DNA of 37,558 nt from Alistipes sp. (GTDB lineage: Bacteria > Bacteroidota > Bacteroidia > Bacteroidales > Rikenellaceae), in NCBI GenBank assembly GCA_017631255.1, contig JAGBTP010000047.1, positions 1 through 37,558 of the forward strand, written 5' to 3'. Made by a program: the position numbers and the translations under genes. Below, in pieces: positions 1 to 37,558 of this stretch. The first letter of the stretch is position 1. Each line of letters begins with the position of its first letter. The notes under the pieces were generated by a model. That model was given only the letters and a program-made list of their open reading frames with translations. It ran no database searches and was not told the origin of the DNA.

Positions 1-1220
1 ATCTCAACCTTCTCGCGAGTAATCTCACCGAGGATACGGTTAGCGAGGCCTGGACCTGGGAAAGGATGGCGGTTGATGAGTCTATCGCTCATACCCATAG
101 AGCGACCCACGCGACGAACCTCGTCCTTGAACAAGAGGCGCAATGGCTCTACTACCTTGAGGCCCATCTTCTCTGGAAGACCACCCACATTGTGGTGCGA
201 CTTGATGACTACGGCGGTACCGTTCACCTGTGCCGATTCAACAACATCAGGATAGATAGTACCCTGACCGAGGTACTTAACGCCTACAAGCTTCTTAGCC
301 TCAGCCTCGAAGACCTCGACAAAGTCCCTGCCGATAATCTTACGCTTAGTCTCTGGGTCGGTAACGCCTGCAAGGTCGCCGAAGAACTTATCCGACGCAT
401 CTACGCCCTTGACATTGAGGCCAAGACCACGGTATGAGTCGATAACATCTTCGTACTCGTTCTTACGCAAGAGACCAGAGTCCACGAAGATGCAGTAGAG
501 GTTCTCGCCGATAGCCTTATGGAGGAGCATAGCTGCAACGGATGAGTCAACGCCACCCGAAAGGCCAAGCACAACCTTATCGTCGCCAATCTTCTCGCGA
601 AGCTCCTTAACGGTAGTCTCCACAAAGCTCTCTGGAGTCCAATCACCAGAGCAACCGCAGATGCCCTTAACGAAGTTAGAGAGCATAGCAAAGCCCTCCT
701 CTGAGTGGTAAACCTCAGGGTGGAACTGGATAGCCCAGGTCTGCTCGCCCGCAATGCGGTAGGCAGCAACAGCAACATCCTCAGTAGAGGCGATGATGTT
801 GTAACCCTCTGGGATTGTGGTGATGGTATCGCCGTGCGACATCCACACCTGTGACTCTGCCGAGAGACCCTGCATAAGTGCATCCTGAGCATCTACTACG
901 CGCATACGAGCACGACCGTACTCGCGCGATGGTGACGCCTCAACCTTACCGCCGTAGAAGTGTGCAAGGTACTGAGCACCGTAGCATACGCCGAGCAGCG
1001 GCATCTTGCCCTTGATGGCATCGAGGTCGATGCGTGGAGCATCCACATCGCGCACCGAGCGTGGTGAGCCTGAGAGGATTACACCTCGCACAGAGTCATC
1101 GAGCTTCGGCACATTGTTGAATGGGTGTATCTCGCAATATACCTGCATCTCGCGCACACGGCGTGCGATGAGCTGGGTGTACTGCGACCCAAAGTCGATT
1201 ATTAATATCTTCTCTGTCAT
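1..1220 (-). CDS. guaA: GMP synthase (glutamine-hydrolysing), C-terminus cut by window edge
   Basis: Amidates XMP to GMP using glutamine and ATP, the last step of de novo GMP synthesis in the cytoplasm. About 406 residues are visible of a family length near 510, so roughly the last 100 (the dimerisation end) lie outside the window. The N-terminal class I glutamine amidotransferase shows the nucleophile Cys79 in GVCYGAQ and the His167/Glu169 pair in FHPE. The ATP-pyrophosphatase domain follows with the P-loop-like SGGVDSS near residue 225. The ATG at 1218-1220 gives the canonical start [13 protein letters not shown]. It lies 30 bp downstream of guaB on the same strand, so the two form a guaBA operon. 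Confidence 0.97.
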
Positions 1221-1250
1221 CGGTTATTATTTATGACTTGTTTGCTTATC

Positions 1251-2726
1251 TTACTCACCACGCGAGTAGTTAGGAGTCTCGCTGGTGATGGTAATGTCGT
1301 GTGGGTGGTTCTCCGTAACACCGCTTGAGGTGATGCGGATGAAGCGTGCCTGCTGGAGTGTGTCAATATCCTTAGCACCGCAGTAGCCCATACCTGCACG
1401 GATACCGCCAACAAGCTGGAAGACAGTCTCTGAGAGCTTACCCTTGAATGGCACGCGACCAACGATACCCTCTGGCACGAGCTTCATAATGTTACCCTCG
1501 TTACCCTTCTGGAAGTAGCGGTCCGCAGAACCTGCCTTCATAGCGTCGATAGAACCCATACCACGGTACGCCTTGAACTTACGGCCGTTGTAGATGATGG
1601 TCTCGCCTGGCGACTCCTCAGTACCTGCGAACATCGAGCCGACCATAACACAGTTACCACCTGCAGCAAGCGCCTTAACGATATCGCCCGAATAGCGGAG
1701 ACCGCCATCAGCGATGATAGGCACGCCAGCCTTCTTAGCCTCAGTAGAAGCGGCATAGATAGCCGAAAGCTGAGGCACGCCAACGCCTGCGATGATACGA
1801 GTAGTACAGATAGAGCCTGGGCCGATACCCACCTTGATGCCGTCAGCACCATTCTCGATGAGGTACTTAGCAGCCTCGGCAGTTGCGATGTTACCCACCA
1901 CAACATCGAGGTTAGGATATGTAGCCTTAATCTGCTTAAGGAGTGTAACCACGCCCTTAGTATGACCGTGAGCCGAGTCAAGAACAACAGCATCCACCTC
2001 CTCAGCCACGAGAGCCGCTACGCGGTCCATAGCATCTGGTGTGATACCGATGCCGGCAGCCACACGAAGGCGACCCTTAGCATCCTTGCACGCACTTGGA
2101 TTATCCTTAAGCTTAGTGATATCGCGATAGGTGATAAGACCCACGAGTTTGCCATTATTATCCACAACAGGGAGCTTCTCAATCTTATTCTCGAGGAGCA
2201 CCTCAGCAGCACGCTTGAGGTCGGTGTCGTGTGTAGTGACGATGTTATCCTTAGTCATCACCTCGTCGATGAGGCGCGACATATCGCTCTGGAATCGGAG
2301 GTCACGATTTGTTACGATACCGATGAGCTTGCCCTCGTCGTCCACTACGGGGATGCCACCAATCTTGTTCTCCTGCATAAGCTGGAGCGCATCGCCCACG
2401 GTGTTGGTGCGGAGGATTGTCACTGGGTCGTAAATCATACCGCTTTCGGCACGCTTCACACGGCGCACATGGGCCGCCTGAGCTGCAATCGACATATTCT
2501 TATGGATTACACCGATACCACCTTCTCGAGCCAGGGCTATTGCGAGAGGAGCTTCGGTGACGGTATCCATAGCCGCCGAAACGATAGGTATGTTAAGAGT
2601 GATATTGCGAGAGAAACGACCGCAAGTCGAGACCTCACGAGGTAGAACCTCTGAATATGCTGGTACGAGCAACACATCATCGAATGTCAATCCTGTTGGC
2701 AGTACCCTTTCGTCGATAAAAGACAT
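1251..2726 (-). CDS. guaB: IMP dehydrogenase
   Basis: Oxidises IMP to XMP with NAD+, the committed step of guanine nucleotide synthesis. The product is 491 residues, the normal family length. It begins [17 protein letters not shown], and the frame stays open for 54 more codons upstream, but those residues match nothing in the family and run through the promoter. The TIM barrel is interrupted by a tandem CBS (Bateman) pair at roughly residues 95-210. The catalytic loop GPGSICTTR carries the nucleophile Cys307, and the flap and GSxFAG phosphate-binding segment ([15 protein letters not shown]) are present. First gene of the guaBA operon. Confidence 0.97.
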
Positions 2727-2802
2727 AGCTACACTTATGTTTAATAGGCTCAGCCGCAATGCTACCATCGCGTGCAGAGCTGTAAGGTTAATATGTTGCG
2801 CA

Positions 2803-2810
2803 CAAAAGTA
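2803..2810 (-). promoter_or_regulatory. guaBA promoter, -7 element
   Basis: TACTTTTG on the minus strand matches the Bacteroidota -7 consensus TAnnTTTG and lies 77 bp before the guaB ATG. The -33 is weak (CTTG at 2831-2834). The rest of the gene-free stretch 2727-3124 holds the next gene's promoter and a small hairpin (CAAAGCC 2912-2918 with GGCTTTG 2928-2934) that I cannot assign. Confidence 0.6.
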
Positions 2811-3023
2811 GTAAAAAAAAGTGATAACAGCAAGAGAAGAAGCGAGTTTTTTACGGCTATTTTTGAGCCAAGGCCACTCTCTTCGCAATTTTCACTTTTC
2901 GAGCGGCATCGCAAAGCCAAAATGCAGGGCTTTGGATGACACTTTTGCGCACGACACACTGAACTTTGTGCTGCATAAAATTAACAAATTGAACTTTCGG
3001 GTTAAAATAATCGGTCAAAAATC

Positions 3024-3054
3024 TTGACATAGTGCCCCATATATTATATATTTG
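3024..3054 (+). promoter_or_regulatory. Promoter of the DUF6549-like gene
   Basis: TTGACA at 3024-3029 and TATATTTG at 3047-3054 (TAnnTTTG) are spaced 17 bp apart and end 70 bp before the ATG at 3125. It would also pass as a sigma70-like -35. Confidence 0.6.
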
Positions 3055-3124
3055 TACCGTAAAAGTACAACACAATAGCTATATAGATACAATTATTAGA
3101 TTTTACGATTAAATTAACTAACCT

Positions 3125-3850
3125 ATGCGACAATTTATCACTACCCTAATTCTCGCCGCAGCGCTCGTTACAATGGGCGCAGTGGCGGCACGCCTTAGCG
3201 AACGCAACCGAGAACTGCGTGCAAATATCGCCTCACTGCAAGATGGTGTAACACTCTATCGCACGCGGTGGAACGAGTCTGCCGCCTCCGTGCAGCGCCT
3301 CACCCTCACCCTCGCAGAACTACGCGAGGAGCATAGACGCGATGTGGAGCGCATCCGCTCGCTTGGCATCCGCCTCCGTCGCGTTGAGAGCCTATCCCTC
3401 GCCGCTACAACAACTCAACTATCACTCGCTCTACCACTTACGAACACCATCGCGTACGCCGATAATAGCGAGCAGGTTAGGGCAGACAGTATTGCTAATA
3501 TCCACCACTTTGGCGGAGGAATTGAAGCGGATAGTCTTGTTCACAATCACGATATTCGTGCGGAAATCGGCACAGATAGCACCGCCATAAGCCACGACAT
3601 TTGCGAGGCAGTGGAGAAAATCCACCACTTTAGTCACCACACTCCGTGGGTACACATTGAGGGCGAGGTGCGGCGTGACACCCTACTACTCGACTACCAC
3701 TCGATTGACACGCTCCACCAGATTGTGCATCGCGTGCCACGCAAATTCCTATTTTTACGCTTCGGCACCAAGGCTATTCGTCAGGAGATTGTCTCCTCAA
3801 ATCCCCACACGAAAATCGTATATAGTGAGTATATAGAACTTAGAAGGTAA
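3125..3850 (+). CDS. DUF6549-like membrane-anchored protein with internal 15-residue repeats
   Basis: 241 residues, function unknown. An N-terminal hydrophobic segment (about residues 4-22) acts as a signal anchor. A coiled coil follows (about 24-90), containing the segment ESAASVQRLTLTLAELREE and the phrase RIRSLGIRLRRVES. The C-terminus holds the block HRVPRKFLFLRFGTKA then QEIVSSNPHTKIVYSEYIELRR. From memory this two-ended pattern is the DUF6549 type found in Bacteroidales prophages and mobile elements, where a lysis or Rz-like role has only been guessed. No phage gene is adjacent: guaB is divergent upstream and rpoD convergent downstream. Between the conserved ends, residues 118-162 are three exact-length 15-residue repeats. 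It is either a domesticated phage remnant or a cellular paralogue. Confidence 0.75.
   Translation: MRQFITTLILAAALVTMGAVAARLSERNRELRANIASLQDGVTLYRTRWNESAASVQRLTLTLAELREEHRRDVERIRSLGIRLRRVESLSLAATTTQLSLALPLTNTIAYADNSEQVRADSIANIHHFGGGIEADSLVHNHDIRAEIGTDSTAISHDICEAVEKIHHFSHHTPWVHIEGEVRRDTLLLDYHSIDTLHQIVHRVPRKFLFLRFGTKAIRQEIVSSNPHTKIVYSEYIELRR
3476..3640 (+). repeat. In-frame 45-bp tandem repeats inside the DUF6549-like gene
   Basis: Three consecutive units (3476-3520, 3521-3565, 3566-3610) encode VRADSIANIHHFGGG, IEADSLVHNHDIRAE and IGTDSTAISHDICEA. A partial fourth begins VEKIHHF. The protein consensus is [VI]x[AT]DSx[AV]xxH[HD][FI]xxx. The units have diverged at the DNA level, so the duplication is old. 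Confidence 0.7.
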
Positions 3851-3890
3851 ACCGAATCCTAACCCACAACTCGTGTGAGGATTAAATATT

Positions 3891-3932
3891 TACCCCCCTA
3901 AATTGCCCTTTGAAAAGGGAGATTTGGTGGCG
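3891..3932. repeat. Imperfect palindrome of the CCCCTAAAT...ATTTGG kind
   Basis: CCCTTT (3906-3911) faces AAAGGG (3914-3919), flanked by CCCCTAAAT on the left and ATTTGG on the right. This is an imperfect stem between the convergent ends of the DUF6549-like gene and rpoD. It resembles the short intergenic palindromes common in Bacteroidota; that resemblance is from memory. Confidence 0.4.
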
Positions 3933-3942
3933 AAAAACAGAA

Positions 3943-3970
3943 AAGGGGCTCGGTTTCCACCAAGCCCCTT
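3943..3970 (-). terminator. rpoD terminator
   Basis: On the minus strand an 8-bp stem AAGGGGCT/AGCCCCTT closes a 12-nt loop, extended inside by two GG/CC pairs. It is followed by TTTTCTGTTTTT, and it starts 33 bp after the rpoD stop. Confidence 0.8.
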
Positions 3971-4002
3971 ACTTACATATCACCTTATTAGACGACTTCT
4001 TC

Positions 4003-4863
4003 CTATCCCAAATAAGACTTAAGAAGCGCGCTACGCGACGACTGTCTAAGCTTCCGTATAGCCTTCTCCTTAATCTGACGCACACGCTCACGAGTGAGGT
4101 CAAACTTCTCGCCGATCTCCTCAAGGGTCATCTCTGAGCAGCCGATACCGAAGAAGTAGCGGATGATGTCGCTCTCACGCTCTGTAAGAATCTCGAGGGC
4201 ACGCTCCACCTCCTTAGCGAGTGACTCATTAATCAGGCCACGGTCGGCGTTAGGTGAGTCAGCATTTACCAACACATCGAGCAACGAGTTATCCTCACCA
4301 TCAGCAAATGGAGCATCCACAGAGATATGACGGCCCGCAACACGAAGTGTGTCGGTCACCTTCTCCTTTGGCAACTCAAGCTCGTTGGCGAGCTCCTCAG
4401 CCGATGGGGTACGCTCGTGCTCCTGCTCGAAGCGCGCAAAGGCCTTGTTAATCTTATTGAGTGAGCCTACCTGGTTGAGTGGCAGACGCACGATACGCGA
4501 CTGCTCGGCAAGTGCCTGAAGGATAGACTGACGAATCCACCATACGGCGTACGAGATGAACTTAAAACCACGAGTCTCGTCGAACTTCTCCGCCGCCTTG
4601 ATAAGACCGAGGTTACCCTCGTTGATAAGGTCTGGCAGGCTAAGACCCTGATTCTGGTACTGCTTAGCTACAGACACCACGAAGCGAAGGTTCGCCTTAG
4701 TAAGTTTCTCAAGAGCCTCCTGATCGCCCTTTCTTATTCGTTGCGCGAGTTCAACCTCCTCCTCAACAGAGATAAGCTCCTCCTTGCCAATCTCCTGCAA
4801 ATACTTATCGAGCGAAGCACTCTCACGGTTAGTAATCGACTTGGTAATCTTTAATTGACGCAT
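4003..4863 (-). CDS. rpoD: RNA polymerase primary sigma factor (sigma-70 family)
   Basis: Housekeeping sigma factor that directs RNA polymerase to TAnnTTTG promoters in Bacteroidota. At 286 residues it is the usual short form of this phylum: region 1.2 begins almost at once ([11 protein letters not shown]) and region 1.1 and the non-conserved insert are missing. Region 2 shows [18 protein letters not shown] and the core-binding and melting segment [13 protein letters not shown]. Region 3 follows (residues about 130-210). Region 4 ends in the helix-turn-helix [23 protein letters not shown]. Single-gene unit with its own terminator. No clear promoter was found in the 200 bp upstream. Confidence 0.97.
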
Positions 4864-5006
4864 AAATCTTTCTCTTCTTACAACTGTTATTCCTCATTTC
4901 TTTGCCCCTATATACGCAGGCGTTACCGAAAATGTTTCACACGGCTTAAAATTTATTGCACAATCGACATTTTTACACCTCGAAGGCCATCTTTCTAAAA
5001 AAAAGT

Positions 5007-5037
5007 TTTGTGGTCTAAAATTTTAGTATTATCTTGG
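5007..5037 (+). promoter_or_regulatory. Promoter of the micro-lipoprotein gene
   Basis: TTTG at 5007-5010 lies 19 bp before TATCTTGG at 5030-5037, one mismatch from TAnnTTTG. The ATG at 5064 is 27 bp further on. Confidence 0.5.
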
Positions 5038-5063
5038 AAAAGGGTAATTTCAACATAACGATT

Positions 5064-5165
5064 ATGAAGCGATTATTTGCCATTTGTACCCTTGCAGTCT
5101 TTACCCTACTTGCGGGATGTGAGAGGCTTTATCTACAATACAGATTGGAGAGATTGCAGAATTAA
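5064..5165 (+). CDS. 33-residue predicted lipoprotein
   Basis: A very short but complete gene. The ATG opens MKRLFAICTLAVFTLLAGC, a textbook lipoprotein signal peptide: two basic residues, a 13-residue hydrophobic core and the lipobox LLAG|C with Cys19. The predicted mature peptide is only 15 residues (CERLYLQYRLERLQN), rich in Arg, Leu and Tyr and able to form a short amphipathic helix. The stop is TAA at 5163-5165. A promoter-like element sits just upstream and a structured hairpin downstream, so it looks like a stand-alone transcript between rpoD and era. I do not recognise a family. It could be an entericidin-like membrane peptide or an envelope-complex subunit, both guesses. Confidence 0.6.
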   Translation: MKRLFAICTLAVFTLLAGCERLYLQYRLERLQN

Positions 5166-5180
5166 TAACATCCCACCAAA

Positions 5181-5265
5181 GGGGCTGCCCGACTATGCGT
5201 CGTGCGGCCTCTTGTTTTTTCGGCCGCACCATATTTTCGTACAGCGACCATAGGCATAGAGCCTC
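5181..5265 (+). other. Nested hairpin region between the micro-lipoprotein and era
   Basis: A perfect 8-bp inner stem GTGCGGCC (5202-5209)/GGCCGCAC (5222-5229) has a T-rich loop. Outside it are GTC/GAC (5199-5201/5246-5248), CTATGC/GCATAG (5193-5198/5254-5259) and GGGGCT/AGCCTC (5181-5186/5260-5265, one mismatch). It could be a terminator or a small structured RNA. The T-run sits in the loop rather than after the stem, which is odd for a terminator. Confidence 0.5.
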
Positions 5266-5325
5266 TTACCAGCGTTGGCACACCACGAGGCGGGGCGACA
5301 TTGTGGTGCGTTTATGGGGACTCGA

Positions 5326-5357
5326 TTTGGTATTATAGCAAAAAATATCTACCTTTG
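5326..5357 (+). promoter_or_regulatory. era promoter
   Basis: TTTG at 5326-5329, a 20-bp spacer, then TACCTTTG at 5350-5357, a full match to the Bacteroidota -33/-7 pattern. The era ATG is 29 bp downstream. Confidence 0.75.
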
Positions 5358-5386
5358 CCCAATTATTATATATAAATATATAAACT

Positions 5387-6271
5387 ATGACACATCGAAG
5401 TGGTTTTGTAAATATCATCGGCAACCCCAATGTCGGCAAGTCGACGCTTATGAATCAGCTCGTAGGCGAGAGACTCTCAATCATCACATCCAAGGCGCAG
5501 ACCACACGCCACCGTATTATGGGTATCGTCAACGGCGACGACTTCCAGATTGTCTACTCCGACACCCCTGGCATCCTTAAGCCAAGCTACAAGTTGCAGG
5601 AGAAGATGATGAAGTTCGTGCGTGGCGCCATCACCGACGCCGATGTGCTACTCTATGTCACCGACACGGTCGAGGACAGCAACCGCTCGGAGGATATCAT
5701 CGAGAAGGTACGCCTTGCTGGCATTCCAACCATCGTGGTAATCAACAAGGTAGACCTCACCACCCCCGACAAGCTCACCGCTCTGGTCGAGAAGTGGCAG
5801 GCACTCCTACCCGATGCCATCATCGCCCCCTGCTCGGCTAAGGAGCGCTTCAACATCGAGGGCATCTTTAACCTCATCCTCGAGCACCTGCCTGAGGGCG
5901 AGGCCTTCTATCCAAAGGATACGCTTACGGACAAGACCCTCCGCTTCTTCGCCTCGGAGATTATCCGCGAGAAGATTCTGCTCAACTACGACAAGGAGAT
6001 TCCATACTCGTGCGAGATAGCCATCGAAAGCTATAAGGAGGAGGCCAACATCGACCGCATATCGGCCACAATCTATGTTGCGCGCAACTCGCAAAAGGGC
6101 ATCGTCATCGGCCACAAGGGCGAGAAGCTCAAGAAGGTGGGTCAGGCGGCGCGCCACGACCTTGAGGAGTTCCTCGGCAAGAAGGTATTTCTCGAGCTCT
6201 ATGTTAAGGTGCAGGAGGAGTGGCGTAACTCCGAGGGCCAGCTCCGCCGCTTTGGCTACGAGTTAGAGTAA
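5387..6271 (+). CDS. era: GTPase Era
   Basis: Essential GTPase that binds the 3' end of 16S rRNA and assists 30S maturation. The 294 residues match the family. GTPase motifs: G1 GNPNVGKS (12-19), G3 DTPG (59-62), G4 NKVD (120-123) and G5 SAKE (150-153). The C-terminal KH domain carries GIVIGHKGEKLKKVG near residue 241 and ends in the usual Phe-Gly-Tyr segment. The start ATG follows its promoter closely. The next gene begins 25 bp after the stop, so co-transcription is likely. Confidence 0.97.
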   Translation: MTHRSGFVNIIGNPNVGKSTLMNQLVGERLSIITSKAQTTRHRIMGIVNGDDFQIVYSDTPGILKPSYKLQEKMMKFVRGAITDADVLLYVTDTVEDSNRSEDIIEKVRLAGIPTIVVINKVDLTTPDKLTALVEKWQALLPDAIIAPCSAKERFNIEGIFNLILEHLPEGEAFYPKDTLTDKTLRFFASEIIREKILLNYDKEIPYSCEIAIESYKEEANIDRISATIYVARNSQKGIVIGHKGEKLKKVGQAARHDLEEFLGKKVFLELYVKVQEEWRNSEGQLRRFGYELE

Positions 6272-6296
6272 TAAAAGAGCTCGCTGCCTCGTTCTA

Positions 6297-8309
6297 ATGA
6301 CTATGAAACGATATATTGTCACCATACTGCTACTCATTGCGTGCCTCACCCTTAGCACAAGGGTGACGGCGCAGTACAACCGCAACTATATCTATTGGGT
6401 TGGACAGCAGTGTATGGTCGACAACAACTATCGTGAGGCTATTGATGTGCTCAATGTGCTTCTGCGTCACGACGACAGCGACTTCGACGCTCACTTCCTG
6501 CGTGGCATCGCCAAGTACAATATGGATGACCTTGTGGGTGCCGATGCCGACTTTACGCGTGCCGTAGAGCTCAACCCTGTATTTACGGGGGCGTTCTACT
6601 ATCGCGCCATCACACGCTCACGCCTTGGCAACTACGACGACGCTCTGTCAGACTTCCGTCAGGCCATAGAGCTACGCCCCGACCTTCCCGACCCGTATTA
6701 TAGTCGTGGCGTTACACGCCTTCTGAATCAGCAGTTTAGCGAGGCCATTGCCGACTTTGACAAGTATATACGCTTCGAGAAGCGCAATGTTGCGGCATAC
6801 CTCAATCGTGGCACGAGCTACCTCTACCTCAAGGACACACTTCGTGCCCTCGAGGACTACAATCAGGCCGTACGCACCAACCGTGAAGCGCCCGATGCCT
6901 ACAATCGTCGTGGTGTACTCTTTATGGAGCAGCAGAGGTACGAGGAGGCGTGCGCCGACTTCGATATGGCGATTGCCTCGGATAGCGACTATGTTGCTGG
7001 CTACTTCAACCGTGCGTTGGTGCGTAGCTATATGCACCGCCCGATGCTCTCGATAGAGGACTTGGATAAGGTTATCACGCTCGACTCCACCTCGTCGCTG
7101 GGCTACTTCAATCGTGCCATCGTGCGCACCGAGATTGGTGACTACAACCGTGCCCTCGAGGATTTCAATGCCGTTTCGACCCTTGCGCCAGACAATGTGC
7201 TGGTCTACTACAACCGTGCGATGCTCCACGCCCGCCTTGGCGATATTGATGCGGCCATTGGCGACTACACCAAGGCCATTGAGTTATACCCCGACTTCGC
7301 TAATGCCTACTTGCAGCGAGGCTACCTGAGGCGTATGCAGCGCGATGTTAAGGGTGCCGAAAGTGATGAGCGCACCGCACATCGTAAGATTGCAGAGCAT
7401 AGCACGCGCCTCAAGGACCCCAACTATTCGATTTACAGCGACACCACCCAGAGGCTCAACCGCCTGCTCAGCTTCGAGAGTCGCCTCCTGGAGCGTAACT
7501 TCGAGCGCATAGCCTCAGCAGCGACACATAGCGATGGCGGCAGCCTCAGACTCATACCTATGTTCCGCTTCACACTCCTCCAGGCCGACAGCGTAGAGCT
7601 CGACAAACGCGCAACACGCTACGCAACGGAGCGCGTGAAGAGCTTTGTCGAGAGCTTCGACAACGATATGCTCACCCTTGACTGCCGCAGTAGCAACCTA
7701 CTACCCGACTCGCTTGTAGCCATAGATAGGCGTACCGCAGAGCGTATGCAGGGCACAGAGAGGGATTGGCATCTCTACTTCGAGCGCGCTATATCGCAGG
7801 CACTAATCAAGCAGTACACAAGTGCCGTGGCATCGCTAACGGAGGCCATACACCTCAACCCCACAAACCCATTCCTATACATCAACCGCGCAACGACACG
7901 CGCTGAGATGATAGACTTTATATCGTCGATCGACAACTCCTACCAATCTATCACGCTCGACTCCGACCCTGCCAAGAGGCTCAACAACACCTCTACGCGC
8001 AGCTACGACTACGACGAGGCGATTGAGGATATCAACAAGGCGATAAAGCTCTACCCCGACCTGGCGGAGGCGTACTACAATCGCGCCAACCTGATGGCCA
8101 TATCGGGCAAGCTACCCGAGGCCTACGACGACTATACGCGTGCCATAGAGCTCGAGCCAAGTATGGGTGAGGCCTACTACAACCGTGCGCTGGTGCAGAT
8201 CTTCCTCAAGGATACGCGCAAGGGCTGCCTCGACCTCTCAAAGGCTGGCGAGCTGGGCATTGAAGGCGCCTACGACCTACTGGGCAATGTACAGCAAATA
8301 CGCCACTAA
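6297..8309 (+). CDS. Secreted tetratricopeptide-repeat protein
   Basis: 670 residues. The start could be the ATG at 6297 or the one at 6303; both give a signal peptide ending near TRVTA|Q. Almost the whole mature protein is TPR: about seven or eight repeats before residue 360, a less regular middle (about 360-495), and four or more repeats to the end. Recurrent phrases are YYNRA, AYLNRG, ALEDYNQAV and AIELYPDFANAY. Such proteins are periplasmic or outer-membrane-associated scaffolds; the partner is unknown. It follows era in one transcript. Its 3' end, including the stop codon, has been tandemly duplicated (8287-8340). Confidence 0.85.
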   Translation: MTMKRYIVTILLLIACLTLSTRVTAQYNRNYIYWVGQQCMVDNNYREAIDVLNVLLRHDDSDFDAHFLRGIAKYNMDDLVGADADFTRAVELNPVFTGAFYYRAITRSRLGNYDDALSDFRQAIELRPDLPDPYYSRGVTRLLNQQFSEAIADFDKYIRFEKRNVAAYLNRGTSYLYLKDTLRALEDYNQAVRTNREAPDAYNRRGVLFMEQQRYEEACADFDMAIASDSDYVAGYFNRALVRSYMHRPMLSIEDLDKVITLDSTSSLGYFNRAIVRTEIGDYNRALEDFNAVSTLAPDNVLVYYNRAMLHARLGDIDAAIGDYTKAIELYPDFANAYLQRGYLRRMQRDVKGAESDERTAHRKIAEHSTRLKDPNYSIYSDTTQRLNRLLSFESRLLERNFERIASAATHSDGGSLRLIPMFRFTLLQADSVELDKRATRYATERVKSFVESFDNDMLTLDCRSSNLLPDSLVAIDRRTAERMQGTERDWHLYFERAISQALIKQYTSAVASLTEAIHLNPTNPFLYINRATTRAEMIDFISSIDNSYQSITLDSDPAKRLNNTSTRSYDYDEAIEDINKAIKLYPDLAEAYYNRANLMAISGKLPEAYDDYTRAIELEPSMGEAYYNRALVQIFLKDTRKGCLDLSKAGELGIEGAYDLLGNVQQIRH

Positions 8310-8340
8310 GACGACGATGTACAGCAGATACGCCACTAAG
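8287..8340 (+). repeat. Tandem 24-bp repeat, 30-bp period, spanning the TPR gene stop
   Basis: ATGTACAGCA(A/G)ATACGCC followed by ACTAAG occurs at 8287-8310 and again at 8317-8340 with one mismatch. The 30-bp offset keeps the frame, so reading through the first TAA would add DDDVQQIRH before a second TAA. Confidence 0.9.
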
Positions 8341-8404
8341 GCCGCAAAAGAAAAGCTACGAAATAACCAACAAACTTAATTTATAAACTTAAAATCAAAC
8401 TATT

Positions 8405-9766
8405 ATGACAAACACAATCACACGAAAACTCAACGACTCGGTGTTTGCACGATGGACTGCGCTGATCCTCATCTCGCTGATGATGTTCTTCGCCTATATG
8501 TTCGTCGATATGCTCTCACCACTCAAGGAGATGCTCGACACTAACCTCGGCTGGGATAGCACCACATTCGGTACCTATGCCGCATCTGAGTACTTCCTCA
8601 ATGTGTTCTGCTTCTTCCTCATCTTCGCAGGTATCATCCTCGATAAGATGGGCATCCGTTTTACGGGTCTTCTATCAGCATCGCTGATGGTTATCGGTGC
8701 GTGCATCAAGTTCTACGCTATGAGCGACCTCTTCGTAGGCACAGGCCTCGAGGCTTGGCTCGCATCGTGGTGGACAGCAATGCCTGCATCGGCTAAGCTC
8801 TCTTGCTTCGGCTTTATGATCTTTGGTTGCGGCTGCGAGATGGCAGGTACTACCGTTTCTAAGTCTATCGCTAAGTGGTTTAAGGGCAAGGAGATGGCTA
8901 TGGCTATGGGTCTCGAGATGTCTATCGCTCGTCTTGGTGTATTTGCCGCTATGTGGCTCTCACCTATGGTTGCAGCATCATTCGGCCAGTCGGTGTCGGC
9001 TCCTGTTGCCTTCGGCGCAGTGCTCCTTATGATCGGTCTTATCTTCTACTTCGTATTCGTGCTTATGGACCGCAAGCTCGACGCTCAGCTCGAGGCTTCT
9101 GGCGAGCTCGTTAAGGAGGAGAGTGGCGAGGAGTTCAAGCTCAGCGACCTCGGCAAGATCTTCGGCAGCAAGATGTTCTGGCTCGTAGCACTCCTCTGCG
9201 TATTGTACTATTCGGCTATCTTCCCATTCCAGCGTTACGCTCCTGACTTCTTGGATAAGACCCTCGGCATCACCGACGGTGCGAAGCTCTTTAGCTGCTT
9301 CCCTATCCTCGCTATGGTTCTCACCCCATTCCTCGGTGGCTTCATCGACCGCAAGGGTAAGGCTGCATCGATGCTTATGATTGGCTCAATCATTATGATT
9401 GCGTGCCACCTCAGCTTCGCGTTCATCCTCCCAATGTTCCCATCGAAGGTATTGGCTGTGGCTATCATCGCCATCCTCGGCGTATCGTTCTCACTCGTAC
9501 CAGCAGCCCTCTGGCCATCAGTACCAAAGATTATCGACGAGCGCATCCTTGGCTCGGCTTACTGCGTAATCTTCTGGATTCAGAACTGGGGTTTGCTCCT
9601 CGTACCTGTGGTTATCGGTAAGGTTCTCGATGTAACAGGTGGCTACACCTTGCCTATGGTTATCTTCTCATCGTTTGGCGTATTTGCCCTCTTCTTCGGC
9701 TTTATGCTTAAGCGTGAGGATAGCAAGAAGGGTTACGGCCTTGAGCTTCCTAACATCAAGGAGTAA
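8405..9766 (+). CDS. Major facilitator superfamily transporter (MFSD1-like)
   Basis: 453 residues with about 12 hydrophobic segments and a central cytoplasmic loop near residues 220-250, which is the MFS layout. The first half has the loop 2-3 region DKMGIRFTG. The second half has GGFIDRKGKAA and a conserved stretch SLVPAALWPSVPKII followed by LGSAYCVIFWIQNWG. The latter resembles the MFSD1 branch, whose animal member exports dipeptides from lysosomes. That makes small peptides or amino acids a possible substrate, but I cannot assign one. Codon use is strongly biased to GCT, GGT and CTC, like aspA and unlike the TPR gene before it, suggesting high expression. No promoter was recognised in the 95-bp gap upstream; a terminator follows. 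Confidence 0.85.
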   Translation: MTNTITRKLNDSVFARWTALILISLMMFFAYMFVDMLSPLKEMLDTNLGWDSTTFGTYAASEYFLNVFCFFLIFAGIILDKMGIRFTGLLSASLMVIGACIKFYAMSDLFVGTGLEAWLASWWTAMPASAKLSCFGFMIFGCGCEMAGTTVSKSIAKWFKGKEMAMAMGLEMSIARLGVFAAMWLSPMVAASFGQSVSAPVAFGAVLLMIGLIFYFVFVLMDRKLDAQLEASGELVKEESGEEFKLSDLGKIFGSKMFWLVALLCVLYYSAIFPFQRYAPDFLDKTLGITDGAKLFSCFPILAMVLTPFLGGFIDRKGKAASMLMIGSIIMIACHLSFAFILPMFPSKVLAVAIIAILGVSFSLVPAALWPSVPKIIDERILGSAYCVIFWIQNWGLLLVPVVIGKVLDVTGGYTLPMVIFSSFGVFALFFGFMLKREDSKKGYGLELPNIKE

Positions 9767-9786
9767 GGTTATACCTTATATATATA

Positions 9787-9826
9787 GTGGGGCTGTTCGT
9801 ATGTTGCGAGCAGCCCCAACTGTTTT
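9787..9826 (+). terminator. Terminator of the MFS gene
   Basis: GGGGCTG (9789-9795) pairs with CAGCCCC (9811-9817), extended by outer AGT/ACT, followed by TGTTTT. Confidence 0.75.
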
Positions 9827-9868
9827 CCCAAGAAGCTGCATAAGAAGAGCTGATTTTAGAGACGCGAA

Positions 9869-9916
9869 GCTCGAAATAGCGCAGTTTACTAAGGCGTAGA
9901 TGAGCATATTGAGAGC
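9869..9916 (+). repeat. Stem-loop element, copy 1
   Basis: 5' arm 9869-9883, 17-nt loop, 3' arm 9901-9916. From the base: GCTC/GAGC, a tandem G-A/A-G mismatch, AATA/TATT, a bulged A (9906), GC/GC, a G-A mismatch, CA/TG, and a loop starting GTTTACTAAGGC. The same plan with different stem bases occurs at 36685-36731. It lies between the MFS terminator and the riboswitch promoter in a gene-free stretch (9767-10398). Apart from the terminator, this element and the riboswitch, I see nothing else there. Confidence 0.6.
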
Positions 9917-10002
9917 GATCTTGACACCAAAGCAGCCTTACGATACAGCTTCTATATAATTTTTTTTTTGCTTATTAGCACTCACTATATCATTTTTTTT
10001 CT

Positions 10003-10010
10003 TACCTTTG
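10003..10010 (+). promoter_or_regulatory. Promoter of the cobalamin operon, -7 element
   Basis: TACCTTTG matches TAnnTTTG and lies about 10 bp before the start of the aptamer. The usual -33 position is only T-rich sequence. Confidence 0.6.
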
Positions 10011-10017
10011 CCACAGC

Positions 10018-10200
10018 ATTGGTTCTCAGGCTACGCCGTTAGCCGAGATTAAAAGGGAATCGGGTGGAAATCCCGGACAGTTCCCGCTGCTGTGAGTCTC
10101 ATTAGGCTCTGCGACATCAATGGCCACTGGAGGAGTATCTCTGGGAAGGCATCGCGGAATGGAGACAAGTCAGAAGACCTGCCAAGCGTTTATAACGAGA
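10018..10200 (+). ncRNA. Cobalamin (AdoCbl) riboswitch
   Basis: Conserved aptamer blocks appear in order: GGTTCTCAGG at 10021, the core AAAAGGGAATCGGGTGGAAA then TCCCGGACAGTTCCCGCTGC then TGTGAG (10051-10098), GCCACTGG near 10122, GGGAAGGC at 10143-10150, and the B12 box AGTCAGAAGACCTGCC at 10168-10183. Binding of B12 normally blocks expression of the genes behind it. About 200 nt separate the aptamer from the first ATG and should hold the expression platform; no U-tailed terminator is seen there, so control of translation or an RNA fold is more likely. Confidence 0.93.
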
Positions 10201-10398
10201 TTTTGCCTGCGGAGAATGGGCTGGTCTGCGACTTGTAGTTTTCAAATTGTGATATTAGGTGGCATCGTAGCCCTCGTTGTAGGCTCGTGCATAGACCTTT
10301 GTCGTGGTGGTATCTACCGTTGTCGTACCCATAGCGTCCGATAGTCGATTTCTCATTGTGTAAAAGTTTACGGAGAATGACCTTTTAACAACAACATT

Positions 10399-12327
10399 AT
10401 GAGAAAATTTTTATTATCGGCCTTGAGCGTAGTAGCTACGCTATTGGTGATGAACAGCTGTTCGTACGACGACTCGTCGATATGGAACGCGGTGAACAAT
10501 GTAACGGATCGCGTCGAGGAGTTGGAGAAGAGCGTGCAGAAGATTAACAACGAGATTGCAACATTGCAGACGATTCTCGATGCAATGCAGGACAATGTCT
10601 ATGTTACGGATGTGAACCAGACACCGGAGGGCTATACCCTCGTCTTCTCAAACGGCACAACTGCCACAATTACAAATGGTAAGGATGGCAGCAACGGCAA
10701 GGATGGCAAAGATGGTGCTACGCCTGTAATTTCGGTTAAGCAGGGCGAGGATGGCAACTTCTATTGGACCATTAATGGCGAGTGGCTACTCGTTGATGGC
10801 CAGCCTGTTCGCGCTAATGGCGACGACGGTACGGATGGTAATGACGGTATCGACGGCACGGATGGCATTGATGGCAAGGATGCTATCGCCCCACAGGTGA
10901 GAATCAACGACCAGACTAAGGAGTGGGAGATATCGACCGACGGAGGCAACACCTGGGTATCTACGGGCGTTGTTGCCGAGGGTAAGGATGGCCAGAACAT
11001 CTACACCAACGAGAGCGAGTCGTTGTTCAAGTCGGTAGATAGCACAAATAGCGACTATGTAATCATCACGCTTGCCGATGACACAGAGCTTAAGCTCGCA
11101 CGCTACGACGACAGCTGCCCTCGCTTTATTATCGTAGATGCTCCTGCCGTGGCAGAGGTTGAGTATGGCAAGAGCGTTGAGTTTGTGGTTGAGTGCTACA
11201 ATATCGAGGACTACACCATAAACAAGCCAGAGGGCTGGAAGGCAAAGTATGACGAGAATATTATCGTAGTAACAGCTCCAGCGAAGGATCTTTGTCACTA
11301 TGATGTTGAGGGCGTCGTGGCAATCACTGTGGTATCACCTGAGGGCAAGAGCGCTATCGTCAAGCTCAAGGTGTACGCTATCGAGGTTACGGAGGAGCCT
11401 GAGGAGCCTGTGACACCCGAAGAGCCTGAGGAGCCACTCGGCTATACGCTCAAGGTACTCACTTTCGAGGATGAAGATGCGCTATTCCAGCCATACTACT
11501 TGGAGTATGCCTACGGCTGGAGCGGTAAGGAGATCGCTACTTGGAGCGACCTTATCGACGACTCGCAGTATAATGGTCCGCTGATGTATGGCAACGACCA
11601 GATGGATGCGATGTACTATTGGTACGACGAGGGCAATACCGAACTCTACCATATGTTCCCCAACAACTACGCCTACTGCTACTGGGGTGGCGGTCACGCT
11701 GTCTCGAACTACTGGGGTGCGGGTTATACCGACGAGGATAGAAACAACCACATCGCCAAGTACTATGGTCAGGACTATGTCAACCAGTGGGCTGGCAAGC
11801 CTGGCGCTGATGCTGCGCTCGGTTGGTTCTTGTTGCAGCTTATGACACCCGTAGCGGCACATTCGGGAGATAACTTCTGCGTGCACTACGGCTACAAGGA
11901 CGACTACTCGTACATCGAGAACATACCAGAACTCTCGTTTATGGATGGCGAGCCTCGCGTGATTGACCATATGTATGTCACCAACACCATCTATACGCTC
12001 AACCAGCTCTACAACGGCGTTAAGAGCGAGGAGGGTAACAGCTTTGGTGGTAATTGGAACGGCCTGACCGAGGATGCCTGGCTCAAGATTGCGGCCTATG
12101 GCTATGCCTCTATCGACGATGACGAGCCTTGCTCGGAGGCGGAGTTCTACCTCGTTAAGGGCTACGAGGTGGTCGAGGAGTGGCAGAAGTGGGACCTCTC
12201 GGAGCTTGGTGCTGTGGCAAAGGTACAGTTCAACTTCCTCTACTCGGACCAGATGGGCGGCCGCTACGGATTTACCATCCCTGGCTACTTCGCCTACGAC
12301 GACATAGCAGTGCGTTTTGAAGATTAA
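10399..12327 (+). CDS. Surface lipoprotein with DUF4988/collagen-like and DUF4465-like domains
   Basis: 642 residues. The lipoprotein signal ends at VMNS|C (Cys21). A short coiled coil (about 35-64) leads into a DUF4988-type region. Two collagen-like tracts of G-x-D triplets follow (94-106 and 141-161). Next comes a beta-rich region containing an Ig-like module (about 240-328), then a Glu/Pro hinge (about 330-346, repeats of EEP). The C-terminal domain (347-642) is Trp/Tyr-rich and resembles DUF4465 (DGEPRVIDHMYVTNTIYTLN). First gene after the cobalamin riboswitch and 3 bp from the next, so a role in corrinoid capture on the cell surface is inferred from context. Whether it belongs to the BtuH-type B12-binding lipoproteins cannot be decided here. 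Confidence 0.85.
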   Translation: MRKFLLSALSVVATLLVMNSCSYDDSSIWNAVNNVTDRVEELEKSVQKINNEIATLQTILDAMQDNVYVTDVNQTPEGYTLVFSNGTTATITNGKDGSNGKDGKDGATPVISVKQGEDGNFYWTINGEWLLVDGQPVRANGDDGTDGNDGIDGTDGIDGKDAIAPQVRINDQTKEWEISTDGGNTWVSTGVVAEGKDGQNIYTNESESLFKSVDSTNSDYVIITLADDTELKLARYDDSCPRFIIVDAPAVAEVEYGKSVEFVVECYNIEDYTINKPEGWKAKYDENIIVVTAPAKDLCHYDVEGVVAITVVSPEGKSAIVKLKVYAIEVTEEPEEPVTPEEPEEPLGYTLKVLTFEDEDALFQPYYLEYAYGWSGKEIATWSDLIDDSQYNGPLMYGNDQMDAMYYWYDEGNTELYHMFPNNYAYCYWGGGHAVSNYWGAGYTDEDRNNHIAKYYGQDYVNQWAGKPGADAALGWFLLQLMTPVAAHSGDNFCVHYGYKDDYSYIENIPELSFMDGEPRVIDHMYVTNTIYTLNQLYNGVKSEEGNSFGGNWNGLTEDAWLKIAAYGYASIDDDEPCSEAEFYLVKGYEVVEEWQKWDLSELGAVAKVQFNFLYSDQMGGRYGFTIPGYFAYDDIAVRFED

Positions 12328-12330
12328 GAT

Positions 12331-14091
12331 ATGAGAAAAGTTTTAGATTTTTTATTTTTAAGTGTGTTTGTAGTGGTTACATCGTCTTGCAATATAGACG
12401 ATGTAATCACTACTGTTTTATCTCCTAAGATTATCCTCGACAGCCAGACGGGCGTTTACAGCGTTAAGCAGGGCAGGGAGATTGTCATCGCACCATCGTA
12501 CGACTCGGCTGCGGGCGCTACCTACCAGTGGACTATGGGTGCTGAGGTGCTTAGCACATCGCCCTCGCTGCGCTTCGAGAGCGACACCGTAGGTGAATAC
12601 TTCGTCACCATAACCATCACTACCGAGGGCGGCAGTGCATCCGAGGAGATTCGCATCGATGTCCTTGCCCTTGAGGTGCCTACGGTCACCATTGCGGGCT
12701 ATCGCAGCCAGAGTGTTGCGGTGGGCACTACAATCAATTATCAGGCTTCGGTGCGCGAGACATCGCTCACGACGACGCTCCAGTGGAGCCTCAACGAAGA
12801 CATCGTGGGAGAGGGTACAACATATACCTTTGATGCCGATGCCGTGGGCCACTACACCATTAGCGTTACGGCGACGAACGAGGACGGCACGCACAGCGAT
12901 ACGGTAGAGGTCGAGGTACTCAATGCCGAGGATATGCCATTTAGATGGGAGTTTGGCCGTACGGCATATCACACTGTGGTAGGTCGCAAGCTCCTTATCG
13001 CACCTACGGAGGTGAGCGACGAGCAGGATATTGCATACCTCTGGCAAATGGAGGGCGAGACCTTGGGCGAGGAGTCGCACCTAAAGTTTAGAGCCGATAG
13101 TGCGGGCGACTACACCATAATCGCCACAGCAACAGCGAATAAGGGTGGCGAGCAGATTTCCTATACTCGTGAGTTTAGAGTTACAGTCTACGAGGAGGAC
13201 GCCTTCTATCGTGCTAAGAGCGGCGCGTCGAAGGCCGACTTTGACCGAGTATATGAGTACACCCCAGCGCCTGGTCAGTTTATCAACGAGACCAAGACGG
13301 GAGGCTTCGACGGCACACAGACCACTGCCGAGGCGGCTATCGCCTATGCCGAGGCGCGTATGAAGGAGACCGACTCGAATGGTAACCCTAACCCTATTTG
13401 GGTATCGCTCGGTGGCTTCGGTGGCTACATCGTCGTAGGCTTCGACCACAGCGTCGACAACTCTGGGGACTACGACCTTGGCGTCAAGGGTAACTCGTTC
13501 AGCGGCTCGTCGGAGCCTGGTGTGGTGTGGGTTATGCAGGACGAGAATGGTAATGGCGAGCCCGACGACACCTGGTACGAGCTTGCTGGCTCGGAGACGG
13601 GTAAGGCCGAAACCACGCAGAACTATGCCGTAACATACTACCGTCCTTCGGGAGCGGAGATGGCGGTGCAGTGGAGCGACAACCTCGGTAATTGGGGCCA
13701 GATTGACTACCTCAAGCAGTTCCATCGTCAGGAGTACTACTACCCACTCTGGATTGAGGGGGACAGCTATACCCTCACAGGTACGCTCCTCGAGGCACGC
13801 AGCTTTGACGCCTCGGGTAATGGTAGCTACTGGGTAAATGCGGAGTACGATTGGGGTTATGTCGATAATTTCAGCCCCGTAGACCGCCTCACCGATAGCG
13901 ACAACGCAGCGGCAGATATCAACGCCAACCACTTCAAAATATCGAACGCCATAGACATCGACGGCGAGCATATCGACCTCGACTACATCGACTTCGTGAA
14001 GGTGCAGTGCGCCGTAAATGCCAAGAGCGGCTGGCTTGGTGAGCTCTCGACTGAGGTGGCGGGCTTCTTCGATTATAATATGAAAAAATAG
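12331..14091 (+). CDS. Surface lipoprotein with Ig/PKD-like repeats in the B12 operon
   Basis: 586 residues. The signal peptide ends TSS|C (Cys20). Three PKD/Ig-like modules follow at roughly 30-112, 113-198 and 203-290, each with the recurring pattern YQW/LQW/LWQ...VGEYF/VGHYT/AGDYT. The C-terminal domain (about 295-586) is distinct: Gly/Asn/Asp-rich, with VSLGGFGGYIVVGFDHSV, DENGNGEPDDTWYELAGSE and a final Asp-rich segment IDIDGEHIDLDYIDFVKVQC. The acidic clusters could bind calcium. It sits between the DUF4465-like lipoprotein and BtuG under riboswitch control. A B12-binding or scaffold role on the surface is inference; sequence alone does not name a function. Confidence 0.85.
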   Translation: MRKVLDFLFLSVFVVVTSSCNIDDVITTVLSPKIILDSQTGVYSVKQGREIVIAPSYDSAAGATYQWTMGAEVLSTSPSLRFESDTVGEYFVTITITTEGGSASEEIRIDVLALEVPTVTIAGYRSQSVAVGTTINYQASVRETSLTTTLQWSLNEDIVGEGTTYTFDADAVGHYTISVTATNEDGTHSDTVEVEVLNAEDMPFRWEFGRTAYHTVVGRKLLIAPTEVSDEQDIAYLWQMEGETLGEESHLKFRADSAGDYTIIATATANKGGEQISYTREFRVTVYEEDAFYRAKSGASKADFDRVYEYTPAPGQFINETKTGGFDGTQTTAEAAIAYAEARMKETDSNGNPNPIWVSLGGFGGYIVVGFDHSVDNSGDYDLGVKGNSFSGSSEPGVVWVMQDENGNGEPDDTWYELAGSETGKAETTQNYAVTYYRPSGAEMAVQWSDNLGNWGQIDYLKQFHRQEYYYPLWIEGDSYTLTGTLLEARSFDASGNGSYWVNAEYDWGYVDNFSPVDRLTDSDNAAADINANHFKISNAIDIDGEHIDLDYIDFVKVQCAVNAKSGWLGELSTEVAGFFDYNMKK

Positions 14092-14102
14092 TGATACGCA
14101 CA

Positions 14103-15170
14103 ATGTCAACACTACTTAGAATAGCGATGGCGGCAATGCTCCTGCTCTCTACCTCGTGTATGAAGTGGGACTACGGCCTCGAAGAGTCGTTTGATACCTC
14201 GGCGTCGGGTGAGGGTCTATTTATTTGTAACGAGGGCAACTTCCAATATGGCAACGCTACGCTCTCGTATTACGACCCTGCGACCAAGACGGTGCAGAAC
14301 GAGGTCTTCTTCCGTGCCAACGCTATGAAGCTGGGCGATGTGGCACAGTCGATGGTCATACGCAATGGCATCGGCTGGGTGATAGTCAACAACTCACATG
14401 TTGTCTTTGCCATCGACATCAACACCTTCAAGGAGGTGGGCCGCATCACCGACCTCACCTCGCCACGATACATACACTTCATATCGGACGAGAAGGCCTA
14501 TATCACGCAGATTTGGGATAACCGCATCTTTATAGTCAACCCCAAGCGTTACGAGATTACGGGCTACATCGAGGTGCCCAATATGACGATGGAGTCGGGC
14601 TCGACGGAGCAGATGGTGCAGTATGGTAAGTATCTATATGTCAACTGCTGGTCCTACCAGAACCGCATCATCAAGATTGACACCGAGACCGACGAGGTCA
14701 TCGACGAGCTAACGGTGGGCATACAGCCAACATCGCTGGTTATGGACTGCAACAACAAACTCTGGACCGTAACCGACGGTGGCTACGAGGGCTCGCCCTA
14801 TGGTCACGAGGCTCCATCGCTCTACCGCATCGACGCCGAAACCTTCACCATAGAGCAGCAGTACAAATTTGACTTTGGCGACTGGCCCTCGGAGGTGCAA
14901 CTAAACGGCGCGAAGGATACTATCTATTGGCTCAACGACGATGTGTGGGCTATGGATGTAACGGCTGACCGCGTACCCGTGCGCCCCTTCTTGCCCTACA
15001 ACGGCACGCTATACTACGGCCTCACGGTATGTCCCCGCACGGGAGATGTATATGTTGCCGACGCCATCGACTATGTCCAGCAGGGTATGGTCTACCGCTA
15101 CTCGAGCAGTGGCGAGCTTATCGACGAGTTCTATGTCGGCATCATCCCTGGTGCCTTCTGCTGGAAATAA
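14103..15170 (+). CDS. btuG: BtuG-type surface B12-binding lipoprotein (beta-propeller, DUF5074/YncE-like)
   Basis: BtuG proteins of Bacteroides bind cobalamin very tightly on the cell surface and cap BtuB. This one has 355 residues from the ATG at 14103. An in-frame GTG at 14091 overlaps the preceding stop but only lengthens the N-region. The lipobox is LSTS|C (Cys19). The body consists of repeated propeller blades with motifs such as ERTI-like SPRYIHFISDEKAYITQIWD, NRIFIVNPKRYEI and NRIIKIDTETDEVIDELTVG, the YncE-like pattern. It lies directly upstream of btuB and behind the cobalamin riboswitch, which matches known btuG-btuB pairs. Third lipoprotein of the operon. Confidence 0.88.
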   Translation: MSTLLRIAMAAMLLLSTSCMKWDYGLEESFDTSASGEGLFICNEGNFQYGNATLSYYDPATKTVQNEVFFRANAMKLGDVAQSMVIRNGIGWVIVNNSHVVFAIDINTFKEVGRITDLTSPRYIHFISDEKAYITQIWDNRIFIVNPKRYEITGYIEVPNMTMESGSTEQMVQYGKYLYVNCWSYQNRIIKIDTETDEVIDELTVGIQPTSLVMDCNNKLWTVTDGGYEGSPYGHEAPSLYRIDAETFTIEQQYKFDFGDWPSEVQLNGAKDTIYWLNDDVWAMDVTADRVPVRPFLPYNGTLYYGLTVCPRTGDVYVADAIDYVQQGMVYRYSSSGELIDEFYVGIIPGAFCWK

Positions 15171-15192
15171 CAGCTAACACCCCAACGCTACG

Positions 15193-17247
15193 ATGAAAAG
15201 ACTACTTTCGATACTCTTTGCCCTCACGCTACTACCCTCGGCAGCACTCGCGCAGGATGAGATGCCCAAGGATTGGCTGCATAGTGGTGTCAACATCCGT
15301 GAGGTGGCCGTATATGGTAACCGCCCGATGAAGGAGATAGGCATACAGCAGACCAAGCTCGACTCGATAGTCCTCAAGGAGAATATCGCCCTCTCGATGG
15401 CCGACATCCTCACCTTTAACACCTCCATCTTCGTCAAGAGCTACGGTCGTGCTACCCTATCCACCGTTTCGTTCCGTGGCACCTCGCCATCGCATACGCA
15501 GGTGACTTGGAACGGTATGCGCATCAACAACCCGATGCTCGGTATGACCGACTTCTCGATGATACCATCGTACTTCATCGACGACGCCTCGCTGCTGCAC
15601 GGCACATCGTCGGTAAACGAGACGGGAGGTGGCCTTGGTGGCGCTATCAAGATGTCGACCGCGCCAGCCGAGAATAGGGGCTTTGGCCTGCAATATATTC
15701 AGGGTATAGGTTCATTCAAGACCTTTGACGAGTTCCTGCGCCTGACCTATGGCGACGACCATTGGCAGGTATCTACGCGTGCTGTGCTCTCCACCTCGGC
15801 TAACGACTACAAATATCGTAACCACGACAAGAAGGAGAACATCTACGACGAGAATATGAACATCGTAGACCAGTACTACCCCGTGGAGCGCAACCGCAGC
15901 GGCTCGTTCCGCGACCTGCACATCTTGCAGGAGGTCTACTACAATACGGGGCGAGGCGATAAGCTGGGCCTCAACGCCTGGTTCCTAAGCTCGAACCGCG
16001 AGCTACCGATGCTCACCACCGATTACAGCAACGAGGCTTCGTTCGACAACCGCCAGAGGGAGGAGACCTTCCGAGGAATACTCTCGTGGGAGCACCTGCG
16101 CTCGAGTTGGAAGATGGCCGTTCGTGCGGGATATATCCACACCTGGATGGCCTACGACTATAAACGCGATGTGGGCAACGGCACAATGGCCCATATGACG
16201 CGCTCACGCAGCAAGGTGAATACCATCTATGCTCAGGCCGAAGGCGAGTACTACATCGGCAAGCGCTGGCTCATAACGGCCAATATCGCTGCGCACCAGC
16301 ACTTCGTTGAGAGTAGGGATAAGAACATCATCCTCCAGCAGGGCGGCAACGGCATCGTCGGCTACCGCAAGGCACGCATCGAGCTTTCGGGTTCGGCATC
16401 CGTAAAGTGGAAGCCGGTAGATGGCGTGGGCATCTCTGCCGTAGTGCGTGAGGAGATGTATGGCGATGAGTTCTCACCTATCATACCAGCACTCTTTGTC
16501 GACGGCGTGATATCGAAGAGGGGTAATGTGGTGGCTAAGGCCTCGGTGTCGCGTAACTACCGCTTCCCGACGCTCAACGACCTCTACTTCCTGCCGGGCG
16601 GCAACCCCGACCTTAGGAAAGAGAGCGGCTGGACATACGATGCAGGTCTGTCGTTTGCCGTTGGTGGTTCGGGCATATACTCGCTGAGCGGCTCTGCGAC
16701 CTGGTTCGACTCCTATATTCACGATTGGATTTTGTGGCTGCCTACGACTAAGGGCTTCTTCTCGCCCAAGAACATCAAAGATGTGCACGCCTATGGCGTA
16801 GAGGTGCAGGCCAACCTCGATGTGGCGCTCAGCAAGGAGTGGCTGCTCAAACTCAACGGCACCTACTCGTGGACACCGTCGATAAACGAGGGAGAGCCTA
16901 TATCGGCTGCCGACCAGTCGGTAGGCAAGCAGCTACCCTATGTGCCTAAGCACTCATCGAGCATCACGGGAAGACTATCGTGGCGTAGTTGGTCGCTGCT
17001 ATATAAGTGGTGCTATTACAGCGAGCGTTTCACGATGTCGAGCAACGACATTTCGCTTACGGGTAAGCTCCCAGAGTACTTTATGAATAACATCACACTC
17101 GAGAAGGGTTTTTCGATGCGCTGGGCCGACCTCACGCTCAAGGGCACTATTAACAACCTCTTCAACGAGGAGTACCTCTCAGTGCTCTCACACCCGATGC
17201 CAGGCATCAATTTCGAGATATTTATCGGCATCACGCCAAAGTGGTAA
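15193..17247 (+). CDS. btuB: TonB-dependent cobalamin outer-membrane receptor BtuB
   Basis: 684 residues. Signal peptide to about ALA|Q (residue 20). An N-terminal plug domain (about 35-155) includes the typical stretch VSFRGTSPSHTQVTWNGMRI and GGGLGGAIKMST. The 22-strand barrel ends in a C-terminal aromatic-rich strand, FEIFIGITPKW. There is no N-terminal CarboxypepD_reg domain, unlike SusC-type receptors. Late barrel motifs, for example RNYRFPTLNDLYFLPGGNPDL, match the BtuB/FepA-like receptor family. It follows btuG by 22 bp and is the last gene of the riboswitch operon. Import to the periplasm would need TonB-ExbBD, and BtuCDF lies outside this window. Confidence 0.92.
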   Translation: MKRLLSILFALTLLPSAALAQDEMPKDWLHSGVNIREVAVYGNRPMKEIGIQQTKLDSIVLKENIALSMADILTFNTSIFVKSYGRATLSTVSFRGTSPSHTQVTWNGMRINNPMLGMTDFSMIPSYFIDDASLLHGTSSVNETGGGLGGAIKMSTAPAENRGFGLQYIQGIGSFKTFDEFLRLTYGDDHWQVSTRAVLSTSANDYKYRNHDKKENIYDENMNIVDQYYPVERNRSGSFRDLHILQEVYYNTGRGDKLGLNAWFLSSNRELPMLTTDYSNEASFDNRQREETFRGILSWEHLRSSWKMAVRAGYIHTWMAYDYKRDVGNGTMAHMTRSRSKVNTIYAQAEGEYYIGKRWLITANIAAHQHFVESRDKNIILQQGGNGIVGYRKARIELSGSASVKWKPVDGVGISAVVREEMYGDEFSPIIPALFVDGVISKRGNVVAKASVSRNYRFPTLNDLYFLPGGNPDLRKESGWTYDAGLSFAVGGSGIYSLSGSATWFDSYIHDWILWLPTTKGFFSPKNIKDVHAYGVEVQANLDVALSKEWLLKLNGTYSWTPSINEGEPISAADQSVGKQLPYVPKHSSSITGRLSWRSWSLLYKWCYYSERFTMSSNDISLTGKLPEYFMNNITLEKGFSMRWADLTLKGTINNLFNEEYLSVLSHPMPGINFEIFIGITPKW

Positions 17248-17353
17248 CCGTCGTACCACCTGATGGCCCACAACGCGCTACATACCGCCTAATGGGCTAA
17301 GACGCACCACGACCGACAGACTGCCTACGAGGCACGCCATACGGTACAAAAGC

Positions 17354-17390
17354 AGAGACCTCTAACGACTTGTTAGAGGTCTCTATTTTC
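17354..17390 (+). terminator. Terminator of the cobalamin operon
   Basis: Perfect 13-bp stem AGAGACCTCTAAC (17354-17366)/GTTAGAGGTCTCT (17372-17384) with a 5-nt loop, followed by ATTTTC. The gene-free stretch 17248-17608 otherwise holds a pyrimidine-rich segment (about 17430-17560) and the tRNA terminator. Confidence 0.9.
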
Positions 17391-17571
17391 GTTTCTACAC
17401 CTACGCAGCTCACACCGCGTGAATATATTATTGCGCACTACTCTACTATTCCGCTCCGCACCTTTCCTCTACATTCCATTTCACACCTACCACGCCATTT
17501 CGCACCTTCCATACCTTGCCACGCCATTCGGCCCCCCACACACCCACACACATACAACCGCAGAGGGGCAT

Positions 17572-17604
17572 AAAAACAAAAAGCGGCAACCCGAAGATTA
17601 CCGC
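17572..17604 (-). terminator. Terminator of tRNA-Arg
   Basis: On the minus strand GCGGTAA pairs with TTGCCGC (one G-T pair), loop TCTTCGGG, then TTTTTGTTTTT. It begins 4 nt after the tRNA 3' end. Confidence 0.85.
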
Positions 17605-17608
17605 CTTG

Positions 17609-17682
17609 TGACTCCGCCAGGATTCAAACCTGGAACCGCTTGATCCGTAGTCAAGTACTCTATTCAGTTGAGCTACGGAGCC
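17609..17682 (-). tRNA. tRNA-Arg (anticodon ACG)
   Basis: The 74-nt cloverleaf reads on the minus strand. Acceptor GGCTCCG/CGGAGTC (one G-T), D arm GCTC...GAGT-type, anticodon arm CTTGA-CTACGGA-TCAAG with anticodon ACG, and T arm CCAGG-TTTGAATC-CTGG. CCA is not encoded. A34 should be edited to inosine by TadA to read CGU, CGC and CGA. Confidence 0.95.
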
Positions 17683-17703
17683 ATTGTTTTGCGTTTGCGA
17701 GTG

Positions 17704-17735
17704 CAAATATAGAGCAAATATTTTTACTGTGCAAA
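17704..17735 (-). promoter_or_regulatory. tRNA-Arg promoter
   Basis: On the minus strand TTTG (17732-17735), a 20-bp spacer, then TATATTTG (17704-17711). This is a consensus Bacteroidota promoter whose -7 ends 21 bp before the mature tRNA. Confidence 0.8.
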
Positions 17736-17752
17736 TATTTTGCAAAAAAAAT

Positions 17753-17781
17753 TACAAAAAAAACGACAGATTTCTCTGCCG
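17753..17781 (-). terminator. Terminator of the coaD-lpxD-ruvC-thioredoxin unit
   Basis: Minus-strand stem CGGCAGA/TCTGTCG (one G-T), loop GAAA, followed by a T-rich tail of 11 nt. It starts 30 bp after the thioredoxin-lipoprotein stop. Confidence 0.88.
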
Positions 17782-17810
17782 TTTTTATTAGTTCGCTCTA
17801 TATCAGCAAT

Positions 17811-18881
17811 TTACTTGATATGCTCAGAAAGGATAATTTCGATCTCCTCGCCACGCAAATTCTTAGCTACGAGCTTGCCCTCTGGTGAGAAGAGGAAATT
17901 GCTTGGGATTGAGTTCACATTGTAAGCCTCGCCAGCGCTCCACTTACCATCCTCACCAAGGCCCCAAACATTGACCCAAGACATATTGTTGTCAGCGATG
18001 AACTTCTGCCACTTTGCCTCGTCGCCCTTGCGGTCGAACGATACGCCATAAATCTCAAGGCCCATAGGAGCGAACTTCTCGTATGCCTTTACAAGGTGAG
18101 GAATCTCACCTCGGCAAGGACCGCACCAAGTAGCCCAGAAGTCAACGAGTACCCACTTGCCAGCCTTGCAGAGCTCCGATACAGATACCACGGTACCCTC
18201 ACCATTAGGAAGAGCGATGTCAACGAGGTCAGCGCCGATAACTGTGTTCTTAGCGTTCTCGATCTGCTTTGCAAACTCCTTATAAAGGGCGGTGTACTCG
18301 TACTTAGGGTTAACCTTTGCGAAGTACTCCTCGAGGTTAGCCTCGTCGTCGTAGTAAGAGATATACTGGAGGATGTTAAGCGCAAGGATGTTATCCTTGT
18401 TAGCCTCGAAAGAGGTACGGATGAAAGCGACCATCTCGTCGATGAGTGCCTCAGCCTCCTCCTCGCTCTCGCAAGTGTAGAGCGCCTGCATCTTCTCGCT
18501 CACGCCATTCTTGAACTCACGCATATTAGCGTTGTAAGGTGTACCCTCAACATCTACGCTCTGGCTCTCAGCGTTGAATGCGAAGTTTACATCTGCGCCG
18601 TTAGTGATAATCTCGAGCATAGGCTCATCGTTGACAAAGATCATAACGAACTGCTCAGCAGGGATAGCCACCTGAGCGGCAAAGCACTTGTCGGCATTGA
18701 GGGTTGTGGTTGCGAGGGCCTCGGTCTCGCCCGATACGCGCAACTCTACCTTGCTGTCGGCAGCTACGCGCTCGTAGGCTGCGAGGTTACCGCTGATGAC
18801 GATATCCTGCTCGGTCTGGGTATTAACGCCGCAAGATGCGAGGAGCACAACAGCGCTAAGAAGTGATAATAGCTTTTTCAT
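17811..18881 (-). CDS. TlpA-type thioredoxin-fold lipoprotein
   Basis: 356 residues. The signal peptide ends LLAS|C (Cys17), so it is lipid-anchored in the envelope. The N-terminal 210 residues look like the beta-rich plus helical region (DUF4369-like) that often precedes thioredoxin domains in Bacteroidota. The C-terminal thioredoxin domain (about 215-356) has the active site WCGPC at residues 252-256 in VDFWATWCGPCRGEIP, and the cis-Pro in NSIPSNFLF. Expected to be a periplasmic thiol-disulfide reductase; the client is unknown. It follows ruvC by 49 bp in the same direction and precedes a strong terminator, so it is probably the last gene of that unit. Confidence 0.9.
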   Translation of the reverse strand: MKKLLSLLSAVVLLASCGVNTQTEQDIVISGNLAAYERVAADSKVELRVSGETEALATTTLNADKCFAAQVAIPAEQFVMIFVNDEPMLEIITNGADVNFAFNAESQSVDVEGTPYNANMREFKNGVSEKMQALYTCESEEEAEALIDEMVAFIRTSFEANKDNILALNILQYISYYDDEANLEEYFAKVNPKYEYTALYKEFAKQIENAKNTVIGADLVDIALPNGEGTVVSVSELCKAGKWVLVDFWATWCGPCRGEIPHLVKAYEKFAPMGLEIYGVSFDRKGDEAKWQKFIADNNMSWVNVWGLGEDGKWSAGEAYNVNSIPSNFLFSPEGKLVAKNLRGEEIEIILSEHIK

Positions 18882-18930
18882 AATGTTAATCGTTTTTTGG
18901 TTGTTTACTAATATATATAGGTATAATCTC

Positions 18931-19530
18931 CTATTTCTTTATTCGGTCGGGGTTACTCTCCGCAAACTGCTCCCACGAGCTGCTTCCTTTGCGCGACTTG
19001 CTGTCACCACCAAGGCCCTTGCGCTTGTCGCCCGCCGTTAGCTGCGTGAGGGTATTCGAGGTCGTAAGCCAATGACACAGCGCCACCGCCATACCATCCG
19101 TAGCATCGAGCTTACGGGGTGCGTAGTCAGTCATAAGCATACGATTTATCATCGCCGCCACCTGCTGCTTCGAGGCCTGACCATTGCCCGTAATCGACTG
19201 CTTAATACGCGAAGGAGCATACTCGGCGATGGTGATATCCTCCGCAGCACTTAGCACCGCAGCGATAGCCACACCTTGTGCCCTGCCAAGCTTAAGCATC
19301 GACTGCACATTCTGCCCGAAGAAGGGTGACTCGAAGGCCACCTCCTTAGCCCCATACTCCAAGGTCAGCGAGCGCACACGCTCGAATATATAGCGCAGCT
19401 TCTGGTGAGCATCCGCAATCTTGTGTAGGTCGATATCGCCCATAACCACCGCCAAGGGCTTGCCATCACGAATCTCGATGATGCCATAGCCCATATAGTT
19501 GGTACCTGGGTCGATACCCATTATGCGCAT
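18931..19530 (-). CDS. ruvC: Crossover junction endodeoxyribonuclease RuvC
   Basis: Resolves Holliday junctions in recombinational repair together with RuvAB. The ATG at 19530 gives MRIMGIDPGT. An in-frame GTG at 19542 is possible but adds only four residues. The four acidic catalytic positions are all visible: Asp7 in GIDPG, Glu67 in AFESPFF, and Asp142 and Asp145 in LDATDG. The C-terminal tail (about residues 160-199) is Lys/Ser/Gly-rich and low in complexity, a tail beyond the folded core. It follows lpxD by about 15 bp. Confidence 0.95.
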   Translation of the reverse strand: MRIMGIDPGTNYMGYGIIEIRDGKPLAVVMGDIDLHKIADAHQKLRYIFERVRSLTLEYGAKEVAFESPFFGQNVQSMLKLGRAQGVAIAAVLSAAEDITIAEYAPSRIKQSITGNGQASKQQVAAMINRMLMTDYAPRKLDATDGMAVALCHWLTTSNTLTQLTAGDKRKGLGGDSKSRKGSSSWEQFAESNPDRIKK

Positions 19531-19545
19531 ATGCTCCTCCACGCG

Positions 19546-20583
19546 CTACTCCTTGCTCTTAAGTGCTGCGACAGCCTTATCCAACTCACGAAGCTTAGCC
19601 GACATCTCAGGCAGCTGCTTGAACACCGCAAATGAGCGATGGTACTGCATACCTGGGAGCGAAGGATAACCAAAGCGAATCTCGCCATCGGCAACGCTCT
19701 TGTCGATGCCCGACTTTGACGCAATCTTAACGCCGTTACCCACGGTGAGGTGGTCGGCGATACCTACCTGACCTGCGATGAAGCAGTGTGAGCCCACCTT
19801 CGAGGTACCAGCAATACCCACCTGTGCCGACATTACGGTGTGCGAGCCTACCTCCACATTGTGGCCAATCTGGATGAGGTTATCGAGCTTAACGCCAGCG
19901 TGAATGATGGTAGAGTCGGTCTTAGCACGGTCGACACAAGTGTTAGCACCAATCTCAACATTATCCTCGATAATGACATTACCGAGCTGTGGAATCTTAG
20001 CAAACGAGCCATCCTCGCGTGGTGCAAAACCGAAGCCGTCGGCACCGATGACGCTACCAGCGTGGAGAATACAGTTCTTGCCGATGACGCAGCCCTCGTA
20101 GATCTTAACACCTGGGTAGAGCTTCGTGCCCTCGCCGATGGTTACATTGTCGCCAATGTAGCACTGAGGGTATATCTGAACATTGTTACCGAGCTTAACG
20201 CCAGCCTCAACGACCGCAAAGTCGCCGATGTAGCAGTTCTCGCCAACCTCTGCCTTCTCATTGATAGAGGCCATCTTCGAGATGCCGCTCTTGCGTGGAC
20301 GAGAGGCATTGTACATCTCAAGGAGATTGAGCACGCACTCGCCCACATTCTCCACCTTGATGAGCGTAGCCTTAACCTCCTCCTTAGGCTCGAAGCTCTT
20401 GTCAACGAGCACGATAGAGGCCTCTGTGGTGTAGAGATACTGCTCATACTTTGGGTTGGTGAGGTAGGCGAGCGAGCCAGCCTTACCGCCCTCGATTGAT
20501 GACACGGTAGATACCGCTGCCGCCTTGTCACCTATAATTGTACCGCCGAGTAGTCCGGCGATCATCTCTGCTGTAAATTGCAT
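19546..20583 (-). CDS. lpxD: UDP-3-O-(3-hydroxyacyl)glucosamine N-acyltransferase
   Basis: Third step of lipid A synthesis: adds a 3-hydroxyacyl chain from ACP to the 2-amino group. 345 residues. The N-terminal uridine-binding domain (about 1-100) is followed by a left-handed beta-helix of hexapeptide repeats (about 105-310, e.g. [19 protein letters not shown]), with the conserved [20 protein letters not shown] segment holding the catalytic His. The C-terminal helix ([20 protein letters not shown]) is typical. It lies between coaD and ruvC rather than with the other lpx genes, which sit at 26545-28745. Confidence 0.95.
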
Positions 20584-20639
20584 CGTAGTAGTAATTAATA
20601 ATTATTGGGTAATCGTTTGTATCCTTAGCTTATGGTTTG

Positions 20640-21131
20640 TTATTTTTCGGCCTCGCTCAATGCCATAAATCTCTCGAGCTCAACACCCTTGGGCATCAGT
20701 GTCGACACATCGTGGCCAAAAGCACGAAGCTCCCTTACCAGCGACGAGGATATATGCTCCACCTCGGCAGGTGCCAGCACTATCACGGTCGTAAGGTCGG
20801 GGTAGATATGGCGATTAGCACGCTCTATGGTGCGCTCATAGTCGAAGTCCGTAGCGCTACGCACGCTGCGCACAATGGCGCTGGCTCCAACACGACGAGC
20901 CTCGTCGCCCGTAAGCGTCGTATAGGTCGTAACCTCAACACGCTCATCGCCAGCGTAGACCTCCTCGATGAGCTGCTTGCGCACCTGGGGAGAGAGCATA
21001 CCGCGCTTAGCGGTGTTGTGACCAATGGCGATGACCACCCTATCGAAGAGCTTTAGCGCCTCGTCGACAACACATTGGTGACCTCGTGTAAATGGGTCGA
21101 ACGACCCTGGAAATATCGCAACTCTTGCCAT
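20640..21131 (-). CDS. coaD: Phosphopantetheine adenylyltransferase
   Basis: Transfers AMP from ATP to 4'-phosphopantetheine, the penultimate step of coenzyme A synthesis. 163 residues, the normal length. Motifs: the nucleotidyltransferase start FPGSFDPFTRGH (T-x-G-H), SAIVRSVRSATDFDYE (the family has IRGLRxxxDFxYE) and ISSSLVREL near the C-terminus. The Ser at the usual Gly of RGLR is a modest variation. First gene of the unit that continues with lpxD, ruvC and the thioredoxin lipoprotein. Confidence 0.96.
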   Translation of the reverse strand: MARVAIFPGSFDPFTRGHQCVVDEALKLFDRVVIAIGHNTAKRGMLSPQVRKQLIEEVYAGDERVEVTTYTTLTGDEARRVGASAIVRSVRSATDFDYERTIERANRHIYPDLTTVIVLAPAEVEHISSSLVRELRAFGHDVSTLMPKGVELERFMALSEAEK

Positions 21132-21149
21132 ACCTATATAAATAACTCA

Positions 21150-21157
21150 CAAAGGTA
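21150..21157 (-). promoter_or_regulatory. coaD promoter, -7 element
   Basis: TACCTTTG on the minus strand, a full match to TAnnTTTG, 18 bp before the coaD ATG. No clear -33. Confidence 0.6.
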
Positions 21158-21284
21158 GTAAAAAAAACTAATAATCGAAATGTATGTGATGAAATACCAC
21201 CACTTTGTAGGGTATATCGAAAATTGTTAGGTTAATAATTGGCAGTTTAGGAAAAAATCACTACTTTAGCATAATATTTCGGCA

Positions 21285-21292
21285 TACTTGTG
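21285..21292 (+). promoter_or_regulatory. Possible aspA promoter, -7 element
   Basis: TACTTGTG is one mismatch from TAnnTTTG, with CTTTAG about 18 bp upstream and the aspA ATG 38 bp downstream. Confidence 0.3.
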
Positions 21293-21330
21293 ACAACACA
21301 AACAAATAAATAATCATAAACCAACAAACT

Positions 21331-22764
21331 ATGGCTACTAATTATTCAGGTAAAACTCGTATTGAGAGTGACCTTCTTGGTGAGATGGCTGTGCCTGTAG
21401 AGGCGCTCTACGGTGTGCAGACATTGCGCGGTATTGAGAACTTCCCTATCAGCCGCTTCCACCTCTCGGACTATCCTTTGTTCATCAACGGTCTCGCTAT
21501 GACCAAGCTCGCAGCTGCTCAGGCTAACCACCAGCTCGGCTTGCTCACAGACGAGCAGTTCGACGGTATCTCTAAGGCTTGCCTCGAGATCCTCGAGGGT
21601 AAGCACCACGACCAGTTCCCTTGCGATATGATTCAGGGTGGTGCAGGTACTACTACAAATATGAACGCTAACGAGGTTATCGCTAACCGCGCTTTGCAGA
21701 TTATGGGTCACGAGGCTGGTGAGTACCAGTACTGCTCGCCTAACGACCATGTTAACTGCTCACAGTCGACTAACGATGCGTACCCTTGCGGTATTCACCT
21801 CGGTCTTTACGCTACTCACAAGGTGTTTATGCAGCACTACGAGGCTCTCATCGAGTCATTCGCGAAGAAGGCTCAGGAGTTCGCTCACATCCTTAAGATG
21901 GGTCGTACCCAGCTCGAGGACGCTGTGCCTATGACCCTTGGTCAGACATTCGGCGCCTTCGCTCAGATCTTGAAGGAGGAGAAGAAGAACCTCGAGTTCG
22001 CAGCTGAGGAGTTCCTCACCGTAAATATGGGTGCAACAGCTATCGGTACAGGTATCTGCTCAGAGCCTGAGTACGCTGAGAAGTGTATCGCTGCTCTTCG
22101 CGAGGTTACAGGTTGGGATATCAAGCTCGCTGAGGACTTGGTAGCTGCTACATCTGATACCACTTGTATGGTTGGCTACTCATCGGCTTTGCGTCGCGTA
22201 GCTGTTAAGCTCAACAAGATTTGTAACGACCTCCGTCTCTTAGGTTCAGGTCCTCGTTGCGGTCTCCACGAGTTCGATCTTCCAGCTCGCCAGCCAGGTT
22301 CATCTATTATGCCAGGTAAGGTTAACCCTGTTATCCCTGAGGTTATGAACCAGATCTGCTACAAGGTTATCGGTAACGACGCTTGCGTTGCTATGTGCGC
22401 TCAGGAGGCTCAGATGGAGCTCAACGCTATGGAGCCTACAATGGCACAGTGCTGCTTCGAGTCGGCTGAGATTATGATGAACGGCTTTGACACCTTGCGC
22501 GTTAACTGCGTTGAGGGCATCAAGGCTAACGAGGAGCAGTGCCGCAAGTATGTTCAGGATAGCTTCGGTATCGTTACAGCGCTTAACCCAGTTATTGGCT
22601 ATAAGAACTCTACTAAGATTGCTAAGGAGGCTATGGCTACTGGTCGTCGTGTTTACGACATCGTTCTCGAGCACGGCATCCTCACTCAGGAGGAGCTCGA
22701 CACTATTCTCTTGCCAGAGAATATGATTAAGCCAGTGAAGCTTGATATTAAGCCACGCCGCTAA
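21331..22764 (+). CDS. aspA: Aspartate ammonia-lyase
   Basis: Reversibly deaminates aspartate to fumarate and ammonia; in anaerobes it feeds the fumarate reduction branch. 477 residues. The start MATNYSGKTRIESDLLGE and the SPND-HVNCSQSTND segment are the AspA type within the fumarase/aspartase family. The signature GSSIMPGKVNP lies at 323-333 on the mobile catalytic loop. Fumarase C was considered; the ESDLLGE start and overall match favour aspartase. Codon use is very strongly biased (GCT, GGT, CGT), implying high expression. Single gene with its own terminator. Confidence 0.93.
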   Translation: MATNYSGKTRIESDLLGEMAVPVEALYGVQTLRGIENFPISRFHLSDYPLFINGLAMTKLAAAQANHQLGLLTDEQFDGISKACLEILEGKHHDQFPCDMIQGGAGTTTNMNANEVIANRALQIMGHEAGEYQYCSPNDHVNCSQSTNDAYPCGIHLGLYATHKVFMQHYEALIESFAKKAQEFAHILKMGRTQLEDAVPMTLGQTFGAFAQILKEEKKNLEFAAEEFLTVNMGATAIGTGICSEPEYAEKCIAALREVTGWDIKLAEDLVAATSDTTCMVGYSSALRRVAVKLNKICNDLRLLGSGPRCGLHEFDLPARQPGSSIMPGKVNPVIPEVMNQICYKVIGNDACVAMCAQEAQMELNAMEPTMAQCCFESAEIMMNGFDTLRVNCVEGIKANEEQCRKYVQDSFGIVTALNPVIGYKNSTKIAKEAMATGRRVYDIVLEHGILTQEELDTILLPENMIKPVKLDIKPRR

Positions 22765-22801
22765 TATGTGATAGTCCTACGTGGCTGAGCATTAGCACTA
22801 T

Positions 22802-22850
22802 ATACCGAGAGCTTGCGACACGATGCGTGTAACAAGTTCTCGGTATTTTT
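22802..22850 (+). terminator. aspA terminator
   Basis: ATACCGAGA (22802-22810)/TCTCGGTAT (22838-22846), with an inner CTTG/CAAG, followed by TTTT. Confidence 0.85.
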
Positions 22851-22900
22851 ATATCCATAAGGCAATGGTCATAGCATACGACACACACGACTATACACAC

Positions 22901-22946
22901 AAAAAAACGACACTGCCGAGGCTGTCGTTAGACTACCTCGGCAGTG
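22901..22946 (-). terminator. Terminator of the antiporter unit
   Basis: Minus-strand stem CACTGCCGAGG/CCTCGGCAGTG (11 bp; arms 22936-22946 and 22911-22921), then TCG and a run of seven T. Confidence 0.88.
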
Positions 22947-23003
22947 CCCTATTATGATGCGCAACTGCTGCTTGGCGGTGAATACCGCTACCCACCGTTT
23001 GCG

Positions 23004-24494
23004 CTAATTCATCTGAATGATATTCTCTATGCCCATCTCCTCGACCTTGCTGATAAGCTCGTCGTTATTGTCCGACACCACGAGCAGCTTATCGCCCTTC
23101 TTAAGCTCGGTATCGCCCTTAGGCACAAAGTATTGACCACCACGGTAGACCATAACCACGAGTGTATGGCCTGGGAGGCTGATATTTCGTAGCGTGCAGC
23201 CCTTCTTGAGCATAGCGCCGTTGACCTCAATCTCGGAGAACTCGCTACTAATCTGATCTGGGACGGTAAACTTAAATGTCGACTCGCGTTCCTTGAACGA
23301 GAGGTTGAGCCAGTTGGCCATACCGCTCACGGTAGTACCCTGAACGACAAGCGAGATAATCGTAACGAGGAAGACCACATTAAAGAGGTAGTCCGCACCC
23401 TCAATGCCCTCGGTTATAGGATAGAGTGCAAAGATGATAGGCACAGCACCACGCAGGCCCACCCATGACACATATATACGCGACTTAGCGGTAAACTCAC
23501 GGAAGGGAGCGAGGCTAATAAGGGTAGCGACGGGTCGCGCCACGAATATCATAAACACGCCGATGCCAACACCCATAATGAGCACATCGGGCGACAACAA
23601 ATCCTGCACCTCAACCAACAGACCGAGACCGAGGAAGAGCACAATCTGCAATAGCCAAGTGAAACTATCGAAGAAGGTGCGCAACATATTTCGATGCTCA
23701 ATTCTCAGGTTACCAACCACAAGACCAGCGATATAGACGGCCAAGTAGCCGTTACCATAGGCCAGCGTAGTGAACGAGAAGGTGAAGAATGCGCAGGCGA
23801 GCAGCAGCACCGAGTAGAGCGATGCGTTGCTGCGAATCCTGATATGGTTGAGCACCCACACCGTAGCACGACCGAAGCCATAACCAAAGGCGGCACCGAG
23901 CACCATCTGGATGATGAACTTACCTATTGCGCTACCCAGATTGAGCGCAGCGCCATCGGCAACAATACCCACAAGAACCACCGTAAGGATATATGCCATA
24001 GGGTCGTTACTACCACTCTCAAGCTCGAGCAGCGGGCGCAGGTTTTGCTGCAAGCCCTGCTTCTTGGTACGAAGTATCGAGAAGACCGAAGCCGAGTCGG
24101 TAGATGACATCGTTGCGGCCAGAAGCAGCGCAAACGGCATCGTCATCTCGACGCCGAGGTATGGAGCAAGGATATATATAAACCCGCCGACGATAAATGC
24201 CGTAAGGATAACGCCCAGCGTAGCCATCACCACACCCTGCGGCAGCACGGGACGAATATCCGAGAATTTCGTGTCCATACCACCCGAAAAGAGGATAATA
24301 CATAGCGCCACCATACCCACAAACTGCGCCACCTCAACGGCGTGAAACGGTATAAAGTCATTGTAGCCAAAGAGCATACCAACGCCCAAGAAGAGCAACA
24401 GAGCTGGTGCTCCAAGACGGTATGCCGCCTTACCAGCCAACACTGCTACGAAGAGCAATAGAGCTAATACAAACAATAGTTTTTCGGTTAGCAT
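23004..24494 (-). CDS. Potassium/proton antiporter (CPA1/NhaP2-CvrA type)
   Basis: 496 residues. The first 390 or so are a Na+/H+-exchanger-type membrane domain with about 12 helices. Family marks are FSGGMDTKFSDIRPV, the helix with SSTDSASVFSIL, and ELESGSNDPMAYILT, whose acidic residue (ND) is the ion-binding site of this exchanger fold. The C-terminus (about 400-496) has a TrkA_C/RCK_C-like regulatory domain (GCTLRNISLPGHTLVVMVYR...KKGDKLLVVSDN). The pattern matches K+/H+ antiporters with a TrkA_C domain in Bacteroidota. Probably exports K+ or Na+ in exchange for protons. Last gene of the tonB-like unit, 53 bp after the previous gene. Confidence 0.9.
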   Translation of the reverse strand: MLTEKLLFVLALLLFVAVLAGKAAYRLGAPALLLFLGVGMLFGYNDFIPFHAVEVAQFVGMVALCIILFSGGMDTKFSDIRPVLPQGVVMATLGVILTAFIVGGFIYILAPYLGVEMTMPFALLLAATMSSTDSASVFSILRTKKQGLQQNLRPLLELESGSNDPMAYILTVVLVGIVADGAALNLGSAIGKFIIQMVLGAAFGYGFGRATVWVLNHIRIRSNASLYSVLLLACAFFTFSFTTLAYGNGYLAVYIAGLVVGNLRIEHRNMLRTFFDSFTWLLQIVLFLGLGLLVEVQDLLSPDVLIMGVGIGVFMIFVARPVATLISLAPFREFTAKSRIYVSWVGLRGAVPIIFALYPITEGIEGADYLFNVVFLVTIISLVVQGTTVSGMANWLNLSFKERESTFKFTVPDQISSEFSEIEVNGAMLKKGCTLRNISLPGHTLVVMVYRGGQYFVPKGDTELKKGDKLLVVSDNNDELISKVEEMGIENIIQMN

Positions 24495-24547
24495 ATATTA
24501 AATTGTTGTTTATGTGAACGCCACAGCGTTGGCTGGAGCAGAGACTA

Positions 24548-25048
24548 TTATCGTGCTATGACCTTGACTCTCTCGACAAGTCTGTTTTCAAACTCGATAT
24601 ATTCGTATATCGCCAGAGCCACCAAGCTATCGTCAGCAGCACTGCACTCAACAAGCGTAACGGCCGATATATTGCCCGTAGGCAACGCATCAATCTTTGC
24701 CCTATCGCCCCTATCGACATATCGCCTTAGCTCTGCAAGTTGCGCACGGTCGTAGTAGCGTTCATCGTAGCACATATAACGCTTCGACGGAGTGTGGTAT
24801 GGCACGCGTGTACTGCTTGTAAGGCGTACAACAATCAACACGAGACCAACAATCAGCAGCGTGACACCCGCCAACATAGTAAACATACTAAGTGCTCCTG
24901 CCCTATCGTCAATGGCTACAAGGTTAATAATTAAAAGAACTGCGCCCAAGATGGTAGTCACCAAAGGCTTTGTAATTGGTTGGCGACGAGGTTCTACTAC
25001 GCCACCAGGCAAGGCATACAACACCTTGCAGATATCGTTTGTAATCAT
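24548..25048 (-). CDS. Unknown membrane protein, two transmembrane segments
   Basis: 166 residues, no family recognised. Two hydrophobic helices (about 29-46 and 53-75) form a hairpin, preceded by a short polar N-terminus (ALPGGVVEPRRQP) and followed by a soluble domain of about 90 residues. That domain contains YDRAQLAELRRYVDRGDRAK and LVALAIYEYIEFENRLVERVKV. The gene lies between the small secreted protein and the antiporter. A 12-bp inverted repeat flanks the gap before it (25059-25169). No promoter of its own is visible. Confidence 0.7.
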   Translation of the reverse strand: MITNDICKVLYALPGGVVEPRRQPITKPLVTTILGAVLLIINLVAIDDRAGALSMFTMLAGVTLLIVGLVLIVVRLTSSTRVPYHTPSKRYMCYDERYYDRAQLAELRRYVDRGDRAKIDALPTGNISAVTLVECSAADDSLVALAIYEYIEFENRLVERVKVIAR

Positions 25049-25058
25049 AGAAAATACT

Positions 25059-25169
25059 TTATTATTTAGTTGTTAATGACTCACTTAGCATCAGTACCGT
25101 CACCTGCCGCACCGATGCAACACATATGCCAACATTCATTAGTCAGCTGCAAGCTACACTAAATAATAA
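25059..25169. repeat. 12-bp inverted repeat around an intergenic gap
   Basis: TTATTATTTAGT (25059-25070) is the exact reverse complement of ACTAAATAATAA (25158-25169). The right arm overlaps the stop codon of the small secreted protein, and the arms enclose 87 bp. Confidence 0.55.
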
Positions 25170-25575
25170 GCCTCACAAGGCGATTCAGGTAGTGAAGTCG
25201 CGCGTGAGAAACAAACAATATTCTATGGTTGTACAATCCATATCGCGAGGCAGACATGGTTGAGTCTATCGCACTCATTACCCTGCCATTGTGTACACAT
25301 CGCTCCGCCGTGCGCACTGTTCGGTGCAGCGTTCGTGCTGCTAAGTTCACCGAATAGAACACTCCGCCACTCGTTGTCGCCGATAACAACGGCTGACAAC
25401 TCGTCAATACTACACCTTGCTCACTAATAGCCACACCATCAGCATCGCTATCAACACATAAACTCTCCGCCGAGGCAACTATCTTGCACGCCGCAACACT
25501 CGCCTCTGCACTGCTAACAGCAAAGGAGAGAAGTAGCAACGCTACAACGATTACTATCCTACGAACCATCATCAT
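25159..25575 (-). CDS. Small secreted protein of unknown function
   Basis: 138 residues. Signal peptide of about 24 residues (LLLLSFAVSSAEA). The mature part has four Cys (ACKIV, LCVDS, SCQPL, RCVHN), possibly two disulfides, and an acidic DSDADG stretch that resembles, but is too short for, an EF-hand. The start overlaps the stop of the TonB-like gene by 4 bp (ATGA), so the two are translationally coupled. Two more ATG codons follow directly (MMMVRR), so the exact start is uncertain by two residues. No homologue recognised; a role in TonB function or envelope redox is possible only from context. Confidence 0.6.
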   Translation of the reverse strand: MMMVRRIVIVVALLLLSFAVSSAEASVAACKIVASAESLCVDSDADGVAISEQGVVLTSCQPLLSATTSGGVFYSVNLAARTLHRTVRTAERCVHNGRVMSAIDSTMSASRYGLYNHRILFVSHARLHYLNRLVRLII

Positions 25576-26387
25576 TGTGCCACGAAGGTATAGGTTATAG
25601 TTCCACGGTGCGACTGCGGTGCCGAGTCGTCAATCCTAAATAGCGTGCGGTGGTGGCGTGCCGCCTCGAGGGCCGTAGCATTAAGCTCGCTGTTTGTCGA
25701 GGAGTTAATCCTTGCCGCCGTAACCACACCACTGCGGTTGAGCCACACATCAACTACCACAACGCCACCGCCCTTGCTTCGGTAAGCCGGAACATAGAGG
25801 TCACGGTGGTGGCGCACAGGGTCGGTAAAGCTATATGCCACGGTAACGGCGCCAGAGAATTTACCCTTATCGCCATCACCCTTGCTCTCGCCAGAGCCAC
25901 TACCCGAACCGCCCTTGCCCATACCCTTGATATCGCGCATACCACTCTCATAGCTGCCACGATTCGAGGCCATATCCGAGGCAATCTTATCCATCATCTG
26001 CTGCGTCTCGCTGTCGTAGTTCATCTGCTCTGAACCACCCGCCTCAGCAGCATCGTTCGACTGAAGATTCTTGACACGCTCAACGGCAGCCATACGGCGG
26101 TTAATCTCCTCCTGCAACTGGTCACGCTTCTTCTTGAGCTTCTCGACCTCCTCGACCGAAGGTGCATCCTCCACGAACTCAATGAGATACTCCACAGGAC
26201 GCACCTCGACATTGTAGCGCGCCGTAGCAAGTATCGTACCGCAGCAGAGGAACACCGCCAGCACCACCACAAGGCCTATGCGGTGGCTATACAACCACTC
26301 GCCCAACGACTCACGGCGCGTGTCGTAGAGGTTGATTGTCGGACGATATTTCGGTGCCTTGCTGCGTGGTTGGTTGTGGCTCTGCAT
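25572..26387 (-). CDS. TonB-like energy transducer with a Gly/Ser linker
   Basis: 271 residues from the ATG at 26387; the open frame extends 38 codons further but crosses the promoter. Order: a cytoplasmic N-terminus (about 1-34, with LYDTRRESLGEWLYSHR), one membrane helix (about 36-54), the VEYLIEFVEDAPSVEEVEKL segment, a coiled coil (about 78-105), a Gly/Ser/Lys linker (GKGGSGSGSGESKGDGDKGK) and a C-terminal TonB fold (GGGVVVVDVWLNRSGVVTAA ... GTITYTF). The Pro-rich linker of classical TonB is missing. It may energise a TonB-dependent receptor or a gliding/secretion-like machine; a tolA-like role is an alternative. ExbB/ExbD are not next to it. Divergent from lpxC. Confidence 0.8.
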   Translation of the reverse strand: MQSHNQPRSKAPKYRPTINLYDTRRESLGEWLYSHRIGLVVVLAVFLCCGTILATARYNVEVRPVEYLIEFVEDAPSVEEVEKLKKKRDQLQEEINRRMAAVERVKNLQSNDAAEAGGSEQMNYDSETQQMMDKIASDMASNRGSYESGMRDIKGMGKGGSGSGSGESKGDGDKGKFSGAVTVAYSFTDPVRHHRDLYVPAYRSKGGGVVVVDVWLNRSGVVTAARINSSTNSELNATALEAARHHRTLFRIDDSAPQSHRGTITYTFVAQ

Positions 26388-26419
26388 TGCTTTGTTTCGT
26401 GGTAATACATTTATCAATG

Positions 26420-26427
26420 CAAAAATA
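26420..26427 (-). promoter_or_regulatory. Promoter of the TonB-like unit, -7 element
   Basis: TATTTTTG on the minus strand fits TAnnTTTG, 32 bp before the ATG. It is divergent from the lpxC promoter 23 bp away. Confidence 0.5.
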
Positions 26428-26450
26428 GTATTTTTTTTTAATTTTTTTAG

Positions 26451-26458
26451 TATATTTG
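26451..26458 (+). promoter_or_regulatory. lpxC/fabZ promoter, -7 element
   Basis: TATATTTG matches TAnnTTTG; the ATG is 86 bp downstream. The -33 region is only a T-run. Confidence 0.65.
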
Positions 26459-26544
26459 TGCCATTACTTTGAAATAAAGTGGAAAGTTGCGCACATCGCA
26501 AGATATCGTGACTCTCTGAAACGAAACCATTAAACTAAAATATT

Positions 26545-27930
26545 ATGGCAACTAAGCAAAGAACCCTCGCCGCAGCTATTTCATTCAAGGGCAAGGGACT
26601 ACACACAGGCTTGCAGGTAGAGATGACTGTTCACCCTGCTGAGGCAAACCACGGCATCACCTTCCGTCGCGTAGACATCGAGGATGCTCCTGAGGTACCA
26701 GCATTGTGTGAGTATGTTACAGATACATCACGCGGTACCACCATCGAGAAGGGCGCCGCTAAGGTTAGCACCATCGAGCATATTATGTCGGCACTCTGGA
26801 CCCTCGGCGTAGACAACGCTACCATCGACATTAACGCCCCTGAGACCCCAATTATGGATGGTTCGGCTCGTGAGTACGCTGAGCGTATCAACGAGGTGGG
26901 CACCGTGGAGCAGGAGGCTGAGCGTAAGTTCTTCGAGGTGACTGAGAAGCAGGTATATACCATCCCAGAGAAGGGCGTAGCGCTCGTCATCTATCCAGAC
27001 GATGAGTTCTCAGTATCGGTGCATGTGGACTACAACTCGAAGGTTGTGGGCAACCAGTACGCCGTATATAGTAAGGAGGACAACTACACCGAGAAGATCT
27101 CGATGTGCCGTACCTTCGTGTTCTTGCACGAGCTCGAACCACTTATGAAGATGAACCTCATCAAGGGTGGTGACCTCGACAACGCTATCGTCGTTGTGGA
27201 GAACCCCGTATCGGAGGATCAGCTCAACCACCTCAAGGGCATCTTCGGCAAGGAGGATATCGTCATCACCGGCGGTTACCTCAACAACCAGCAGCTTCGC
27301 GCCAACAACGAGCTTGCACGCCACAAGTTGCTCGACCTTCTTGGTGACTTTGCGCTCCTCGGGATGCGCATCAAGGGTCGTGTATGGGCTACACGCCCTG
27401 GCCACTTCGCCAACACTGAGTTTATGAAGGAGCTATCGCGCACCATTCGTCGTAGCGGCGAGAAGCCAGCGTTTAAGTACAGCTCTAAGGAGCAGCCCTT
27501 GATGGACATCAACCAGATTAAGAATGTACTCCCACACCGTCCTCCATTCTTGCTCGTTGACCGTGTGTTCCACATCGACGAGAACGCTATCGGTGGCATC
27601 AAGAATGTATCGATGAACGAACCTTTCTTCGTGGGTCACTTCCCTGAGGAGCCTGTGATGCCAGGCGTGCTTATCATCGAGGCATTGGCACAGTGCTGCG
27701 GCATCCTGGTGCTCAGCCGTGTGGAGGATCCGAATTCATACTCTACCTACTTCCTCAAGGCCGACGGCGTGAAGTGGAAGCGTAAGGTGGTGCCAGGCGA
27801 CACATTGCAGCTCGAGTGCCATATGGTAGATATGCGTCGTGGTATCTGCACCGCAGAGTGTAAGGCCTTCGTATCGGGTCAGCTCGCGTGCGAGGCTATC
27901 CTCACCGCTCAGATTGCCAAGAAGCGATAA
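26545..27930 (+). CDS. lpxC/fabZ: Bifunctional LpxC-FabZ: UDP-3-O-acyl-GlcNAc deacetylase / 3-hydroxyacyl-ACP dehydratase
   Basis: 461 residues. The N-terminal part (about 1-305) is LpxC, the zinc deacetylase committing lipid A synthesis. It has TIEHIMSALWTLGVDN and HKLLDLLGDFALLG with the zinc His and Asp residues. The C-terminal part (about 320-461) is FabZ, with VLPHRPPFLLVDRV and the catalytic GHFPEEPVMPGVLIIEALAQ (His and Glu). This fusion is well known in Bacteroidota. One polypeptide thus draws on the 3-hydroxyacyl-ACP pool both for lipid A and for fatty-acid elongation. It is followed by lpxA after 29 bp. Confidence 0.97.
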   Translation: MATKQRTLAAAISFKGKGLHTGLQVEMTVHPAEANHGITFRRVDIEDAPEVPALCEYVTDTSRGTTIEKGAAKVSTIEHIMSALWTLGVDNATIDINAPETPIMDGSAREYAERINEVGTVEQEAERKFFEVTEKQVYTIPEKGVALVIYPDDEFSVSVHVDYNSKVVGNQYAVYSKEDNYTEKISMCRTFVFLHELEPLMKMNLIKGGDLDNAIVVVENPVSEDQLNHLKGIFGKEDIVITGGYLNNQQLRANNELARHKLLDLLGDFALLGMRIKGRVWATRPGHFANTEFMKELSRTIRRSGEKPAFKYSSKEQPLMDINQIKNVLPHRPPFLLVDRVFHIDENAIGGIKNVSMNEPFFVGHFPEEPVMPGVLIIEALAQCCGILVLSRVEDPNSYSTYFLKADGVKWKRKVVPGDTLQLECHMVDMRRGICTAECKAFVSGQLACEAILTAQIAKKR

Positions 27931-27959
27931 TTAACGGACGAAACAAACAATATTTTTCT

Positions 27960-28745
27960 ATGATCAGTAATTTGGCTTACATTCATCCAGATGCCAAGAT
28001 TGGCAAGAATGTTACTATCGAGCCTTTTGCCTATGTCGAGGGCGATGTAGTCATCGGCGACGACTGTTGGATTGGCCCTCACGCCATCATCTACAATGGT
28101 GCGCGTATCGGTAAGGGTAACAAGATCCACCCTGGTGCGTGCATCGCTTGCTTGCCTCAGGACCTTAAGTTTGCGGGCGAGGAGACTACCGCTGTGATTG
28201 GTGACTACAACGATATCCGTGAGTGCGTTACCATCGCGCGCGGCACAGCATCGCGTGGTACCACCGTTGTCGGCGACCACAACCTCCTTATGGCATATGT
28301 TCATGTTGCACACGACGATGTTGTCGGCAGCCACTGTGTTATCGCTAACCGTGTATCGCTCGCTGGCGAGGTAGAGGTTGGTGATTGGGTGGTTATCGGA
28401 GGTCACGCAGCACTTCACCAGTGGATTCACATCGGCGACCACGCTATGATTCAGGGCGGTGCTCTTGTAACTCAGGATGTGCCTCCATTCATCATCGCTA
28501 CCAACGGCGAGACCCACTATGCGGGTATCAACAAGGTAGGCTTGTCGCGTCGTGGCTTCACCGCTGAGCAGATCGAATCTATCCACAACACCTGCCGCAT
28601 CTTGTTCCAGAGCGAGCTTAACTACCAGGCGGGTTGCGACAAGGCAGAGGCTGAGCTTCCTGAAACTGCTGAGCGCAATAAGCTCATCGAGTTCATCCGC
28701 GGTTCAAAGCGAGGCGTCATCAAGCAGTATATGTCTCACCGATAG
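27960..28745 (+). CDS. lpxA: Acyl-ACP--UDP-N-acetylglucosamine O-acyltransferase
   Basis: First step of lipid A synthesis. 261 residues from the ATG at 27960, which gives MISNLAYIHPDAKIGKN; the frame is open 24 codons further but overlaps lpxC/fabZ. Hexapeptide beta-helix (about 1-190) with the catalytic His in VHVAHDDVVG, the HQWIHIGDHAMIQGGALVTQDVPPF-type region and the C-terminal helical bundle (GFTAEQIESIH...). Forms an operon with lpxC/fabZ; lpxD is elsewhere in the window. Confidence 0.96.
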   Translation: MISNLAYIHPDAKIGKNVTIEPFAYVEGDVVIGDDCWIGPHAIIYNGARIGKGNKIHPGACIACLPQDLKFAGEETTAVIGDYNDIRECVTIARGTASRGTTVVGDHNLLMAYVHVAHDDVVGSHCVIANRVSLAGEVEVGDWVVIGGHAALHQWIHIGDHAMIQGGALVTQDVPPFIIATNGETHYAGINKVGLSRRGFTAEQIESIHNTCRILFQSELNYQAGCDKAEAELPETAERNKLIEFIRGSKRGVIKQYMSHR

Positions 28746-28776
28746 GCTTCTTAGCAATTACACTACTAAATGAAGA

Positions 28777-28809
28777 TGGGGCTATCCGCAAGGACAGCCC
28801 CACTTTTTT
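28777..28809 (+). terminator. Terminator of lpxC/fabZ-lpxA
   Basis: TGGGGCT (28777-28783)/AGCCCCA (28796-28802), 12-nt loop, then CTTTTTTG. Confidence 0.88.
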
Positions 28810-28886
28810 GCGTGTTAGCACAGATCTTTCTATTGTATTGAAATAGGTTCACCCTATTACACAATTATCCACGCGCGCACATATAT

Positions 28887-28920
28887 AAAAAACCGAGAAC
28901 CCACTAATGTAGGCCCTCGG
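28887..28920 (-). terminator. rny terminator
   Basis: Minus-strand stem CCGAGGGCC/GGGTTCTCGG type (9 pairs with two G-T), then six T. It starts 35 bp after the rny stop. Confidence 0.8.
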
Positions 28921-28954
28921 CGATGGTTATATATTCCCGATTGACACGCGCTGA

Positions 28955-30484
28955 TTACTTAGCGTAAGATACAGAGCGAGTCTCGCGGATTACGGTAATC
29001 TTAACCTGACCAGGATATGTCATCTCATCCTGAATCTTCTTAGCGATGTCGTGTGACAATGCCTCAGACTCCTGATCCGATAGCTTATCAGCACCTACGA
29101 TAACGCGGAGCTCACGACCTGCCTGGATAGCGTATGTCTTTACAACGCCAGGGTATGAGAGTGCGATGCCCTCCATCTCCTTGAGGCGCTTGATATAGGA
29201 CTCAACAACCTCACGACGAGCACCTGGACGCGCGCCAGAGATAGCATCGCAGACCTGAATGATAGGTGCGATGAGCGATGTCATCTCAGCCTCGTCGTGG
29301 TGAGCACCGATAGCGTTGCATACATCTGGCTTCTCCTTGTACTTCTCAGCCAGCTTCATACCGATAATTGCGTGTGGCAACTCTGGCTCATCATCGGGCA
29401 CCTTACCTATATCGTGCAAGAGACCAGCACGACGCGCAGCCTTAGGGTTAAGACCGAGCTCTGCTGCCATAATACCTGCGAGGTTAGCAGTCTCGCGAGC
29501 GTGCTGCAAGAGGTTCTGGCCATATGACGAGCGGTACTTCATCTTACCGATGAGACGGATCAGCTCAGGGTGTAAGCCGTGGATACCGAGGTCAATAGTG
29601 GTACGCTTACCCACCTCAACAATCTCCTCCTCGATCTGCTTTTTCACCTTAGCCACAACCTCCTCGATACGCGCTGGGTGGATACGGCCGTCGGTAACAA
29701 GCTGGTGGAGGGCAAGGCGTGCAATCTCGCGACGCACAGGGTCGAAGCCCGAAAGGATGATAGCCTCAGGGGTGTCGTCGACGATAATCTCGATGCCGGT
29801 AGCGGCCTCCAAGGCACGGATATTACGGCCTTCACGACCGATGATGCGGCCCTTAACCTCGTCAGACTCAATATTAAATACCGTAACAGCATTCTCGATA
29901 GCTGTCTCAGTAGCTACGCGCTGGATAGATGCCACCACGATACGCTTAGCCTCCTTCGTAGCCGAAAGCTTAGCCTCCTCGATGGTCTCCGCCACATATG
30001 CCGCAGCGTCAGCCTTAGCCTCGCTCTTCATATTCTCGATGAGGATGTTCTTAGCCTCCTCCGAGCTCATACCCGAGATCTGCTCAAGGCGCTCGTTCTG
30101 CTCACGGATGAGAGCTGCAAGCTCCTCCTTGCGTGCCTCAACGCCCTGCATCTGACCCTCGAGCTGCTCCTTGCGCTTGTCGTAGTCGTTCATCTTACGC
30201 TCCAACTCGCGCTCCTTGTTCTGGAGGTTGGCCTCGAGCTGCTTAGCGCGCTGCTCGCTCTGCTGCAACTTCTGGTTACGCTCATTAACCTGGCGATCGT
30301 GATCGCTCTTAAGCTGGATGAACTTCTCCTTAGCCTGCAACATCTTCTCCTTCTTTATCATTTCGCCGTCTGCCTCAGCCTTCTGAACGATGGCCCTAGC
30401 TCGTGTACGCGCCGCAAAGTAGGAGAGCACACCTCCCACAACAGCACCTACGACGACACCAACGATTATCCAAATTGATTCCAT
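28955..30484 (-). CDS. rny: Ribonuclease Y
   Basis: Membrane-anchored endoribonuclease starting bulk mRNA decay. 509 residues, normal length. One N-terminal transmembrane helix (about 5-23), a long coiled coil (about 30-190), a KH domain (about 205-270, [19 protein letters not shown]) and an HD domain with His357-Asp358 in LLHDIGK and a second His in [14 protein letters not shown]. It lies downstream of the 6S-like RNA. No obvious promoter in the 70 bp between the RNA and the ATG, so it may depend on an upstream start or a non-consensus site. Confidence 0.96.
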
Positions 30485-30540
30485 AGTCGATAAATGGTGT
30501 TTATTGTATTGTTAGTAATAAGGTTTAATGTTTCGTTATC

Positions 30541-30753
30541 AATAAAATAAAAAAATCCCGCACCAATTCCTTAGCCTGTTTGACGAATCCGCAGATAAGT
30601 CATAGGTGGGGTTCCGAGGTACGCAACAGTCCACTGGTGGATAAATCCACACCCTTGCGGGTTGAGGCCTTGTTTTGTAACATTACTCGAGAATTGTCCC
30701 AATGTTATATAAATTGTACAGTTCGCAAAGCTTGTAAGGAATCTATGCGGGAT
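30541..30753 (-). ncRNA. ssrS: 6S-like RNA
   Basis: A roughly 200-nt minus-strand RNA with a long irregular closing stem: ATCCCGCA/TGCGGGAT (30746-30753/30555-30562), ATTCCTTA/TAAGGAAT (30735-30742/30566-30573), then TTGCGAA with TTCGTCAA (one bulge). The open middle holds the short hairpins AACATT/AATGTT and GTGGATTTATCCAC. It ends in TGCGGGATTTTTTT. Size, closing-stem-plus-bubble shape and position next to zapA (as in E. coli zapA-ssrS) all fit 6S RNA, which binds the sigma-70 holoenzyme in stationary phase. No primary-sequence signature was checked. Confidence 0.75.
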
Positions 30754-30846
30754 AGATTATATAAAAAAGAACCTATGCACATCGGCCGCGCGCTGCTCCT
30801 CGATGTGAGCCTTACGCAGCCTCAGGTGTGCGCCTATGGTATTATC

Positions 30847-30866
30847 AAAAACCGCACCGCAGTGCG
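30847..30866 (-). terminator. Possible zapA terminator
   Basis: CGCACTGCGGTGCG hairpin followed by GTTTTTG on the minus strand, just after the zapA stop. The 90 bp from here to the 6S-like RNA contain another inverted repeat (CACATCG 30778-30784, CGATGTG about 30799-30805) but no clear promoter. Confidence 0.5.
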
Positions 30867-30876
30867 ACTCTTGTCG

Positions 30877-31167
30877 CTACTCTTTGATATATTTGCGTAT
30901 CAGGGTCTCTATCGACTCCAACTCCTCGACATCCTCATCGCCCAGCGATGATGTCTGTTCAGCCGAGAGCGCAACGATAGTATAGAAGAGTGCCGCCAGA
31001 GCCACACGATCCTGAGCATCCAACTTAGGGATGCGCGTGTACTCCGAAATCTTATCATTCAGACGCTTGGCTGCCACACGATATAGCTCCTCGTTGGCTG
31101 CGTCCACCGTCATCGGATATACTCGTCCTGCTATCGATAACTTTATCTTTATTTTTCCCTCAGCCAT
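30877..31167 (-). CDS. zapA: Cell division protein ZapA
   Basis: 96 residues, the family length. Binds and bundles FtsZ filaments at the division ring. The N-terminal beta-rich part (KIKIKLSIAGRVYPMTVDAANEELYRVAAKRLNDKI) matches the ZapA domain and is followed by a helical dimerisation tail. It starts 4 bp after the coiled-coil gene and is followed by the 6S-like RNA. Confidence 0.88.
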   Translation of the reverse strand: MAEGKIKIKLSIAGRVYPMTVDAANEELYRVAAKRLNDKISEYTRIPKLDAQDRVALAALFYTIVALSAEQTSSLGDEDVEELESIETLIRKYIKE

Positions 31168-31171
31168 AGCA

Positions 31172-31474
31172 CTAATTATCTTCCTGTTCCTGTTTTAGTG
31201 CCGCTATGCAGCGGTCAACCTCCCGCAATAAACTGTTGACTCGCTGACGAGCACGCTCAACACTGCCGTCATTACCACACATAACACTCGAGAGCTCCAG
31301 GCTCTTGAGGCGTGTGTCCAACTCGCGTACACTCTCCTCCAAACGACGCTTCTCGACAAGGAGTCTATCGCGCTCCTGTGTGAGCTCACGACACTTTGCC
31401 GACACGCGCTCGTGGTCGGCGATGAGCCTCTCCACCTCGCTACGCAATCGTTTTACTATCTCCTTCTCTGCCAT
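31172..31474 (-). CDS. Small coiled-coil protein upstream of zapA
   Basis: 100 residues from the ATG at 31474 (an earlier TTG at 31486 is possible). Almost entirely heptad-like, charged helix (RSEVERLIADHERVSAKCRE...RRLEESVRELDTRLKSLE), with one break near CGNDGS. Spacing of 4 bp to zapA implies coupled translation. A ZapB-like division role is plausible but not shown by sequence. Confidence 0.75.
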   Translation of the reverse strand: MAEKEIVKRLRSEVERLIADHERVSAKCRELTQERDRLLVEKRRLEESVRELDTRLKSLELSSVMCGNDGSVERARQRVNSLLREVDRCIAALKQEQEDN

Positions 31475-31517
31475 ACGCTTCAGCAATGTTGCGACTACGC
31501 AATTAATAATAACACCT

Positions 31518-31548
31518 CAAAGATAGGTATTTTTCGGATAATATCAAA
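31518..31548 (-). promoter_or_regulatory. Promoter of the coiled-coil/zapA unit
   Basis: On the minus strand TTTG (31545-31548), a 19-bp spacer, then TATCTTTG (31518-31525). The best-matching promoter of the window, 43 bp before the ATG at 31474. Confidence 0.8.
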
Positions 31549-31560
31549 ATTTTTTAGCCA

Positions 31561-31610
31561 AAAAGCCCAAAGGCCACCCCTCGTAACGAGGCTATGCCAG
31601 CGTGGCATAG
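31561..31610 (-). terminator. Tandem hairpins at the end of rimO, possible terminator
   Basis: CTATGCCA/TGGCATAG (31592-31599/31603-31610) includes the rimO stop codon. CCTCG/CGAGG (31579-31583/31587-31591) follows directly, then GGCCTTTGGGCTTTTTGG. The U-tract is not adjacent, so termination is uncertain. Confidence 0.45.
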
Positions 31611-32884
31611 AGGTCGTAGTCCTCGGCATCGGTGATGCTAACCGTGTAGAAGTGACCTCTAAGGAGTCGCTTACCACGACTATCGATGATAAGCTCCTGA
31701 TCCACCTCTGGAGAGTCATACTCCGAGCGGCCAATATAAAACTCACCCTCCTTGCGGTCCACTATCACGCGCATAGTCTGACCTATACGGCGCGCATTAT
31801 TCTCGAGCGACACCCTCTCCTGAAGGCGCATAATGCCGTCGACGCGCTGCTGCTTAACCTCGTCCGACACATCATCCTTGAGGCGCGTAGCTGAGTAGGT
31901 GCCCTCCTCCTCCGAGTATGCAAAGACGCCAAGGCGGTCGAACTTCGTAGCCTTAACAAACTCCTTAAGTTCCTCAAAATCAGCATCCGTCTCACCTGGA
32001 TAGCCCACAAGGAGCGTAGTACGCAATGCGATGTCTGGAATAGCCTTGCGCAGTTTCTCGATGAGTGTCAACGCCTCGGCCTTGGTATGGCGGCGCTTCA
32101 TCGCCGTAAGCTGATTGTCCGAGATGTGCTGGAACGGAATATCGAGATACTTGCAAATCTTCTTCTCGCGCGCCATAACCTCAATCACCTCATCTGGGAA
32201 GTCGGTAGGATAAGCGTAATGTAGGCGTATCCACTCGAGCTTCTCGATGCGGCACAACCTCTCGAGCAGTTCAGCGAGCTTTCTCTCGCCATAGATATCC
32301 ACACCGTAGTATGTCGTATCCTGGGCGATGACCATAATCTCCCTTACGCCCTTAGCCACAAGAGCCTCAGCCTCAGCTACAAGGGCCTCCATAGGCACCG
32401 ACTTGTGTCGACCACGGATAAGCGGGATGGCGCAGTAGCCACACATCCAATTACAGCCCTCCGAGATCTTGAGGTAGGCGTAGTGCGACGGTGTCGAGAG
32501 CTCACGCTTGGTCTCATTCTCCACGCGATACATAGCACCAAGACGCTCGACGATGCCCGCCCAGTCGTTCACGCCGAAGAAGTCGTCGACCTCAGGTAGC
32601 TCAGGGCGCAACTCGTCGGCATAGCGCTGCGAGAGACATCCCACAACGAAGAGCTCCTCGATAGCGCCCTCCGACTTAAGCTGTGCGGCGCGCAGGATGG
32701 TGTCGATAGACTCCTGCTTAGCGTCGCCGATAAAGCCACAAGTGTTGATGACCACAACATCGGCATCTACCCTATCGCTGTCGAACACCACCTTATAATC
32801 CATAGCTGCGAGCTGCGCTGCGAGGTGCTCCGAGTCGACGGTATTCTTTGAGCAGCCAAGCGTGATGATATTAATCTTCTTCAT
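31592..32884 (-). CDS. rimO: Ribosomal protein S12 methylthiotransferase RimO
   Basis: Radical-SAM enzyme that methylthiolates an Asp of ribosomal protein S12. 430 residues. The N-terminal UPF0004 domain has the three Cys of the auxiliary cluster (TLGCSK, INTCGF, VVGCLS). The radical-SAM motif CNWMCGYC is at 144, 148 and 151. The C-terminal TRAM domain ends near TVSITDAEDYDLYATL. RimO rather than MiaB is supported by the ITLGCSKNTVDSE start and the ETKRELSTPSHYAYLKISEGC region. It starts 5 bp after ftsY. Confidence 0.95.
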   Translation of the reverse strand: MKKINIITLGCSKNTVDSEHLAAQLAAMDYKVVFDSDRVDADVVVINTCGFIGDAKQESIDTILRAAQLKSEGAIEELFVVGCLSQRYADELRPELPEVDDFFGVNDWAGIVERLGAMYRVENETKRELSTPSHYAYLKISEGCNWMCGYCAIPLIRGRHKSVPMEALVAEAEALVAKGVREIMVIAQDTTYYGVDIYGERKLAELLERLCRIEKLEWIRLHYAYPTDFPDEVIEVMAREKKICKYLDIPFQHISDNQLTAMKRRHTKAEALTLIEKLRKAIPDIALRTTLLVGYPGETDADFEELKEFVKATKFDRLGVFAYSEEEGTYSATRLKDDVSDEVKQQRVDGIMRLQERVSLENNARRIGQTMRVIVDRKEGEFYIGRSEYDSPEVDQELIIDSRGKRLLRGHFYTVSITDAEDYDLYATLA

Positions 32885-32889
32885 AGCCT

Positions 32890-34206
32890 TTACTTATTAG
32901 CCTCACCAAACAATGCACGAACAAACTCCCTGCGGTCGAACATCTTAAGCTGGTCGATGCCCTCGCCGATGCCGATATATCGCACAGGGATATGGAACTT
33001 ATCGCTGATGCCTATTACCACACCACCCTTAGCCGTACCATCGAGCTTGGTGATGGTGAGCGATGTCACCTGCGTAGCCTCGGTAAACTGCTTCGCCTGC
33101 TCAAAGGCGTTCTGACCCGTAGAGCCATCGAGCACGAGCATAACCTCGTGTGGTGCATCGGGGATTACCTTCGACATCACATTGCGAATCTTCGTAAGCT
33201 CCTTCATAAGGCCCACCTTGTTGTGTAGACGACCCGCCGTGTCGATAAGCACCACATCGGCACCATTAGCCACCGCCGATCGGAGCGTATCGTAGGCCAC
33301 AGATGCTGGGTCCGAGCCCATATCCTGTCGCACCATCGTAGCACCTGCACGCTCAGCCCATACGGCGAGCTGGTCGATAGCCGCAGCACGGAAGGTGTCG
33401 GCAGCACCGATATATACCTTGCGACCGGCGCGCGTGAGCTTAGCCGCAAGCTTACCGATGGTGGTTGTCTTACCTGCGCCGTTGACGCCCACAACCATCA
33501 TAACATATGGCAAGCCCTCCTTAACCTCGATACCGAAGTCCTTTGTCGAGCGGTGCGACTCCTCCATAAGGCGTGCAATCTCGTCACGAAGAATAGCGTG
33601 TAACTCCGAGGTATTCATATACTTATCCCTCGCAACACGCGCCTCGATAGCCTCGATAATCTTAACCGTCGTCTCCACGCCCACATCCGAGGTGATGAGC
33701 ACCTCCTCAAGGTCGTCAAGTACATCTGCATCCACCGTCGTGCGACCTGCAATGGCACGCTTAAGGCGACCAAAGAAGCCCTCCTTGGTTCTACCAAGGC
33801 CCTCTTCAAGCTCCTTGCGCTCCGCCTCTATATCCACCTCCTCATCCTCGTACTCCTCCTCAGGGGCAGGGGTTGACGCAGGGGCAGGGGTAGGTGTTGG
33901 GGTCTGCTCTGGTGCAGAGGTTGGCACGACCTCTTGTGCAGGGGTAGCCTCAGCCGTTGGTGTTGGCGTAGCCTCGTGTGCCTCAGCAGATGCCTCAACA
34001 TCCTCTGCCTCGGGCACGATATCCTCGGTAGTTGTAGTCACAAAGGTGGTCTCCGCCGTCGCTACATCAGCACTCTCCTCGCCCTTCGCTACGCTATCTT
34101 CACCACCGAGGCTCACCTCCGCAGCACTTGTTGCGCTCTCCACAACAGGCTCCGCCTTAGGCTCCTCAACCTTTTTCTTACGCTTAAATAAATCAAAAAA
34201 TCCCAT
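32890..34206 (-). CDS. ftsY: Signal recognition particle receptor FtsY
   Basis: GTPase that docks SRP-ribosome complexes at the membrane. 438 residues. It starts [12 protein letters not shown], then an acidic and Thr/Pro/Ala-rich A-domain (about 15-125, with [17 protein letters not shown]) whose DNA is markedly repetitive. The NG core follows: the N helix bundle (about 130-225) and G domain with G1 [10 protein letters not shown] (about 238-247), [15 protein letters not shown] and the closing [20 protein letters not shown]. Part of the unit prfB-namZ-ftsY-rimO. Confidence 0.96.
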
Positions 34207-34229
34207 AATATAGTGTTTTTAGTTTCTTC

Positions 34230-35417
34230 TTACTCGTTATATAGCAAGTACTTACGCCTTAGCTCCATATACTTCGCAACATCATCGGCCCAGAGCCTCT
34301 TGATCTCCTCGGCCGTGTATCCCTCCATAATCTTCTCTCTCACCCACGACACACCAATCAACTTCTCGAACATCGGCGAGAAGAACTTTTCGCCAATATT
34401 GAGGTCGTTGTAAGCGTCGATGACATACTCGAGGTTGACGCCCTCGCGCCATATCTCCTCCGCAGGCACGCCCCTCAAATCCTCTCCATAGCACACCACG
34501 CCACTATGTGGTGGCTTCGCAGCTCCAGCATTGGGCTGCGGCACGAACTCAAAATCACGACCCCTCATCGCTGGGTGGCCATAAATCTCAAACGGAGCCT
34601 CCGTTCCACGCCCCACGCTCACCACCGTGCCCTCGAAGATGCATAGCGACGGGTAGAGGTAGATGGAGTGCTGCGTAGCGAGGTTAGGCGATGGCGCTAT
34701 GGGCAATGTGTAGTGGGTGCTATGGTCGTAGTTGCCGCAGCGCACCACCGTGATGTTAGCCCTCTTTGCCCACCCCTCACCTATCGACATCAGGGCAATC
34801 TCGCCCATCGTCAGGCCGTGAACTACGGGTACGGGGATATGTCCCACACCCGACTTATACCTCATATCGAGGATAGGTCCATCGACATAGTGGCCATTGG
34901 GATTGGGCCTGTCGAGGACAACAACCCTCTTGCCATAGTCGGCCGAGGCATCGATCATATGGAGCATAGATATATAATATGTATAGAACCTAAGCCCCAC
35001 ATCCTGCATATCAACGACCAGCACATCGAACGAGCGCATCACCGCATCCGAGGGTCGCTTCGTGTTACCATTGTAGAGCGAGAGTATCGCCACCCCCGTC
35101 TTGGCATCTACGCCATCTTCTACCAATGCTCCCGCCTCGACACCACCACGAAATCCGTGCTCAGGGGCGAAGATACCAACGAGGTTGATACCCTCACGAT
35201 GCAGCATATCCACGAGGTGCTCCTCCGAGCTATACATCGCAGTATGGTTTGCCAGCACCGCCACCCTCTGCTCCCTAAGCAGGGACATATAGGCCGCCGT
35301 ATCACGACAACCCACCACCACCTCGCTCTTAGCCTCCGTAGATGTAGGGGTGCAAGGGCGGGCATAGGCAGCAACTATCGCACACAGCGCAACGATTGTG
35401 GTTAGTAGTTTTCGCAT
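34230..35417 (-). CDS. namZ: DUF1343/NamZ-type exo-beta-N-acetylmuramidase
   Basis: 395 residues with a signal peptide (about 1-19, cleaved near AYA|R). The body matches the DUF1343 family, known for NamZ (GH171), which releases N-acetylmuramic acid from the non-reducing end of peptidoglycan fragments. Motifs: VAVLANHTAMY, IFAPEHGFRGGVEAGALVEDGVDAKTG-type loop, VVDMQDVGLRFYTYISM, VVLDRPNPNG, and GRGTEAPFEIYGHP. The family's catalytic Glu residues are likely in the PEHGF and GTEAPF segments. Periplasmic. Lies 17 bp after prfB and 23 bp before ftsY, so it is likely co-transcribed with them; the link to ftsY has no clear functional reason. Confidence 0.85.
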   Translation of the reverse strand: MRKLLTTIVALCAIVAAYARPCTPTSTEAKSEVVVGCRDTAAYMSLLREQRVAVLANHTAMYSSEEHLVDMLHREGINLVGIFAPEHGFRGGVEAGALVEDGVDAKTGVAILSLYNGNTKRPSDAVMRSFDVLVVDMQDVGLRFYTYYISMLHMIDASADYGKRVVVLDRPNPNGHYVDGPILDMRYKSGVGHIPVPVVHGLTMGEIALMSIGEGWAKRANITVVRCGNYDHSTHYTLPIAPSPNLATQHSIYLYPSLCIFEGTVVSVGRGTEAPFEIYGHPAMRGRDFEFVPQPNAGAAKPPHSGVVCYGEDLRGVPAEEIWREGVNLEYVIDAYNDLNIGEKFFSPMFEKLIGVSWVREKIMEGYTAEEIKRLWADDVAKYMELRRKYLLYNE

Positions 35418-35434
35418 AGCGTGAGTCCGTTAGG

Positions 35435-36535
35435 TTAGTATTGCAAGAGGTACTCCTTGATGAATGCGTCGATATCGCCGTCCATCACCGCGTCGACATT
35501 CGATGTCTGATACCCCGTGCGGTGATCCTTAACGCGCCTATCATCGAAGACATAGCTTCGTATCTGCGAGCCCCACTCGATGCGCTTCTTCGTAGCCTCG
35601 AGGGCTTGCTGCGTAGCCATACGCTTGTCGAGCTCCCTCTGGTAGAGCTTCGAGCGAAGGATGCGCATTGCATTCTCCCTATTCATCAGCTGCGAGCGCG
35701 TCTCCATATTCTCGATGAGGAACTCCACCGCCTCACCCGTATCGGGGTCCTTGCCGTGGTAGCGCAGACGCACCGCCGTCTCCACCTTGTTGACATTCTG
35801 GCCACCAGCACCACTCGCGCGGAAGGTATCCCACTCGTAGTCGGCTGGCGAGATGTTAATCTCGATAGAGTCGTCGACCGTAGGCGATATGAAGACCGAT
35901 GCGAATGTCGTTTGACGCTTGTTGTTGGCATTAAAGGGTGAGAGGCGCACCATACGATGCACGCCGCTCTCGCTGCGCAGGTAGCCGTAGGCATACTCAC
36001 CCTCGAACTCCAAGGTGCAGGACTTGACGCCCACCTCTTCACCCGCCTGGTAGTTCACCACCTTGACCGTGTAGCCGTGCGCCTCGCCCCAGCGCGTGTA
36101 CATACGCATCAGCATCTGTGCCCAGTCGAGTGCCTCGGTGCCGCCAGCACCAGCGTTGATGTCCATAATGGCACCAAGCTTATCCTCCTTGCCCGAAAGC
36201 ATCTGCTTAAGCTCAAGCTTCTCGACACGCTCCAACGCCTCGCCATACTGCGCCTCAGCCTCAGCCTCGCTGAGCACGCCCTCGGCAACAAAGTCGGGGA
36301 TAAGGTCGAGGTCGGCCGCTGCCGAGCGCGCAGCGTAGTACTCCTCGATTATGGCCTTGATATCGGCCACCTTCTTGAGCTGCTTGCGCGCCGATTCGGG
36401 GTCGTCCCAGAAGTTAGGCTCCTCGGTACGCTCCTGCTCGTTGCGCAGGTCGATCTCTCGCTGCTCGATGTCTATCGCTGCCGCAACCTTCGTCACGCGT
36501 GCCTTTAGCTCGTTTATCTGTTCTACAGATACCAT
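35435..36535 (-). CDS. prfB: Peptide chain release factor 2
   Basis: Recognises UGA and UAA stop codons and triggers peptide release. 366 residues. SPF tripeptide at 199-201 (stop recognition) and GGQ at 244-246. The gene is one continuous frame. The usual autoregulatory +1 frameshift with in-frame UGA near codon 25 is absent: the equivalent region (TKVAAAIDIEQREIDL) reads straight through. First gene of prfB-namZ-ftsY-rimO. No consensus promoter found upstream; a palindrome cluster lies there. Confidence 0.96.
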   Translation of the reverse strand: MVSVEQINELKARVTKVAAAIDIEQREIDLRNEQERTEEPNFWDDPESARKQLKKVADIKAIIEEYYAARSAAADLDLIPDFVAEGVLSEAEAEAQYGEALERVEKLELKQMLSGKEDKLGAIMDINAGAGGTEALDWAQMLMRMYTRWGEAHGYTVKVVNYQAGEEVGVKSCTLEFEGEYAYGYLRSESGVHRMVRLSPFNANNKRQTTFASVFISPTVDDSIEINISPADYEWDTFRASGAGGQNVNKVETAVRLRYHGKDPDTGEAVEFLIENMETRSQLMNRENAMRILRSKLYQRELDKRMATQQALEATKKRIEWGSQIRSYVFDDRRVKDHRTGYQTSNVDAVMDGDIDAFIKEYLLQY

Positions 36536-36562
36536 TAAATAGTAGTTGTCTTTGTTTATGTT

Positions 36563-36650
36563 GGTAAGCTTTACCGTGTAGGGCGAGAGGATATCTCGCC
36601 TAAATTAAATTTGTGGTTGGATAGAGGTTAACCTCTCCACCACCAATTTG
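36563..36650. repeat. Cluster of three palindromes upstream of prfB
   Basis: GGTAAGCTTTACC (36563-36575), GGCGAGA/TCTCGCC (36582-36588/36594-36600), and a long imperfect one at 36607-36650 (AAATTTGTGGTTGGA... / ...CCACCACCAATTTG). None has a U-tail. A plus-strand TAAATTTG (36606-36613) looks like a -7 element but no plus-strand gene follows. Confidence 0.6.
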
Positions 36651-36684
36651 TTGTCCGAAGGGTTAGATATGGTGGCTGGTCGCC

Positions 36685-36731
36685 GTTTGCAAATCCGCAG
36701 TTTACTCAAGGCAAATGAGGAATTTGCAAAC
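36685..36731 (+). repeat. Stem-loop element, copy 2
   Basis: 5' arm 36685-36699, 16-nt loop, 3' arm 36716-36731. From the base: GTTTGCAAAT/ATTTGCAAAC (10 bp), bulged A (36721), CC/GG, G-A mismatch, CA/TG, loop starting GTTTACTCAAGGC. Shares architecture and loop with copy 1 (9869-9916). Lies between cysS and prfB, antisense to both if read like copy 1. Confidence 0.7.
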
Positions 36732-36769
36732 AAGCCAGACGACACAGATGCACCCCTTATCACAACAAA

Positions 36770-37558
36770 TTACTCGATCTCCCAATCGAATCCGTCCTTA
36801 CGATCCTTAACTCGAATACCGATAGAGGTGAGGTTATCACGGATCTTGTCGGATGTTGCCCAGTCCTTGTTGGCCTTAGCCTCCATACGCATATTGAGGA
36901 GCATATCTACGAGCGGAGTAACCATATCCTTGCCACCCGACTCGGCTGCCTTCTCGTTATGGAGACCGAGGATGTCGAATACATAGAGGTTGACGATGCC
37001 CTTGAGACGCTCGAGGTCGGCCTCGGTGAAGCTCTGCTGGCCATCTACAGCCTGGTTGATGATGCGCACCCAGTCGAAGAGGGCTGAGATTACCATTGGC
37101 GAGTTGAGGTCGTCGGCCATAGCCTCGCCACAACGGCGCTCAAGCTCTGCAACATCGACGGTAGAGGTAGCTGCCGCCTTAATCTTTGAGAGCGAATCAA
37201 CGGCCTTCATTAGGCGATCGAGACCCTTCTCTGCCGCCTGCAACGCCTCGTTAGAGAAGTCGAGGGTTGAGCGGTAGTGCGCCTGAAGCACAAAGAAGCG
37301 GATGGTCATAGGGGTATATGCCTGAGCAAGCATCGGGTGGTTACCTGTGAAGAGCTGCTCGAGGGTGATGAAGTTACCGAGTGACTTACCCATCTTCTGA
37401 CCGTTGATTGTAATCATATTATTGTGTACCCAATAGCGAGCCGAGTCCTTGCCGAGGGCTGCGGTAGACTGAGCAATCTCGCACTCGTGGTGTGGGAACA
37501 TAAGATCCATACCGCCACCGTGGATATCGAACTGCTCACCAAGGTACTTGGTGCTCAT
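36770..37558 (-). CDS. cysS: Cysteinyl-tRNA synthetase, N-terminus outside window
   Basis: 262 residues of a roughly 490-residue family; the N-terminal half with the HIGH motif lies beyond the window edge. The first visible Met is internal, not a start. Visible: the zinc-ligand segment [20 protein letters not shown], the class I loop KMGKS (a KMSKS variant; a common variant as far as I recall), the DALR anticodon-related region, and the C-terminal domain ending near DWEIE. Minus-strand gene upstream of prfB, 234 bp apart. Confidence 0.96.

Follow-up and report, generated by a model that had tools for sequence, protein, structure and literature searches.

Mobile rod-like hairpins of Alistipes and other Bacteroidales keep their fold rather than their sequence, probably through selection on one strand

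Results

Two rod-like hairpins in the window

The window, a stretch of 37,558 nucleotides (contig JAGBTP010000047.1) from the 1.82-Mb draft genome of an Alistipes species (GCA_017631255.1, here G000), carries two hairpins (Table 1), which a first-pass annotation had described as short intergenic stem-loops of the same architecture but with different stem sequences. Both stem-loops are present where that annotation had placed them, and the bulged A, the two base pairs and the shared GTTTACT loop are found in both copies as described. The G-A mismatch is there as well, in the form of an asymmetric G-A internal loop with GCA opposite GA, and the lower stems are indeed unlike between the copies, each pairing with its own opposite arm. 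Two points of that description had to be amended. The lower stem, given as 10 positions, pairs at 8 of them in copy 1, the other two forming a tandem GA/GA mismatch, and in both copies the stem does not end at the limits given to it: it extends outward to a rod of about 130 nt.

Table 1. Features at the two hairpin loci of the window.
Feature	Position	Strand	Basis
Separate GC-rich terminator-like hairpin, upstream of copy 1	9788..9819	+	sequence
Copy 1, full rod-like hairpin, class 1A arms	9827..9959	+	RNA fold, covariance model R1
Copy 1, tip half (stem-loop of the first-pass annotation: lower stem, bulged A, internal loop, tip)	9869..9916	+	
Copy 1, conserved tip GCAGTTTAC...GTAGATGAG	9881..9904	+	
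Copy 2, full rod-like hairpin, class 1B arms, tips AATTTGTTGT/ACAACAAATT	36642..36776	+	RNA fold, R1
Copy 2, tip half (stem-loop of the first-pass annotation)	36685..36731	+	
Copy 2, conserved tip GCAGTTTAC...GCAAATGAG	36697..36719	+	
Gene X, runs off the window	36770..37558	-	ORF, orthologous sites

The stop codon of gene X (TTA at 36770-36772 on the forward strand) overlaps the 3' tip of copy 2. A hairpin analogous to the terminator-like one upstream of copy 1 precedes the class 1A copies of another genome, G064, in an alignment. Directly 3' of copy 1 lies a cobalamin riboswitch (RF00174, 103 bits; 10003-10199, forward strand), ahead of a gene at 10399. In G000, contigs C2, C6, C10, C33 and C76 end within a rod or at most about 100 bp from one, so that the repeats probably break the assembly.

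Folded as RNA, the full rods have minimum free energies of -37.5 (copy 1) and -42.4 kcal/mol (copy 2), corresponding to z-scores of -3.25 and -4.01, and 0 of 200 shuffles was equally stable in each case. For the short hairpins alone the z-scores are -2.86 and -3.13, and 3 and 0 of 200 shuffles matched their stability. Under DNA parameters only copy 2 stands out (z -3.90, 0 of 200 shuffles); copy 1 is unremarkable (z -1.41), 17 of its 200 shuffles being equally stable.

The fold is kept while the letters change

A first tip pattern, with two mismatches allowed, matched in 22 of 61 genomes including the window's own, against one match of the reversed control over all 61. A single genome contained 40 matches, and some copies are arranged in tandem with a spacing of about 110-140 bp. 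Alignment A2 holds 31 of 51 tip matches, the omitted ones being cut, near-identical or, in one case (L015), a chance match; a rod structure of 51 pairs was derived from averaged base-pair probabilities of these sequences. Compensatory changes on both sides were observed in 42 of the 51 pairs, so that the covariation noticed between the two window copies extends over nearly the whole rod. Double-changed cells numbered 300; shuffling gave 107.6±8.4, and sliding the partners gave no more than 124. Paired cells amounted to 79.1%, a share that fell to 62.2% on shuffling and to 35.7-45.2% on sliding the partners. The percentage paired is biased upward because the structure came from the same sequences; the double-change count is less affected. 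A covariance model, R1, was built from the 31 copies, both window copies among them, and scores copy 1 at 95.1 bits (E 6.8e-22) and copy 2 at 83.8 bits (E 6.5e-19). Searched in this and related genomes, it recovered numerous copies. The earlier claim of a conserved structure on a changing sequence is thus borne out by numerous additional copies in which the changes compensate: the elements retain their folded shape and a short tip motif, and nearly all other letters vary.

The tip consensus is about G[G/C]AG-NN-TAC-N3-6-GTA-NN-TGA, with kept mismatches. Its inner two pairs covary (TT/AA, CA/TG, TG/CA and CG/CG forms were found), TAC..GTA is mostly retained (window copy 2 has GCA), and the pair beside the internal loop is G-U in 31 of 31 A2 copies, locus L271, with G-C, being an exception. 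The GGA/GA loop, the bulged A and the tip G-U stay in register across copies with unrelated stems. In other genera (21 rows from 19 loci) the left AGGC, the tip with its GGA/GA loop and the right AACG are retained, and the arms elsewhere mostly differ yet pair. The tip regular expression behind alignment A7 left 6 of 33 loci without a row (L190, L203, L207, L271, L239 and L240) and fixes part of the tip, so that the expression itself accounts for part of the invariance of the tip columns in A7; it made no demand on the AAGGC and ACGC blocks.

Compensatory change could also arise in the absence of structural selection, if the rods were ordinary decaying miniature elements (MITEs) whose arms are kept complementary by template switching or hairpin repair. 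Template switching is reported to create and maintain hairpins and to yield compensatory change in a single step (PMC8794818), and other palindromes with tandem-repeat arms do occur at the same orthologous sites. However, such arm-to-arm copying may add compensatory changes yet would tend to erase mismatches, and the GGA/GA loop, the bulged A and, L271 excepted, the tip G-U persist. Nor would a folding bias towards one strand, as described below, be expected. We therefore regard this account as improbable and favour selection on the folded form.

A tip-blind scan for long hairpins in 800 kb of G064 returned 73 (initially 74, one N run being removed), of which 46 close with TAC/GTA. They fall into several classes by their inner arms, many sharing similar outer tips, and the window hairpins thus correspond to one class within a wider set of rods present in G064. 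The outer ends vary between lineages, which is unusual for elements under an end-reading transposase. Very stable rods with other tips, such as GATGGGACATACT..GTATTTCCCATTC and GGGCTGTACT..GTACTGCCC, were seen at L135 (13656-13918), L127 (2925-3180), L108 (7793-8042) and L100 (9135-9388); rods of this type often form head-to-tail pairs, many with class 1B outer tips. In genome G300 the elements (L207-L218, L241-L260) possess two successive left arms, L1 and L2, each able to pair with the single right arm.

One strand folds better than the other

By RNA energies the GTTTACT..GTAAAT strand exceeds its complement in stability in 132 of 136 sequences, the mean difference being 10.4 kcal/mol. Neutralising the tip G-U leaves it the more stable strand in 131 of the 136. 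Identical sequences were merged in this set as in the placement set below, and in both a few elements with slightly different ends may be counted twice. Among non-tip pairs, G-U cells outnumber A-C cells (A2, 71 versus 62; A3, 53 versus 13; A4, 80 versus 47), and in A5, counted over every pair, the numbers are 64 and 36, with the tip pair contributing about 21 of the 64. With DNA energies two of four copies favour the same strand by 5-7 kcal/mol, and both window copies have no preference.

This bias would fit a structured RNA, with the GTTTACT..GTAAAT strand transcribed as a small RNA or as a leader or 3' UTR element and multiplication secondary. The tandem G-A mismatches and the tip G-U (31/31) are likewise RNA-like, copy 1 stands out from its shuffles as RNA and not as DNA, and one copy, described below, lies in a Staphylococcus aureus 16S-23S spacer just before the 23S gene. 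Several results argue against it. In the scanned loci there was no Rfam match, no linked gene family appeared among 16 scanned ORFs, in 23 of 81 genomes of the genus no copy was found, and the gene abutting a rod mostly transcribes the complement of the stable strand (57 versus 4; see below). We therefore think it unlikely that an RNA function is primary, and prefer a mobile DNA element of which one strand is selected for its fold.

Distribution in the genus, order and phylum

R1 matched 58 of 81 genomes of the genus (E<=1e-3) and gave no copy in the other 23. At E<=1e-4 it matched 65 of 247 genomes in the order, belonging to 57 of 174 genera, and 33 of 296 in the phylum, where stricter filters in these wider searches may miss weak matches. 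Thirty of the 33 belong to one family (f136), and both of the f136 loci that were inspected carry the tip. Per-genome copy numbers by R1 are minimum values, at most 41 (genus), 13 (order) and 11 (phylum) candidates having been scored; 800 kb of G064 contains at least 20. In G300 a 16-base end motif (at most two mismatches) occurs 235 times, where the two ends of one element may both score, versus 0 times for the reversed control. The exact core was found in 1 of 395 genomes of the phylum, the window's own, in a sample that includes five others of the order. Rfam matched no rod in the window, in a set of 8 loci (E<=1) or in one of 12 loci. The family is large and scattered through the bacteria of this group and probably beyond.

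Matches outside the order

A blastn search of plasmids with one Bacteroidales rod aligned the tip alone in Halomonas (E 5e-6), Fukatsuia (8e-4), Haliscomenobacter and S. aureus (both 1e-2), and a further query added Pseudomonas plasmids; a G300 rod had no match among plasmids. The exact tip is present in seven stretches of six virus contigs, in which a longer exact tip pattern had 0 matches. Phages and E. coli genomes gave no match, in searches that partly used a 40-base consensus. In 6 of 8 gammaproteobacterial and virus rows a left AAGGC and a right ACGC[AC]G lie within 55 nt, compared with 0.64% of background positions with both blocks, which supports homology beyond a merely common tip. 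The Fukatsuia row has neither block, and the Pseudomonas loci L239 and L240 failed the tip regular expression. A gammaproteobacterial link to the rod family is likely.

In S. aureus (L230, NZ_CP077935.1, 2952-3083) the tip and a rod lie in the 16S-23S spacer; R1 matches there over the full model with 54.9 bits, ending 9 bp ahead of the 23S match, and the AAGGC and ACGC blocks are absent. A staphylococcal link is possible. The same spacer has a second AAAGCGGAGTTTACTTGC stretch about 245 bp upstream of the tip.

The elements move

Orthologous sites, a split gene, nested copies and duplicated flanks all bear on mobility. The site of copy 2 could be compared in 14 of 25 loci, those excluded being other-strand matches, one 662-bp gap and two that lack the left match. 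Three of the 14 (L169, L177, L178) have merely 8-15 bp there; seven, the window included, carry class 1 rods that vary from species to species, six of them with the same stop codon at the rod's end; and the remaining four comprise one rod with other inner arms, one unrelated hairpin and two loci with no rod. These empty sites rest on comparison between species and are not base-exact, which counts against the mobile reading. At the site of copy 1, R1 finds a rod in only one of 24 other loci, L152, after the same gene; the others carry rods of other classes or none, and L013 has no R1 match. Palindromes in which tandem repeats, (GTAATTA)n, (GTGAAAA)n or (GTTGAAA)n, form arms around an inner hairpin occupy the same orthologous sites in L145, L147, L155, L159, L167 and L180.

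In L202 a rod splits a gene for a YhcG/DUF1016 nuclease: by Pfam the left ORF covers DUF1016_N 2-49 and the right one 35-137 plus YhcG_C. A complete second rod is nested within a class 1A rod at six places in G064, at the same point each time. Nested composites in class 1A rods at L102 and L107 contain about 70 bp of extra DNA, inserted between TTTTAGGC and CTGCGAAG.

Flank duplication was computed in one genome, G300, where the element extends from TGTCTGTCC to GGACTC and is flanked by ANNTA. Among 26 distinct elements, the two variable bases match between the ends in 18 and 21, where chance predicts 8.4 and 10.7 (0 of 5000 permutations); smaller, less clean sets have the same sign. Because the three other ANNTA positions are nearly fixed, the target duplication can be given as 2-5 bp. 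By eye, no target duplication was recognised in Alistipes-like genomes. Taken together, the split gene, the nesting, the site differences and the flank duplication in G300 show that the elements move.

Search for a mover

The first-pass annotation had named REP or IS200/IS605-type ends as candidates, which would be moved by a Y1 (TnpA-REP) transposase, and asymmetric intergenic hairpins at gene 3' ends in high copy number would suit them. IS200/IS605 elements make no target duplication, however, and the rods are elements of 130-150 bp with a short one in G300. The matching Y1 transposase (PF01797) is moreover found in none of 19 genomes of the genus, carriers of rods among them; the same search detected it in 10 of the 12 genomes taken from other genera and in 5 of the 14 controls. 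The suggestion was therefore dropped as very improbable.

A linked gene set, the other partner that had been proposed, did not emerge either among the 16 ORFs scanned near rods; the scanned ORFs are mutually unrelated. Eight between or beside rods in G300 and G170 (MbnP, DUF2807, RhuM, AAA_14, DsrE, Pyr_redox, ABC and TatA by Pfam) include no mover, and six flanking genes scanned in other genomes are ordinary, again with no mover among them. A regular-expression search of the loci for an autonomous copy, with half-rods around a long insert, gave 11 rows, which were read as chance pairs or tandem neighbours.

Sites like attC, at which an integron-type tyrosine recombinase keeps the fold over the sequence, would also be long imperfect single-strand hairpins, and the tandem spacing of about 110-140 bp is reminiscent of them. 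Yet no cassette ORFs were seen between the tandem units and many copies are single and dispersed; furthermore, attC sites keep their outer boxes and the conserved part here is the tip. An attC-like origin is hence scarcely credible, and a non-autonomous element served in trans remains our preferred reading.

Placement beside genes

Placement was analysed for 130 distinct sequences, 10 of which overlap an ORF (mechanical calls of at least 100 aa). For 57 of the remaining 120, the stop codon of a gene facing the rod lies no more than 15 bp from the rod's 3' end, and for 4 no more than 15 bp from its 5' end. Widening the limit to 60 bp gives 69 and 17, figures that are fairer to G300-like elements, whose actual left end is about 25 bp farther out. 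The mRNA of the abutting gene carries the less stable complement of the rod. By context, 61 rods lie between genes in the same direction, 38 between convergent and 9 between divergent ones. The 46 rods of G064 divide into 19 convergent, 15 same-direction and 3 divergent, with 9 over called ORFs, mostly short ones, against a background of 77 convergent, 218 same-direction and 64 divergent intergenic gaps. The ANNTA target may hold a backward stop codon (TTA or CTA); as ANNTA is nearly symmetric, it is not alone sufficient to explain the orientation of the rods. In L041 an RNase P RNA gene (901-1263, reverse strand) lies directly behind a rod copy (741-872).

Discussion

In this study, we examined two hairpins whose stems covary and found that they belong to a family of mobile rods. 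We consider it likely that the hairpins are copies of a non-autonomous mobile DNA family of about 130-150 bp, resembling MITEs and YPAL elements, which is selected on the folded shape of one strand. Each element is a single long imperfect inverted repeat, and one strand would fold to a rod with fixed internal loops and a conserved tip. An enzyme supplied in trans may recognise this folded strand via the tip and the internal loops, and could insert the element at sites resembling ANNTA by means of a short staggered cut. The covariation and the placement at stop codons might then result from purifying selection on the folded form combined with the loss of badly placed copies.

It is tempting to speculate further that one ancient, shape-read family of mobile hairpins spans several phyla, in Bacteroidales, f136 and Gammaproteobacteria and with a domesticated staphylococcal copy ahead of the 23S gene. 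The folded single strand would be read by the putative enzyme via the G[G/C]A/GA loop and the TAC-N3-6-GTA tip and inserted in a fixed orientation after stops, the arms being free to change as long as they pair. This wider proposal is tentative.

In general, small mobile hairpins are defined by conserved ends and, where it is known, by a resident transposase. The tip of the rods offers a defined bait, which makes the mover of orphan repeats testable. Copy number ranges from none found to probably more than 100 per genome (G300 has 235 end motifs), and because rods are placed one way round after stops, many insertions add a long hairpin to the 3' end of an mRNA.

Literature searches, covering mostly papers outside subscription, returned no description of this family; nor, judged by title, did any of the papers listed for the element's own sequence strings describe it. 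REP and REPIN units with their RAYT, and the ends of IS200/IS605, are structure-read imperfect hairpins near gene 3' ends. REP units measure 20-40 bp (PMC3733652). Such elements are served by a Y1 enzyme, and the rods share neither feature. The candidate RNA HMP2_4205 (Fremin and Bhatt 2021, PMC8040213), a 132-bp palindrome mostly of Bacteroidetes, is described as a predicted terminator often near TPR genes; it is similar to the rods in length and palindromy, a comparison made by description only.

The likeness is closer to YPAL/RU-2 of Yersinia. This too is a small mobile intergenic hairpin with target duplications and with empty and filled sites, its targets lie at dyad symmetries, the duplications measure 3-26 bp, and Yersinia and Erwinia are listed as hosts (PMC2229807); a table in another source also counts three YPAL/RU-2 in E. 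coli (PMC2847712). The RU-2 sequence as printed in Table 1b of PMC2759123 is without the GGAGTTTAC/AAATGAGC core, by text search and by eye rather than by alignment. Insertion next to a stop codon is frequent among the rods, 57 of 120 lying within 15 bp of one at the 3' tip. The same was reportedly seen by De Gregorio in 2006 for YPAL, said to be inserted just after stop codons.

MITEs such as Correia/NEMIS, RUP, ERIC and BrickBuilt are likewise non-autonomous inverted repeats with a short duplication and many copies (PMC2229807, PMC10969869, PMC4596501). They are usually known by their kept ends, sometimes shared with a resident IS. The rods differ, as their ends vary by lineage, and their centre is kept across genera while the arms compensate. 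With centre and fold conserved across many genera and the ends drifting, the mover probably reads shape, as is known for the integrases of attC sites and for Y1 transposases.
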